NCBI GenBank assembly: GCA_001839685.1
Contig: MLAK01000617.1
Coordinates: 1 to 64,000 of the forward strand
Reading direction: 5' to 3'
Source of the DNA: Tritrichomonas foetus
Lineage: Eukaryota > Parabasalia > Tritrichomonadida > Tritrichomonadidae
DNA: 64,000 nt
This document shows, piece by piece, positions 1-64,000 of this stretch. Each line of letters starts with the position of its first letter. Within the stretch, counting starts at the first letter, position 1. A program made the position numbers and the translations under genes. The notes beneath the pieces were generated by a model. That model was not told the DNA's origin. It saw nothing but the letters and a program-made list of their open reading frames with translations, and ran no database searches.

Positions 1-1247
1 TGGTAGGACAAAGGTTTATGGGATGGTCCCACAAAATCTTTGGGGGACCATTTTGTAAACCTTTCATATAGGAGGACTGTCATATTAACTACAGGCCATA
101 AAACAAATCTGGCTTTGTAATCATGACATAAAAAACTACTCACAGAAAAGATATTTGTCAAAAATAGACGAAATACTAATGGTATCGTCTCTTTTCTAAT
201 TTTATAGCCTATATATGAAAATATGGCAGTATAAAATAATGGAAAAGCCACTGATATGGTCCAGAGATAAAAGTATAATCCACCATATGCTATATTTTGG
301 TTTCCATCAACACTGCTACTATGACAATTAAAGAAAAAGTCAACACTTGGAATAATAAGTAATCCAGAAGCTATAACATAACCTTTGCATATGTAAGTCA
401 CCAAAACTTCTCTTTTAATCGCATGAAAACCATATGTTAATTCATAAACAAAATGAGCAACTAAAACAATACCTAGAATAATCATGATGAAATATAAAGG
501 TTGGTTTCCATATCCTGCTGTAAAATGGACAAGAAAAAATGACATCAACGACACTACACCAAAACTGGTAATACTTCCAACAAGTCTATTTATTGGCTGA
601 GGATCATGTTGAAGAACCCACATTTTATTATCATTTCCGATATGATAGAGAAAAAATAAAATAAAAACCGAACCAGGCATTCCAAGAATAGCTATGACCC
701 AAAACACCGTATTTTCAGTTTTAGATTGGCATTTAGGAAATGATCTCCAATTCCATCCAGAAGATCTATATATAATAACCATATATGCGAGACCAATGAA
801 ACATATACTCTGAATGGCAATAATTACTGCTAATCCTCCCAATGAATGAATAATGATTTGATTAAGAACCCAAACATATAGAATGGTTGAAAATGAAGTG
901 CAAAAGCAAATTAAAACAAACAAAAAACCGTGAGTAAATCCAAGAAATAATGTTGAAACAAAAAATGGAAATGCACATGATAACATAATGATCATTTCAA
1001 CATTTTCGATTTTTCGAATGTGAAACCAATCATGGAGTATTATATTTATCAAATGGTTTGCCCATTCAAACATCTTTTTAAATGCATTATCAGATGAATC
1101 TGTAGTATTTGATGAGTTCGAAAAAGTAATTCCATATGATTGGAAAACTCTTATTAAAGTTAACAATGCATCAACTAGATTTTTAGATTCCATGAGCTGT
1201 TTAAAAATCAATTTTAGTGATTTCCATGATACTTTAAATTTCCCCAT
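1..1247 (-). CDS. Multi-pass membrane protein of unknown function, 3' end beyond the window edge
   Basis: Translating the minus strand from the ATG at 1247 gives about 415 codons without a stop, running off the window at base 1. The protein begins MGKFKVSWKSLKLIF and has about eight or more hydrophobic segments separated by short polar loops, including FFVSTLFLGFTHGFLFVLI, FYLWTISVAFPLFYTAIF and ILGMPGSVFILFFLY. I do not recognise the family. It could be the membrane part of one of the large trichomonad receptor or cyclase proteins, but no catalytic domain lies in the visible part. The frame is also open upstream, apart from one TGA at 1320-1322, back to an ATG at 1496, so the true start may be there. 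No signal peptide is evident. Confidence is high that this is coding sequence and low for any function. Confidence 0.7.
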   Translation of the reverse strand, partial: MGKFKVSWKSLKLIFKQLMESKNLVDALLTLIRVFQSYGITFSNSSNTTDSSDNAFKKMFEWANHLINIILHDWFHIRKIENVEMIIMLSCAFPFFVSTLFLGFTHGFLFVLICFCTSFSTILYVWVLNQIIIHSLGGLAVIIAIQSICFIGLAYMVIIYRSSGWNWRSFPKCQSKTENTVFWVIAILGMPGSVFILFFLYHIGNDNKMWVLQHDPQPINRLVGSITSFGVVSLMSFFLVHFTAGYGNQPLYFIMIILGIVLVAHFVYELTYGFHAIKREVLVTYICKGYVIASGLLIIPSVDFFFNCHSSSVDGNQNIAYGGLYFYLWTISVAFPLFYTAIFSYIGYKIRKETIPLVFRLFLTNIFSVSSFLCHDYKARFVLWPVVNMTVLLYERFTKWSPKDFVGPSHKPLSY

Positions 1248-1496
1248 GAGATTGTATTTGTATGTAGAATCACTTTTTTGAGAAATACACTCATTGTATT
1301 TAAAATCTGCGTGAAACTCTCATAAAATATTTCTGATTGCTTTACAAATCTTTTGAAAGAACCTTACAAAAAAAATTTTATTTAGATTTTCTGTAAGATC
1401 AAGATCAATATTATTAATCATGTCGAAGCAGTGAGATGGAAATAATTCTTGTATTTTCATTTTCCCATTTCCAAACAATATATCATAAAAATTCAT
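1248..1496 (-). other. In-frame 5' extension of the membrane-protein gene, interrupted by one TGA
   Basis: From the ATG at 1496 the same frame as the downstream membrane protein reads MNFYDILFGNGKMKI and continues for 58 codons to a single TGA at 1322-1320. After it come 24 open codons (including FKYNECISQKSDST) and then the ATG at 1247. The composition looks coding. Either the gene is a recent pseudogene, or the TGA is a sequencing error or polymorphism, or translation starts at 1247 and this is 5' flank. Confidence 0.5.
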
Positions 1497-1647
1497 AAGA
1501 ATATATATATTTACAAGAGATAATGATTTTACAAAATAGTTTTAGTAAATTAATACAAATATATCATAAAAAAATCGTCTAGATAGAATTCACAAACACA
1601 TAATAATAATTAACGTATATAAATGACTTAATCACATGTTATCATTA

Positions 1648-4600
1648 TTATGATGAACTTGTTGTAGGAGGATCCATTGGTGGTAGTTGTGCGGTTTTCA
1701 GTTTAGCAGTCTTCTTATTCAAGCTGTATGCTGTTCCTCTTCCATATGTCAAAACATAGTTTGTATTTGTACTATTTCTAGTTTTCGCCGCACTTATTCC
1801 ACACTGTGGTGGTGTTCCAAGCAGTCTTGCCATTTCGCTTTCGGTAATCATTCCAGTGACACACGAAGCAGGCTTTCCACAAAGGAGGCATCTCAAAGCA
1901 AGTCTTGCTCCTGCTGTATTTCCAGATGCGTTGTCTCCAACATTTAGCTTATCCATCATTGCATCCAAATCATTTCGAGTGACCAGATTCTTCAAAAATT
2001 CTTTTACATGTGCTATTTGAGAATCAAGTTCGTCAATTGAGATTTGGAAGTTCTCAGCAATCTTTTTAACAACAGGTAAAGGGGCAAAACTATTTAAGTC
2101 TTGGACAACTTTTGGTGTCAAGCCCATGAGTCTTTGATCAACTTCAAAACGAACTTGATCGAGAATATTAGTAATAAAGTCAGGATTTTCCTTTGAGACT
2201 GTTTGAAGATCTTGTTTAGATTTAATTTCTTCTTCTAAACGAGCAACGGTTCCTTTAACTTCATCTAAATTCTTGTTTAATTCATCATACATTGCACTCG
2301 AATTGCCTCTACTGCTTGTATTTCGTGAATGTGGTGTTCGCTGTGCAGAAATATCATCATGAACTGGTGTAGAAAGTCTAAGTTCCATTGTTTTCCCTTT
2401 TGGCTGAGTTTCAGGTTCACTTTCAAGTCTTGCTGATGAAAGAGGAGCATCATCACTTACCGAACTTTGTTGTTCATTTGATATAAAATTGGACCTAGCC
2501 ATACGCTCTTCATCAATATTAGGCTGCGTTGCATTTGCAGGTGCTAAAGAATCTGATTTTGATGATTCTTTATTACTTGTTGCTGCTGGGGAAGTTGCAC
2601 GATCATCTGTAAAGACAACTTGACATTCAGTGTCTTCATAGGTTTGAACAGAACGTGAATTAAATGTCACTTTTCGATTATTAGTTGCTGGTTTTGGTGG
2701 AGATTCAGTTGTTGAAACAGTTTTGGAAGTAGAAGTTTCAGCATTTCCATTTGATTGAGTTTCTACTGAAGATCCAGGACGTTTATCTGTTATATTAGAT
2801 TGATTGTTTGATTCATTTGGCGTTTGATTATTTGAAGATGAATTACTTGAATTTTGAACTGAACTTGGGACCTCAGAATTTAATGATCTTTGTGGACTTT
2901 CTACAGCACTAACCGGTGTTAATGCACGAGAACCTCCTGTGCTACCAAATGGTGAATCTTCAGGACTCATGAATCTTACCGGCGAACGATTTTCAAGTGC
3001 ATTGACACGCATTTCTAAAGATGCAACATGTCTTGAGAGATTTCCGAAGTCATCAATAGTAAAATCATCGATTGGATGATCCTCCTCTTCATTGTTTGGT
3101 GAATTTGTCTGAATAACATCTTCATTCACTTCAGTTTTTTCAATGCATTGTTGATTATTATTATTATTATTTGTAGTTTCAGAGATGTTTTGCTGTTGTG
3201 GGGGTTCTTTTGGTGCTGTTTCAGTAATAGTTTTTGTAGGTTGTTTGGAAGGAGTTTCGAAGAGATTTGATTTAGCAGCAGATTTGGATCTAAGTGAAGA
3301 AGAAGATAAAGTTCTAATTATACTATTTCCAGCTAACAGCTCACTTTTTCTTGCGCCAGGCTGATTACTTTGTTGAACTTGTTGGGATCCTGGTTCTTCT
3401 GGTTTCGAAGAATTTGCCATGTTGTCTTGTTGGACATCTGGATCTTGACTCTCAGTATTTGTTGTTAAAACTATCTCACTTTTTACGCCATTATTTAAAT
3501 CTTCAACAACAGCTTTTAAGTTAATGATTTCGTTTTCAAGTTCAGTCAATTTTGTATCTGTATCGTTCAAGTGATGTGAAAGCTCCTTGAAGCTCTGGTG
3601 ATCACGAGGCGTATTTGTCATTGATAATGGTGTTTTTGGAGATGCTGTTCCATTTGGTGGAGTATTAGTACTAAAGGTTAAATTCTTTTTAGAATGAGCT
3701 GGGTGATCAAAACGAGTGAAAGAAGTGTTTCTTATGAAATTTCTTTCCCTGGCATTACCGAATAGTTTGTTATCGTCTTTAACTTTATTGCTGCTTTGAT
3801 TATTTACATAAAGTGGGTCACTTTCAGCGATAGCAAATGTAACGACAGGTTTATTATTGTGGGATGGAGATGGAACAGTGCTTGGGGGTTTTGAGCGATT
3901 AGCTATCGTCATATTTGATTCTTTTAAGTTTTTAATTATTTCGTCTTGTTCTTTAACTTTACTTTCCAAAATGATTTGTTTTTCTTGAAGTTCAGAAATT
4001 AATGGCATCATTTTGGAAATAATAGTGGCAGCATCTTCAGAGACATTACCGGATTTTGTTTCTATTTCTTTCAAAATTTCATTTGTAGCAACTTTTGTGT
4101 TATTTGCATTGTTTGATAAATTTAATGTAAGATCTTCAAGTGCTTTTAATCTTTTTTCGCTTTCTTCTTGATGCAAATTGAGTTTTTCTTCAACCACAAA
4201 AAGTGTCCTGTCACTTTTTTCTAATTTATCTTCTTGATCATCAATTCTTTTTAAAACATTCAAAAATTTTGATTGAAATTCACTTTGATGCATGTCAGTG
4301 TCGCCTATTCTTTTCTTCATCATTTCGATTTGGTTCTGCATCACTTGGAGCTGCTCAAGAAACTCATTTGCCCTCGTGGATGTCAATTGCCGAGGTTTGT
4401 CTTCTTTTCTGGAATCTTTTTTAGAAGTCGATCGAGATCCAGCTTCGAGATCTTCAACGCGCGCCAGAAGTGAATTATATAATGTCATTGATGGGAATGC
4501 GTTCGCAATAAATTGAAGATTTTCTTTTTTGTAAGATTCAATTGCATTATCAATCATTCTTTCGATTTCTGGTCTCTGCGCGCTTTTTGAGTCGTCTATC

Positions 4601-4923
4601 ATTTTTTGCAACTTGCTGCGTAACTCTTCAAACTGCTTATCTAATTCTTCTGTAATGTCTTCAATATTTGCACCTTCTGAAATGCGCGGACGTGCAGAAC
4701 GAAGTTGAACCGATTCCATTTGTTCGACTAATTTGTCTAATCTGTCGTTGATGTCGTTTATTTCCTTCATTTCTTGAAGGGTGGAGATTTGTTGATGCGC
4801 ATTTTCGAGTCTGACTGACAATTCAGTCAGGACCTCTTTCACCGAGTGCGTATCAACCTGCACACTGATTAATTGATCGCTGTTAAGGGCCTCATCTACA
4901 TCGTTGATAGATGAAGAGTCCAT
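1648..4923 (-). CDS. Large coiled-coil, Ser/Asn-rich protein with a C-terminal DUF4795-like Cys motif
   Basis: The 1091-residue protein starts at the ATG at 4923. It has heptad-like coiled coils at roughly residues 25-130, 185-345 and 455-485, a low-complexity Ser/Asn/Thr/Gln/Pro-rich middle (about 490-850), and further coiled coil at about 870-1000. Near the C-terminus it carries LRCLLCGKPASC (about residue 1010) and then a basic tail. A coiled coil followed by a short Cys-x-x-Cys-x-x-Pro element recalls DUF4795 of QRICH2-type axonemal proteins, which suggests a flagellar or cytoskeletal role. That link is inference from one motif and the domain order; a generic coiled-coil scaffold is the alternative. 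No membrane segments or signal peptide are seen. It is divergent from the L9 gene. Confidence 0.8.
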   Translation of the reverse strand: MDSSSINDVDEALNSDQLISVQVDTHSVKEVLTELSVRLENAHQQISTLQEMKEINDINDRLDKLVEQMESVQLRSARPRISEGANIEDITEELDKQFEELRSKLQKMIDDSKSAQRPEIERMIDNAIESYKKENLQFIANAFPSMTLYNSLLARVEDLEAGSRSTSKKDSRKEDKPRQLTSTRANEFLEQLQVMQNQIEMMKKRIGDTDMHQSEFQSKFLNVLKRIDDQEDKLEKSDRTLFVVEEKLNLHQEESEKRLKALEDLTLNLSNNANNTKVATNEILKEIETKSGNVSEDAATIISKMMPLISELQEKQIILESKVKEQDEIIKNLKESNMTIANRSKPPSTVPSPSHNNKPVVTFAIAESDPLYVNNQSSNKVKDDNKLFGNARERNFIRNTSFTRFDHPAHSKKNLTFSTNTPPNGTASPKTPLSMTNTPRDHQSFKELSHHLNDTDTKLTELENEIINLKAVVEDLNNGVKSEIVLTTNTESQDPDVQQDNMANSSKPEEPGSQQVQQSNQPGARKSELLAGNSIIRTLSSSSLRSKSAAKSNLFETPSKQPTKTITETAPKEPPQQQNISETTNNNNNNQQCIEKTEVNEDVIQTNSPNNEEEDHPIDDFTIDDFGNLSRHVASLEMRVNALENRSPVRFMSPEDSPFGSTGGSRALTPVSAVESPQRSLNSEVPSSVQNSSNSSSNNQTPNESNNQSNITDKRPGSSVETQSNGNAETSTSKTVSTTESPPKPATNNRKVTFNSRSVQTYEDTECQVVFTDDRATSPAATSNKESSKSDSLAPANATQPNIDEERMARSNFISNEQQSSVSDDAPLSSARLESEPETQPKGKTMELRLSTPVHDDISAQRTPHSRNTSSRGNSSAMYDELNKNLDEVKGTVARLEEEIKSKQDLQTVSKENPDFITNILDQVRFEVDQRLMGLTPKVVQDLNSFAPLPVVKKIAENFQISIDELDSQIAHVKEFLKNLVTRNDLDAMMDKLNVGDNASGNTAGARLALRCLLCGKPASCVTGMITESEMARLLGTPPQCGISAAKTRNSTNTNYVLTYGRGTAYSLNKKTAKLKTAQLPPMDPPTTSSS

Positions 4924-5387
4924 AATTAACGATTTTGTTGAAAAATCTTTCGAAAACTTTTTAAATTAAAAGAATTCTGTGGATTTTTTCGGTTTTTGTT
5001 CGTTATAACTATTACTAAACTTATTAAGCTGATATTTGGCCAGATTTAGTTATGGTAATCAGCCGCGTTTAATCTTAAAAAGTTTTATATTTGGGGTAAT
5101 TATTTGTGATGATATTTAGCTGAACAGTAATTTGAATAAATATGAATATCATGATTTTTATTATATATTTACACATTATTTGTCGTTTATTAATTATTTA
5201 ATTTGGCATCAATATAATAACTAGTATTTGATATCTTATATACATATAATTAGGAACAAAACATGATTCATAAGATATTCAATGGTTTATGAATGACCGA
5301 TATAATATGACAAGGTCAATTTTTTCCTCAATTAACCTTTGGCCAGCCAAAGGCCTTTGAAAAAGCGGTTATGGTTTGTCCTTTTTC
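4924..5387. other. Divergent intergenic region, coiled-coil gene / L9 gene
   Basis: This AT-rich spacer between two divergent starts must hold both promoters. I see no ORF or RNA gene. Just before the L9 ATG there is a pyrimidine run ending in TTTTTCATG. Confidence 0.5.
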
Positions 5388-5390
5388 ATG
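5386..5390 (+). promoter_or_regulatory. Possible initiator overlapping the L9 start codon (TCATG)
   Basis: The trichomonad initiator is TCA with transcription starting at the A. Here TCA overlaps the ATG, so if it is used the L9 mRNA would have no leader. This is inference from the motif alone; transcription could start further upstream. Confidence 0.35.
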
Positions 5391-5963
5391 CCGCGTCCAG
5401 TTTTGCACCAAGACCACCTTAAAATCGAAAAGGATGTTAAAGTCCAAATCAAATCCGGCGTAGTTACAATCACCGGCAAACGTGGATCCCTCACCCGCGA
5501 TCTTTCCTGCCTCCATCTCGATTTCGAATGGGATGAAGCCGAAAAACAAGTTGTCGCCCGCTGCTGGTTCGGAAACCGTAAACTTGTCGCTCGTATCGGA
5601 ACTCTCTTCGGACACATCAAAAACATGATCACAGGCGTCACACGCGGATATCGCTATAAGATGAGGTTCGTCACAGCTCACTTCCCAATCAAGCACACAA
5701 TCAGCGACAAGAACGACGAATTCGCTTTCACTCACTTCATGGGTCAACGTGAAAAGAAGAGGGTTGTAGCTCCAGCTGGTGTCATCATCAAGGACTCACC
5801 AAGCCAGAAAGAAGAAATCTGGGTGGAAGGAAACAGCCTCGATGATGTCTCACTCACATGCGCCAAAATCCACCAACACACACACATCCACAACAAGGAT
5901 CTTCGTAAATTCCTCGATGGTATCTATGTCTCCGAAAAAGGATACATCGAAGATGAAGAATAA
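5388..5963 (+). CDS. RPL9: 60S ribosomal protein L9 (uL6 family)
   Basis: The 191-residue protein matches eukaryotic L9 along its length. The N-terminal part has VKVQIKSGVVTITGKRGSLT and the second alpha/beta domain has RYKMRFVTAHFPIK. It also carries FAFTHFMGQREKKRVV, the stretch IWVEGNSLDDVSLTCAKIHQ, and the C-terminal RKFLDGIYVSEKG. Length is normal for the family (about 190). L9 sits in the large subunit near the sarcin-ricin loop and stalk base. I chose the ATG at 5388 because the upstream in-frame codon at 5376 is TTG. Codons are richer in C/G at third positions than in neighbouring genes, as expected for a highly expressed gene. Confidence 0.96.
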   Translation: MPRPVLHQDHLKIEKDVKVQIKSGVVTITGKRGSLTRDLSCLHLDFEWDEAEKQVVARCWFGNRKLVARIGTLFGHIKNMITGVTRGYRYKMRFVTAHFPIKHTISDKNDEFAFTHFMGQREKKRVVAPAGVIIKDSPSQKEEIWVEGNSLDDVSLTCAKIHQHTHIHNKDLRKFLDGIYVSEKGYIEDEE

Positions 5964-6683
5964 ATGGTTCTAATTTGCTTCTCATAATTTCACATCCACA
6001 ATAAGGATCTCTCTCTTTTTTTTTTTTTTTCTATTTTTCTTTTCATTTAAACTCCTTGACTTATCTACAGTTTTTCTTTGCCATCAATCAGGTCGAAGTT
6101 TTGCTGAAGCTCTTTTTTTCTGGAATTTTCAAGGATCACTCAAATTCAATTCATGAATGGGTTTTCAGATGTGAATTTCACAAAATAAATCATCAATAGT
6201 ATGGCATTCTATGCATCAGCGTCTTATTGAAAACTAAGCTCATAATCATACTTATTTCGTTTACACATTCGAGATAAGATTGCAATTATCTGTAGAAAAA
6301 AGTTCATCTCAAATGACAAAGATAAGAAATGAATCCTTCATTTTTTGACTTGAGAAAGTATCAAGTTTGATAGTTAGACTTTACAAGTCTAAATGTAATG
6401 TAGAGGTTAATTTCCATTCTATTTATTAAATTCGAATTTTCAATTTCATTTCTTCATCCTGAGTTTACTTTATTTATTTATTTTATTATCGTGATTTCGA
6501 TATAGATTGTCTTGTTCATAGCTTTGTATTGTTCAGTGTTGATTCAGACGTGATGTGAAGACGAGCAAAATGAAGTTATTGATAATTTAACCAATACAAT
6601 TTAAACACGAATAACAGTACATATTACCAACATAATAATATTTATTTATAAATATAAAAAAATTCTGCAAACAGAAAAAAAAT
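5964..6683. other. Intergenic region, 3' of L9 and of the SGF29-like gene
   Basis: This is tail-to-tail spacer. It holds a T-run of about 20 near 6011-6030 and, at 5991-6010, a copy of CACATCCACAAYAAGGATCT that matches the L9 coding strand at 5883-5902 with one difference. No ORF or RNA gene is supported. Confidence 0.5.
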
Positions 6684-7487
6684 TCACGTTTTCCAGTGAG
6701 GTGGGTAGTACACAACAAATTTTTCAGACACAATATGAACAGAATTATCTTCAAATTCAAGTTCATAGCCTCGCTCGTCACTGTCACTTCTTTCTGACGG
6801 CTGCGCTAAAACTTTGGCCAAATAAAATTCTGTTGTCCACTCGCCTGCTTCAGGAAAGAGGGAAAGAACAGTAGATGACTTTGTATGCTCCCATCTTTTA
6901 ATTGGACGTTCAGGAATTATTGTAGGAAGCGGTGTCCAATCGTCGTCCTTAAATTGGACGACTTTAATCTCTTTCTCAAGGTCATCTGCAGTTGGATCGA
7001 ATGCTTCACAAAATCCATTCTCGTGTTTGGTCGTCATGTATAAATAAAAATGTGACTTTCCATCGGTGATAATCCTGGCACAAATGAAGCTGCCTTCTTT
7101 AATATTTCTATTTTTATATGCATAGCAGCCACAGTAAGTCGGAATTGGTGAGGACTTCGTCTTGATTTTGTCGATGAAGAACGATTTAAGATTCTCTTTG
7201 ACGTCTTTGACCGAAGGCAGGCGATTTTCATTGGAATTGGAATTATTTCGATTCGCTTCGTTCAGCAAATTTTCCGTTATTTTGATAACTTGGGTGATTT
7301 CGTCGAATGATTTATTGAATTGGCCGATAATTAAGTGATGAATCCTTTCCGTATCTTTTTTTTGACTCCCATGGGAATTTTGATTTAGCTGACAATTGGA
7401 TTCGGACAACTTTTTGAGGTTTCTGTTTAAGTATTCAATGGCGTTTTTCGTATTGTTGGAATGCAATTTTAAATTGTCATAATCCAT
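6684..7487 (-). CDS. SGF29-like protein with C-terminal tandem-Tudor domain (SAGA chromatin reader)
   Basis: The 267-residue protein starts at the ATG at 7487; the in-frame codon at 7493 is TTG. Residues 1-90 are polar and helical. The C-terminal half resembles the SGF29 tandem Tudor: GSFICARIITDGKSHFYLY, then VVQFKDDDWTPLPTI, then VLSLFPEAGEWTTEFYLAKV, and finally YELEFEDNSVHIVSEKFVVY. The last pair corresponds to the VLALYP...FY and FEDT...VAQRYVV elements of human SGF29. SGF29 reads methylated H3K4 and belongs to the SAGA acetyltransferase complex in the nucleus. Length is close to human SGF29 (about 290). It is divergent from the TM2 gene, 138 bp away. Family assignment is from motif order and is fairly sure. 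Confidence 0.8.
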   Translation of the reverse strand: MDYDNLKLHSNNTKNAIEYLNRNLKKLSESNCQLNQNSHGSQKKDTERIHHLIIGQFNKSFDEITQVIKITENLLNEANRNNSNSNENRLPSVKDVKENLKSFFIDKIKTKSSPIPTYCGCYAYKNRNIKEGSFICARIITDGKSHFYLYMTTKHENGFCEAFDPTADDLEKEIKVVQFKDDDWTPLPTIIPERPIKRWEHTKSSTVLSLFPEAGEWTTEFYLAKVLAQPSERSDSDERGYELEFEDNSVHIVSEKFVVYYPPHWKT

Positions 7488-7490
7488 TGA
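7485..7490 (-). promoter_or_regulatory. TCAATG: initiator-like TCA abutting the SGF29-like start codon
   Basis: On the minus strand the start reads TTTTTTTGTCAATG. TCA directly before ATG fits the trichomonad initiator, here implying a 5' leader of about one base. The same arrangement is seen at the WD40 and GNAT genes. Confidence 0.4.
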
Positions 7491-7625
7491 CAAAAAAAAG
7501 ATGGAAAATGATGGAAAGAAAACGATTACTTTAAAGTCAAAACATTATCGAGATGGTAACTTTTTATAGGTATATTCGTCCATATAATTCAAATGTTTTC
7601 TTTCAAAAGTGAATAAATTCTTAAA

Positions 7626-8099
7626 ATGGTGATTTTGTTTTTTTTGGTGATTTCTGCACAATCCATTTTATGTTCAGACGTATTTGTATGGCAAATGGCT
7701 TGTGAAGAACCAAATCTAAATGACCATGAATGGAAATTTGAACATTGTTTATCAAATAATACTTGGTACCAAAATTGTACAGTATATCCTGTAGTTGAAT
7801 GTGAAGGTAGCCGTAACTTTACACGGTTGCAATGGTGCCCCAATACAACAGGCTTCAATTATGGGAGAACTGTTTTATTTTCTTATTTATTTGGTGTTTT
7901 TGGTGTTGACCGTTTTTATTTAGGGTATACATCAATTGGATTTATGAAGCTTTTTACTGGCGGCTTTTTTATTGTTGGCTATCTTGTTGATTGTATTTTG
8001 ATCACATGTCAGATTGTGAAGCCAGCAAATGGGATGGGTTATGCTGCATTAAAACCATTCCCTTTATTAATGGGCCATCCACATCGTGATATTTTTTAA
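7626..8099 (+). CDS. TM2-domain membrane protein (TM2D family)
   Basis: The 157-residue protein has a hydrophobic N-terminus that looks like a signal peptide (MVILFFLVISAQSILCS). An extracytoplasmic stretch with six cysteines and NNT/NCT/NFT/NTT glycosylation sites follows (about 26-76). Then comes a TM2 domain: two hydrophobic helices (about 81-98 and 108-130) joined by the diagnostic FGVDRFYLGY, with DRF at 95-97. The order signal peptide, Cys-rich ectodomain, TM2 is that of eukaryotic TM2D1-3 proteins. Their biochemical role is poorly defined; animal members act in phagocytosis and Notch-related trafficking. The start is the ATG at 7626. Confidence 0.9.
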   Translation: MVILFFLVISAQSILCSDVFVWQMACEEPNLNDHEWKFEHCLSNNTWYQNCTVYPVVECEGSRNFTRLQWCPNTTGFNYGRTVLFSYLFGVFGVDRFYLGYTSIGFMKLFTGGFFIVGYLVDCILITCQIVKPANGMGYAALKPFPLLMGHPHRDIF

Positions 8100-8209
8100 G
8101 CTGTCTTTTATTCATGGATAAAATTGATTCATGTTTGTATTTATAATAAAGATGTTTCTTTGATTGAATCTATTATTAAAAAATTGTGATTATTCTAAAA
8201 TTTCATTTG

Positions 8210-8293
8210 TAATCCTAATTTAATAATCCTAATTTGGTAATCCTAATCAAGTAATCATAATTTAATAATCCTAATTAAGTAGTCCTAATTTTG
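8210..8293. repeat. 14-bp tandem repeat, six imperfect copies (TAATCCTAATTTAA-type)
   Basis: Six consecutive 14-base units starting TAATCCTAAT (variants TAATCATAAT, TAGTCCTAAT) lie between the convergent TM2 and ankyrin genes. The copies differ mainly in their last four bases. Confidence 0.85.
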
Positions 8294-8368
8294 TTTTTCT
8301 ATAAAACATAAAAATTACAAATCATCGAATGCTTTTTACTAAAAAATAAAAATAAATAATTAACAAGG

Positions 8369-10926
8369 TTAGGTCCTCACTGACCTTGCCATTTTGGGAA
8401 GCTTTAAGCGGATGAGATTAGCAATTTCTGTAAGGTTGCTTCTAGATGCGGCAATAAATGGCGTTTGATGAATAAAAGATAAAAAACTCCACAATAAGTT
8501 ATAAAATAAAAACTCTATCTGCTAATTCGACATCAATCATTGGATGTTTCAGGAGTATTTTAACAATAAGTCTGTTTCCATTCTTGGCAGCTAATAATAG
8601 TGGTGTAACGCCATTATTATCACATTGGTTAATATCAATATCTGGATGAGTCATGAGTAATTTAACAAATTCGACTTTTTTCCGCGATACAGCCCAATGC
8701 AAAGCAGTTTGATAAATATTAAAAATAAACACCAAGCGGATTTGCAGAGCTCACATCAATATTAGGATCTTGTAATAAAACTCTAGCTGTTTCAATTTTA
8801 TCTCTATCAACACACCATTGAAGAGGTGTGATTTGTGAGTCATCTTTTGCATTAACATTAATGTCTGGATGAGCCAGAATTAATTTCAAAATTGATGGAT
8901 ATCCTCGATCAGCGGAGTCATGAAGGGCAGTTCGATAAATTAGAAAAATTTAACTCCAAGAACTCTTCTTTTATTGATGTCAATTAGGGGGTGACTTACT
9001 AAAGCTTTCACAGCTTCATATCGACCACGACTTGCTGCAGAATGAAGAGGAGTCCATCCAAGTCCATCTTCTATATTAACATCAACATCAGGACATTCTA
9101 AAAGAACTTTAACAACTTCATGAAAACCAGCATCAGCAGCTCTTTCAAGTGGTGTTTGATGCAAATTAAAGAAAAACACCTGCATTGTTTTTCTTGTTGA
9201 CATTAATATCATATGAATTTAATAAGATTTTGACAGCTGCAACTCGATTATTCATTGCTGCATAATGAAGAGGTGTTCTAAAAGCAAATATAAAAACTCC
9301 ATAAACAAATAGAAAAACTGAATTAATAAAAAAATAAAACTTTTTGTGCTAGTAGATATCTTTTCTTTTCTTTTTCAATAAGTTCAATTTGCTGCCTTGG
9401 CATAACCTTCCCTTTTGGAAGATTTAGTCTAAATATTGGGTCATTAGGTTTTCCATCGGCATGATTAACATCAATTTCGGTAAAAGCAATTAAATAATTC
9501 AGTATTGGAGCAAATCCACATTCTGCTGCAATATGAAGTGGAGTAATTCCATTCAAATCTGCAACATTAGATTCAGTATTTTCATTTTCAATGAAAAATG
9601 AGACAAGCTTATCGGAGCCACTTGCAATAGCATGATGAAGAGGTGTTCTATTAAAAATATGATATAAATTCCTGCAAAGTTTTTCTTATTCAAATCATTA
9701 GTTAGCATTAATAAAGCTTTACACATTGTTATGTGACCATGAAAAGCCGCTGCATGTAAAGCAGTATTACCATTTTTGAATCCTTCATTTATTTTGCTTC
9801 CAGTTTGGTATAAATGTAAGAAAATCTTGAGATTATTGGAAATTATAGCTTTTTGCATTGTATTAATAAATGCTTTATCTTTAATTGAAACTTTGTCGAT
9901 TTTTTGGGCAAATAATTTGAAATATAATTCGTTGTGATGAAATTGGATTGCCCAATGAAGAGCTTGACTAATTGTTATATTTAATGAGAATAAATAATTG
10001 TTAATGATTTGATTACAACTAATTGCTAAGTAATCACCAAGTGTGAGACCATTCTCATCAGTAAAATCAATTTTTGCATGATGCTGTAATAAAAATCTAA
10101 AACATCTTGAAGCTCCACATAATGCGCTATATTGTAAAAGTGTTGGTCTTTGCTGTTGATATTTGGATCTTGCAATGATAGATGATTCAATATGTTGATT
10201 AATATCAAAAAATGAGCCTTTTGCATTATGTGATAAATAAGATAATTGATCATGCTCAATAATTGAAGCAACTGAGAAAGGATCTAAATCGTAATTTCTG
10301 CGATTTTTTAAAATGATCCAATCATTTTCTTTTAACGTTTCTAGTTCTTCCATATAAGCATGAAAAACTCTTTGTAAAAATGGATTTTCGTCTTTAAATT
10401 CAAATAATTTAAAAAGGCTATGATAAAAATCTTCATTGCAATCTTCAAGCTCTGGTCCAAAAAGACAGAAAAGCCATTTTTTGGATTTTATCGAAATAAT
10501 TGTATCAGGTGTATAAAGACATGCTGCTGCAGCAAATTCTCTGAAAGTAAGAACTTCTTTATTCATCAACTGATATAAAAAGTATGGGACTGCAGTATGC
10601 TCTGGGAATGGATTAGGCAAGGAAAGAATGTTAATTATCATTCTTAATAAAAATGGTCTTAGTTCTGTCAGCTTATAAAATTCATTATTATATTCCAATA
10701 ATTTTTTGACAAACATTGCCATTGTTGCAATTTGATTCGGTCTAATTTTAATTGTGTACATTATCGCGTTAATTAAATGTGGCAATTCTTGAAGATTATT
10801 TGTAAATTTTGATGATAATATTTCAGGGAGGATTGTCATCATATTTTTCTGTGTCATGTTCGCGATTTGATCAACCAATTGAGCGTATGGAGCAAGTTTC
10901 AAGACTGCTTCTTCGTTTATTTCCAT
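8369..10926 (-). CDS. Ankyrin-repeat protein of the trichomonad DUF3447-like type, interrupted by nine 18-20 nt inserts
   Basis: The gene starts at the ATG at 10926 (MEINEEAVLKLAPYAQLVDQ). Its helical N-terminal region of about 250 residues is typical of trichomonad ankyrin proteins, and about eleven ankyrin repeats follow down to KMARSVRT and a TAA at 8369. Read as plain DNA it breaks into five or six frames. Every break sits in a T-rich insert of 18-20 nt placed just after the conserved Gly of an ankyrin repeat, before x-T-P/A-L-H, or a codon or two before that Gly. The inserts are at 9650-9669, 9322-9340, 9301-9318, 9280-9297, 9159-9177, 8935-8954, 8712-8730, 8494-8513 and 8468-8487. Omitting them removes 173 nt and leaves 2385 nt, that is 794 codons and a stop in one frame, with normal repeat spacing at the junctions. 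Ankyrin repeats bind proteins; partners are unknown. If the inserts are not removed, it is a pseudogene. Confidence 0.75.
8468..8513 (-). other. Two tiny T-rich inserts (20 nt each) flanking a two-codon piece, last ankyrin repeat
   Basis: On the minus strand the order is GAT AGA, insert GTTTTTATTTTATAACTTAT (8513-8494), TGT GGA, insert GTTTTTTATCTTTTATTCAT (8487-8468), CAA ACG. Joining the flanks gives ADRCGQTPFIAA, which aligns residue for residue with QCDNNGVTPLLLAA of the preceding repeat. The exact edges can slide by a base or two. Confidence 0.6.
8712..8730 (-). other. Tiny T-rich insert (19 nt) in an ankyrin repeat
   Basis: The minus strand reads CTT GGT, then GTTTATTTTTAATATTTAT, then CAA ACT. 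Without it the repeat reads NPLGQTALHWA. With it the frame closes at a TAA inside the insert. Confidence 0.6.
8935..8954 (-). other. Tiny T-rich insert (20 nt) in an ankyrin repeat
   Basis: The minus strand reads CTT GGA, then GTTAAATTTTTCTAATTTAT, then CGA ACT. Without it the repeat reads RVLGRTALHDSA. With it translation stops at a TAA within the insert. Confidence 0.6.
9159..9177 (-). other. Tiny T-rich insert (19 nt) in an ankyrin repeat
   Basis: The minus strand reads GCA GGT, then GTTTTTCTTTAATTTGCAT, then CAA ACA. Without it the repeat reads NNAGQTPLERAA. With it translation stops at a TAA within the insert. Confidence 0.6.
9280..9340 (-). other. Cluster of three tiny T-rich inserts (19, 18 and 18 nt) separated by single codons
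   Basis: After AAA (9343-9341) the minus strand has GTTTTATTTTTTTATTAAT, codon TCA, GTTTTTCTATTTGTTTAT, codon GGA, GTTTTTATATTTGCTTTT, then AGA ACA. Removing all three gives AQKSGRTPLHYAA. The split into three units is my reading; one longer insert plus an 18 nt one would also restore the frame. Confidence 0.5.
9650..9669 (-). other. Tiny AT-rich insert (20 nt) in an ankyrin repeat
   Basis: The minus strand reads GCA GGA, then ATTTATATCATATTTTTAAT, then AGA ACA. Without it the repeat reads NFAGRTPLHHA. This is the only insert starting ATT rather than GTT and the only frame-shifting one without a stop, so the unspliced frame continues 38 codons into noise. Confidence 0.6.
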
Positions 10927-11437
10927 TTTTCCTCAGTTTTATTATCTCGTTAAATTGAGAAGATTTTATTTATAACGTACAGACTTTTTTCAGAAATATT
11001 GTTATTCCTCTATTCAAAGAGTATTTGATTAATCTTTAGATATTTTCGTATAATAATTTATTATAATTTATTTTAGATACTTCCACATCGTTTATATTTC
11101 CAATTTTATCGGATAAAAGACAATAAATCTATATTGAAACAATACACATTTCTATTGAACTAATTGAAAAAGTTTCGTTTTCAAAAACATGGATTATCTT
11201 GTGTTGTTATTCCTTTACCAAGACGTTTATGAATCAACAAGAAAGGAAATTGTCTGGAAAATATAAATATTGCTTTGAAATTCCTAATTCAATCATTTTC
11301 TCACAAATTTTTATGTCAGTATGAATGAATTGATAATTCTCAAAAATCTTCTTCATTATTCATATGAATTTTATCTCAAAAGATATAAATGTAATATATA
11401 TAAACCCATTTTTTTTTTTTTTTTTTTTTTCATGACT
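10927..11437. other. Intergenic region with a 22-T run
   Basis: AT-rich spacer between two minus-strand genes. It holds a T-run at 11409-11430, just 3' of the cyclase stop. No ORF or RNA gene is supported. Confidence 0.5.
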
Positions 11438-14400
11438 TTATTTACGCGTAATTAAATAAGTAACAGCTATTGAATCTTTCAATTCTATATTTCCTCTTTC
11501 TTTTATAGCGAAATTACCACCATAAATTAATTCATAAACACTTCTCGAAACATGAACATTCATTGACACTCCATGATGTTCCATCTGCTGAGCCATATTA
11601 ATTGCAGGACCAAGAATTTCGAATGTTGGTTTACCTATTCCTAAAACACCAGCAACAATTGGACCGCCAGTATTTATCCCAACTCGAATTTCTAATTTTT
11701 CATTAACTTCTTTATTTAAAATAAGAACTGAATCGATTGCATCTAAGCCAAAATTAACTACTTCTTTAGCATGTTCAGATGGTTGATTTATTTCAGAAAA
11801 GACACCACCAGCAGCCATATAACAATCACCAATACATTTAATTTTCGTCATTGTTCGATACATACTTGCACATGCATCAAATTTCTTGAATAAATTATTC
11901 AATGTCATCATTACTTTGTCTGCTGGAAGTGATCCACACCATGGGGTAAATGATACTATATCCATAAATACTATCGTTGCTGATTGTACTGCAAAAGAAA
12001 TATTCTTTTCGCCATTTTTAACACGTTCAACAAGATTAGCAGGTAATATTGAAGATAAAAGTTTATCATTTTTGGCTTTTTCTGCGTTAATTAAAGTATT
12101 ATATCGAACAGTTTGTGTCATATCACGTAATATTAATACCTGTTTTGTGTTAATAAGAATTTCAGTGGCTTCAAGGTGAACAGCAGTTCCATCTTTTAAT
12201 GAAAGTTGAATAAGATCTTTTTCTTTACTAATATCCGACACATACTTCTTTAATGACTTCCCGATAATTTCTTCTTTTTGTATATCGAATATTCGGCTTA
12301 ATGAATTATTTACACTTTCTATTATTCCTTCTGCATTTGTTACAATAACAATGTCTGGAAGATGTTCAACGATTGTCTCAAAGAAGGTGTTGTTTCTTGT
12401 TGTATTATCTAATTTATTCTTTCTGAAATCACCACTTAATACTCTCATAATTTTTGTATTTTGCAATAATGCTTTAACAGGAGCATTCATCAAAAACTTT
12501 AAAACATCCTTAATATGTTTTTCAATTCGGATGGTTTGGATTACTAAAATGCATTCCATGCAAAAACAAACCATTATCATGATGATCAAATAAGGTATCA
12601 CGTCAGATTCCATCGCTATGAGATCATCTTTTAGTGTATTAGTAATACTTCTCGTCATTGGGTCAAATAAAGCATCATACAATGGAAAAATTAATAATGA
12701 CCAAATTGTATCAAAATAGGGGTCGTAATATAGGGATGTATTAGTAGAAATAGCATATGGTTCAACTCTAGAACTCCATAATTGATGAATCATTATGAAA
12801 CTCTCATCCGGACTCATACACTTTGTTGCCTCTAATAGTGTAGTAGAAATTATATTCGGATCTACGCATGGCCTTTTCAGATTGGCCTCTTTTATCGCAT
12901 TAGCGAAACCAGAAAATGAGTATTCACCTTTGGGCGAGCCACCAAAACGAGCTCTATGATAAAAACCCACACTTGATTTCAACCATGAGCGGAAATAATC
13001 AACAAGTTTTTCTTTTGTAACAGCTTGAATACCACCTTCAGGATTCCCGTGTCTGACCATGGCAGCAACGGCTAATTCTGATCCAAAAGTGAAGGCAATT
13101 GCCCCTTGAATATAGTTGATATGCTGACTATTTGTCTTGAGATTTACACTCATTCTTTTCACAAGGGTGCAAAGTGTAATATTGCATCCAATATGCATAC
13201 ACATCATTATAATTGAACTGATAATAATTAAAATGGAATCTATAGCTTTGATAGATGAACTACTACTTCCTGTAGCGAATATTTTCAAGATATTATCTTC
13301 TTGTTTATTCAATTCGGAATTTATATTGGAATGAGAACCTTCATTATCTTTCTTTAAAACTCTTAAATTTTCTGTTAATTGAGATACAACATTTTTGGGC
13401 AATGCAGTCAAGCATCGATATGTTTGGTCTTTGGCGTTATTAATAGCAGCAATTTCTCCGATTAAAGTAATTGAATAAACAAAAATAGCGAGAACACAAA
13501 TTACTTTCATGGAAGTACCGAGTATATTTTGATAATACTTATCATTTGTTTCCGCATACTGTGAAAATTCTGATAAAGCATAGTCTAATGCCTGTGCGAT
13601 TGTTGGCAGATTTACTATTCCATTTAAAACTGAAGAGCTATTCATTATACTTGAATTTATCTCCATGGATGTATCAACAACCACATTTTGTAAAGTAATA
13701 AAATCAGCCATAGCAGAAACTAATGAAACATTAGTCGAGAATGGCCGGTTATTAATATAATATGTATAATTTATTACATTATTAAATAGCAACATTTGTG
13801 CATTATCAATATTTAGATCACCAACTGCAAATCCACGAAATCGCTCAACATTTTGCAATATAGTAGATGTTTCTTGTGCTAGAAACTTTAATTGCTTTAC
13901 AGTTTCCCAAGTTGATCCGACAGATATAGGAGGCATTTCACTAGTAGAATTTATCTTTCTATTAGCAATCCCTAACCTTTCATACACAGACTCTAAATTC
14001 CATAAAACCAATTGAAATGCATTTGTTCTAAGAGTTGAAATATAATACAAATGACTCAGCGAACTAGTAATATAAGAAACAAACATACCTATTAATAATG
14101 TACACCCAATTGCAGGAATTGTAAAGACGAAAATAAAAATTATAATATTGAATATAATAGTATTTCTTGTTGATGGAATCACCATATGCTTAATTTGGTC
14201 ACCCAATATATTGGTTTCTTCATCTTCTTTATTTTCTTCTTCAATGTCTAAATCAAATGTAGATGTTGTACTAGTAATGAGAGATAATGTAGATTCCTTG
14301 GACACTTTAAGCTTTGATGGTAGATTTTTGAAAGTATCAAAGCCAAATTCACGAGCTTGGTCTCTATTTACCATTATTCCACGTTGTAATAATCTTGTTT

Positions 14401-16042
14401 TTTCATTCATTTCAGCAGCAGTTTTCTTATCAGCTTTTAACTCACGACAAAACCGAGCATAATTACGGGTTACAAATCTATTATTTGGATATGTTCTCAT
14501 AATATGCATTAATTCGACTTCAGTTTTATAGATTTCAGCCAATGCCTTTTTTGTCGCTTGTTCCATATCACTAATATTACTCTGAATTGCCAAATCCCAT
14601 ACATATCTAAGCTTGTGCTTGCATGACGACAAATGCTTTGTTAGAGAATTTAATTTTATCTTTAAATCTGGGCTTAAATTTTGTTCTCTTTCTCTAACTA
14701 GTAAAACAGCACTCTCTCGAACTATTTTAGCGGCACGACCTTTGACATTATTTGCTCTAATCATTTTACATATCCATTCAAGAGTCGAAATTTCTTCTGG
14801 ATAAATTACAATGAATTTAGAATATACTGCCCATACTAAAGGGCTTTGTGGCCATCTTTCTATACCAAGCTTAAATATTGTCCATTCTGTACAACAAGGA
14901 TGTGCAAAAATGAAACCAGAAACTACAACATTCACATATTGATTAACTGATTTAATTTCTGCTAGACAATCTCTGTTATCATTTATTCGATCAAGTAAAA
15001 TATTATTTCTCAAACGATATCGCGAAAACAACATGTATGTAATAATAGAAGCTATTACATATAAGAGTGTCATCGCAATAAGTAATACCATGTTACCTTT
15101 TTTGCCTAAAAACAACATTAAAGATATAACGAAACACATAACTCCACCGACCTCGCAGACGGCTGCATAAAAAGACGATACATATGTGCTGATAATACCC
15201 CCTTTCATAAAAATAATGAAAATAGAAGCAAAATATATAATAGATGTGACAAATAGAAGAGCTCCTTGAAATCCTTCATTTAAACCTTCTCCTAAAGCTG
15301 TTAAAAAGGTGACAATGACTTGAGAAATAAAAATATAATTCTGTGGCTTTGAGAGAGTCGTTGCCATTGAAGTTGGACGAAACATTAATGATGCCGAAGC
15401 GATCATTACAAAAATCCAAAAATAAATAATAGAAACCAGAAGTGATAATACTGAGACAACAATCACTGATGAAAATTCTTGTTTATGTCCAGCGAGACAT
15501 CTGCTTATTTCGCCTACTGACATTTCAATCGCGATTGGATGCAATAAATATCCCAAAGTTGAAATGTAAATCTGAATAAAATATGGAATGACAATTGGAA
15601 GAGTTGCATTTTTCATAAACACTTTTGCTGACATAATAATCACGAAAACTGCAAAAAGAACAATCAAAATATAGATTATCATAAAAATCAAAAATCCGTC
15701 GTCTCGATTTTTGCTAGGAATCAGAAAAAAGAATGCAGAAATCAAACTTATCGTTGAATAAGACAAATCATCATCTGACCAAAAATTTGAATAACGAGAA
15801 CAAAAACTGGGGCCGATCATTTGAAGTAACCGGAAAATTGTGACAACCAGATGAAGTGCTTTGAAAGATGGCGTAACTGAAAAAACGTATAAAAATAAAT
15901 TGGAGATATCTTTTCTTAATTGTTTTCGAATTGGCCTTTCGATTAATCCGCCGTATTTCTCATCGTGAGTCGAGTTTGACGATAGAGGAGACGCAGCTGA
16001 AGAGGTGATGCATCCTGGATTTCCAATAATCTCCGAAGTCAT
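11438..16042 (-). CDS. Multi-pass membrane receptor with PAS and class III adenylyl cyclase domains
   Basis: The 1534-residue protein starts at the ATG at 16042 (the codon at 16060 is TTG). It has about eight N-terminal membrane helices (to residue 350) and a TmcB-like stretch with PLVWAVYSKFIVIYPEE. Further membrane segments lie near 640, 870, 960 and 1150 around large loops. A PAS domain follows (HLPDIVIVTNAEGIIESVNN, about 1240-1330), then a class III cyclase domain (about 1345-1534). Both metal-binding aspartates are present (D1361 in MDIVSFT, D1406 in IGDCYMA). K1402 is at the adenine-selecting position and E1475 (FEILG) replaces the usual Asp, so the product is probably cAMP. N1482 is kept, but the transition-state Arg four residues later is Q1486. 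Trichomonads have many such proteins; the ligand is unknown. Confidence 0.92.
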   Translation of the reverse strand: MTSEIIGNPGCITSSAASPLSSNSTHDEKYGGLIERPIRKQLRKDISNLFLYVFSVTPSFKALHLVVTIFRLLQMIGPSFCSRYSNFWSDDDLSYSTISLISAFFFLIPSKNRDDGFLIFMIIYILIVLFAVFVIIMSAKVFMKNATLPIVIPYFIQIYISTLGYLLHPIAIEMSVGEISRCLAGHKQEFSSVIVVSVLSLLVSIIYFWIFVMIASASLMFRPTSMATTLSKPQNYIFISQVIVTFLTALGEGLNEGFQGALLFVTSIIYFASIFIIFMKGGIISTYVSSFYAAVCEVGGVMCFVISLMLFLGKKGNMVLLIAMTLLYVIASIITYMLFSRYRLRNNILLDRINDNRDCLAEIKSVNQYVNVVVSGFIFAHPCCTEWTIFKLGIERWPQSPLVWAVYSKFIVIYPEEISTLEWICKMIRANNVKGRAAKIVRESAVLLVREREQNLSPDLKIKLNSLTKHLSSCKHKLRYVWDLAIQSNISDMEQATKKALAEIYKTEVELMHIMRTYPNNRFVTRNYARFCRELKADKKTAAEMNEKTRLLQRGIMVNRDQAREFGFDTFKNLPSKLKVSKESTLSLITSTTSTFDLDIEEENKEDEETNILGDQIKHMVIPSTRNTIIFNIIIFIFVFTIPAIGCTLLIGMFVSYITSSLSHLYYISTLRTNAFQLVLWNLESVYERLGIANRKINSTSEMPPISVGSTWETVKQLKFLAQETSTILQNVERFRGFAVGDLNIDNAQMLLFNNVINYTYYINNRPFSTNVSLVSAMADFITLQNVVVDTSMEINSSIMNSSSVLNGIVNLPTIAQALDYALSEFSQYAETNDKYYQNILGTSMKVICVLAIFVYSITLIGEIAAINNAKDQTYRCLTALPKNVVSQLTENLRVLKKDNEGSHSNINSELNKQEDNILKIFATGSSSSSIKAIDSILIIISSIIMMCMHIGCNITLCTLVKRMSVNLKTNSQHINYIQGAIAFTFGSELAVAAMVRHGNPEGGIQAVTKEKLVDYFRSWLKSSVGFYHRARFGGSPKGEYSFSGFANAIKEANLKRPCVDPNIISTTLLEATKCMSPDESFIMIHQLWSSRVEPYAISTNTSLYYDPYFDTIWSLLIFPLYDALFDPMTRSITNTLKDDLIAMESDVIPYLIIMIMVCFCMECILVIQTIRIEKHIKDVLKFLMNAPVKALLQNTKIMRVLSGDFRKNKLDNTTRNNTFFETIVEHLPDIVIVTNAEGIIESVNNSLSRIFDIQKEEIIGKSLKKYVSDISKEKDLIQLSLKDGTAVHLEATEILINTKQVLILRDMTQTVRYNTLINAEKAKNDKLLSSILPANLVERVKNGEKNISFAVQSATIVFMDIVSFTPWCGSLPADKVMMTLNNLFKKFDACASMYRTMTKIKCIGDCYMAAGGVFSEINQPSEHAKEVVNFGLDAIDSVLILNKEVNEKLEIRVGINTGGPIVAGVLGIGKPTFEILGPAINMAQQMEHHGVSMNVHVSRSVYELIYGGNFAIKERGNIELKDSIAVTYLITRK

Positions 16043-17301
16043 TATTCTATAAAATTCCAAAATTCAATACAATTGAAATCCCAATTTCGTGAACTGTGTT
16101 ACAATATTTTATAACAATTTTTCAAAAGATTATTTTTTTACATAATAATTTGAAAACATTATTTTGAAAACTTTTTCAATTTCTCTGAAAATAAAAGTGA
16201 GGAATATATGAAAATTTCTAGATTAAGAGCCAAAATTGGAATAAATTTTATGCAAATTAGTAATTTTCAATACTTGGTTTCATGAAAGATGATTTATAAT
16301 TGTTTCTTTCCCAAATCAACGAATCTACATAATATCTATGATTGTGGTGAAGACAAATATTCATCATCTTATGGGTTCACTAATAATCTACCAACTTATA
16401 TCTGACTTCACTAAGAGAAAAGACTCTTTTCGAATCATATTATTTCCTATCAATTCGTTTTAATGTGGATGTGCTCAGCTTTTTATTTATGAATCGATAT
16501 CAACTTTTGATTAAAATTATCTTTGAAGTAGCTCATCACATTGAACCGTCCTTCTTTATTTCACAAATAAATAATGAAAAATTTTGAATAAAAAATAACT
16601 CATACGATTCACACAATTATTCAATATTCAAATTGAACGTTACTAATAAAAATGAAAAGAAATTTCCTCAAATAAAAATCCATAATCCTTTCAAAAATTG
16701 ATCTTTTCAAATTTTTCCATTATTTTATTTATGAGCGAATGATGGAATATTTCCTTATTGTGCTCTGTGAGGAATCATGAACAAATAATATACAAGAAGA
16801 ACCCAAATTAAATAGAAATATTGGAGAAATAGATTAAAATCAGAGTTTCCCGTGTAAAATTAGATAAATTGATTTTCTTTGAAAATATATATTTATCTTA
16901 AGAAATATTTCTATGTTGTCGAACTTTTTCTAAAAGATTTTCAAAGATGTCTCAATTGATCCATCATTACACATGAAACTCAGATCAAAATAGAAAAATC
17001 CATTTCTTATGAAAATCAAAAAACAAAGAAAAAAGAACTGTAAGCATATAAAAAACATTTATGATAGGAAAGAAAGGATTCCGCTATATTTTTTTGTAGT
17101 ATAAAAACATTTCTATATGATCATAAAATTTTGTCAATGACTCAAAAATTGACATTTTTGAATATGATTCATATTCGACATCAATTTAATTTAGCATCGA
17201 CATCTTCGTTATTTGATAAATTTATTTTATATCGATCATCTTTCATGAAATTATTGATCCATTTATGTTCTCTTGTTAGATAGTTCTGTTCAAGATTAGA
17301 G
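16043..17301. other. Intergenic region, 1.26 kb, no gene seen
   Basis: AT-rich spacer upstream of the cyclase gene and downstream of the lipid-transfer gene. Stops are frequent in all frames. I see no tRNA, repeat or conserved motif. Confidence 0.5.
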
Positions 17302-20300
17302 TTATTTACTTGCCTTTGTCATTGATTTTGTGAGAGTACTTAAAAAGCTCTCCAGACCTAAGCAAATGTATTCAAAAAGTGATGCAGGAATGATATGTTC
17401 GTCAGATATTCCAAACCTTGCAAGTAGCCATGCAATATCTGGATTATAAGCTGCTCCAATTCCAACTTTAAAACCAGGTGCGAATTGATAATTCAACGGA
17501 GTAAAGTTAAATTGGACTTTAGAGTTCTTTTGCTTCTTCTTTTTACTTTTCTTAGATTTCATCTTTTCCAAAGACTCATCGCTTGCTTCTTCATCGTCTG
17601 AATGTTCAGCTTTTCCAAGGTTTAAGTTTGCAACCATATATTTAATCAAAGTAACAAGCCATTCATAATCAGATAAATTTAATGTTGGCTCAATATTACC
17701 GGAAAATTCGGTGATAAAGTTATAAGTAATATTTGCATCATCAATAATTGCTTGTTGCGTATCTAGTATTCCTTCAATTTTAGGAAGTTTTAGAATGTTT
17801 CTTGATTTGGATGTTGTTGAGGAATCGTTGGTAAGACGCTGTAGAGCGATTGGAAGGAATTGGAAGTGTAAATTTCGATTCATTCCGCGTCCAGCTGGTT
17901 GTAAGCCAAGATGAAGCATAGCTGCTTTAATTGAGAAAAGAATTGCATCAGTGTCTTTAAAGTCATAACGTAATAAAACAACTTTTAAGCGACGGAATAA
18001 CACATCTAAGTTCGCATATAGAGGGAGGAATTTTTCAACAACTTTTTTCACTTTCTTCTTCGTTTCATCTGATCTACTTGCTCGAGCAACACCTGCAATT
18101 ATTGGTTCAGAGATTGTTTTAATGAATGTCTTCAAATTCGGAACAGTTAACGCAGTTAATTTTGCGTCAGGTGAATCTAAGCTAATTTGCAAAAGTGTAT
18201 TTGCATCGCCGGTTTCTTCTTTTCCAATTCTACAAAGTAAATTCATTTTTAATAGAGAAAACTGTAAGAATGGTTCTTCAGCAATTGACATATTTAGTAG
18301 AATTGATTGGAATTGAACAACGTTCATTAAGGCATTATTAAATTCAGACATCATGTATAAGAATCCATCGAGATCAAATTTACAGAGAAGTTGGCCGGCT
18401 GAATTCAAAGTGATAGAATTTATGGTTGAAATAAGTAAACCTGGTGTCTTTGAAACACGAATTGGTTGAAGAACAAGATACAAATTACCGGCACCACCTG
18501 CATAGTTGAAATAAAGTTCAACTGTTTTAATAGCAAATGTAATTTTCATCTTTGATTCATATTCATAATCATGCTTATTATCAAGAGTTTCTTCTTCTTC
18601 GGTGTAACTGCTTGAATCATAATCATCACTCAATTGGAAGCGACGGAAATTCTTTGGTGTTTCCATTTCAGGTTCTCTGTTGAGGCCAAAATTGTTGTTT
18701 CCGGGAGTATTATTGAAACTAGCATTTATGTTTCCATTCAAATTAGTATTCGGATTTATGAGATTAGTAATCTTTGTGCTGTTATGAGAAGATATATTGT
18801 TGAGGTTATCACTACTGGAATTATTTTTATTCTTGTTGGTATTAGTATTAAGCATCTTTAGGAGTGGTTGAATCCAAATATCATTAAATAACGAAATTTC
18901 TTCTATTTTATCACTAGAAAATGTGGTAAAGATTTTCTCGATCAATATAATAATGTTATTTATGCCAAGACACATATCAACTCTCGGTATAGTGAATTCA
19001 AATAATCTTGATGTTATTGAATCAGGTGTTTGTAGTGCGAAGACATTATGCGTACGAAGATAAATGTTATAGAGAACAACATTGATACTATTTGATTCAT
19101 TATTACCAACTGCATTAATGCAAGATATTCCTACAAGACATGAAATATCACTTCGTCTTGGCTGACAACCAAAACAAATTTCAATTTCTTTGGTTTGAAG
19201 TACAAATTGAATTGATAATGGTAGTTTTTCATCTTCATCATTATAATGACAAGTTGAATTACTACTAAAGCTACTATTACTTTTATTGAATGGTGATAAA
19301 ATATCATATGATTTAATACCATAAATTTTTTCTTTCGGTGAAGAAAGTGTTTGCTGTGGATATTGCTTTGATTGTTTCTCTGTTTTTTGATGTTTTTGCA
19401 TAAAATCTTCATTACGCGGATTTTTACTATTTAATTTGGTATTTAATAAAGGAAGCATTGATTTAAATGTATTTAACCAACCAAGTAAAGATGGTGATAA
19501 TGAAGCAACAACTTTGTTTTGCATTTTCAAAGTTAACAAAATGTTTTCATTCATTGCCATGCATGTTACTTCGACAGAAGGAATTGGTAGATTATTGGAT
19601 ATTGGTGACAGAATGATTTCAGTGTGAATACATTTGAAGAGACCATTAACTTGAGGTGGTGCTTTTTCTTCTTTATTTTTAATAATTTCATCTTTCTTTT
19701 TGGCAAGTGGTGATGATTGATGTTTAACATTCGTATTTGCAAAGGATGGTACAGAAGAACTTCGACTCATTGATTCTTTTTTGGCTGCATTTGCTGATTG
19801 GTGAATTGTTGAAATAATTGTGAGAACTTTTGCAATAGCTGCAGGAATCGTGGGATAGATTTCAATTTTGAGTCCATCAACAATTGATTCTAAATCAACA
19901 TTATTCAGGAAGGATAAAGCAGAAATTGATAATGCTGAAACTTTCAAAGATGATAATTGATCCACTTTTTTACCGGAATTTTCATCAGTATCTAAAAGTA
20001 TTCCAAGATCACGAATTACAAATTGCGCACCGATTGCCTGCTTCTGATGAAATTCTGATTCTCTTATTTGAACAACAAGTTTGATTTCAGGAATAGTTGA
20101 AATAAATGCACCACCAGCATTATAAACAACTTTCAATCGAATATCAGTAATACTAAAGAGAGTGGTTAATCCAGTAATTGTTGGGAATTCCATTTTCTCT
20201 ACTGGTTTTGTAATTATTGTTTCAAGAAGTTGATCGGCATGAGTTTCGACAGTTTGTTTAATATTATCATTAAGCTGAAGTAATAATGAGCTAACTTTTT

Positions 20301-23300
20301 CTTGTTTCTTTAATCCTTCAGTAATCGAATTTACAAAGCGTGAGAAAAGTGGTAATTTCGTAAATAAGTCATGTGTAATGACAATATCAAGTGGTGTAAT
20401 TTTGAATCTGAATTTAGTCTTTCGTGAACTTTTACCACAAACTGAAGTATTTATGACAGAATCAAAAACTTTCCCAACTATATCATCAATATCAAATTTC
20501 CAAGTGAGCTGTGATTTCTTCAAATCTACTTCACCAGAAACTTGGTTCAATGATAAAACAGTATAAATTTCATCAAGCTTTGTTTCGAATCGAGGCAATT
20601 CAAATCTGAAACGGATTTTTGTTTTTGATTGTGGAGAAGTATCTTCAGTTTTTTTCTTTATTGGTTTAATAATTACATCTTTTTCTTCAACTGGCCCTTC
20701 TAATTTAGAAAGAACCTCATTCACCAAGTAAGCAATCGTTGATAAACGCTCAGAATTTCCAACAGCTAGAATTTCACCAATCATTAACACTGCATCAATT
20801 AAATATTTCCGGAGTTTCAAAATAAATAAGAAATTTGGCATTGGAAAACCAAAATAATTCTGCACAAGGAAATGTGGCTGATGGAAATAACATAGAAAAT
20901 GAACAGATGAATCTATTGAATAATGCATAAATCCACAAGTTCTAGGGAAAGATACTTCTGCTCTAATAGTATCTGTTGCAGCAACTACAATTTGAAGTTC
21001 TTCAATCAATAATGAAGTTGATATATTTTTAAGTACTTCTGTTATGTCAGCTTGGTGTGATACTTTGTGTGATGCTTTTTCCAATGCTTTATTGGTAGCT
21101 TTACGTGATTTTCTATGAGCCATAATTTGTGAGCGTATTTGAGCGAGTTCATTATCTGTTCGTTTTCGTGAACTTCTTCTACTATCGTGAAATATTCTTT
21201 GACTTTTGATTTCATTTGAATCACTGCTGGTATCATCACTGAAATCATCATCATTTTTGTCTTCTTCTTCGTCATATCTTGTTAAGAAGCTTTCCAAGAA
21301 CTCCTTATCCAAATAGTTTTGAGTATGTAAAATGAAATCCAAAAAGACAAAAATTTTAATTGGTTTTATATGAACAAAACCTTCACCTGTTTCTCCATCA
21401 TGCGAGAGTGATACACCTTCAAATAAAATTTTTATCCATTCATTAATCGAAACTGTAAAATTAGTAAATGATGCAATAAATGTATAATTGGTAATGTTGG
21501 AAATAAATGAAAAGTTTTCAAGTCTTAATGATATTTGATTTAATGAAATCGAAATAGAATTAATAACAGCATGAATTTTGAATTTTGAGGTATTTGATTC
21601 ACAATTCTTGAAATGATGCATTTTACTCATTTGAGAAAAGTAATTGTTATCGTTAAAATTACGAATGCTATTGAATTGAATATTGCCTAAAGTTGATTCT
21701 TTATCTGGTTTTGGAATAACATCTTTAATAAAACTGACAATTTCATCTTGAAGTGAGACTTTTAAAGATTTAATACCGCATGAAATTAAAGTTGTTTCAT
21801 TTTGACTGAAAATTGATTGTGGAAGGAAAACTAACTTCAATGTTGATTGTTTTGAACTAGAATGTCTAATATTTACAATAATATTTGGTAATTTTAATTC
21901 CATTTTAGATTTCTTGATTGGAATTGGTTTAGGTGGAACACGAACTAGTTTATAAATTAGTGAATAATTAAATAATTTCAATTGTCGAAGTGTTGCGTAA
22001 TAAGCAGATACTTTGGCATTTATTTCATGGCGAGTATTACATTCTCCAGGATCATACATAACACTTTTAATTTCTTCGAACTCTTTTTCAAAAATTGAAT
22101 TTGATTCGAAAATTCGAATGAGCTCATCTACACGATCACCAACTGATGGAATAGGAAATCCATCTAAGAATTTACTTAGTTTCTGAATCATTAAATTAAT
22201 TAAAATCGGTGATCTTGAACCTAAATTGAATTTAATTGGATCGATTTTTAGGGCACCTCGATAATTTACATTAACAAGTCTGATTTCTGGAATCGTTGTT
22301 GTAATCGCGGCATTTTCACTATCAGGAAGAGAACAAGCCAGTGAAACTGCTTTTATATATAAAGTTAAGTTTTTATCTAATACTGGTCGAACCATCTTAA
22401 CATATCGAATATTTACACTATCGACCGAAACTACAATATCAAAATCAGGATCAGTCATAAATACGCAAACTTGTGGTAGAATTACATTAATAGTATTTGA
22501 ATGATAATTCTTTAAATCATATTCGTCACTTACAGTTGAACGAACAATTTTGGCCATAAGTTGATCATTGCACATCAGATTCATAGAATTTAATAAGGCT
22601 GCCGCATTTACAAGAGCTTCTGGACGTAATTGTGCAATAACTCGATTTGGTAAAACAAGTCTAACTGCGCCATGGGTGAATTTTGCTCTTTTACAATCAT
22701 CTGCATAATACAATTCTGACATTTTTGAAGGATCTGCTTGTGGAATCTTACTAAATCCTCTAGTTGGTGATAAATGATTATAAAATCGAACAGTTTCATA
22801 ATGATGCAACCATTGAATACCGTCTTCCATATTGATGAAAGTCTTATATGATTTATATCTGAGTTCAGGAATAGGAAGTGAATATTCATTATTATTGCGT
22901 GGATCTGTTACTAAAATTTGAGTTAATTCATAAACCTCATTTAATGATGAATGATAAGTTTCAGGCCTCATCATTTCAGGAATTGCGAAATATTCTTCAT
23001 CAAGCTGTGCTTTATCTTGATTAATAAAATCAAAAAGATATGAATAATAATTTCTTTTTGGATGTCGTTCAGGGTTTGGCATAACATCATACATTTTCAA
23101 AATTTGTAATTGTCTCTTTGCATCCTCTTGATTATCATCTAAAGTTATATCTCTAACGACGTTTAAATATGTTGATGCTCTTAAAATTGCATGAACTTGA
23201 CCGGTTTGTGGATCAGCTTGTAACAAGTGGGCATCAATTGAAGGAAGATGTACAAAAATAGAGTAATTCGCATTTTCATCTATTAATGTATCAGAATAAA

Positions 23301-25917
23301 CAATGACACCACCTGGAAGCATGGCAGCAAGAAGGCCAATCGATCCCATATCCAAGTAAACATGGATGGAACCAATGCAAATACGAAAAACTTCTAATCT
23401 GTAAACAAGGAAAGGATGCATTTTTTGAATCGGAAATGAATCATCACTAAAGAAACTGTGAATAATATTCCATGCAATTTCTAATCCACTCATTAATTGA
23501 GGCATTAAAGCATAGCCATCAATTCTTCCAATTTCGCAAATAATTTTTGATTGTAATTCATGCCAAATATAACCAGTAAACAAAGCAATTGTTTTCATAG
23601 AAATATGAATATATTCAACATGAAAAGTTCCTTGTTTTGGTCCATCAACATCAGCAAAACACTGATCGAAATAATTATCATAAGGGAAATTTGTGCGTGG
23701 AAGTTCAACAACTGCACAGGCAATATCTACAATTACATGCCAAAATGGATGATAACCTTCAATTCCAATAAGTAAACCAGAAGCATGAGCAATTGCACAA
23801 TTTGTAGGTTCATATAAATCTAATGGAACTTTTATTGTTCCTTGATCAATTGAAACAATAACATTCGAGTTATTGATATATTCGAATGATGGTGGCGGAT
23901 CTTGATCATTCCAAACTTTAGGATGAACACGTTTCCTCGATGTATAGTTAGCAATAGTACCAATTAAAGTAACTAGAGTGCCTATAGTTATTAAACCACC
24001 AACATTAGATATTCGCATATTCATTGGAATTTGGCAATCTTCATGTGGATCGACACACCAACGATAAGAACCAGAGAGTTGGAATCTATCCATTGTTACA
24101 TAATCAAATTCTTTATCATGTCCACGACGAATCCTCATCATATGATTATCAGGTAGATAAAAATCGACTTTTGTTCTATCTAAATCTGCAGAAAAAGTAA
24201 CACTTTTTTTACTTTCATTAAATTGGATTAAAGGCGCAGCCAATTTAAAAATGAGTCTTGTTGTTCGAATTTCTGCATGAGGAAAATCATCAGGTGCATT
24301 AAATTGTTCATAATTAGGTGTTGTTTCGGTAAATAGTTTTATTATTGATTTTTCAAAAGCTATTGTGACAAAATATGAATAAGGGAAGAAATTAAAAATT
24401 GTATCCATTTGCGTTTGAAATGGATACCATGCTGCCCAATCTGTTCCCAATTGTGTTAAGAAATCAATATGATAGGGTGCTAAAACAACGAGTGCACTTT
24501 GGAAATTTACAAAAACTGTCATTTGTGTAATTCCGTTCCATTCTTCAGGATAATACATTCCAACATTTAAATTGAGTGATTTTGATTCAATTAAAGGTGG
24601 GCTTTCTTTATAAGGTGAAATTCCAGGCGTTGATGTCGAAACTTTAACATCTGAAAATACTCCATTAAGTTCCATTTTATTTTCCGCATGTGATGCAATA
24701 TATTGTGGAATAAACATTTGAATTTTACTATTGTCACCAAAAGAAAGAGTTAAAGCTCCTTTTCGTTTCTCTTTTGATTGTTTTCGTTTTTCAAAGTCTT
24801 CATTCTCTTCAGGAGGAAGGTCCTGATCAGTTACAAATGGTATTTCAAAGAATGAACCTTCAGGGAAATATAAATTGACTTCCCAATATTTAATTCGTTT
24901 TCGAGATTCAGGATAAATTAGCGGATCATTGAAAACAAAAGGTGTATAGAATTCCATAAAGAATCTACGAAGCTTGTCTGTATATGGGCCGTATTGAAAA
25001 GCGGAATAACCGTTAAAAGTTGCGTCAATTCGCATTTGTGGTTCTTTTGTAACTTGATTAATAGAATTTTCATCATTATTACCAGAATATAAACCATACA
25101 AATCTGTAAGAATTGAAAGCTCAATATTTTCTGCATGCATTATTTGATATTGGCAATGTGATCGATCATAAACGTTTCGCATAGATTTTTTGAACCAGTC
25201 AGTTTCATTAATAGTTAGTGGTATTGATTTCAAAGAAAATGTATTCATATCTAAATTGAGAGATGATTGCATCGAAAATTCAGGAGATTTTCTTGGAATT
25301 AAAGTATATTGACCAGATATTGATTCAAATCTGAATATTAAAAATGATGGAGTCCTTGGATTCCCAATTGTAAGGGCGGCTGAATAAATCCGAATTTTTA
25401 ATGGCAAAATCATTCGAAGGAGCATCGATAGTTGGTATGGCGCAGGCGTGGGGTAAAATGACAATACGTATTCTCCCACCTCTTTTGTAGTTTTTCCTTC
25501 ATTGAACATCTTCACAACATTTTCGACTAATTCAGTCGACCAGGTTCGATTATATATAGTTATGTCGAGACCGAAAAGTTGAAGCAGGAATCTTGATTTT
25601 AATTTCGGCTCATTTTCTGAAAAATCTGGAATCTTCCTCCAAAAATATAATTGACCACAAAATTTTCCGATTCGAATAGACATGTCTTGAGTAACAATTG
25701 TGAGATCGAAGATGGTTATATGGCCAGAAACGACGGAAAACATGACTCGTTCGAAGTTTATCTGTAAAGTCTTTGGAATAAACATTCCAATAAACATTCG
25801 CCAGATAAGCGCTGTTAAATATTGCTGGAAAAAGAGGAAATATAAAAGAACGATGGCGAAAATAAAGATTGTTAAAACAACCCCCCATGGAATTTCGACG
25901 GAATTGGTATCCGCCAT
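17302..25917 (-). CDS. Csf1/BLTP1-like bridge-like lipid transfer protein
   Basis: The 2871-residue protein starts at the ATG at 25917 (25920 is TTG). It begins with one membrane anchor (VVLTIFIFAIVLLYFLFFQ, about 9-35). Next comes a chorein-like N-terminus with INFERVMFSVVSGHITIFDL, SIRIGKFCGQLYFW and LLQLFGLDITIYNRTW. The combination of membrane anchor, a line of beta segments and the YNRT element is that of yeast Csf1, animal BLTP1 (KIAA1109/Tweek) and relatives. These form a long hydrophobic groove moving phospholipids between the ER and other membranes. The rest is repetitive beta-rich sequence with acidic and Asn-rich linkers near residues 1560, 2060 and 2380. It is shorter than human BLTP1 (about 5000) and close to yeast Csf1 (about 2960). 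VPS13/ATG2-type RBG proteins are the alternative; the N-terminal anchor argues for Csf1. Confidence 0.8.
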   Translation of the reverse strand: MADTNSVEIPWGVVLTIFIFAIVLLYFLFFQQYLTALIWRMFIGMFIPKTLQINFERVMFSVVSGHITIFDLTIVTQDMSIRIGKFCGQLYFWRKIPDFSENEPKLKSRFLLQLFGLDITIYNRTWSTELVENVVKMFNEGKTTKEVGEYVLSFYPTPAPYQLSMLLRMILPLKIRIYSAALTIGNPRTPSFLIFRFESISGQYTLIPRKSPEFSMQSSLNLDMNTFSLKSIPLTINETDWFKKSMRNVYDRSHCQYQIMHAENIELSILTDLYGLYSGNNDENSINQVTKEPQMRIDATFNGYSAFQYGPYTDKLRRFFMEFYTPFVFNDPLIYPESRKRIKYWEVNLYFPEGSFFEIPFVTDQDLPPEENEDFEKRKQSKEKRKGALTLSFGDNSKIQMFIPQYIASHAENKMELNGVFSDVKVSTSTPGISPYKESPPLIESKSLNLNVGMYYPEEWNGITQMTVFVNFQSALVVLAPYHIDFLTQLGTDWAAWYPFQTQMDTIFNFFPYSYFVTIAFEKSIIKLFTETTPNYEQFNAPDDFPHAEIRTTRLIFKLAAPLIQFNESKKSVTFSADLDRTKVDFYLPDNHMMRIRRGHDKEFDYVTMDRFQLSGSYRWCVDPHEDCQIPMNMRISNVGGLITIGTLVTLIGTIANYTSRKRVHPKVWNDQDPPPSFEYINNSNVIVSIDQGTIKVPLDLYEPTNCAIAHASGLLIGIEGYHPFWHVIVDIACAVVELPRTNFPYDNYFDQCFADVDGPKQGTFHVEYIHISMKTIALFTGYIWHELQSKIICEIGRIDGYALMPQLMSGLEIAWNIIHSFFSDDSFPIQKMHPFLVYRLEVFRICIGSIHVYLDMGSIGLLAAMLPGGVIVYSDTLIDENANYSIFVHLPSIDAHLLQADPQTGQVHAILRASTYLNVVRDITLDDNQEDAKRQLQILKMYDVMPNPERHPKRNYYSYLFDFINQDKAQLDEEYFAIPEMMRPETYHSSLNEVYELTQILVTDPRNNNEYSLPIPELRYKSYKTFINMEDGIQWLHHYETVRFYNHLSPTRGFSKIPQADPSKMSELYYADDCKRAKFTHGAVRLVLPNRVIAQLRPEALVNAAALLNSMNLMCNDQLMAKIVRSTVSDEYDLKNYHSNTINVILPQVCVFMTDPDFDIVVSVDSVNIRYVKMVRPVLDKNLTLYIKAVSLACSLPDSENAAITTTIPEIRLVNVNYRGALKIDPIKFNLGSRSPILINLMIQKLSKFLDGFPIPSVGDRVDELIRIFESNSIFEKEFEEIKSVMYDPGECNTRHEINAKVSAYYATLRQLKLFNYSLIYKLVRVPPKPIPIKKSKMELKLPNIIVNIRHSSSKQSTLKLVFLPQSIFSQNETTLISCGIKSLKVSLQDEIVSFIKDVIPKPDKESTLGNIQFNSIRNFNDNNYFSQMSKMHHFKNCESNTSKFKIHAVINSISISLNQISLRLENFSFISNITNYTFIASFTNFTVSINEWIKILFEGVSLSHDGETGEGFVHIKPIKIFVFLDFILHTQNYLDKEFLESFLTRYDEEEDKNDDDFSDDTSSDSNEIKSQRIFHDSRRSSRKRTDNELAQIRSQIMAHRKSRKATNKALEKASHKVSHQADITEVLKNISTSLLIEELQIVVAATDTIRAEVSFPRTCGFMHYSIDSSVHFLCYFHQPHFLVQNYFGFPMPNFLFILKLRKYLIDAVLMIGEILAVGNSERLSTIAYLVNEVLSKLEGPVEEKDVIIKPIKKKTEDTSPQSKTKIRFRFELPRFETKLDEIYTVLSLNQVSGEVDLKKSQLTWKFDIDDIVGKVFDSVINTSVCGKSSRKTKFRFKITPLDIVITHDLFTKLPLFSRFVNSITEGLKKQEKVSSLLLQLNDNIKQTVETHADQLLETIITKPVEKMEFPTITGLTTLFSITDIRLKVVYNAGGAFISTIPEIKLVVQIRESEFHQKQAIGAQFVIRDLGILLDTDENSGKKVDQLSSLKVSALSISALSFLNNVDLESIVDGLKIEIYPTIPAAIAKVLTIISTIHQSANAAKKESMSRSSSVPSFANTNVKHQSSPLAKKKDEIIKNKEEKAPPQVNGLFKCIHTEIILSPISNNLPIPSVEVTCMAMNENILLTLKMQNKVVASLSPSLLGWLNTFKSMLPLLNTKLNSKNPRNEDFMQKHQKTEKQSKQYPQQTLSSPKEKIYGIKSYDILSPFNKSNSSFSSNSTCHYNDEDEKLPLSIQFVLQTKEIEICFGCQPRRSDISCLVGISCINAVGNNESNSINVVLYNIYLRTHNVFALQTPDSITSRLFEFTIPRVDMCLGINNIIILIEKIFTTFSSDKIEEISLFNDIWIQPLLKMLNTNTNKNKNNSSSDNLNNISSHNSTKITNLINPNTNLNGNINASFNNTPGNNNFGLNREPEMETPKNFRRFQLSDDYDSSSYTEEEETLDNKHDYEYESKMKITFAIKTVELYFNYAGGAGNLYLVLQPIRVSKTPGLLISTINSITLNSAGQLLCKFDLDGFLYMMSEFNNALMNVVQFQSILLNMSIAEEPFLQFSLLKMNLLCRIGKEETGDANTLLQISLDSPDAKLTALTVPNLKTFIKTISEPIIAGVARASRSDETKKKVKKVVEKFLPLYANLDVLFRRLKVVLLRYDFKDTDAILFSIKAAMLHLGLQPAGRGMNRNLHFQFLPIALQRLTNDSSTTSKSRNILKLPKIEGILDTQQAIIDDANITYNFITEFSGNIEPTLNLSDYEWLVTLIKYMVANLNLGKAEHSDDEEASDESLEKMKSKKSKKKKQKNSKVQFNFTPLNYQFAPGFKVGIGAAYNPDIAWLLARFGISDEHIIPASLFEYICLGLESFLSTLTKSMTKASK

Positions 25918-26373
25918 CAAATCTTTTTTCTTTTTAGATTTTTGTGAAGGTGAAATTCAGGTGAATTCCAATTCTATTAGTGCACATTTTTTCTCATTTC
26001 ATTCAATTGCTTTTTAAATTGTTATTTGGCTTATTATCAGAATTTATGCCCATTTAAATTCTCAAATAATGATAGTAAAAATCTCTAAAGGACAAATTTT
26101 TGAATGAAGGACAGACTTGTATTTAAAACCAAATAGCAATTGAAAGAGTAAAAATTGTTTTAGAGAATTACCTTTCTTCTTAATTTAACTCAAAAGAATG
26201 GGGCCAATTGCGCTCAATATAAAGCCTATCAACCTGGTGCTTTGTGGTTTCCATATCAAGCACACTAAGTTTGAATGAGCACTGAGAATGCTCAAACAAA
26301 GAGGATTTCAATTGGTAAGTCTGATTCTATAATATGATAGATGATTATAATGATTTGTAATAACTTATCGAAA
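25918..26373. other. Intergenic region with two short hairpins upstream of tRNA-Gly
   Basis: Between 26235 and 26320 two stems can be drawn: GTGCTT with AAGCAC around a 15 nt loop, and TGAGCA with TGCTCA. This stretch is less AT-rich than its surroundings. A small non-coding RNA is possible, but no box motif or snRNA signature is convincing. Confidence 0.3.
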
Positions 26374-26444
26374 GCATCGATGGTCTAATGGTAGAATTTT
26401 ACCTTGCCAAGGTAGGGGTCCGGGTCCGATTCCCGGTCGATGCA
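26374..26444 (+). tRNA. tRNA-Gly (anticodon GCC)
   Basis: The 71-nt cloverleaf is complete. The acceptor stem GCATCGA pairs with TCGATGC and the discriminator is A. The anticodon stem is TTACC/GGTAG with loop TTGCCAA (anticodon GCC), and the T stem is CCGGG/CCCGG. The A box (TGGTCTAATGG) is normal. The T loop reads TCCGATT, so position 55, almost always T, is C. CCA is not encoded. No intron is present. Confidence 0.95.
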
Positions 26445-26447
26445 ATA

Positions 26448-26461
26448 TTTTTTCTTTTTTT
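26448..26461 (+). terminator. RNA polymerase III terminator of tRNA-Gly
   Basis: Two T-runs (six and seven T) separated by one C begin four bases after the tRNA 3' end. This is the usual pol III stop signal. Confidence 0.75.
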
Positions 26462-26501
26462 GTTTTTCCTCAAAAAATAACCTTTCAAATATTTTAAAAC
26501 A

Positions 26502-26996
26502 ATGCTGTCATTTGATGATGTTTGCAAGGAACTTAATCTTCAAGAAATGATTGTTGAAGGTGGGTATTTTAATCAAATCTATAAAAGTCAAGTTCCCTCA
26601 TCAATTCCCAATCGATGCTGTGGTACTTCAATTTACTATGGATTAAAATCTGAAAACGTGTCTAGATGGCACAAAGTAACATCTGATGAAATTTGGATGT
26701 ATCATGCAGGATGTCCTGCCATTCAAATGCTCCTATTTGAAGACGGTCATCATGAAACACGCATCATCGGAGCAGATCTCAAAAATGGGCAGAGGCCTCA
26801 GAGCATCATTCCTGCTGGAACCTGGCAGGCTGCCCGTCTCCTCCAAAACGGTCCCGATGACTGGGGATTATTCGGTGCAACGGTTTTCCCTGGATTTGAA
26901 TACCAGGATTATGCAGAATGCAAAGCTTCTGAGCTTTACAGTAGATGGCCTGATGCAGAAGCAGAAATAAAAAAGAATAAATTAGATTTTGAATAA
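26502..26996 (+). CDS. Cupin of the DUF985 (Cupin_5) family
   Basis: The 164-residue protein matches DUF985 over its whole length. Motifs in order are VEGGYFNQIYKS, TSIYYGLKSENVSRWHKV, SDEIWMYHAGCPAIQMLLFE, IIGADLKNGQRPQSIIPAGT and WGLFGATVFPGFEYQDY. The fold is a small beta barrel; the His and Glu of RWHKV and SDEIW are candidate metal ligands. The enzymatic role of DUF985 is not established, with sugar epimerase-like proteins as nearest relatives. The family is commonest in bacteria, fungi and plants, so bacterial origin is possible but not shown. The gene starts 57 bp after the tRNA on the same strand. Probably cytosolic: there is no signal peptide. Confidence 0.9.
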   Translation: MLSFDDVCKELNLQEMIVEGGYFNQIYKSQVPSSIPNRCCGTSIYYGLKSENVSRWHKVTSDEIWMYHAGCPAIQMLLFEDGHHETRIIGADLKNGQRPQSIIPAGTWQAARLLQNGPDDWGLFGATVFPGFEYQDYAECKASELYSRWPDAEAEIKKNKLDFE

Positions 26997-27328
26997 AATT
27001 ACAGAAAATCATGAAATATGCAAATTTTGAAAGAATTTTCTTATTCTTAATAGATTCTAATTTTCTAAATTGTTATGCCACTCAATGAAATTTGCTTCAG
27101 AGGAATGAATTAATATAAATGAAAACTCAAAATTGTAATAATATCTTTCTGGTTCTTATTTCTCAACTAATTTCTAATCACAAATCTTATTGAAAACTAA
27201 TATAAGATTCTATATCAACGATATCATCGAATAGGGAATCATTAAAATTGACAAAAATATGGTTATAATTTCATAAATGCAATGTGATGTAAAATTTTTC
27301 CGAAAAAACGAGAAAATCGACAAAAATA
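26997..27328. other. Intergenic region, no gene seen
   Basis: AT-rich spacer of 332 bp between two plus-strand genes. No repeat or RNA gene is visible. Confidence 0.5.
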
Positions 27329-29450
27329 ATGAGTAATCCGACTTTTGCAGATGGACCACCCATTGAAGCATCTTCTAGCCAAGAATTAAACAGCCCCAAT
27401 CAAGGTAATATATCACAGCAAGTTTCCGACATGACAAACGGCCTATTGGGTGTTATTGATAATATTTCGTCATCAAAAGAATCGCTTTCGACTAGCAATA
27501 ATCAAAATGAAAATGAAATTGAATGCAAATCCGCTTTGAATCAAAATTCAAACCAAATTGAAAATAAATCAAGCGAAAATCTGGAAAGGAATGAAAACAG
27601 CAATTTCGCGAGTGACGATGGAATAAAACTTCAAGATCCAGTAGGCGCCCCGCCTGACATTTCTCCTCCTCCTCAAAACAACTCTGAATTGAGAGAATTA
27701 GATAATAATAATAATTCCAACAATTCTGGGCAAAATTTGAATGATTATCAATTTGCAACATCCCCTGAAAAAATTGATATTAAAATCACAACAGAAAATG
27801 AAGAAAAAGCTGACATAAGCAGCCAAGAATCTTATGAAAGAAATAAAAATGAAAACAGGGATGATAATGAAGATGATAATATAAATGAAAATAAAGATGA
27901 AAATAGAGATGATAATGAAGATGATAATATAAATGAAAATAGAGATGAAAATATAAACAATGATGATGAGAATATAAATAATAACGAAAATTCGGAAAAT
28001 AAAATGATGAATGCTCATGGAAATGAACATCATAAAAAGCCAAAAGAAGACTCACCAAGAACTCAATTCCGAAAAATGTTTTATGGCACAAACAACCCAA
28101 ACCAAAGACGGGCCAAAACAAGTTTTAAACCACGCCGACATTTCACCGATGACGTAACCGTTTCTCAAGAAACTGTTGAAAAAATGGCTGATGGAATTTT
28201 GAAAGGAAAATCATGTAAAATGACAAATCCTTTCGATGTTGCTGAAGTCATTGATGAGTTGAATTCAAGAAGGATCGATGCATTGGCAAATAATGATTAT
28301 CGTCAAAGCAAAAATATCAAAGATTCAATTGATAACATTCGTTCCAATTTTCGTCAAAGAGACAGAGAACTTTTACATAAAGAAATTGTGTCAAAACTTG
28401 AAGTGAGAAACCAAGAATCAATTGAAATTTTAGAAGAAACAAAAGAGAAGTATTTATTTCCTTTAATTTCTGAGTTTCTTGTTGGATTTTTTTGAAGCTG
28501 GAAAATATATTTGAGTTTTAATTATCTTCTTTCCTTTTTTATGACATTTTTATAGAAAAGGAAATGCTTTAATTTGGAATATCTTAACATTTATTAATAA
28601 TCAAGTTTCTAATTAGCTTCATAATAAAAACAGTATTTGCTTTTGTTGTGACTGACTTCATAAGTTAACTTTGATAAACCTTTGTTTTAAAATTATAGCT
28701 TCATTGAAATTGAACTTGAAACTAGGAATTAATTTTGGTAGATTGTTACTAACACTCAGATGGAAAACCAAACGCCAAGAACTCTCACGAGAACAAAAAG
28801 ATGCATTAATGGAACTCCAAGACCGTCATGAAATAGAGCACAGGCAACTTGAAAAAGAATGGAGCCAACCACATGTCTTACGTAAATTTTCGAAACGTTC
28901 CCCAAATATGCTTCAAAATTTACAAAAGGAAAAATATATGCTTCTTATTGGTGAATATGAAGGAGCTGAACAAATGAAGAAAATTAATGCACAGTTAGAA
29001 AAAGCTGAAACACTTGATCGTAAACAAGAAATGATGAATTCTTTTTTGGCTGCACAATCAAATTTGATTTCTAGACAAAAAAGTGAACTTACCAGGTTAA
29101 TAAGTGAGCAAACTAAAAAGCTTGATTTGTTAAACGAGTTTGAGCGCAAAGATATTGAAGTTAAAGTTAAAAGATTGACGGTTACACAATCTTTTTTGGA
29201 TGAAGAAAAAGATTTTAATAAATTTGTAGCGAAAAAATATAAAAGGCCAGCATCATGTATCGTTCCGAATACAGTTATGGCTTCTAGAGATGCACCACAA
29301 GATCTTCCACCTTTACCACGTGGGAAATTGGTTCCACATACAGTTTCCGATTTACTGGCAGTACGGAAACGTGCAATTGTGACTCCACTTCCACTTCCAC
29401 CATTTGCTGTAAGAAAGTACAAAATTCAAAGAGTTCGTGCATCTCAGTAA
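27329..29450 (+). CDS. Two-exon gene for an acidic, C-terminally coiled-coil protein of unknown function
   Basis: Exon 1 is 27329-28449 and exon 2 is 28760-29450. Joining them gives 1812 nt, 603 residues, with the intron splitting a Lys codon (AA|A) so that EETKE-K-WKTKRQ reads through. Residues 1-240 are low complexity (Ser/Asn/Asp/Glu), including a 16-residue repeat of DDNEDDNINEN type with a 48-bp period near 27860. Residues from about 280 are helical and charged. Exon 2 has long coiled coil (EQKDALMELQDRHEIEHRQL) and a basic, Pro-rich C-terminus (PLPLPPFAVRKYKIQ). I do not recognise a family; a cytoskeletal or trafficking scaffold is plausible but unproven. An annotation from open frames alone would split it into two genes. 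Confidence 0.85.
28450..28759 (+). other. Spliceosomal intron, 310 nt, with trichomonad 3' motif
   Basis: The 5' end is GTATTT and the 3' end is ACTAACACTCAG. The second is one base from the ACTAACACACAG block that carries branch point and acceptor in Trichomonas introns. Removal restores a single frame between two halves of the same coiled-coil protein. The known consensus donor is GTATGT; here the fifth base differs. Confidence 0.88.
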
Positions 29451-29925
29451 TTATGCTTATATTATATTTGATACTTGTGAATGAATATTTATTCATATTT
29501 GTTGCAGGTAGAATTTTTGTTTATTTATTTGATGTCTATTTATCCTATTAATTGTACAATATATTTTGTCGATAGATCATATGATTATTAATTATATTAT
29601 TTTTCGATATTCTTGAATGCCGCGTTGTCACTGTTTAATTTTGTTTTTATATCTTGTAATAAAAATGAGAGGAAAAAAAAAATTTTTTTTATTTATTTAT
29701 CTATTACTTTCATAGCTTGAAAAGGTATCAACAATTTTCATGCAAACTCTTAAAACAAAATTAACCGAATAAGATTGATGTACAAAGAAACTTAAATCGA
29801 AAAGAACAATAAACAATCAATAATAAACATTTCGCAAAATAAAAACAAATTTACATAATCATTAAATCATATAGACAAATTGATATAAATAATATATATT
29901 ACATATATAAATATATCAATGACAT
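29451..29925. other. Convergent intergenic region
   Basis: Tail-to-tail spacer with A- and T-runs near 29670-29690. No gene is supported. Confidence 0.5.
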
Positions 29926-32900
29926 TCATTCCATTTTGATGAATACATTTCCAACATGAACTGCATTTTGGATTTCATCTGAAGGACCTCCAGAAATACT
30001 CTGGAAACTTCTTCCAGTTCGAATTATTGGTGAGTGAGGCGGTGATACTCTTCGATTTAAAGAATTATTCAGTGGTTGTAAAATGTTCCTGCTTTTTCTA
30101 ACTGAATTTGCTCTTCTCCCATTCTTACTTCCAAAATTACTGTCATTGAAGCTTTTATTGTAGAAAGTTAGTTTTGGCATCTTCGACATCACTGCTGAAG
30201 CGAGTAAATCATTATTATCTCTGTCATTTGATGCCATTACAATAGTTTTTGGTTCAATACTGTTTTTCCAAGAAGAGCCTGAAGAAACAAATCTTCTTGG
30301 AGAGCGAGCACTATTTACATTTCTTGGTCTCACTTCGAAGACAGGCAAGTAATCGTCTTCATTATTATTAACATTTTCATTTCTATTTTGTATTAGTGCT
30401 GGACTGAGTGGATTGCTGTTGTAGTTTTCATCAAGAGAAGTCAATTTTATATTAGAGAAATTGCTATTTCTAGGTCTTGAGTAACTATTAGAGTTATTAC
30501 TGTTATTATTAAATAGAATCCTTTCAACAACAGCTCCATGAGCCTGTGGTGGCGGTGGTTGCATGAAATTCGAAGATGTAATAACAGTTACGTTATTTGG
30601 TCGAGCAATTTGTCTTGCTGATGAAACATCTCTTCGATAAATAGGCGCGTTGTAAGTTGAAGACTTTCCTCGCATGCTTGCTGGTCTTCTCCCACTATTG
30701 GGAGCACTATATAAACCATTGCTATTTATATCATTATCACTTAAAAATTGATCATTATTTTCGGAGAGCTCATTAATGGAAATAGGTGAGTTTGCCCATC
30801 GAAAACGTGGTTTATAAGTGTCTACTCCATATTGTGAAGTTGACCGAAGTTCATCTGTGTTTAAGAGTGTTGTACATCTGTAAAGAAGATGCTGTAAATC
30901 TCGGTCACGCTCAATTCGATCAACAAGTGGGCGAAATTCCACTCTTCCCCGACTGTAAAGTGCCAAAACAGCATCAGGATCAATAATCACATTTGGTGGT
31001 GGCATCCTGAACAGTGGAGGGCCTACATTTCGAGGGGGTGGCGTTCTTGAACGAAGTGGTTTTCGTTGCCTCACATTAACCTTTCCCCAACGAATTGGAG
31101 GAGGTGTTGGACATCTTTTTCGCTGATCGGCAATTGCATCCACTTCAGTTGGACGCCAAGAAGGATCTTGAATGAGGTTAAAGCCGCTTGAATCGCCATT
31201 TCTAGCATTGGATCCTTTCAAATTCGGGTTTCCATTTCTATTCAAGCGAGGAAGCATTGAAGATCCTCCAGCATGGTGATTATTACCACCATCGTTCCCT
31301 GGATGTGGGCCATTCATGTGAACTTCACGAATTTGTCCCTTTCGTGGTGATTTTGATCCATTGATGATGTCTGGAAGATGAGGTTGCTTACCTCCGCCAT
31401 TCAAGCTATAACTACCACCATCATTTACACTACCTAAATTGTTGTCATTATTACCATTCGTATCGCTTGTGTTACTGCCATATTTTTGATCATTTGAACC
31501 ATTTGGGTTCACATTGTTAAGATCATTGCTTGTAATATCATCATTGTTGAATTTGTCTGGCTGGGTTCCTATATCAGCTGTATTCGCCTTCTTTTTACCA
31601 TTTGGAACATAAACTTCAGTGGCGACATTGTCTGAACCATCAGTAGCAACAGAAGTACCAAATCCTTGCTTTCCACTTACATTTCCTCCATTTGAGACAA
31701 ACTCTGGATTTCCGCTTCCATGATGTGAATTGTAACCGTTTCCGTTTCCTTTGTTTCCGTTATTTCCACATTGGCTGTTTTCCATTCCATTATTGTTTGT
31801 GTTATTTCCAAAATTTGCAGATCCTTCAGGGATGTAAATATTTGAAACACCAACTTTTGATGATTCACCTTTTTTATTTTTTCCGGAAGGATTTTGGGAT
31901 TTTGTAGAATCACCACCTTTGCTTGCTTTTCCTTTTGTCTTTGATGAACTTCCACCACCACTACCTGAACCGGTTCCACCAGCTTTTTCTTTCCCTTTGT
32001 ATTTGGAATTTTTTGAATTTCCTTGTTTTGTTGAAGCTCCAACTTGTGATTTTGTTTTTGTTGCGGCAGAATCTGTGTTTCCGGCTCTAATTCCTGAATA
32101 TTTATTCTGATTGTTATTATTATTATTTGTGTTCGAGATGTTATTGATATTGTTGGAAGTATTTTCAGTGTCATTTATCGTTTTAGCTTTCTTATCAGAT
32201 TTATTATTATTTTTATTTGTCAGTGATTCATCATCATCGTCGTCGCCATCGTCACTATAATATGAATATTCATCATCTTTATTCGTAGAATACTTTTTCA
32301 TTCTTAGAATTAATGGCTCTTCATCTTTATCAAATTGTTTTGCTAAAGCTGCGAAATCGATGTTACCACTTGTACTGTTATTCACATTGGACTTATTTGG
32401 TTTATTTTTAGAACCAAATAAATTATCCATAATATTTGAAATATCTTTTGGCTTTTTATTTTCAATTACAGGCGGTTCATTATCTTTTGCTTTCACTTTT
32501 TTCACCTTCTTTCTTTTGGATGCAGCTTTTTCTTTATCAATTGAACTATTAATGAAATCAGAAAGTTCTTTTCCTTCTTTTGGTTTTCTTTTCTTTTTCC
32601 CTTTGTCATCATCAGCTTCATTGGAAACATTTTGCGCTTCTTTTTCTTGATTTTCTTCTTCTTCTTTTTTCTTATAATTATCATTACTTGGGGCGATTTT
32701 TGGTACACCCATATGATCTTCTCTCATTCCATTTAATGCTTGCATCATTTCAAGCTTCTTTTTAATAGTTTCTTCATCATTTTCATCATCAATTTTCTCT
32801 TTATTATTTTTGCCACCTTCATCATAATCACCAACCGAAATTGGTTTACTTGGAGCTGTTGACGTACTATTTAGGTTATTATTACTATTAGCATATTTTT

Positions 32901-35022
32901 TGTAATTGAAATTTGAATTAGAAAACGGCTTTCTTTTCTTTTTACTTTTCTTTTCACTAATTCCATCACTTTCATCAAAAGTTGGCGAAATTTCTTCTTC
33001 AAGTGGCTCAATTAATTCTCTTGAAAGACAATCTGGTATTTTATCATAATTATCGATTTCTGGTACTTCTTCGTCAAATTCTTCTTTTGTGAAAATGCTA
33101 ATTTGCATAACTTCAGTGTCAGTTGCAACTAAAATATCTTTTTTACCATTCATTACTGCGCAGGCATATAAAGGAAGTGGTAAACAAATTTGATTTAATT
33201 TTTCATTATTATAATCCCATATTAAAAGATCGCCATCTAGTGAAGATGATAACCAAATTTTTTGTGAAAATGAAAAGGCAGTGATTGGTGCAGAATGTGG
33301 TTTTTGATTTGCATGTGTTTCTTTGGCAAACATTCCGTCATGTATTTCAATTCGACTGAGATGCCCATCATCATATCCATAAGTTAAAGTATTTGCAAAT
33401 AATGATGTTATTTTCGTACCATTTTCAACAGTGTCCATTATCTGGCCTTTATATATATCAAAAAGAATTGTTCGTGAATTAAATACCATTATAATCAAAC
33501 CACTTTCTAAATGATAAAATAAATGTAATAAAATCTCATCAACGACTGAAAAATGCTTAAATGTTTGCATTGTATAATAATCAAGTAGAAATAGATCACT
33601 TTTCTTTGAAGCAACTGCATAACACCATTTATCCTCATATCTACATATTGTCATAAATGATGCTTTAATTTTCATTGTCATTGTTTCTTCGCAAGGGGCA
33701 ACACCTGTATCAAACCCAACAAGTGTTCCATCTTCGAAAAGAAAGAAAAGGACATCTCGTCGAGCATCTTCAGGTAAAGTTCTCAACACTTGTAAATCAT
33801 ATTGCAATTTTTCTTGATTGAAATTATAGTGTTCAACAAGTCCACGATCATAAAAGAATGAAACAGGATGAACAGCTATAGAAGGAGTAGCTACTGTCAT
33901 TTTATTTCCATCACAAGGTGAATATAATTTCATAAATGCTGTATTTGTAGCTACAAGAATACGAGAAGCATCCATAAACTTGTTACAACGACTTATTTGA
34001 CGAGTATCGTTAATGTGCAAATTCCAGACTTTCCAAGGAATGACAATTTTTAAAGCTTTTAGAAGAGAATGATAGCAAACGCATAAATAAGGAACATTAT
34101 TAATACGAAGAAAGAAAAGTCGTGAAGGTCTCGATGGTAAGGTGTAGCAGAAGAATGTACGAGACGTCTTTATATTCAAAATAAAAAGATTGTGATATGA
34201 ATCTAAACAAATGACGTTTTCATTATCAATGAAAAACATGGCAAGAACAGTTGAAACAACAGCAGAAAACATTTCTTCAATATGGCCAATTTTTCCCCAT
34301 AAAACCATTCCATTTTGTGAATCACATGTTAGTAGTTTGGGCGATTTGGGATGAACTGCATAAACAGTTGTTGGGGTTGAAGGAAAGTTACTGAGAACTT
34401 TTTCTTTTTTACCATCAAGATTAAAAGCACAGAATCCCTCACTTGACGGTAAAATTATTAATTCTTTTTCATAATCAAAAACAGGTGAAACCATAATCGG
34501 CGTGTTATGGCTTGACGCAAATTTGGATCGAAAGGATATCGATACTTTTGGCTTCACAACGGAAAGCCTGCTCATTGTGTATTCAAAATTATATACTCGA
34601 ATTCCATCGCCAACAGTAACGATTGCTTTTGATTTGGGCGAGTAAAAAAAATGGAAAATTCCACATTGGTTCGTCTGATAATCTTCTTCCAAAAGCGGGT
34701 GAGATAAGTCTGATAATTGAAAAACACTAATTTTGCCAAGTTGAAGACTGACCCCTATCAAAAAATCGGTATCTGGAACGAGCGTACATGTGGAGAACTT
34801 CAATGGATATTTCATTTTGACTATATCTCGCTCTATTTTAATAATTTCTTTTGATGTTGATACAATGCATTCGCGATAATTGATCGGAAAAACGCTCATT
34901 ATGTTTCCTGTGCCGAATGTAAGTGAGAAATCATCAAAAATTCCGAATTTGATGACTTCTTGATCATCCATATAAAGATTATGTAGAAAATTTTCCTCAA
35001 ACGTATATTTAAAAAAAATCAT
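29926..35022 (-). CDS. WD40-repeat protein with a long disordered C-terminal tail
   Basis: The 1698-residue protein starts at the ATG at 35022; the codon at 35064 is TTG, and TCA sits directly before the ATG. Residues 1 to about 690 are degenerate WD40 propeller blades, probably two propellers. Clear elements include VYAVHPKSPKLLTCDSQNGM and APITAFSFSQKIWLSSSLDG followed by LLIWDYNNE. The rest is disordered: Lys/Glu-rich, then Asn/Ser/Gly-rich with poly-Asn and acidic runs (SDDGDDDDDES), then an Arg/Pro-rich part (RKPLRSRTPPPRNVG). The architecture suggests a scaffold for a large complex. Members of several WD40 families (ciliary, trafficking, RNA-processing) look like this, so no specific role is claimed. 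Confidence 0.85.
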   Translation of the reverse strand: MIFFKYTFEENFLHNLYMDDQEVIKFGIFDDFSLTFGTGNIMSVFPINYRECIVSTSKEIIKIERDIVKMKYPLKFSTCTLVPDTDFLIGVSLQLGKISVFQLSDLSHPLLEEDYQTNQCGIFHFFYSPKSKAIVTVGDGIRVYNFEYTMSRLSVVKPKVSISFRSKFASSHNTPIMVSPVFDYEKELIILPSSEGFCAFNLDGKKEKVLSNFPSTPTTVYAVHPKSPKLLTCDSQNGMVLWGKIGHIEEMFSAVVSTVLAMFFIDNENVICLDSYHNLFILNIKTSRTFFCYTLPSRPSRLFFLRINNVPYLCVCYHSLLKALKIVIPWKVWNLHINDTRQISRCNKFMDASRILVATNTAFMKLYSPCDGNKMTVATPSIAVHPVSFFYDRGLVEHYNFNQEKLQYDLQVLRTLPEDARRDVLFFLFEDGTLVGFDTGVAPCEETMTMKIKASFMTICRYEDKWCYAVASKKSDLFLLDYYTMQTFKHFSVVDEILLHLFYHLESGLIIMVFNSRTILFDIYKGQIMDTVENGTKITSLFANTLTYGYDDGHLSRIEIHDGMFAKETHANQKPHSAPITAFSFSQKIWLSSSLDGDLLIWDYNNEKLNQICLPLPLYACAVMNGKKDILVATDTEVMQISIFTKEEFDEEVPEIDNYDKIPDCLSRELIEPLEEEISPTFDESDGISEKKSKKKRKPFSNSNFNYKKYANSNNNLNSTSTAPSKPISVGDYDEGGKNNKEKIDDENDEETIKKKLEMMQALNGMREDHMGVPKIAPSNDNYKKKEEEENQEKEAQNVSNEADDDKGKKKRKPKEGKELSDFINSSIDKEKAASKRKKVKKVKAKDNEPPVIENKKPKDISNIMDNLFGSKNKPNKSNVNNSTSGNIDFAALAKQFDKDEEPLILRMKKYSTNKDDEYSYYSDDGDDDDDESLTNKNNNKSDKKAKTINDTENTSNNINNISNTNNNNNNQNKYSGIRAGNTDSAATKTKSQVGASTKQGNSKNSKYKGKEKAGGTGSGSGGGSSSKTKGKASKGGDSTKSQNPSGKNKKGESSKVGVSNIYIPEGSANFGNNTNNNGMENSQCGNNGNKGNGNGYNSHHGSGNPEFVSNGGNVSGKQGFGTSVATDGSDNVATEVYVPNGKKKANTADIGTQPDKFNNDDITSNDLNNVNPNGSNDQKYGSNTSDTNGNNDNNLGSVNDGGSYSLNGGGKQPHLPDIINGSKSPRKGQIREVHMNGPHPGNDGGNNHHAGGSSMLPRLNRNGNPNLKGSNARNGDSSGFNLIQDPSWRPTEVDAIADQRKRCPTPPPIRWGKVNVRQRKPLRSRTPPPRNVGPPLFRMPPPNVIIDPDAVLALYSRGRVEFRPLVDRIERDRDLQHLLYRCTTLLNTDELRSTSQYGVDTYKPRFRWANSPISINELSENNDQFLSDNDINSNGLYSAPNSGRRPASMRGKSSTYNAPIYRRDVSSARQIARPNNVTVITSSNFMQPPPPQAHGAVVERILFNNNSNNSNSYSRPRNSNFSNIKLTSLDENYNSNPLSPALIQNRNENVNNNEDDYLPVFEVRPRNVNSARSPRRFVSSGSSWKNSIEPKTIVMASNDRDNNDLLASAVMSKMPKLTFYNKSFNDSNFGSKNGRRANSVRKSRNILQPLNNSLNRRVSPPHSPIIRTGRSFQSISGGPSDEIQNAVHVGNVFIKME

Positions 35023-35025
35023 TGA
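35020..35025 (-). promoter_or_regulatory. TCAATG: initiator-like TCA abutting the WD40 gene start codon
   Basis: The minus strand reads ATACATCAATG. This supports the ATG at 35022 over the upstream TTG and implies a leader of about one base if the A of TCA is +1. Confidence 0.4.
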
Positions 35026-35133
35026 TGTATAAAATTGAATCGTTCTTTGATCGATTTCTATCAAAATGTTTTCAGTGAATTGAGTTTATAAGTGGTCGTT
35101 GAATTAAATTTGTCTTTCAACGAGAAGTGAATA

Positions 35134-35171
35134 TCATATCAAATGTCATCATTATATGACATTTGATATGA
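35134..35171. repeat. Perfect 16-bp inverted repeat in the WD40/USP divergent promoter
   Basis: TCATATCAAATGTCAT (35134-35149) is followed by a 6-base spacer and the exact reverse complement (35156-35171). It lies 112 bp from the WD40 start and 193 bp from the USP start. It could be a regulator's binding site or a cruciform. Confidence 0.9.
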
Positions 35172-35181
35172 ACAAGATCTG

Positions 35182-35200
35182 AATAAGATATGATCTTATT
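35182..35200. repeat. Second palindrome, 8-bp arms
   Basis: AATAAGAT, three bases, ATCTTATT: a smaller perfect inverted repeat 11 bp after the first, in the same divergent promoter. Confidence 0.75.
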
Positions 35201-35363
35201 TCACCATTATTTTATTTCATCGAAGAAGGTGAAAAACAGTCAAATCAATAAACGGTCGCCAAAAAGATTTTGCCATTACCTATAAACTATCCAATTTTCG
35301 ATTTTTTCTTTTTCGTGACATCAAATTCAATAAAAAATTTCTCAACTCGAAAAAATTGTGGAA

Positions 35364-38300
35364 ATGATACAGCCAGAAGAAGATTTTAACACATGGATTC
35401 TTATAGCATGTTCTACAATCGACGATCCAGAACAATTCAGCTATTTTATACCCGATATACAAAGAATGATTTATTCTATTATTGATTATCATTCTTTGCC
35501 ACCGCCGATTACAAATGAAACCGTAACATTTATTATTAGATTGAATAACGACATTCTGTTCAAATCTCTTTCAATTTCAAGGATGAGCGACGACCTAATC
35601 GAACTGTTTCGAGATTTGTTTTTTACTGTCCTCGATTTTGCGAAATACGGAATTATGGTTCGAAATGAGCATATTATTAAATGCGGATTTACATTAATTC
35701 AAAACCACGGATTTCCAATATTCAGAATATCAGATGAATTATCTAGTATTGTAATTGCAGATTATGCATTTAAAATTGAACTTTACCAGTTGTCATATAA
35801 AGAGCTAGCCAACGGACCCGAAAATATTGGAATTTTTGCTGCCTATTATCATATCATTGATGAATTAAGTATGAATGATGAATCATTTTATTTAATTGAT
35901 TTTTCTACAATTTGCGCTAGAGCAGCATTAAAACTTGCTCGTGAAAATCCAAGAATGAATACTCAAGCAATTTCTCGAATCTTCACTCGAATCTTGGGAG
36001 ACATCACGCATGATAATTATGATACGTCAGAAATTATAGAATTCTGCTTGCCATGGCTGGATCTTTTTTGTTTTTTCGCAAAAAGTGGAATTTTTGAAAA
36101 AGTATTATTCGGATTTCAACAAATCAAAGAACTTTTTGATGATGAAAAATTGGTAGAAGGCGTGATTGATTATTTTTCAACTCCTGAAAATCTAAAAATT
36201 TTTGAATTTAAAACCATCCATCCCGAATTATGTCAATATGTTAGTGAAATTTTAACTTATCTTGCTGATTATGATTTTGTTCCGATTGAATTACTTACGT
36301 CTTTATGGAATTTACATTCAGTCCAACATTCTTCTGATTTATCGAAATTTTTAGTGATTTTTTCATCAATTGCAACAACTTTGTCTATCGCAAAATTGAA
36401 TATTTTAGTCCCACTTTGCATTTCTCCTGCGAAAGAAAATGAAAGTGAAGAATGGATTAATTTTTTGTTCATTTTTGGTCGAAATGTTGGCGAAAGAACT
36501 GAAGCTGAATCTTGTTTTGAATTAATTCGTGATAAACTTTTAACTCTTTCGTTTACACCTGGCCCATTTCAATTACTTATACAAAATAAATTACCAGCAA
36601 TAATTAATTATCATTTAAATAGAGAATCATTTAACTCGATCTACTTCAAATTAAAAGAACATGGAAACGAAAATCCATTTTTTATTTATAGTTTATTAAG
36701 TGCTGCATTTTTTTCACAGCATTTTGAAAATAGAAGTGAAGCAGAAGAACTTTTAAATAAAACATTTGAAAATCTTGAAAGTATTAATGATGAATCTTCT
36801 CAAAATGTGATTTTAACATTTATTGGAAGTTTATGTTATAATAATTTACTTGAATTAGAAAATGAACAATTAGATATTATTTTTAAATATAAAAATTCAA
36901 AAGATTTTGTTAATTTAGTTTCACGCTTAATTCTTCGTGATTTGATTCCAATTGATCATCTTCAACGCATCATTTTACACATACCACCTGAGGAAATAAA
37001 TGATCAAATTTACTATTTGGTGAGTACAATTGTCAAATTTTATAATGAATTAGGTCAAGATTTCAGAATAAGAAAATTACCATTCATTCATGAAAAGCTT
37101 CTTTGGGAAATGTCATTAAAACGATCATCACAAACCGAAAATTTTGCTGAATTTTTATGTAAATTGTATTCAAGTAATGATGGTATTAACTTATCTGATT
37201 ATGATATGATGTCAACTTTTATTCAAACATGGAATGAATATTTTTTTGGTTCTTCAGATAAAGATATTGCTATTTCTTTATTAAGAAATTTTATTCATGA
37301 AATTGAATCAACAATTGATGTTGAAAGTTATAACATTAAACGACATACAATATCAGTTAATCAAAAAATGATTCATGTAGAAATTAATTCAAATCTTCTT
37401 TCATCCAATTTGGCATTTGATTTACCCGAAAACACTTTGGTTTTAGTTGTTAAACATAGGGTTGCAAGAGTTGCATTCATTACAGTAAATGAATTCATAT
37501 TTTTACGCTTCAATAAAGTTGTTGAAGCAAGAGCAACGTTAAGGCAAATTGCTGGTAATCAAAATTCACTTAAATTTAATATCAAAATGATCATGAAAGA
37601 TAAAGTAAGACCAAATAGATATGATAGAAAAGTAATTCCCTCGCAATTAATTATGCAAAGCTCAGAAACAGTGAATTATCTAGTATCCTTACTCAAAGAC
37701 AATAATAAAGAAGCAAAACTTCTTTTGGATTTTCTTCCAACAAATGTAGATACACTTATTCATATTGATGAAATGAAGAAAAGAAAATCATTTGACTATT
37801 CATCATTTTTACCTTTGGAATTTCCGAATCTGTTTATGTATAATTTTGAAGCTTTAATTGAGAAGTTCAACGAAAATGTGAATCAAATTAAAAATCATTT
37901 TCGAAGAACAGGTGGTTTTCATTATTTAATTAAAGCAATTTTAAATGAAGAATTATCAACAAAAGTTATTGCATTTATGAAAAAGGAAATGGATGATTTC
38001 ATAAAACGAGAACTTTCTCAAGAACTTTTTGATGTTTTATTACCTCATCTTATTAAAATTGAAGACAATACCAGTCAATTTATTGCTATTATTGAGTTTC
38101 TTAAACCAATTTTTTCACTCGAAAATTTGAATATTCAACTACCCAATAATTTTGCTAATGATATTTTGAAACCACTTATTTTCTCTAAATATTCAATAAA
38201 TAGAAAAACTATTCCAGAATTTTTATCGCACCTCAATATTCCACTTTCAATGTTTATTGATTTTATTGAATTTGTTACTGAAGAGACAGCTGATACTTTT

Positions 38301-41300
38301 TATAAAGCAATTTTTCCACATATTTATGAAAAGAATGACCTTTTATTATCTAAAATTACAGATGGAATTAATACGCATCCAAGTTATTTGTATTCACTTT
38401 TATCTTGTCTTGATAAAATGCTTGAAAATAATTTTATAAATGAAGATGATAAAATAATTTTTACAAAAGCTTTAATTAACTCATATTTATTTCCTGATTC
38501 ACAAGATAAAGATAAAGAATGCTTTAAAATTGCAGTTCATTGTCTTTCAATGATGCAAAACAATATTTTATTAGATCATTTAAATCGACTTCATTTTGGA
38601 AGAACACAATATTCTGAATGGGACATTGATGGAGATTCAAATATTGTTTCTTCAAATGGCCATTGTGGATTATCTAATCTTGGTGCCACTTGTTTCCTAA
38701 ACTCTACTTTGCAGCAATTCTTTTCAATCCCAGTTTTAAGGAAAGCTGTAATTGAGTATAATGGAAATGATCAATTTATGAATCAACTTCGAATCTTATT
38801 TGCGGAAATGTATTTATCGAAAGGTCAATTACAATCACCAAACAAATTGGTTGAAGTCTGGACTGGCTGGGATGGAGAACCAATGGATCCTTTAATACAA
38901 CAAGACGCTGTGGAATTCACACAGATGTTAATTGATAAACTTGAATCTGGATTAACTCGGGAATTTATGAATGATATTTTTGGTGGAACAACTCTTGATA
39001 AATTTGAAGGAATATCTGATCATTTTATATCTCAGTCTGAACAATCATTTTCTTCTTTTACTCTTCCTATTCAAGGATCATCCAATGTTGATGAAGCTTT
39101 CTTAAAATACCAAAATCCTGACTTTTTCACAGGGGAAAATCAATATTTTGCTGAAAGTTTGAATAAGAAAATTGATGCTAAAAAATATGCAATTCTTGGA
39201 AAGCTTCCAAGAGTTTTAATAATGCAATTATCAAGATTTGAATATGATTATCGCCTAGGAAATCGAACAAAGATTAATTCTACTTTCCATTTTCCTTCAA
39301 TGTTGGATTTGTCTAAATATACTACAAATGATATAAATCAAGAACATATATATTCAATTCATGGAGTTGTCATGCATCATGGAGCAGCTGATTTTGGTCA
39401 TTATACATCATACATCAAAGATAAAGAAACCAATAAGTGGTTTTTGTACAATGATTCATCTGTTTCTGAAGTAAATGAATATGAAGTTTTATTGAATGGT
39501 TCTGGTCAACAAAGAAAGAATTCATCAGGATATATACTTTTCTATGAAAGAATTGATACAATTAATGAGAAAATTGAAACACCTTCGATTTCACTATCTT
39601 TATCAAGTAGAATTCAACAAGAAAATCATAAAAAAGATGAATATCGTCTATTTTGTAGTGAGCCTTATTATGAATTAATGAAAATGTTAGCAGAAAAAGG
39701 TGATTTTCATTTTGTATCGATTCCTATTTATTATTATTTTGATACATTTCCATTTACATTGCATGTTAAAAAAGCGAATGATTTTGCACCATTAATTATC
39801 GAAAAACTAAGAAAGTTTAAAGAATTAAGAGTGATTTTTATGGACTTTTTATCAGAAGGGCCATTTTCATGCTCATTAATTTATAGTTCAGTCGTAAGTG
39901 TAAGAAAAGGTGCCTTAGATATGATCAAAACATTAGAATTTGAACTTTTTACACCAAAATTTATTGATAAACTAATTGGCCAAATTAATTCACTTTATTA
40001 TTATGAATTTGATCAATATTTCCTTTTAATTTATCATTTAATCAGTAATTCTAAAATTATTTATGATTATATCGTCAACAAAAACATTCAATATTTCATA
40101 ACAAAACTTCTTTTTCAAAACATTCCAAATTCAATTCTAGAAAATAATGATAATATTGATTCTTTTTATCGCGGAATATGTTTTACTGGACTTTTTTATG
40201 TAATTTCCAAAATTAAAATCTATCCAAATAATATTCACTTTTTCTTAAATGAAGAATTCATGATAAACGTTTTGAAATCTCGAACAACTTTAGATTCTGT
40301 AAATGCTCTACTCAAATCTTTCCACACATTGAATTTATCCAATGAAGCATTCTCGTATAACAATAATGATTATGGTTGTGGTTTAAGTAGTCATCAACAA
40401 GTTTCGAATTTTATTATGAATTTAGCAGGAAAATATGGCATTTATAATAATTATTTTAGAATTATTCATTTATTGTTTTATTATTATCAAATTGATGCAA
40501 TTCCTTTGATTTCTCGTTCTCGTTTTGTTATTGAAGGAAGGTCATCCAATAATTTTGATTTAGCAATGGCAATTTGTATGTTGATTCAGCAATCTACTTT
40601 AAAAAATATCTTTTTAGATAATCTTGATTCTTGGCTTTTCCAACTTCTCACTGATGAACTTCATGATTGTAGAATTGCAGCTGAACATGCAATTTCATTT
40701 TTAGTTCAAGATAGATTATTCGATGATATTCCATTACTTCCTATGCATGAGCTTGAATATTGTGATTCGGAATTTAGTTTGGCGAAATTGAGTAATTTTG
40801 AAATGATTGAACGAAATAATTCAATGATTGAAATTGCTTCAGCCGTTCATAAATGTTTATTAAAAAATAAAAATAAAGCCATTGAATTATTAAAGAAATG
40901 CACTGATTTAATTTGTTATCAATATATTGATTCGTTTGATATTTTAAGTGAAATTATCAACTATGATATTTCTCAAGATTTTGCAGAAATCGCACAAGAA
41001 GGAATTATTGATTCTAATAATATCAAAGAATTCGACAGTCATTTAAGTCGAATTTGTAAAGCACTAAAGCGTTGTAAAAATTCTCTTTATTTAAATAATG
41101 AATTTATTTATCAATTCTTCCCTTTAGTGGAACAATTATATAATCCAAGCTGTACTTTAACTGTTGCCATTAAATTTTTCCGTGAAATGGAAAATTCAGT
41201 CACTAAGTTTCCCAAACCGTTTATTGAAGTATTTTTGAAGCAATACACATTTGATGATAACATAAATATTTTGGGGAAAGCGAAAGAATTAAAATCATAT

Positions 41301-42371
41301 TTACCAATTTTTGCAGAAAATGAGCCTGATTTTGTTTTTGAAATCTTAAAACAAAATATTTTCAAATTTGCAACAGTGAATTTATCAGATGTAATTTATT
41401 TGTTAACAATGATCAAACCAGATAGAAAATTACCTTTATTGAATTACATTTGGGGCTCTGTAAATAAAAAGCAATCTTATCCATTGAATGAAATGGTTGT
41501 CCTTGCCTTTAAATATCATTTGCATCAAAGTAAACCAAATGAACAGTCAAATGAATGCATCAATGAATTCACTGATGATGATATTGATGATATTTTAGCA
41601 ATGATTTCACTTCTCAATTCCCCTGAATTGCATGAAAGTGGAAGAAAATGTGTGTGGAAATTGATATTCGATTGTAAACCTACTTTTATTGAATTCATAT
41701 CTGTTTATAATTGGAAAGGCGACTGGAAAGACTTGGCAATTTATTTGATGATTGAAAAAAGCCCAGATTGTGTTGATCTTGCAATTGAAGCTTCACGAAA
41801 TTCACTTGAAGCCTTTGAAATCCTTTTTGAGTTCCTCATTGAAAATGCCCCTGAAAAAATAATGACTTTAAGCTTCATTCAAGCCATTATGACACAAACC
41901 ATGAATTATAATCATGATTTTGTGATTCATTTCATTAAGTCTTTATGCATAATCAATAATTCTAAAAATAACCTTCAAAATCTTCCTATCACAAACGATT
42001 GTCCAATCAAAACAGATGAATGTGCAGTTAACAAAGAAAGTTGTATGAAAAATATAGAAAATCATAAAGAGAATATCTTAGAATATGATAATGAGTTTTT
42101 AGAAAGAATTATTACACCATTGGCTGATGATTTATGTTTAAGGGTTAAATGTTTTAATGATATTTTGGTGGATCCAATTTTTGAAGCAATCGATGGAATT
42201 GGTATTCAACAAATTATTGAAAAAATGAAAGTACTTAAGGAATTTGAAATCGGTAAGAAATTGTGTTTCAAAGATATAGATTTATTGAAGAAAGCCTGTA
42301 ACGAAAAAATTTGTGACAATTTAAATTTACCTGAGATGAAAGAACTTTTATGCCTTGTTCAAGAATTTTAA
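35364..42371 (+). CDS. Giant USP-family ubiquitin-specific protease (USP9X/USP34-like layout)
   Basis: The 2335-residue protein starts at the ATG at 35364 (the in-frame codon at 35358 is GTG). The catalytic domain lies in the middle (about 1100-1410). It has Cys box GLSNLGATCFLNSTLQQFF with nucleophile C1110, a QQDAVEF element, and His box GADFGHYTSYI-like AADFGHYTSYIKD with H1346. YNDSSVSEV follows with D1366-equivalent D1364, and then SSGYILFYER. The triad is complete, so an active deubiquitinase is expected. Flanking regions of about 1100 and 930 residues are helical and armadillo/HEAT-like, as in USP9X, USP24 and USP34. Substrates are unknown. The gene is divergent from the WD40 gene; two palindromes lie between them. 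The zinc-ribbon cysteines of many USP fingers are not evident. Confidence 0.93.
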   Translation: MIQPEEDFNTWILIACSTIDDPEQFSYFIPDIQRMIYSIIDYHSLPPPITNETVTFIIRLNNDILFKSLSISRMSDDLIELFRDLFFTVLDFAKYGIMVRNEHIIKCGFTLIQNHGFPIFRISDELSSIVIADYAFKIELYQLSYKELANGPENIGIFAAYYHIIDELSMNDESFYLIDFSTICARAALKLARENPRMNTQAISRIFTRILGDITHDNYDTSEIIEFCLPWLDLFCFFAKSGIFEKVLFGFQQIKELFDDEKLVEGVIDYFSTPENLKIFEFKTIHPELCQYVSEILTYLADYDFVPIELLTSLWNLHSVQHSSDLSKFLVIFSSIATTLSIAKLNILVPLCISPAKENESEEWINFLFIFGRNVGERTEAESCFELIRDKLLTLSFTPGPFQLLIQNKLPAIINYHLNRESFNSIYFKLKEHGNENPFFIYSLLSAAFFSQHFENRSEAEELLNKTFENLESINDESSQNVILTFIGSLCYNNLLELENEQLDIIFKYKNSKDFVNLVSRLILRDLIPIDHLQRIILHIPPEEINDQIYYLVSTIVKFYNELGQDFRIRKLPFIHEKLLWEMSLKRSSQTENFAEFLCKLYSSNDGINLSDYDMMSTFIQTWNEYFFGSSDKDIAISLLRNFIHEIESTIDVESYNIKRHTISVNQKMIHVEINSNLLSSNLAFDLPENTLVLVVKHRVARVAFITVNEFIFLRFNKVVEARATLRQIAGNQNSLKFNIKMIMKDKVRPNRYDRKVIPSQLIMQSSETVNYLVSLLKDNNKEAKLLLDFLPTNVDTLIHIDEMKKRKSFDYSSFLPLEFPNLFMYNFEALIEKFNENVNQIKNHFRRTGGFHYLIKAILNEELSTKVIAFMKKEMDDFIKRELSQELFDVLLPHLIKIEDNTSQFIAIIEFLKPIFSLENLNIQLPNNFANDILKPLIFSKYSINRKTIPEFLSHLNIPLSMFIDFIEFVTEETADTFYKAIFPHIYEKNDLLLSKITDGINTHPSYLYSLLSCLDKMLENNFINEDDKIIFTKALINSYLFPDSQDKDKECFKIAVHCLSMMQNNILLDHLNRLHFGRTQYSEWDIDGDSNIVSSNGHCGLSNLGATCFLNSTLQQFFSIPVLRKAVIEYNGNDQFMNQLRILFAEMYLSKGQLQSPNKLVEVWTGWDGEPMDPLIQQDAVEFTQMLIDKLESGLTREFMNDIFGGTTLDKFEGISDHFISQSEQSFSSFTLPIQGSSNVDEAFLKYQNPDFFTGENQYFAESLNKKIDAKKYAILGKLPRVLIMQLSRFEYDYRLGNRTKINSTFHFPSMLDLSKYTTNDINQEHIYSIHGVVMHHGAADFGHYTSYIKDKETNKWFLYNDSSVSEVNEYEVLLNGSGQQRKNSSGYILFYERIDTINEKIETPSISLSLSSRIQQENHKKDEYRLFCSEPYYELMKMLAEKGDFHFVSIPIYYYFDTFPFTLHVKKANDFAPLIIEKLRKFKELRVIFMDFLSEGPFSCSLIYSSVVSVRKGALDMIKTLEFELFTPKFIDKLIGQINSLYYYEFDQYFLLIYHLISNSKIIYDYIVNKNIQYFITKLLFQNIPNSILENNDNIDSFYRGICFTGLFYVISKIKIYPNNIHFFLNEEFMINVLKSRTTLDSVNALLKSFHTLNLSNEAFSYNNNDYGCGLSSHQQVSNFIMNLAGKYGIYNNYFRIIHLLFYYYQIDAIPLISRSRFVIEGRSSNNFDLAMAICMLIQQSTLKNIFLDNLDSWLFQLLTDELHDCRIAAEHAISFLVQDRLFDDIPLLPMHELEYCDSEFSLAKLSNFEMIERNNSMIEIASAVHKCLLKNKNKAIELLKKCTDLICYQYIDSFDILSEIINYDISQDFAEIAQEGIIDSNNIKEFDSHLSRICKALKRCKNSLYLNNEFIYQFFPLVEQLYNPSCTLTVAIKFFREMENSVTKFPKPFIEVFLKQYTFDDNINILGKAKELKSYLPIFAENEPDFVFEILKQNIFKFATVNLSDVIYLLTMIKPDRKLPLLNYIWGSVNKKQSYPLNEMVVLAFKYHLHQSKPNEQSNECINEFTDDDIDDILAMISLLNSPELHESGRKCVWKLIFDCKPTFIEFISVYNWKGDWKDLAIYLMIEKSPDCVDLAIEASRNSLEAFEILFEFLIENAPEKIMTLSFIQAIMTQTMNYNHDFVIHFIKSLCIINNSKNNLQNLPITNDCPIKTDECAVNKESCMKNIENHKENILEYDNEFLERIITPLADDLCLRVKCFNDILVDPIFEAIDGIGIQQIIEKMKVLKEFEIGKKLCFKDIDLLKKACNEKICDNLNLPEMKELLCLVQEF

Positions 42372-45290
<2,919 letters not shown>

Positions 45291-45506
45291 TATATAGGGA
45301 CAAAAAAATCATTCATTGACTTATTCTTATTATTATTTAATAGTGAACATAATAGCTTTACATTTAAAGCAAAGAATTTTTAAAAATAAAATGATTTTTA
45401 TTTGATCATCTACAAAATATTTTCATTATATAGCATATAATATTCCTTTTGAAACAGAATTCTTTCTATCAGGATAAAGATAGATCATTACATAATAATA
45501 ATACTA

Positions 45507-45733
45507 TATAATAATGATACTACATAATAATGATACTACATAATAATGATACAACATAATAATGATACTACATAATAATGATACAACATAATAATGATAC
45601 TACATAATAATGATACAACATAATAATGATACAACATAATAATGATACAACATAATAATGATACAACATAATAATGATACAACATAATAATGATACTACA
45701 TAATTAATGATGCTATATAATAATGATGCTACA
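45507..45733. repeat. 16-bp minisatellite, about 14 copies (CATAATAATGATACWA)
   Basis: Fourteen successive 16-base units differ mainly at one position (ATACTAC or ATACAAC), with the last two diverged to ATGCTA. It lies between the convergent choline-transporter-like and GNAT genes. Confidence 0.92.
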
Positions 45734-45818
45734 GAATGATAATTTCACAATTCCAAAGATTATTTCTACAATGTATTTTTATTACTAAATATATAAGTTT
45801 CATTCATACTAATTCTGT

Positions 45819-46310
45819 TCATTTTCCGTGGAACCACTTTTTGAATACTTTTGCACGTGAAACGCCGCCCATTTCATATCCGTTCTTTTGGTAGAACTTG
45901 GAGCGCTCTGCATCACCCTGGCTAGTGGGTGGTGGCTGTGTCAAGTCGAGGGCAATCATTCCATTTTCCTTGGCATGCTGCTCAATCTTCTTCAGCATTT
46001 TGGAGCCGACGCCAAGCCCGCGTGCGGCTGGGTCGATTACAAGCTCCTGCAGGTAGGCGTACTTTCCGCCAAAGTGGAGGGCATTCTGAAAAGTGACAAT
46101 TGCTGCGCCGAGTTTTTTACCTCCGTCTTCAGCGACAAAAATAGCGCTGTGTTTTGGATCTGAAATGAGTTCTTCGAAACACTTGTCCATATTTTCGACT
46201 TCTGGAAGTTCTTCAAGGTTTTCGCCCATTTGTATGAGTTGTTTAACAGCGTGGGTGACGAAATTGCAATCGTCCTTTTTCGCAAATCTGATTGATAAGT
46301 GTCTGATCAT
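45819..46310 (-). CDS. GNAT-family N-acetyltransferase
   Basis: The 163-residue protein is a complete GNAT domain. It has an N-terminal alpha/beta unit (IRFAKKDDCNFVTHAVKQL), then beta strand YLQELVIDPAARGLGVGSKM with the acetyl-CoA pyrophosphate loop RGLGVG (97-102), and the late SKFYQKNGYEMGG with Tyr140 as likely general acid. The layout is like spermidine/thialysine acetyltransferases (SSAT-like), but the substrate cannot be fixed. Likely cytosolic. The ATG at 46310 follows TCA directly. G and C are clearly more frequent than in neighbouring genes. That could mean high expression or a gene acquired from bacteria. Confidence 0.92.
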   Translation of the reverse strand: MIRHLSIRFAKKDDCNFVTHAVKQLIQMGENLEELPEVENMDKCFEELISDPKHSAIFVAEDGGKKLGAAIVTFQNALHFGGKYAYLQELVIDPAARGLGVGSKMLKKIEQHAKENGMIALDLTQPPPTSQGDAERSKFYQKNGYEMGGVSRAKVFKKWFHGK

Positions 46311-46313
46311 TGA
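46308..46313 (-). promoter_or_regulatory. TCAATG: initiator-like TCA abutting the GNAT start codon
   Basis: The minus strand reads ACAGACTCAATG. Same arrangement as the SGF29-like and WD40 genes. Confidence 0.4.
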
Positions 46314-47169
46314 GTCTGTTAGAGTTGTGTGATGAAAAAGGTTGAACCTTTTGATTAATGAAGTGATTTTTCAGTGGATTTCTCGATTAGATCTAAATGG
46401 CCATTTGCTCTCAAAATAAAAATAATTTATTCATTTTTGAATATAAAATTTTCATGTGTTTCTATGATTTCAAAGAAAAAGTTTATATAAGTTAATATTT
46501 TGAAATTATATTACCAATATTTACCTGAATTTAGTTCAATAATTGATTGACATATATCGCGAGAATAAGATAGTGTTTGGATTCATCATATCATTTTTAC
46601 ATTTAAGTAATAATTGAAATAAATTTAAATATAATAATAAATAGTTTTAATGGAATTTTAATCGAGGTTTTCCTTGTTATTTCTTTGAGTTAATTTTTTT
46701 AATTTTTTATGGTAATAGAAAAAATCCGACCATGTTATTTTGAAATTTCAATGATAGTGGAAAAATAAAACACAAATTTAATTGATCTTACAGATGTATA
46801 CAAACTAACTAGCTCTAGATGTAGAAGACTATTGAGAGATCTAAATGAATAATTGTTGATATTATTGTCATCTAAATATTATTTAATTGTAATCCTATTA
46901 ATAATATATAAATATTATAATTTAATAATCAAGATACAGAGAAAACCAAATCCAAAAAAAAATTGTGAGAAAAAAATAAACCCAACAGAAATTTCTGAGA
47001 ATTATTGAGATAAAAAGGGATTTTATAGCATTAATATCTTGATTATTTCTTATCATAAATCGTGCTTTTTATTATCATATGACCCTCCATCGAAAATTAT
47101 AATGTTTTCCAAAATACAAAAATGAAGTATAAAAAAAATATTAATAATTTTGATATAAATAAAAAAAAT
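46311..47169. other. Intergenic region, no gene seen
   Basis: AT-rich spacer with no coding-like frame, RNA gene or ordered repeat. Confidence 0.5.
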
Positions 47170-47435
47170 TTAGGCATCAATGAGAAGATTACGAATGTTT
47201 TGCCATCTAAATGGCGAGTCATCAGAAAATTCACTTGGCATTGAGTCTGGAAAAAAACATATTGGATTCCATTTTTCTTGATTTGGTCTTTCAATCGTTG
47301 TATCTGTATCCCTGCTTGAGAATGTGCTGTTGAGGACTGCCAGTCTATTTTCTTCATATACAAAAATTTTATGACAGAAAAGATTTCAATACATTCATAT
47401 TTGTCAAATGGAAATTGAATTAATTCACCATCACT
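47170..47435 (-). pseudogene. Decayed 3' end of an unidentified protein-coding gene
   Basis: On the minus strand one frame reads LSDGELIQFPFDKYECIEIF and continues SVIKFLY. A shift near 47350 moves to another frame with EENRLAVLNSTFSSRDTD, then PNQEKWNPICFF, then RWQNIRNLLIDA and a TAA at 47170. Both frames have protein-like composition, unlike the surrounding AT-rich DNA. Stops precede the first frame and no start is seen. I do not recognise the family. Confidence 0.5.
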
Positions 47436-50083
47436 GAGTTAAAACTATCAAAATTTTCGCGATTTTTAATTAAAAATCGATAGAAGAAGTGTAAATAGAA
47501 TTATGGGAAGCAGTATTATAATCTTTATGATTCTTGGAAAAAAAGCTTCTCACAATTTTTTTTTAGGCTTTCTCCAAAATCGCTCTTTTTTCGGTTTAAT
47601 TGTTGCAAAATTTCAAAACTATGAATAAATATGGCTCATAACTATAAAAAATAGATTTAACAATTGACTGAAAGCTGTTCACCCGAAAACTGAAACAATA
47701 GCTTCTTCAGAATCATTTTCGAAATATTTGTGAATTCGGCCATTTGCGAAGTTTGCGATAAGGGAAATTTTCGTCATTCTTTTAGCTATTTGGGTTTTGA
47801 TTTTTGACTGATGGTATTAAGTAATACTGATGATAAGGATCATTTTAGTGATTTCGTACGTTAAGACTATTTGGTTTGTATACATCTTGATCTTACGAAA
47901 AATAGTCAAAAACTTTCATTGTCAGGTATTGAATTACAACGTTGTGATTTCAAAAACTTCTTAAACAATATCGTAGTTATTTCAATGACACTTTAAGAAA
48001 ATTGAAAGAAATACAAATAAATCTGTGGTTAATAATTGAATTTTTGTGGGGGAGATTCAAAAACATTTTCCAAATCTCCAAAAATTGCCTTTTTTCAACA
48101 ATTGATAGTTCGTCGATGAAGATTGATCCAGTTTATAATTTCCCACAATTCGTTAAATCATACTGTCTGCTACTGACAGTCAGCACTCAAGAAAGAGAAT
48201 GACAATATCATAAATATTAATTGAATGATATATAAATTTGAAAAATTCGATAGAATTTGATAGCTTTACTCTCTCAATTATTGTTCATCAAATTAAAAAC
48301 GATTTGGAACTCACTATAAATATCGATTTCACGCATATCACTCAGTCTCCAGCTTAACGTAATGCTAAGAAAAATGTCTATTTCTTTTATCCGAAAACAG
48401 ATTGTATTATTTCCACAATATAAAATTGACTGCTTGTATTGAAAATTGATAAAATCTTGTTTTTTTGTCAAATTCCAATCTGGAAATACGTTTATTTTAA
48501 TTACACAAAATTAAATTTCCCCAGACAATGAATGCGATTCATTCATCCAAACAGAAATGGGATTGATACGAATTTTTTCTCAATTAAGTAACATCAGTTA
48601 AAAAGGCCGCAATTCGTTCAAACACAAAATTCTTATTTATTGATAATTCGAAATCAAGTCCAGAGTTTTCCTTTCATTTTTGCCTGAATATATTTTATAA
48701 CATCAATGAATCCTCACGTTTTCACATGGTTTTGACGCTTACATCTGGGCCAATCTTGAAGAATGTTTTTTTGTCCAGTTCTCGAATTTGAACGATAGTT
48801 TTTCCTTATAACTCAGGCAAACATTATAATACCTATAGAAGAGAATATAAACAAAAATTGAATAAAATTCTTCTTTTGAGTTTTGAGATAACGATTTTTT
48901 TCATCGAAAAACTCAGTTCTCATTTATTAAACACCAATGACAAAGTGTCCATTTTTTGTAAAAGAATAAATTTCCAGTAGTTGACAAAATAACAAACAAA
49001 AATAATTCAAGAAAATTCATTTTGTATAAATTCCTTGATAATGAACCTTTTCTCACATGAAAAATATACAAATCATGATTAGTAGCGCTACTTTTACTCC
49101 AGAAAAATAGTGAATTTATTTATTGCTCACTTATCTTTATTTCTAAAAGACGAAATTGTACAAAAAATGAAAAAATGATTTACTTTTATAATATGATACA
49201 TCATATACTAGAATATTATCAACAATCTTACGTTCGAAATCCAGGTTGTCCTAACATCAAATGTAAAATAAGCTACTTTTTAGAGTTTTATTGATTTCAA
49301 CAAGATAAAAATAATAACTTAGAAGTCTGAAACATTGTGAAGAAGTTGATTTCCCTGGAAGAAATAGAAATATTTAGATTTTTGTTGTTGATAAAAGAAA
49401 TAGATGAGCCCTATATATATATATATATAATTTAGTCAAAATTGGTACAGGTTTCCTACGATAAGCTATTGTTCGTTTTCATTATTATCATATATGAGAA
49501 ATTTTGGTTAGAATTCAGTTTACTCACTTTATTTGTATTATCGATGAAGCTTTATTTGAGAAAATGGAAATGAAGAAATGAAAACTAATAATTGGAACAT
49601 GATCATTTCTCTTGGTATAGCTGATAAATCACTTTTTTTATAAATCTTCTGCTATTTTTGATGGCCTCAAATAAAACTTTTATTCAATACTATGCATTTA
49701 TTGAATAGATGTTGATTTATTTGTTTTAATGAACATAAAATGGATTAGTGTTTAAAAATTTTCATTCATGGCCAGAAGAGATTCGGCATTTCTATATCAT
49801 TTAAAAATAAATAAATTCCTGTGTTAATTCTCATGATTTTCACATAAGTGATCAAAAACTTTGAATCTGTTTTCTCGGAAAAAAGACTTTGACCTTTGGA
49901 ATTAAAAAACTGTCAAAGACGCAATTTGAAATCAAAAACTGTGATTGAAAAATTACAATTCATCCGTTATCAACAATTAATTCACCTTTTTGTGAAAAAG
50001 TTTAATCTTGACAATCATTTTCAATAAAAAATGTCTGACATAACCTTCAAAAATGACGTCATTTTATAAAATTTTGCTGTGGA
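47436..50083. other. Gene-poor region, 2.65 kb
   Basis: No intact gene. A minus-strand frame of 28 codons at 48722-48805 contains IRELDKKTFFKIGPDVSVKT, which looks protein-like and may be another relic. A short (AT)n run lies near 49415. Otherwise nothing is visible. Confidence 0.4.
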
Positions 50084-50677
50084 ATGTTAATCGAAACAGA
50101 CAACCGAAATGACTTCCTATACCATTGGCCGTGTTTCACAGGGAAACTCAATCAATTCGATATTGCAGAATTTCAAGAGCGAATTCCTTCATCAGAATCC
50201 AATAATATTAATATTTCAATAACTTCTGAAGGCGAAAACAGTAGCGAAAACAATAACTCCGAATTAATTTACACTAGTTCCGATATTCAAAGCGACTCTA
50301 ACGATCAAAACGACATTTCAAATTTACTGAGAATTGTCGCATCGTCACCAAAGTATAGACATCCAGCCAACTACGAAAGGAACAGAATTGCAAAAAGACT
50401 TCAAACGATCGGAAAAATCAATATTCAAGACACGCCTCCCTATAAATGGATGAAAAATCAATTTGGAAGGCCCATCACGCAAAAAGAGTTTAGTTTAATC
50501 TACTTAAATCTGAAAACACTGATTCCTGGCGAGTTGGGGCCAAATAGAGATGCAAGTAGAAATCAGAAAGTGATGTTCAATTGGCTTTGTAAAGTGTGGG
50601 AAGTAGATCATTATCGCTTGATTGTTATGAACTTGATTTCACAAAGCATGATGAGAACAATCAAATTTCACAAGTAA
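50084..50677 (+). CDS. Small protein of unknown function with a basic C-terminal domain
   Basis: The 197-residue ORF starts at the ATG at 50084. Residues 1-85 are acidic and Ser/Asn-rich, probably disordered. Residues 90-197 are basic and ordered-looking, with YRHPANYERNRIAKRLQTIG, then TPPYKWMKNQFGRPITQKEF, LIPGELGPNRDASRNQKVMF and NWLCKVWEVDHYRLIVMNLI. The helical, Trp- and Arg-rich domain could bind nucleic acid, but I see no homeobox, Myb or zinc motif, and I do not recognise the family. No signal peptide or membrane segment. It looks real because composition differs from the flanks and it is the only long frame in 4 kb. Confidence 0.75.
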   Translation: MLIETDNRNDFLYHWPCFTGKLNQFDIAEFQERIPSSESNNINISITSEGENSSENNNSELIYTSSDIQSDSNDQNDISNLLRIVASSPKYRHPANYERNRIAKRLQTIGKINIQDTPPYKWMKNQFGRPITQKEFSLIYLNLKTLIPGELGPNRDASRNQKVMFNWLCKVWEVDHYRLIVMNLISQSMMRTIKFHK

Positions 50678-51276
50678 GAAAAAGAAAAATATATATTATA
50701 GATGAATTGTTTTTATTTAGATTAATTTATTGAAATAAATTGTCTTATATTTTGATACTCTTGTTGTTTTTCCTTTGAAAATTATCTTTCTCTCATTTTC
50801 TTGTGATTCTTCTCTTTTTCGTATGATTCATCAATTATTCGTATGCTTCATCCATTTTTTAGAAATCATTTGAGGAATTAGTGATTGGCACCATCATGAA
50901 AAAAAGAAAAATTGAAAGAGTTGTATTAATATACTGATTTAAAGATTCTTGTTATGATTATTTTTTGTTCATTTTTCACGATTTTTCTACTGCTGTATAA
51001 AACATAAGAACAAAAATTGTCAATTTAAAGTTTGGATTTGATATTTAATCAATAGTCCACACAGTATGAAATAGGTATCATGCTATTCTTTCTTTATATT
51101 TTTCAATAAATGAAAACAATAATAATCATATTTAAGATAAAAAAAGAGAGAAAATGTTACGAGAACCTTTTCTATTTACATACTAACACTAATATTTTTG
51201 TTTCTATAATATATAAAATATAAGTTATATTGTGAATCCAAAATTAATTAGATTTCTCTTTCTAATTTTATCACTT
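50678..51276. other. Convergent intergenic region
   Basis: Tail-to-tail AT-rich spacer. TTCTTCGTATGATTCATC-like pieces recur near 50815-50850 (two copies of CGTATG-TTCATC), a minor repeat. No gene seen. Confidence 0.45.
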
Positions 51277-52620
51277 TCATTCCCCAATTAATGGAATTGG
51301 ATCTGGGAATGGAAGTGGCATTGGCTCTGGAGACAAGCATGAAAAGGAAAATTTAGAAACCATTGGATAAGCCATTTCACAGTTTGCAACAGAATCTATT
51401 GCCATTTCCTTTGTAAACTCCGGATCAAAGTTGTTAGGATTAGTTGGATCATCAATTTCGGGAACATATAAAGGTGGAATTTGACGATTAAAAACAGCAT
51501 CAAAATCGAAGTTCTTGAATAATTTTGATTTCTTTATTGTTTCAAAATTTCCACGCTTTTTTGGATTTTTACGAAGAAGCGATTTAATAAGATCAACAAC
51601 ATTTTCATCAGCATTTTTAGGGAATTTCACTTTTGCCTTTAAAATATTTTGATACATTTGTCTTTTATTTGCAGCTTCAAAAGGTGTCATTCCAAAGAAC
51701 ATTTCATATGCAACAATACCTAATCCCCACCAATCTATTTGTTTTCCATAACCAGCTTTTTTTATCATTTCTGGAGCCATATATTCTGTTGTTCCACAAA
51801 ATGACATTGTTGTCATTTCTTCATTCTTATTAAAGTCTTTTGAAAGACCAAAATCTGTCAGTTTAATGTGTCCTTTCTCGTCAAAAAGTATGTTTTCAGG
51901 TTTAATATCACGATAGATGATTCCATTCTTATGTAAATCGTTAATAGCGATACTTAACTCTGCGATATAAAGCTTGATATCATCAGTTGGTGGAATACCT
52001 AAAGTTAACAGATGGAATAAATCACCACCTGGCGCATACTCCAAGCACAAATAAAATTTGGAAACAGTTTGAAATGCATAATTCAATGACACTATAAAAG
52101 GATTCTTAACTTTTGACAAAATGTTTCTTTCTGTTAAAATAGTATGAAGTTTATTTGCTTCAACTAACCTTGATTTATGAACGGTTTTAATAGCAAGTAA
52201 TTCTTGTGTGTCTTTCTTTTGACAGAGCATCACCTTTCCATAGCAGCCCCTTCCAATGACAGATATTATTTTGAATGCATCCATTGTTAGTTTCGGATTT
52301 GTGAATGCACAACTTCGCAAATCAAGGATCCATTTCATCATCTCATTTTTTGAACTAGCTTGTAAATAAACGGATTCTGCTTCTGAATTTGATTCAGTTG
52401 GAATGTTCAATTTAAATTTATTGTTTGATGCATCAGTAATTTCTGTAGTAACGAGTGAAGTCATATTAATTATAGATTCTGCTTTTTTATCGCTTTTCTT
52501 CTTGAATATTGACAACTTATTTTCCTCCAATCGACAAAACCGTTTTGACCAAAATCCTAGCATGACATTCCTCCATAGATGGCCCTCTATGCAAGTTAAT
52601 CCATCATCAGATGATGACAT
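51277..52620 (-). CDS. PH-domain AGC protein kinase (Akt/PKB-like)
   Basis: The 447-residue protein starts at the ATG at 52620. A PH domain (about 7-106) has GHLWRNVMLGFWSKRFCRL, with basic residues where phosphoinositide would bind. The kinase domain (116-373) has Gly loop GRGCYGKV, catalytic K145, IIYRDIKPEN (D238), DFG (D256), APE and an activation loop TTMSFCGTTEYMAPE. The PDK1-site residue is Ser273 rather than Thr. The C-terminal tail has an AGC extension and a degenerate hydrophobic motif (KFSFSCLS, about 423-430). PH plus AGC kinase is the Akt arrangement, acting at membranes downstream of PI3K; all catalytic residues are present. Length is typical (Akt about 480). Confidence 0.94.
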   Translation of the reverse strand: MSSSDDGLTCIEGHLWRNVMLGFWSKRFCRLEENKLSIFKKKSDKKAESIINMTSLVTTEITDASNNKFKLNIPTESNSEAESVYLQASSKNEMMKWILDLRSCAFTNPKLTMDAFKIISVIGRGCYGKVMLCQKKDTQELLAIKTVHKSRLVEANKLHTILTERNILSKVKNPFIVSLNYAFQTVSKFYLCLEYAPGGDLFHLLTLGIPPTDDIKLYIAELSIAINDLHKNGIIYRDIKPENILFDEKGHIKLTDFGLSKDFNKNEEMTTMSFCGTTEYMAPEMIKKAGYGKQIDWWGLGIVAYEMFFGMTPFEAANKRQMYQNILKAKVKFPKNADENVVDLIKSLLRKNPKKRGNFETIKKSKLFKNFDFDAVFNRQIPPLYVPEIDDPTNPNNFDPEFTKEMAIDSVANCEMAYPMVSKFSFSCLSPEPMPLPFPDPIPLIGE

Positions 52621-53518
52621 GCAAGCAAAAATTAAATAACAAATTTGAATAGAGAAAATTTCTTAAGAAAAATTTTCAGTTTGTATACATTCAATTATTG
52701 TGAAGAATTAGTAATTATTCGCTGGATTGAAATACTGCCGAATGCCAAATTGAAAGTTAATGACTGTTGTCAGATGAAAGTTATTATATTGAAAAATAAA
52801 TTTCAATGCATCAAATAACGAGAATATTGAATTATCGAAACTTAAAGTAATTCAAATAAAATGATGTGAACGCATTCAGTCAGTACATGAAGTGAACTAT
52901 CTATTCAATTACGGGGAATATTTCCGTTATCACAATTGAGAATTCACTCAATATGAAAGGATGTTCCATGTTACATCATCAGCACACAGGTGCTGACGAA
53001 AACTTGATATGACGATATTTTTTGGTGTCAGTTTTTTTTCCTCACAAATTGACATTTGCCACCATCTCAAATAAGATGAATTACCTTTTCTTTCATTTTG
53101 AACATTAAAGAGTGAATCTAATAATGAGTTATAAGTTACATATAGTGAACAATAAATAGGTTCGTTTATACTCAAATTAATATCAATCGATAAAAAAAAG
53201 CATATCTGGATTCTTATCAAAACAATTTTTTTATTTAACGAAAATTGCGAAACAAGTCTTGGCAAATCTCTGTCTCCAATTTTTCGATTTTTTTGATTTG
53301 TTGTATTCATCTCATCTTTTTTTCTAGTCTACCTAGTTTTCATGGTTTTGGTCTATTTTTTCTTATCTTCTTGTTTGCTTTCTTATACTTTCATTCCTGT
53401 GATTCTACTTTTCACAAATGAATCATCTTTATTCTCATTTAATCATTTGACTTTTTTAATTTGTTGCTCGTCACTTGTTGGCTTTTTTCATCGGCAGGAA
53501 CAATGGCATTCTTTCTTC
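52621..53518. other. Intergenic region, no gene seen
   Basis: Upstream flank of the kinase gene. The frames present are short, AT-driven and carry no recognisable motif. Confidence 0.45.
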
Positions 53519-54108
53519 TTAGTTGACCCCAAAAACAACAATAGCGATGATGATTATTAAATCAAGAATACCAAAAACGAGTCCAAGAATTGTTTCTGTT
53601 TTGGATTGATTTCCTTTCGGATTTTTACCTTCATTACCTGAATCTTCATCAGTTTGATGAATCTGCACTTGTTGTGGTATCATGAATAGAAGGTGTGGTA
53701 AAGGCGATTATGATGCGGATTCCGATTGTGATGGTTTTTGCGTACTTGATGGTTGTGGTGTGCTTGTTGGAGAAGGAGGGAAAGTGGTGGCTGTGATCTC
53801 GGTGGATTAAATCAAATAGCAGTTAAAACAATTGCAGAAATCCAGCTATTTTTGTTATTTGAGGTTGTATGTATTGCTCTGTTGATGAAAAGGTATGAAA
53901 CAAAGTAAATGTAGGTGCTTTGGTGATATTCCATTCGGAAATCAAACGGCTCAACAAAGGTAGGAGGACAATTTTTGCTCTCAACGCTGCTAAATGTCTC
54001 GCTTCACCGTTTTTTATAAGGAGCACATTTTTATCCATGAAAATGTACATAAGCAGCCTCTGTAGTTGATAATATCAACGCTATCAAAACAATGGCAGCA
54101 AAAATATG
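53519..54108 (-). pseudogene. Decayed gene for a secreted or type I membrane surface protein
   Basis: Three protein-like pieces lie in order on the minus strand but in different frames. First is a signal-peptide-like stretch, IFAAIVLIALILSTTEAAYV (near 54100-54045), with no ATG. Then a 60-codon piece with NGEARHLAALRAKIVLLPLL. Then a Thr/Pro/Ser-rich stalk, TEITATTFPPSPTSTPQPSS, ending at a TAA, and last a hydrophobic C-terminus, TILGLVFGILDLIIIIAIVV (stop at 53519). Signal peptide, short ectodomain, mucin-like stalk and terminal membrane anchor is the plan of many trichomonad surface proteins. At least two frameshifts and a lost start make it inactive. The ectodomain family is not recognisable. 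Confidence 0.6.
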
Positions 54109-55222
54109 TTAGCGAATATTATAGAATCGAATCAAACGTGAAATCAAATCAACTGATAGATTACTGGTTTATTCTTCAACTGTTTTCATTCTCATATCAC
54201 TGAATCGATGATCTTTTCTGATGGTGAAACATGATCAAATATAGACAAAATTTTGTAATTATTTGACTGTCATGTGGCATGAAATATTAATTAAAAAATG
54301 TTTGTATATGAAATGTGAAACAGAAATCCAGAAAATTGTGATTATTTCATTAATACAAAAATGGCGATACAATTTGCGTAAAAAAACGACGGTAAGCTTA
54401 TCTATTTTATTTCTGAAAATTGAGACGAGGAATGGATCTTTTAAATGCGTTGATCGGATAGATCATTATAAAATATAGCAAATAGTACGATCATTTCTCG
54501 ATATAGCCTTGTCTATATTGATGTGTTCATGTATGGCTTGAATTGAGATCATTTTATTTTGGTCAAACTTCGTTCTTTGATCATGAATGTGAAAAAACGT
54601 TAAGCATATAATGACCAAATATCAATTCAAAATAGATAATTGAGACTCTTTTATTTTTTACAAACTTCCTTTTTTGTATGTCAAATTTCGAAATAAGTGT
54701 GATTATACCATTATTTTTGATGAAACTGTTGAGAATTTGGTCATAGAATAATTTCTGAAACATCATATAAAAAGTTTTAAATGGTATGCCTTAAAAAGTC
54801 GAATCCAACTGCTATTATTCAAAATTTGTATTGGAGTAATTTTGTTGTTAGAATTATTACGAGTCAAAAATATCTCAATGAACAAATATATTGTCAAAAA
54901 GTCGTCATATATGTTTTTGTTCAGAATTATAGTATATTAGAAATTAATTTGATCCAAACCTTCTTTTTTTCAAGCTTCCAACAAAAATCTGGGTAAGTGA
55001 AAATATGAATTGCTTAGAATCTATCAAAAGTACAAATAATGACCTAAAAAATACATACATGAAAAATTATTTTCATTTTCCATTGAGAAATTTTCTTTCA
55101 AATAATTATTTGTCACTTCTTTTTTCCTCACAAATAAGATAGAAAATATACTATTTTCATTGAAAATAAGGTTGTAATATCATCAATTTTTGAGAATATT
55201 GGATTTATTATTTAAAAGAAAA
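54109..55222. other. Intergenic region, no gene seen
   Basis: 1.1 kb of AT-rich sequence upstream of the exportin gene. No coding-like frame or RNA gene. Confidence 0.5.
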
Positions 55223-57940
55223 ATGACCTTCGATATTGCTCAGTTCGAGACTCTCGCCCACAATTTCTATGAGAGCACAAGTGAGGGCGATGAAGCTCGA
55301 AACACAATAATGTCAATCGGGGCCGATCCTTCCACACTTTTATTATTCCATTCCATTCTTCATCAAACAACCAGCCATGAAGCTCGATTTCTCTGCCTCA
55401 ACATCATCAGTTCGAATATCCAAAACGGCTGGCCCGCATTAATGGACCACCAGCGCAATCTATTGAAAGGTGATTTTTTCCAAATGATTTTCCAGTGGGT
55501 TCACGAGGAAGTTCCCACTCTTCTCCTGCGGCAACTCGATTTGGTTCTTGTACAGATTTTAATCGTTGAATGGCCGCAGGGATGGCCATCATTTTTGCAC
55601 GATTTTATTTTTACATCGAAATCAACTCCATCAGCGATGGTCAACGGAGTTTACTTTTTGGGTCTTCTGTCAGACCAAGTTCGAAACTCTTCACTCCTCA
55701 GTATTCGGAAATCAGAACTTTTTTCCGCCCTTTATGATAATTTTCAGATGATTTATGCTTTCATTAACCACACTTTTTCGACAGGAAATCAAAAAATTCA
55801 GAATGAAGGCCTCATTGCCCTCTCAGAATACTTTCAATGGATCGATTTAAAGCTAATCCCGACAGATCAAATATGCGAAATCATTTTAGGTCAACTCATG
55901 CCAAACCCCGTTTTTAGGCCAGCGGTACTTCGTTGTATTATTTCGATCGTCTCTCGAGAAAATATTATAGCGAGTCCTTCAATAATTCAACTTTTTCAAG
56001 AATTAATAACTGCCGTTTCCTCAGAATTATCGATGCTTGAAGATGATGAATTAATACCAATGTTTGTGGAAGTTTTTTCAAAATTTGTGTGTCTCGACCG
56101 TTGTGCATTGATGCCGAATGATACAGTGACCCAATGGATGATTGAGTATACGAAAATTGTTGATGAGGATTTACTTTGTGATATAATTTCTATGTGGCAT
56201 AGCCTTACAAAATGTTATATTTTTGATGCGCAATCTTTACCCTTCTCCAGTCAATTTTTGGTACCATTGCAATATGTTTTATGTAGTAGGATGGCGAAAC
56301 CTTTTGAATTTGGTGGAAATCGTTCATTTTTCGAAGAATGTTCGGAAACTTTAGTTCTTCTTTTTAAAATGCATCGTGCACAGAGCCTCTCCATTATTGT
56401 ACAGAAACTAGACGTTCCACGATTTACTCCTGACATGATGCCTTGGATTTACAGCGTAGGTGCAGTCAGTGGAGTCTGCGAAGTTGAAGAAGAAAGATCA
56501 CTTTTAACAACAATTTTCAATATTTTATTAAGATTTTCACAGGCTAATGATGAAAGTATAACTAGTGTTATAGCTTCATTCTTTTACATAGCAAGCCAAT
56601 ACACTCGTTATTTAAAGTCTAATCTTCAGATTCTTGATTTAGCTCTCAGGAAATTAGTTGATGCATTTGTTGCAAAAAATAATCAACCTTTGCAACTTGT
56701 TGCAGTAAATGCTTTTAAGAAAATAGCGATTGGTTGTGGTCCTATTTTAGTAGAAACTGGTTATGCTCAGCGCTTATTTGAACAGTTCAATGATTTCTTA
56801 ATGAATATTCCATCTGAAATGCATCTTACATTCTTTGAAGGAATCACACATATTGTAAGGCATTGTGTAAATCAAGCGCAAAAGCAAACAATGATAATTT
56901 CATTGTTTGAAAAAGCAAACACAGTTCAAATTTTGACTGAGTTAATTCCAATTGTGAATGAATCATTTAAAGCGCCTCTTGAGAATTTAATGAGATCAAT
57001 TTTCCAACAATTTGTGAATCCTGAAATCAGTGAAGATGATAAAGAAGCATTATATGAATTATTTGGACGATTTCTTGAAACTTTTCCTAATACTATGCTT
57101 TTAAATGATTTCATTCAACTTTTCATGAATGATTTCACTGCAAATAAGTCTGCTCTCGCCCTTAATTGCTTTGCAATTATCGTAAATAGCGGTAATAGAG
57201 ATGTGATTCCAATGTTATATAGTAATATTTTAATGCCAACATTTTCGTTAATATCTGAAGACTATGTAAATTATCCAGATATTAGACAGAACTTCTTCCT
57301 ACTTGTTCACTCTTTCTTTAATTTCTTCAATTTTCTTGATACTGATGCCATCACTGTATTACTTCACTACACATTCTTTGGATTGAAGCATCCTCAGCCT
57401 CAAACGTCGGAAATGTCAATGAATTGCATTTCAAACGTTCTTTGTCAACTTGATAAGAATGAAGATGCTGAATTTGTAAATGGCTTCTATCAAATTTTCT
57501 ATGAGCAGTTAATGAATGAATTAATTGCTCTACTGTTCGATGGTCTTCATTCTGCTTTATTCTCACAAATTACTCATACAATTGGCCATTTATTGTCAAT
57601 TGCGGAATCAGGAAAAATAATGGTTCTGAATCAGAATCAAATCATTGATGTAGTTTTCCGAAAATTACGCACTATATGTCCAGAATGTAATGAAGAAGAG
57701 GTTGGACTTGTTGCAAATGATATTGTGAATTCTGCAGGTAATAATGGGAAATTGCGTCAAGTTTTATCTGATTTTGTCATTGCTTCTCGACAATTGCAGA
57801 CACCGGGTTCATCGAATGTGGAAGATGATCTTCTTGAATTGAGAGAAATAAGTCCGGCGCCACTTGAATTGGAGTTCCTTAAAACTATAGCTGATGATGG
57901 CAGCCACTTGGTTGCAAATGACTCTGATCTCGCAGATTGA
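55223..57940 (+). CDS. XPO1: Exportin-1 (CRM1)-like nuclear export receptor
   Basis: The 905-residue protein starts at the ATG at 55223 (55190 is TTG). It is all HEAT-like helices. The N-terminal importin-beta/CRIME region is clear: ARFLCLNIISSNIQNGWPAL, then LDLVLVQILIVEWPQGWPSF, then MVNGVYFLGLLSDQVRN. The central groove region has IASQYTRYLKSNLQI, matching IVGQYPRFLRAHWKF of human CRM1, and the C-terminal part has RQNFFLLVHSFFNFF, matching RTNFFLLLQAVN. CRM1 carries leucine-rich-signal cargo out of the nucleus with Ran-GTP. It is shorter than human CRM1 (1071), mostly in the middle and the C-terminal tail. The leptomycin-reactive Cys528 of human CRM1 aligns with Ser439 (LLRFS for LLGLC). 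Codons are more GC-rich at the 5' end. Confidence 0.88.
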   Translation: MTFDIAQFETLAHNFYESTSEGDEARNTIMSIGADPSTLLLFHSILHQTTSHEARFLCLNIISSNIQNGWPALMDHQRNLLKGDFFQMIFQWVHEEVPTLLLRQLDLVLVQILIVEWPQGWPSFLHDFIFTSKSTPSAMVNGVYFLGLLSDQVRNSSLLSIRKSELFSALYDNFQMIYAFINHTFSTGNQKIQNEGLIALSEYFQWIDLKLIPTDQICEIILGQLMPNPVFRPAVLRCIISIVSRENIIASPSIIQLFQELITAVSSELSMLEDDELIPMFVEVFSKFVCLDRCALMPNDTVTQWMIEYTKIVDEDLLCDIISMWHSLTKCYIFDAQSLPFSSQFLVPLQYVLCSRMAKPFEFGGNRSFFEECSETLVLLFKMHRAQSLSIIVQKLDVPRFTPDMMPWIYSVGAVSGVCEVEEERSLLTTIFNILLRFSQANDESITSVIASFFYIASQYTRYLKSNLQILDLALRKLVDAFVAKNNQPLQLVAVNAFKKIAIGCGPILVETGYAQRLFEQFNDFLMNIPSEMHLTFFEGITHIVRHCVNQAQKQTMIISLFEKANTVQILTELIPIVNESFKAPLENLMRSIFQQFVNPEISEDDKEALYELFGRFLETFPNTMLLNDFIQLFMNDFTANKSALALNCFAIIVNSGNRDVIPMLYSNILMPTFSLISEDYVNYPDIRQNFFLLVHSFFNFFNFLDTDAITVLLHYTFFGLKHPQPQTSEMSMNCISNVLCQLDKNEDAEFVNGFYQIFYEQLMNELIALLFDGLHSALFSQITHTIGHLLSIAESGKIMVLNQNQIIDVVFRKLRTICPECNEEEVGLVANDIVNSAGNNGKLRQVLSDFVIASRQLQTPGSSNVEDDLLELREISPAPLELEFLKTIADDGSHLVANDSDLAD

Positions 57941-58660
57941 TTAGATTTCCCGGAATTTAGAGTTATAGTAGACTCTTTGTTTCTACATAGACTGAGGTTG
58001 CCTTTGTTTATGTTTTGTTATCTATTTTAGTTTCATTTGGCTACATTTTTTCCCGATTTTAGGCTACACACATGATTATATATATTGTTACATATATATT
58101 GTTATTTTATCTATTTGTTTATTTTATTATATTTGTTCCTATGAATATAATATTAAATATCGGTTTTGTATTTAATTGTTTTATTTCAAACGGAATTTAC
58201 ATTCCAATATTTATTTATATCAACAATGATCCATTTATTTCTATTTTCATTTCATCAAAATATGAAAATGATATTATGTATAATCATCATATACTTATTT
58301 GTTTAAATCTATTTGATCTGTGAAAAAAAGAAATCTTTCGATCATTTGTTTTCTATAATTATCATAAGAGATATTTGTTTATGGAGAATAAGCAAAAATT
58401 AATATGATATTTTCATAAATGTTTCAATAATATTTGTTATAGGTTTCAATCTCATTACTGATTTAAAATATCTTCATGACATATCAAATATCTATATTCC
58501 TAAACTTCAATAAATCACAATATTAAAGTAAAATTTCTTGTTCTTGGATAAATTGTCGCAACTATGTTATAAAGGAAAAAGGAATAAATCAAAAATAAAT
58601 ATATAAATGGATTTAAATGTAAGTTTAACCGAAAAATTGGTGAATTAATCAGAATGAAAG
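57941..58660. other. Intergenic region between the exportin gene and the mariner element
   Basis: Very AT-rich. A frame at 58072-58323 is open only because of composition. No gene seen. Confidence 0.5.
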
Positions 58661-58690
58661 TATAGGGTGTCCGGAGGCGTGATGTCACTA
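58661..58690 (+). repeat. Left terminal inverted repeat of the mariner element (with TA)
   Basis: TATAGGGTGTCCGG, a five-base variable part, then TGATGTCACTA. It matches the right end reverse complement at 26 of 30 positions. Confidence 0.9.
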
Positions 58691-59957
58691 CCCACATTAG
58701 AAGTGAAATCAATACATTATATTTATAAATAATAAACTATGCAATGTTAACATAAAAATTTTGAAAACAATTTTTTTTTCTCTTGACTGAAAATAGAGAT
58801 AAAGAATCTTTTTCATAAAAAAAAAGAATAATTTATAAACGTACACGATGCACGTTTATTAAAAAATGATTGATCAACATTCAATCATAACTTTTCTGCA
58901 GCTTGAAGGAAAAAGGGGCAAAGAAATATATGAAGAAATGAAGAGTGTCTTGAAAGAAAAATGTTTGTCTCAAAGACAAATCTACCGAGTCATGGCAGAA
59001 CTGAACAGAAGTCAAAACACACAGCCTGTGAAAAAAGAGAAAAAGTGCCAAAGTTATGATATTCTTGACTGGAAAATTTTAGATGTTTTAACCGAATTTC
59101 CACATTCATCGTGTCGATATATTGCTAATGTTTTAGGTGAACCAAAATCGACAATTTATGATCGTTTAACATCAAAATTAATGTATAAACATGTGCATCT
59201 TCGATGGGTGCCACATATTCTAACAGAAAATCAAAAGGCCAATAGAGTTTTATTGGCAANGCAAAAAAACTTCTTAAAATTTTGAATGCAGAACAAAAAA
59301 CTAATTTCACCTTTTTAATAACAGGAGATGAGTCTTGGTTTTATTCCAAGACTGATTTCAATACACAATGGATTCCTGAAAACTCAGTAATCCCAACTAT
59401 TCAAAATCCAGGGTTTCAGATCACTAAATTTATGGTGACTGTATTTTGGAACCCTCATGGGATAATTCATATTGATGTTTTGCCGCCAAATGAAAAGTTT
59501 AATGCTGCATATTATATTACAGCCATTATGTCAAAAATTGTTGAGTTTAAAAACTCGAATAATTATAAAAAATTATTTGTTCATTATGACAATGCAAAGC
59601 CTCATGTGGCAAAAATTGTCAAAAAATATATAAATGAAAACTCACTAGAATCAGTTCCACATCCGGCATATTCACCTGATTTGGCGCCTAGCGACTTTTT
59701 TTTATTTGGAACTATTAAAGAAAAAGTTAAAGGAATTGTTTTTGAATCACCAAGCCATTTGATTCAAACAATAGTCCAAATTTTCAATGAAATTCCATCG
59801 GAAACTTTGTTTTCAGTTTTTGCAGAATNGCAAAATAGACNNAAAAAANTTATTGATGNNAATGGAGACTACATATTTTGAAATACTTATCAATAAAAAA
59901 TGACTTATTAGAAATGACTTTATTATACTTAGTGACATCACATTACCGGACACCCTA
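58663..59957 (+). mobile_element. mariner-family DNA transposon (Tvmar-like), about 1.3 kb
   Basis: Terminal inverted repeats of about 28-30 bp begin TAGGGTGTCCGG at both ends and share TGATGTCACTA at their inner side. They bound one transposase gene and are flanked by TA at 58661-58662 and 59958-59959, the mariner target duplication. Length and DD34D catalytic triad fit mariner. The related Tvmar1 is abundant in Trichomonas vaginalis. The right end lies about 32 bp from the stop codon of the E2F-like gene. Confidence 0.93.
58866..59881 (+). pseudogene. mariner transposase, frame broken at an ambiguous base
   Basis: The first part (58866-59285) has the N-terminal helix-turn-helix region (CLSQRQIYRVMAELNRSQ) and the second DNA-binding helix set (SCRYIANVLGEPKSTIYDRL). 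The second part (59282-59881) has the catalytic triad ITGDESWFYSK, VHYDNAKPHVA and SPDLAPSDFFLFG, with 34 residues between the second and third Asp (DD34D). The two frames are offset by one base at the N at 59260; the continuation AKKLLKILNAEQ is readable in the other frame. Further Ns at 59829, 59841-59842, 59849 and 59859-59860 hide the C-terminus. The break may be a consensus artefact of a multicopy element rather than a real mutation. Confidence 0.88.
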
Positions 59958-59959
59958 TA
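59930..59959 (-). repeat. Right terminal inverted repeat of the mariner element (with TA)
   Basis: Read on the minus strand it is TATAGGGTGTCCGG, variable bases, TGATGTCACTA, mirroring the left end. Confidence 0.9.
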
Positions 59960-59989
59960 TTTAAAAAAACTAATAAATCACGAATAGAG

Positions 59990-60721
59990 CTAAAAAACCT
60001 TCTTGAATTCCAATGCTCTTTGAAAGTAGAGATTTTTCAAGAAACTTTGATCAACTCCATTTAATAAAGTTTCTATTGAAATAACAAAATTTCCTTCTAA
60101 GCATGCTCTTCTTTTCAATATTCCATATTCAATTATCTCTGTTGGATCAAAAAGGATTTCATATTCAGATGGGTTATTGGTATGGTCGATCAACCCAATC
60201 ACAGTTAAGAACTTCAGAACAATGTACATTCTTCTTTCTATTGATTTGACATCACTTTTTCTGTCATGTAGTAACTTTACTACTTTTTGCATTTGGAGAT
60301 GCTTCACACCTAAAAACAAGAAAAGGCAAATGAAATTTTTTGCCAATCTTCCCAAACTCGGTGATTTTCCAAAGCCAAATAATACTTTTATGCTGCTTTT
60401 GTTTAATGATTCAACTTCAAAAGAAGCATAGTATTCTTTAATTGTTTCCTTAATTTTATCAAGCCCTTCCCATTGAAACCTACCTGATGATATGCATTTG
60501 CATGCACCTAAAGCAGTCATCAAACTAAAGAAGTCATAAACTCGACGGTGCTGCACAAAATATGTCTGAGAAATATGCATAATTGAGCAATTTGTGATTC
60601 TTCCATTTTCAAGATCATTCTTAATTACTTCAAAAATTTCAGCAAGCTTTTGGTGAGGAGCTGGTGATATCTGGAAGCCATTAATAGGACATGGAATGGA
60701 AATTTCTTCTTGCAACATCAT
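59990..60721 (-). CDS. E2F/DP-family transcription factor with two winged-helix domains (E2F7/8-like)
   Basis: The 243-residue protein starts at the ATG at 60721, with another ATG next to it. Two winged-helix DNA-binding domains are visible. The first (about 22-92) has QHRRVYDFFSLMTALGACKC followed by GRFQWEGL, the RRxYD and xxIQW pattern of E2F. The second (about 115-190) has SLGRLAKNFICLFLFLGV and ERRMYIVLKFLTVIGLID, where the RRxYD Asp has become Ile. Tandem DNA-binding domains without a DP partner or dimerisation coil define atypical E2F7/8 (plant DEL) repressors, which restrain cell-cycle genes. A nuclear regulator is inferred. The loss of Asp in domain 2 may weaken DNA contact. It is convergent with the mariner element. 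Confidence 0.82.
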   Translation of the reverse strand: MMLQEEISIPCPINGFQISPAPHQKLAEIFEVIKNDLENGRITNCSIMHISQTYFVQHRRVYDFFSLMTALGACKCISSGRFQWEGLDKIKETIKEYYASFEVESLNKSSIKVLFGFGKSPSLGRLAKNFICLFLFLGVKHLQMQKVVKLLHDRKSDVKSIERRMYIVLKFLTVIGLIDHTNNPSEYEILFDPTEIIEYGILKRRACLEGNFVISIETLLNGVDQSFLKNLYFQRALEFKKVF

Positions 60722-61878
60722 GGGAGTTTACTCTTTCACGTGCACAAAATGATTGGAAAAGTTGTAGGTTTTTCATTAACCATCGTTACATAATCAATTT
60801 TTCTTGATGTCACAGAATATTTGAAAAAATCTATATCACATTGTTCTAATAAATTACAGAAAAAAATGCACATATTTAAATATTTGTGTAGATTATTACG
60901 CTACATTCAAAATTCAATTGATTATGATTTGTTTTAAAAATGTTAATCTTCAACATTTTATCCAAAAATAACCAGTTACCCTTCAGACAAAAATTTTTAA
61001 GTTAAATAAAAAAGGTGGTCAAGTAGTAAAACTTTCTCTCTGTTTTTGAGGAAAACGGATTATCATTATTTATTGTTTTCAACGGGTTCAAATTAATCGG
61101 CGGAAACTGGAAAGGTATTATGGCAAATGTGATTAATATGTTGCATATATATATACTTTAAAATAATCTAAAAAGTAAAGATATTTCATTTTCTTTGTAA
61201 GAAAATAAAAAAAAAAAACTATTATTTTTTATAAAGATATAACCATAAATGTGAATCGAAATAATTGAATCCGCTAATAATTCAAATTCTGTGTCATAAA
61301 TGATAACTTTTTCAATTATAACTGACAATTAATTATGTCAATTGAAAAAAAAACATATTGAAAAGAATTGAATAAATATATAGTTTTCTCTTACTGGCTT
61401 TTTGCAAAATTGAAATGGTAAGCTTATGGAAACAATCTACATAGTTGTTGGTTGAGATTTATACAGCCATAACTTACCGTAATGTCTGCAAATTACTACC
61501 ATAAGGAAAAGTTCATAAATTTTGGGGGGCGGAGCCCCCCAAACCCCCCGTACATATATTTGTAGTATAACTTTCACATTAAGAAATGAATTAACATTCG
61601 GTTGTGATGAAACATTCTGTCGTTTATTAGAAAAACTGTATGCTTGTACCTTACTAAGATAAAATAAAAAGAAACATAAACAAAAACATATGATAAGATA
61701 TTTCAAAATAAGTAATTTTATTTGATTTTCGATGAAATCATGGTTAATTCCTTAATTATCAACATTAATGAACGGAGGTAACATATATTTTTCAAATGAA
61801 TTAAGACTGTTGGGACTTTCATAATCGAATAATCATCGACTTTAATTATGATATAGTACAAACATAATGTTCATTTCC
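60722..61878. other. Intergenic region with a GC-rich hairpin
   Basis: AT-rich spacer except for a C/G block at 61521-61549. A minus-strand frame at 61437-61706 passes through it but has no ATG. No gene is supported. Confidence 0.45.
61521..61543. repeat. GC-rich perfect hairpin, 10-bp stem and 3-nt loop
   Basis: TTTGGGGGGC, GGA, GCCCCCCAAA, followed by CCCCCCG. Composition is completely unlike the surrounding DNA. It may belong to a short interspersed repeat. Confidence 0.85.
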
Positions 61879-61924
61879 AATGTTGAGTCACGACTGAATG
61901 TTGAGTCACGACTGAATGTTGAGT
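61879..61924. repeat. 18-bp tandem repeat, 2.5 copies, cut by the adapter
   Basis: AATGTTGAGTCACGACTG occurs at 61879 and 61897, then ten bases of a third copy stop exactly where the adapter starts at 61925. Confidence 0.9.
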
Positions 61925-61963
61925 CTGTCTCTTATACACATCTAGATGTGTATAAGAGACAGN
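61925..61963. other. Sequencing artefact: Nextera mate-pair junction adapter plus an N
   Basis: The 38 bases at 61925-61962 are the 19-bp Tn5 mosaic end CTGTCTCTTATACACATCT followed by its reverse complement, then N. This is the circularisation junction of Nextera mate-pair libraries, not genomic sequence. Confidence 0.97.
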
Positions 61964-62419
61964 TATTAATTGATGATGAAAAGGTTAAATAAAAAGCGGT
62001 ATGCGAATCAATTCGCATAAGCAACCGCTATTAATTGATGATGAAAAGGTTAAATAAAAAGCGGTATGCGAATCAATTCGCATAAGCAACCGCTATTAAT
62101 TGATGATGAAAAGGTTAAATAAAAAGCGGTATGCGAATCAATTCGCATAAGCAACCGCTATTAATTGATGATGAAAAGGTTAAATAAAAAGCGGTATGCG
62201 AATCAATTCGCATAAGCAACCGCTATTAATTGATGATGAAAAGGTTAAATAAAAAGCGGTATGCGAATCAATTCGCATAAGCAACCGCTATTAATTGATG
62301 ATGAAAAGGTTAAATAAAAAGCGGTATGCGAATCAATTCGCATAAGCAACCGCTATTAATTGATGATGAAAAGGTCAAATAAAAAGCGGTAAAATCAAGT
62401 ATTCACATAAGCCAACCGC
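61964..62419. repeat. 65-bp satellite-like tandem array, six identical copies and one diverged
   Basis: Units start at 61964, 62029, 62094, 62159, 62224, 62289 and 62354. The first six are identical; the seventh diverges after its GCGGT. Each unit holds a hairpin: GCGGT, TATGCGAAT, CA, ATTCGCATA, AGCA, ACCGC. The array begins right after the adapter, so copy number and left flank are unreliable. Confidence 0.93.
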
Positions 62420-64000
62420 CGCTGATTACGAAATAGAAGGTGAAATATTGACACTCTTGATAACAGAAATTTTTCAATATAGCTGATAGGGTAATCAATT
62501 TTTCAGAGATAAAATGTTTCAATGATCGAAAAAACTCCTTTGGTTGCTTGTAAATTTCTGTGTTAACTGAAAAGAAAAAACGTGAAAAAAAAACCCAAAG
62601 AAATGAAAACTATCTGTTGATGCTTGAAATACTACCATAAAGAAATTCAGGTTTCAGAGGTGTGTTCGCATAAGTTTTTGCCGTAGAGATTTATGTGATA
62701 TAACAACTCTAAAATATTTTCCGACAAATTTGTGAATTGTCAATAATTTATCAAACATCACCAAAAATCATTAGAGGTATATAAAATGATATGATAAAAT
62801 GCGTCTATTTCGTTTTTTGTATATCGGTTTTCTTCAAATATTCGACTTGGGAATAGAAATCTCATATTGTTTTTTTTCCTCTGACTAATAATTAATCAGC
62901 CATTTTTCTTCGCAAAAAGTTTCAATTATTTTATCTAAACTTTTTATACTCTTGTTTTCCGAAATGTATAAATATAGTTGAATAAATAAAAGCAAATCAC
63001 TTCTTCTGAACTCAAAATTAGTGTATTAATCTTCATCCTCATTTACGACGACAAATTGAAAATGATGATAATGAATAATATTTATTATAAAATAAAAATT
63101 GAAAAAAAATGATTTAATAACAGTTTTAAAAATTTTCTTTACTCCTTTCTTAAGAGGCATTCATTAAATAAATTTTTTTTTCGTGAAATTCATCTGAATG
63201 TGTGATATTGACCTTTCTCTCGTATTCCTAAGGAAGAAATTTGATCGCCATGATTGTAACAAAGAGGCATGGTTTACTCGAATATAAACTTCCAGTTTCA
63301 CTGAATTAGTCAAATATCTTCTTTGCCAGTGTTGGTTTTCATTTATGAACAGAACGGTTAATTATTGAATGGTCAAACATTATCAATATTTGAGATTTAT
63401 TGATTTATGTAGTCTCTGCGTGTATCTTGGTTTATACAAGAATAACTAGGATACATATTATTGATATATTATTAACAATATATTCAGAAATTGAAAAATA
63501 AATATTTTAAAATATTATTATATATTTGTTGAGATAATTATATATTTTTGTTTTTATTATGTTGTTAACACAATTTTATAAAAAATATTATTATCTTAAT
63601 ATATTTATCTATAAATAAATTACATTAAGTTTTTTAAAGATTAAAATAATGATTTATAATATAATATTGATGAAATAGATATTTTAAATTTTAATTTATG
63701 GAAATATTTCTGAATCAACGATTTCTTACAAATTTGCTTACAAAATTTTTTACAGAATATATCTCATCTAAATAAGGATAAAAACAATATTTAATGATTT
63801 ATTCCAAATAGCATATTTATTTTATTTCATAAAAAATATTGTGCATTATCGATAATCTTCGATACTAATTTAAATTGACATTTGACGCAACTTAATCGTT
63901 TGAATTTTTTTTAACAAAAACTGTTCTTCATTCAAAAATTCGATATTTTCTCAATTTATTCAGACTATTGAATTCCATCTTTTTCAATATTTTTTCGCCT
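62420..64000. other. AT-rich region, no gene seen
   Basis: No coding-like frame, tRNA or ordered repeat. 63450-63700 is close to pure A/T. A worn trace of the 65-bp unit may continue to about 62450. Confidence 0.5.

Follow-up and report, generated by a model that had tools for sequence, protein, structure and literature searches.

Ankyrin-repeat genes of Tritrichomonas foetus are interrupted by very short T-rich inserts, and the nine found in one gene of the window (the 64,000 nt analysed here, positions 1 to 64,000 of contig MLAK01000617.1) are one case of a larger phenomenon that matches no known kind of intron. The elements exist, their ends and length are conserved, they occupy frame-preserving places and form arrays with one-codon coding pieces between them, and the gene that carries them is undecayed. 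We propose that the ankyrin inserts represent a class of very short, U-rich, intron-like elements present throughout the genome (about 17–22 nt; 5' RY-UUU...UUHAU 3'), located between codons in the loop just upstream of the ankyrin xTPLH motif, which would leave the transcript ahead of translation and so allow a full ankyrin protein to be made. Each element would be taken out singly, presumably by the spliceosome or a derivative of it. Removal itself we infer from the sequence; intron-like removal at the RNA level is the most likely reading, with a probability of roughly 0.55.

Re-reading of the window gene (Table 1) confirmed the first-pass annotation, which had reported nine T-rich inserts of the tabulated lengths whose removal takes out 173 nt and leaves 2385 nt, or 794 codons plus stop. 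Cutting the minus strand from 10926 to 8369 at the nine sites yields 795 codons, stop included, with no internal stops, and every one of the ten coding pieces is divisible by 3. A Pfam scan of five of the ten coding pieces identified ankyrin repeats in each. Eight inserts start with GTT and one with ATT; all nine end in T, eight of them in AT and one in TT. The ACTAACACACAG-type branch/3' block is absent from the nine inserts, as had been claimed, but the accompanying statement that the block is used elsewhere in the window did not stand: exact ACTAACACACAG was not found there, the nearest sequence being ACTAACACTCAG at 28748–28759, with one mismatch.

Table 1. Coding pieces and inserts of the ankyrin-repeat gene in the window, in order of transcription.
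Feature	Position	Strand	Remark
Ankyrin-repeat gene, ten coding pieces (2385 nt) and nine inserts (173 nt)	8369..10926	-	
Coding piece 1, 419 codons, N-terminal region and first ankyrin repeats	9670..10926	-	Ank_2 at 323-416
Insert 1, 20 nt, begins ATT, ends AAT; between NFAG Gly and RTPLH	9650..9669	-	
Coding piece 2, 103 codons	9341..9649	-	ankyrin by Pfam
Insert 2, 19 nt, opens three-insert array	9322..9340	-	
One-codon coding piece TCA (Ser)	9319..9321	-	Ser-Gly in P0012, P0003
Insert 3, 18 nt	9301..9318	-	
One-codon coding piece GGA, conserved Gly	9298..9300	-	
Insert 4, 18 nt, the sole one ending TTT	9280..9297	-	
Coding piece 5, 34 codons	9178..9279	-	55.9% identity to P0012, likewise P0013
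Insert 5, 19 nt, NNAG / QTPLE junction	9159..9177	-	
Coding piece 6, 68 codons	8955..9158	-	ankyrin by Pfam
Insert 6, 20 nt	8935..8954	-	
Coding piece 7, 68 codons	8731..8934	-	ankyrin by Pfam
Insert 7, 19 nt	8712..8730	-	
Coding piece 8, 66 codons	8514..8711	-	ankyrin by Pfam
Insert 8, 20 nt, ADR / CG junction	8494..8513	-	
Two-codon coding piece Cys-Gly	8488..8493	-	orthologues: ADKTGQTPF / ADKSGQTPF
Insert 9, 20 nt, G / QTPF junction	8468..8487	-	
Coding piece 10, 32 codons and stop	8369..8467	-	72.7% identity to P0013, 22 aa

At all nine sites the insert-free orthologues P0012 and P0013 read straight through and show the predicted residues, those of the one-codon pieces among them; at the Ser-Gly of the window array P0012 reads CSRSGRSPLH and P0003 reads AQRSG. 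The proteins of four nearer relatives terminate right at insert sites. Three of them (P0002, P0004 and P0005), 63–68% identical to the window gene, stop at site 1 with tails rich in V/I-F/Y/L, and the fourth, P0003, has no insert at site 1 or at the first two sites of the array and terminates as RSG-VL at the third (insert 4). The back-translated protein of the far relative P0014, whose DNA was unseen, is readable as a 17-nt insert at site 5, beyond which back-translated codons are compatible, in another frame, with QTPLERAADSG. That the relatives appear to have inserts in common is partly shown, all of this evidence coming from proteins.

Piece 1 shares 45.9% identity with P0012 and 43.1% with P0013. 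Against this 43–46%, pieces past the first insert show 36–76% identity to the insert-free orthologues, and in 11 of 12 comparisons the later pieces equal or exceed piece 1 in orthologue similarity, although short local alignments lean high. The 375 codons past insert 1 are stop-free, with frame breaks only at the other eight inserts, and signs of a pseudogene (stops or frameshifts outside the inserts, relaxed conservation) were not found in the window gene. Decay of this gene is unlikely because conservation is roughly the same upstream and downstream of the first insert. Among the four readings listed in the first-pass annotation, an ultrashort intron and ribosomal bypass survive; a micro-insertion spreading in a dying gene is contradicted by the conserved post-insert pieces and by the three relatives ending at the first site. 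A search of viral contigs for relatives of the window gene found none.

A search of this genome for TTHAT-codon-T(P/A)LHxA, in which TTHAT is the 3' end of the insert, gave 121 sites against 0 for a reversed-pattern control; a normal Gly codon precedes the same strict-motif repeat starts at 252 sites (control 0), both figures being strict motif matches that were not all read individually. A variant in which x is Trp (ATTGGAC...) matched 15 times versus 0, but these matches were left uncounted because some may be ordinary Asp-Trp codons, as in L028. Of the 31 hits of one search, 30 were taken as loci, two of which (L046 and L051) look on reading unlike ankyrin repeats. A test blind to insert sequence, which allowed gaps of 10–35 nt in ankyrin DNA of this genome, yielded 34 inserts (7 of them at places fetched with the TTTAT pattern); 32 are 18–22 nt long and none exceeds 22. 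A model-based alignment allowing insert lengths of 14–26 nt produced 200 calls, 12 of 23–26 nt and the remainder of 14–22 nt. Its repeat profile was centred on the Gly; a weaker earlier profile misplaced several boundaries and gave 77 calls, many of them scattered. Among 20 loci picked from the highest Pfam ranks, 13 carry at least one consensus insert. The two-ended consensus sought genome-wide without ankyrin context was unenriched (22 versus 38 in the control), which suggests a class restricted to ankyrin genes. A blastn comparison among the sampled loci for duplicates or empty sites returned no match of at least 120 nt except L011/L048, which are one place.

The ends of the inserts are conserved. 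In the 200 model calls, whose ends the model favours, the 5' dinucleotide is GT in 145, AT in 40, GC in 8, AC in 3 and another in 4, and the 3' dinucleotide is AT in 155 and AG in 8. The sequence-blind set agrees: 31 of 34 begin R-Y, 29 end in AT and none ends in AG, so that the earlier remark that several inserts cannot be GT-AG holds for the class. Across 156 consensus inserts position -3 is T in 53%, A in 23%, C in 22% and G in 1%, with T at -4 in 92% and at -5 in 87%, and the last bases are TTTAT, TTCAT or TTAAT in 49 of 61 inserts not chosen by pattern. A fixed branch adenosine was sought in the 156 inserts and none was found; A stands at -6 in 42%, and 91 of the 156 have A at -6 or -7, only a weak excess over the 74 ± 5.6 obtained by shuffling. 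It is the coding strand that is rich in T (T 64%, A 24%, measured on 31 of the 34 sequence-blind inserts). No clear position-specific signature was seen, except that all 13 inserts at the fourth upstream place start with G. To the eye, the ends look like splice sites in which the final G has become U. The end pattern prefers GT over AT over GC at the first bases, and has a U tract and a non-G base before the last A.

Insert lengths are unrestricted modulo 3 (41, 65 and 50 for 0, 1 and 2), and the places of insertion respect codon boundaries. Phase 0 accounts for 179 of 200 model calls and 156 of 163 consensus-conforming ones; a reverse-complement model gave phases of 36/33/32 over 101 calls and 20/8/12 in the 40 best-conforming, and the alignment profile itself contributes a mild phase bias. 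Two of the seven consensus inserts outside phase 0 can be reset to it (L021, L042), two in L024 are poor matches, and those of L012, L016 and L044 are ambiguous. Among 59 neighbour gaps below 40 nt, 41 are of 3 nt, six of 6, two of 9, two of 12 and one of 27; the seven that are not multiples of three proved on re-reading to be in frame (three), a poor match (one) or ambiguous (three). A loose spacing count peaked at 3 (21 cases), with 11 at 4, 9 at 6 and 9 at 16, the spacing-4 cases being mostly TTCAT within TPLH codons or a wrong start. Single inserts make up 85 of 115 runs. At the commonest insert place Gly precedes in 60 of 79; the codons before inserts encode Gly, Lys, Ser, Asp, Asn and others. 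The 41 one-codon pieces hold three hydrophobic residues and no stops, and Gly fills 12 of the 21 that precede the last insert, tendencies toward which the profile leans. When the boundaries were moved one base to the left, 11 of the 41 became stops, and one base to the right the Gly was lost.

A splice-like view is supported by L031, because there a canonical trichomonad intron (542 nt, GTATGT...CTAACACACAG) fills the slot between two inserts, lying between TCA and GAC, each one codon from a mini-insert. The 11-mer CTAACACACAG occurs 42 times genome-wide versus 18 in the control, in one case with a codon and then RTTT behind it. Pattern searches for short introns with both canonical ends, and for canonical introns directly at xTPLH, gave 0 in each case. 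The rare AG 3' ends and the lack of a fixed branch adenosine count against spliceosomal removal, as do the one-codon pieces between 20-nt elements, which would be very hard for a spliceosome, and the near-exclusive phase 0 counts against ordinary introns.

We know of no nuclear precedent for programmed translational bypass, nor of one-codon arrays in known bypass systems. Such bypass, in which the inserts would be kept in the mRNA and ribosomes would skip each of them, up to four in a row with one codon between skips, is nevertheless favoured by the frame agreement, with 179 of 200 calls at codon boundaries, by short gaps that are mostly multiples of three (3 nt in 41 of 59) and by insert lengths free modulo 3; we regard it as unlikely, since phase 0 could also be the result of a single ancestral array that was copied from repeat to repeat and the pre-insert codons in arrays are varied. 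Short gene-interrupting blocks skipped in decoding are described in excerpts of PMC5009743 for T4 gene 60 and for 81 mitochondrial inserts of Magnusiomyces capitatus. Those systems are phage or mitochondrial; in gene 60 the landing codon matches the take-off codon, and in Magnusiomyces it often does so, with several mismatched pairs (PMC5009743, excerpts). The gene 60 take-off codon is GGA (same excerpts), which recalls the Gly found before 60 of 79 inserts at the commonest place, whereas the final insert triplet (TAT, CAT or AAT) differs from the preceding codon, unlike the gene 60 match.

Should there be no removal at all, the inserts would truncate the proteins, and the ankyrin genes would be pseudogenes or makers of short forms. 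An upstream-frame stop inside 47 of the 156 consensus inserts and the 36% identity of piece 7 to P0012, against 46% for piece 1, agree with this. It is nonetheless quite improbable: if the site-1 breaks are homologous, insert 1 predates the split from relatives of 63–68% identity, yet the 375 later codons are intact; a bulk count over 25 alignments that carry two or more inserts gives 33 other breaks versus 147 consensus inserts in 6,737 coding codons; and the one-codon pieces are stop-free, poor in hydrophobic residues and Gly-rich before the last insert. A whole array could also be a single intron running from the first GT to the last element, with the one-codon pieces noncoding; this avoids one-codon exons, and the window array offers a possible GT...AG span of about 60 nt. 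It would, however, delete the conserved Gly, the in-array codons fit the ankyrin consensus and match the orthologue RSG/SRSG, and with most runs being single inserts and no sequence-blind insert ending in AG we think it very improbable. Ciliate internal eliminated sequences are likewise short, AT-rich and precise interruptions of coding DNA, but they are TA-bounded, need a germline nucleus and have no strand polarity. Elements cut in a similar way from an expressed gene copy would explain same-site presence and absence between relatives as well as conserved ends; the strand polarity of the inserts and the lack of second copies in blastn among the sampled loci speak against them, parabasalids are not known to have a second, somatic nucleus, and this reading is scarcely credible.

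Among known short introns, those of Bigelowiella natans are GT-AG and are not known to be confined to one protein family or to codon boundaries. An 18-nt B. natans intron equals the inserts in length (PMC12316389, excerpts), and the AU-rich 15–16-nt introns of Stentor coeruleus are of similar or smaller size; these use common major-spliceosome 5' and 3' splice sites with a branch A at position 10 or 11, in contrast to inserts without an AG end or a fixed A (PMC9505925, excerpts). The type B introns of Trichomonas vaginalis, from the same phylum, are likewise short (23–26 nt) with a poly-T interior and a tolerant 5' end, and ankyrin genes are among the intron-bearing genes there too (PMC12316389, excerpts). 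According to the same excerpts, T. vaginalis introns keep the branch-site/3' splice-site motif, are at shortest 23 nt and occur in three phases (25, 9 and 19 for 0, 1 and 2), and two introns in one gene were reported as new. The inserts described here are mostly 18–21 nt with HAT ends, lack the motif, reach as many as 15 consensus calls in a single locus and are almost exclusively in phase 0. A search of the open-licence literature found no paper describing elements of this kind, either in ankyrin genes or in Tritrichomonas.

It is probable that a new mechanism of expression operates in this nuclear genome, in which well over 100 U-rich RY...HAU elements of 17–22 nt, placed at codon boundaries and in some loops behind every single codon, would each be individually removed or skipped, with one-codon coding pieces left behind. 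Either the trichomonad splicing apparatus would process GU-AU elements some 20 nt long that have no branch-site motif, or ribosomes would bypass nuclear mRNA at several places in each gene. If the elements are removed at the RNA level, they fall below the usual signal requirements of introns, and their tandem one-codon exons challenge ideas of how a spliceosome can work. If ribosomes skip them, they would form, to our knowledge, the first large nuclear set of bypass sites. Either way, pipelines that expect GT-AG introns would annotate such ankyrin genes as broken or truncated.

Cut at its nine insert sites, the ankyrin-repeat gene on the minus strand yields coding pieces of 1257, 309, 3, 3, 102, 204, 204, 198, 6 and 99 nt, all multiples of three, and ankyrin repeats were found in all five of these ten pieces that were scanned. 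The whole frame claimed by the first-pass annotation once the inserts are removed holds (795 codons including the stop, no internal stops), and its insert lengths of 20, 19, 18, 18, 19, 20, 19, 20 and 20 nt were borne out exactly. The gene is open on both sides of the inserts, which suggests that they are somehow removed or skipped. The window also holds 18 other long, open ORFs of at least 150 aa. The ribosomal protein uL6 (annotated L6) encoded in the window shares 98% identity with its Tritrichomonas foetus counterpart and 59% with that of T. vaginalis, which makes the source T. foetus or, more probably given the lack of full identity, a near relative of it.

Coordinates of features in the window and in one other ankyrin locus
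Feature	Strand	Position	Remark
Ankyrin-repeat gene	-	10926 to 8369	nine inserts
Three-insert array	-	9340 to 9280	inserts 2-4
Degenerate short repeats		8210-8290	around TAATCCTAATT, between convergent genes
22-T run		11409-11430	just past 3' end of neighbouring long ORF
Neighbouring long ORF	-	11438-16042
Putative intron-split gene	+	27329-29450	ORFs 27329-28495 and 28809-29450
Its putative intron end	+	28748-28759	ACTAACACTCAG
Intron in ankyrin locus L031		4132-4673 (L031)	542 nt

Two full-length, insert-free relatives, P0012 (831 aa) and P0013 (778 aa), emerged from protein searches whose queries were the gene's intact N-terminal ORF and one relative, P0003; the contigs behind P0012 and P0013 are of genomic or RNA-derived origin. 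Across the nine sites P0012 reads NLGQTPLH, CSRSGRSPLH, NNAGQSPLERAADSG, RRLPGRAPLHDAADRG, SGATPLHWAV and ADKTGQTPF, and P0013 likewise crosses them without inserts. Because both run through uninterrupted, their alignment fixes the predicted insert boundaries and shows the one-codon pieces Ser and Gly to be part of the predicted protein. Identity to P0012 and P0013 is 46% and 43% before the first insert, and 36–65% and 51–76%, respectively, in the pieces after it, with one of 12 later comparisons (piece 7 with P0012) falling below piece 1.

Ankyrin loci of the genome were analysed by a sequence-blind test, in which the upstream context of each good repeat start was scored with 0 or 10–35 nt omitted and the letters of the insert ignored. 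Over 239 places, 90 were normal, 34 were called as holding an insert and 115 were neither, a class that includes multi-insert arrays and normal repeats scoring weakly upstream. The insert lengths were 15, 17, 18 (2), 19 (13), 20 (11), 21 (4) and 22 nt (2); 31 of the 34 began with R-Y and 29 ended in AT, seven of the 34 lying at places fetched by a pattern already containing TTTAT. About half of the loci were chosen for holding one such place, so the insert densities in them are not representative. In an alignment-free count that excluded pattern-chosen places, TTHAT was seen 53 times within 14 nt of the Thr, and 24 of these stood exactly one codon before it.

Pattern searches covered one genome (63.7 Mb, 1064 contigs), with the reversed pattern as control. 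TTHAT-NNN-T(P/A)LHxA occurred 121 times and the normal GGN-NNN-T(P/A)LHxA 252 times, against 0 in either control, the matches being counted rather than each read; a narrower x codon left 31 (control 0) and 133 (control 7). A stricter two-ended insert pattern gave three matches (control 1), all in ankyrin genes, and outside the ankyrin context the insert consensus showed no genome-wide enrichment (22 vs 38 in the control). Among the 20 Pfam ankyrin loci at the top of the ranking, consensus inserts were present in 13, eight of which had two or more. Seven sampled loci (L044, L049, L058, L060, L015, L017 and L047) carry 8–15 consensus inserts apiece, with two to four in many of their ankyrin loops.

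A model built from 31 sequence-blind inserts was applied to 74 kb in 62 stretches, drawn from 45 ankyrin loci at 44 distinct places, and made 200 calls, spread over 36 of the 45. Lengths peaked at 19 and 20 nt, with 159 calls of 18–21 nt; 85 calls lay at the Gly/x boundary, 43 before Gly, 31, 19, 6 and 5 at successive upstream codon boundaries and 11 elsewhere. Phase 0, the codon boundary, was found in 179 of the 200. The reverse-complement model gave phases of 36/33/32 over 101 calls on the same sequences, and 20/8/12 in the 40 best-conforming; thus phase 0 is not forced by the alignment method, though the profile leans slightly that way. Both ends conformed in 163 calls, a filter that fixes positions +1, +2 and -2 of the insert, and 156 of these were in phase 0. 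They comprise 85 singles and runs of two (21), three (7) and four (2), with 41 one-codon pieces (Gly 12, Ser 6, Asp 5, Asn 4, Gln 3, Lys 3, Leu 2, Arg 2, Cys, Glu, Thr and His 1 each), a make-up that is partly circular since the profile favours ankyrin-like residues. Counted free of alignment, one-codon spacing occurred in 21 cases, compared with 4 on the antisense strand and 1 elsewhere in the window; other distances gave smaller peaks.

The 5' ends are, in order of frequency, GT, AT and GC. The 3' end is T-T-(T/A/C)-A-T with G nearly absent at -3, in the 31 sequence-blind inserts and in the 156 alike, and looks like a splice acceptor whose last G is replaced by T. No branch adenosine stood out in the 156. 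G-initial codons are rarer after an insert than in insert-free repeats (3/61 vs 21/90, p = 0.003). The exact 11-mer CTAACACACAG occurs 42 times in the genome vs 18 in the control, so introns carrying it are few. One with canonical trichomonad ends (GTATGT...CTAACACACAG) lies inside an ankyrin loop of L031, flanked by the codons TCA and GAC with a mini-insert on the other side of each, and occupies the slot equivalent to the middle element of the three-insert array. A codon-then-RTTT pattern downstream of the 11-mer is expected about once among the 42 (a rough estimate), so the weight of this single case rests on the ankyrin frame and the flanking inserts. At 542 nt the intron exceeds the 196-nt maximum given for T. 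vaginalis (PMC12316389). Elsewhere in the window, two plus-strand ORFs look like one intron-split gene; one frame is open directly after the putative intron end, and a search of 28301-28760 for a GTATGT donor gave no match.

The inserts' conserved ends, U-rich coding strand and splice-like end preferences, together with the intron that fills an array slot, favour their removal at the RNA level, to which we give a probability of roughly 0.55. The strict codon boundaries point towards translation, with the ribosome skipping the inserts, but they may also go back to a single founding array that was copied from repeat to repeat and later lost in places, and we consider such bypass unlikely; its nearest cases are T4 gene 60 and Magnusiomyces mitochondria (PMC5009743). 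As for RNA removal, the shortest introns of T. vaginalis measure 23 nt and retain the branch/acceptor motif, and the presence of two in one gene was a new finding there (PMC12316389); Stentor introns of 15–16 nt use the common splice sites, with a branch A whose position hardly varies (PMC9505925). In T. musculus 2,500 genes are annotated with introns (PMC11978803), and no gene model of T. foetus KV-1 has more than two exons, the predicted introns measuring 5–898 bp (PMC11415386). The available portions of these four reports hold no description of elements of this kind.

Further relatives may share the inserts. P0002, P0004 and P0005 (63–68% identity to the query) end directly after the site-1 Gly, with tails VLFIK, IYF and IFFL, and P0003, insert-free at site 1 and at array sites one and two, ends RSG-VL at array site three. 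At site 5, P0014 (38% identity to P0003) has NNAG-VFHSFIKHHSKEPQIPAMSL; back-translated, this fits GTNTTYCAYTCNTTYAT (17 nt) and then, in another frame, codons for QTPLERAADSG. We infer from the proteins that these interrupted sites are shared inserts, though a protein may also break off where its contig does. If the sites are read correctly, the inserts would predate the split of these species.
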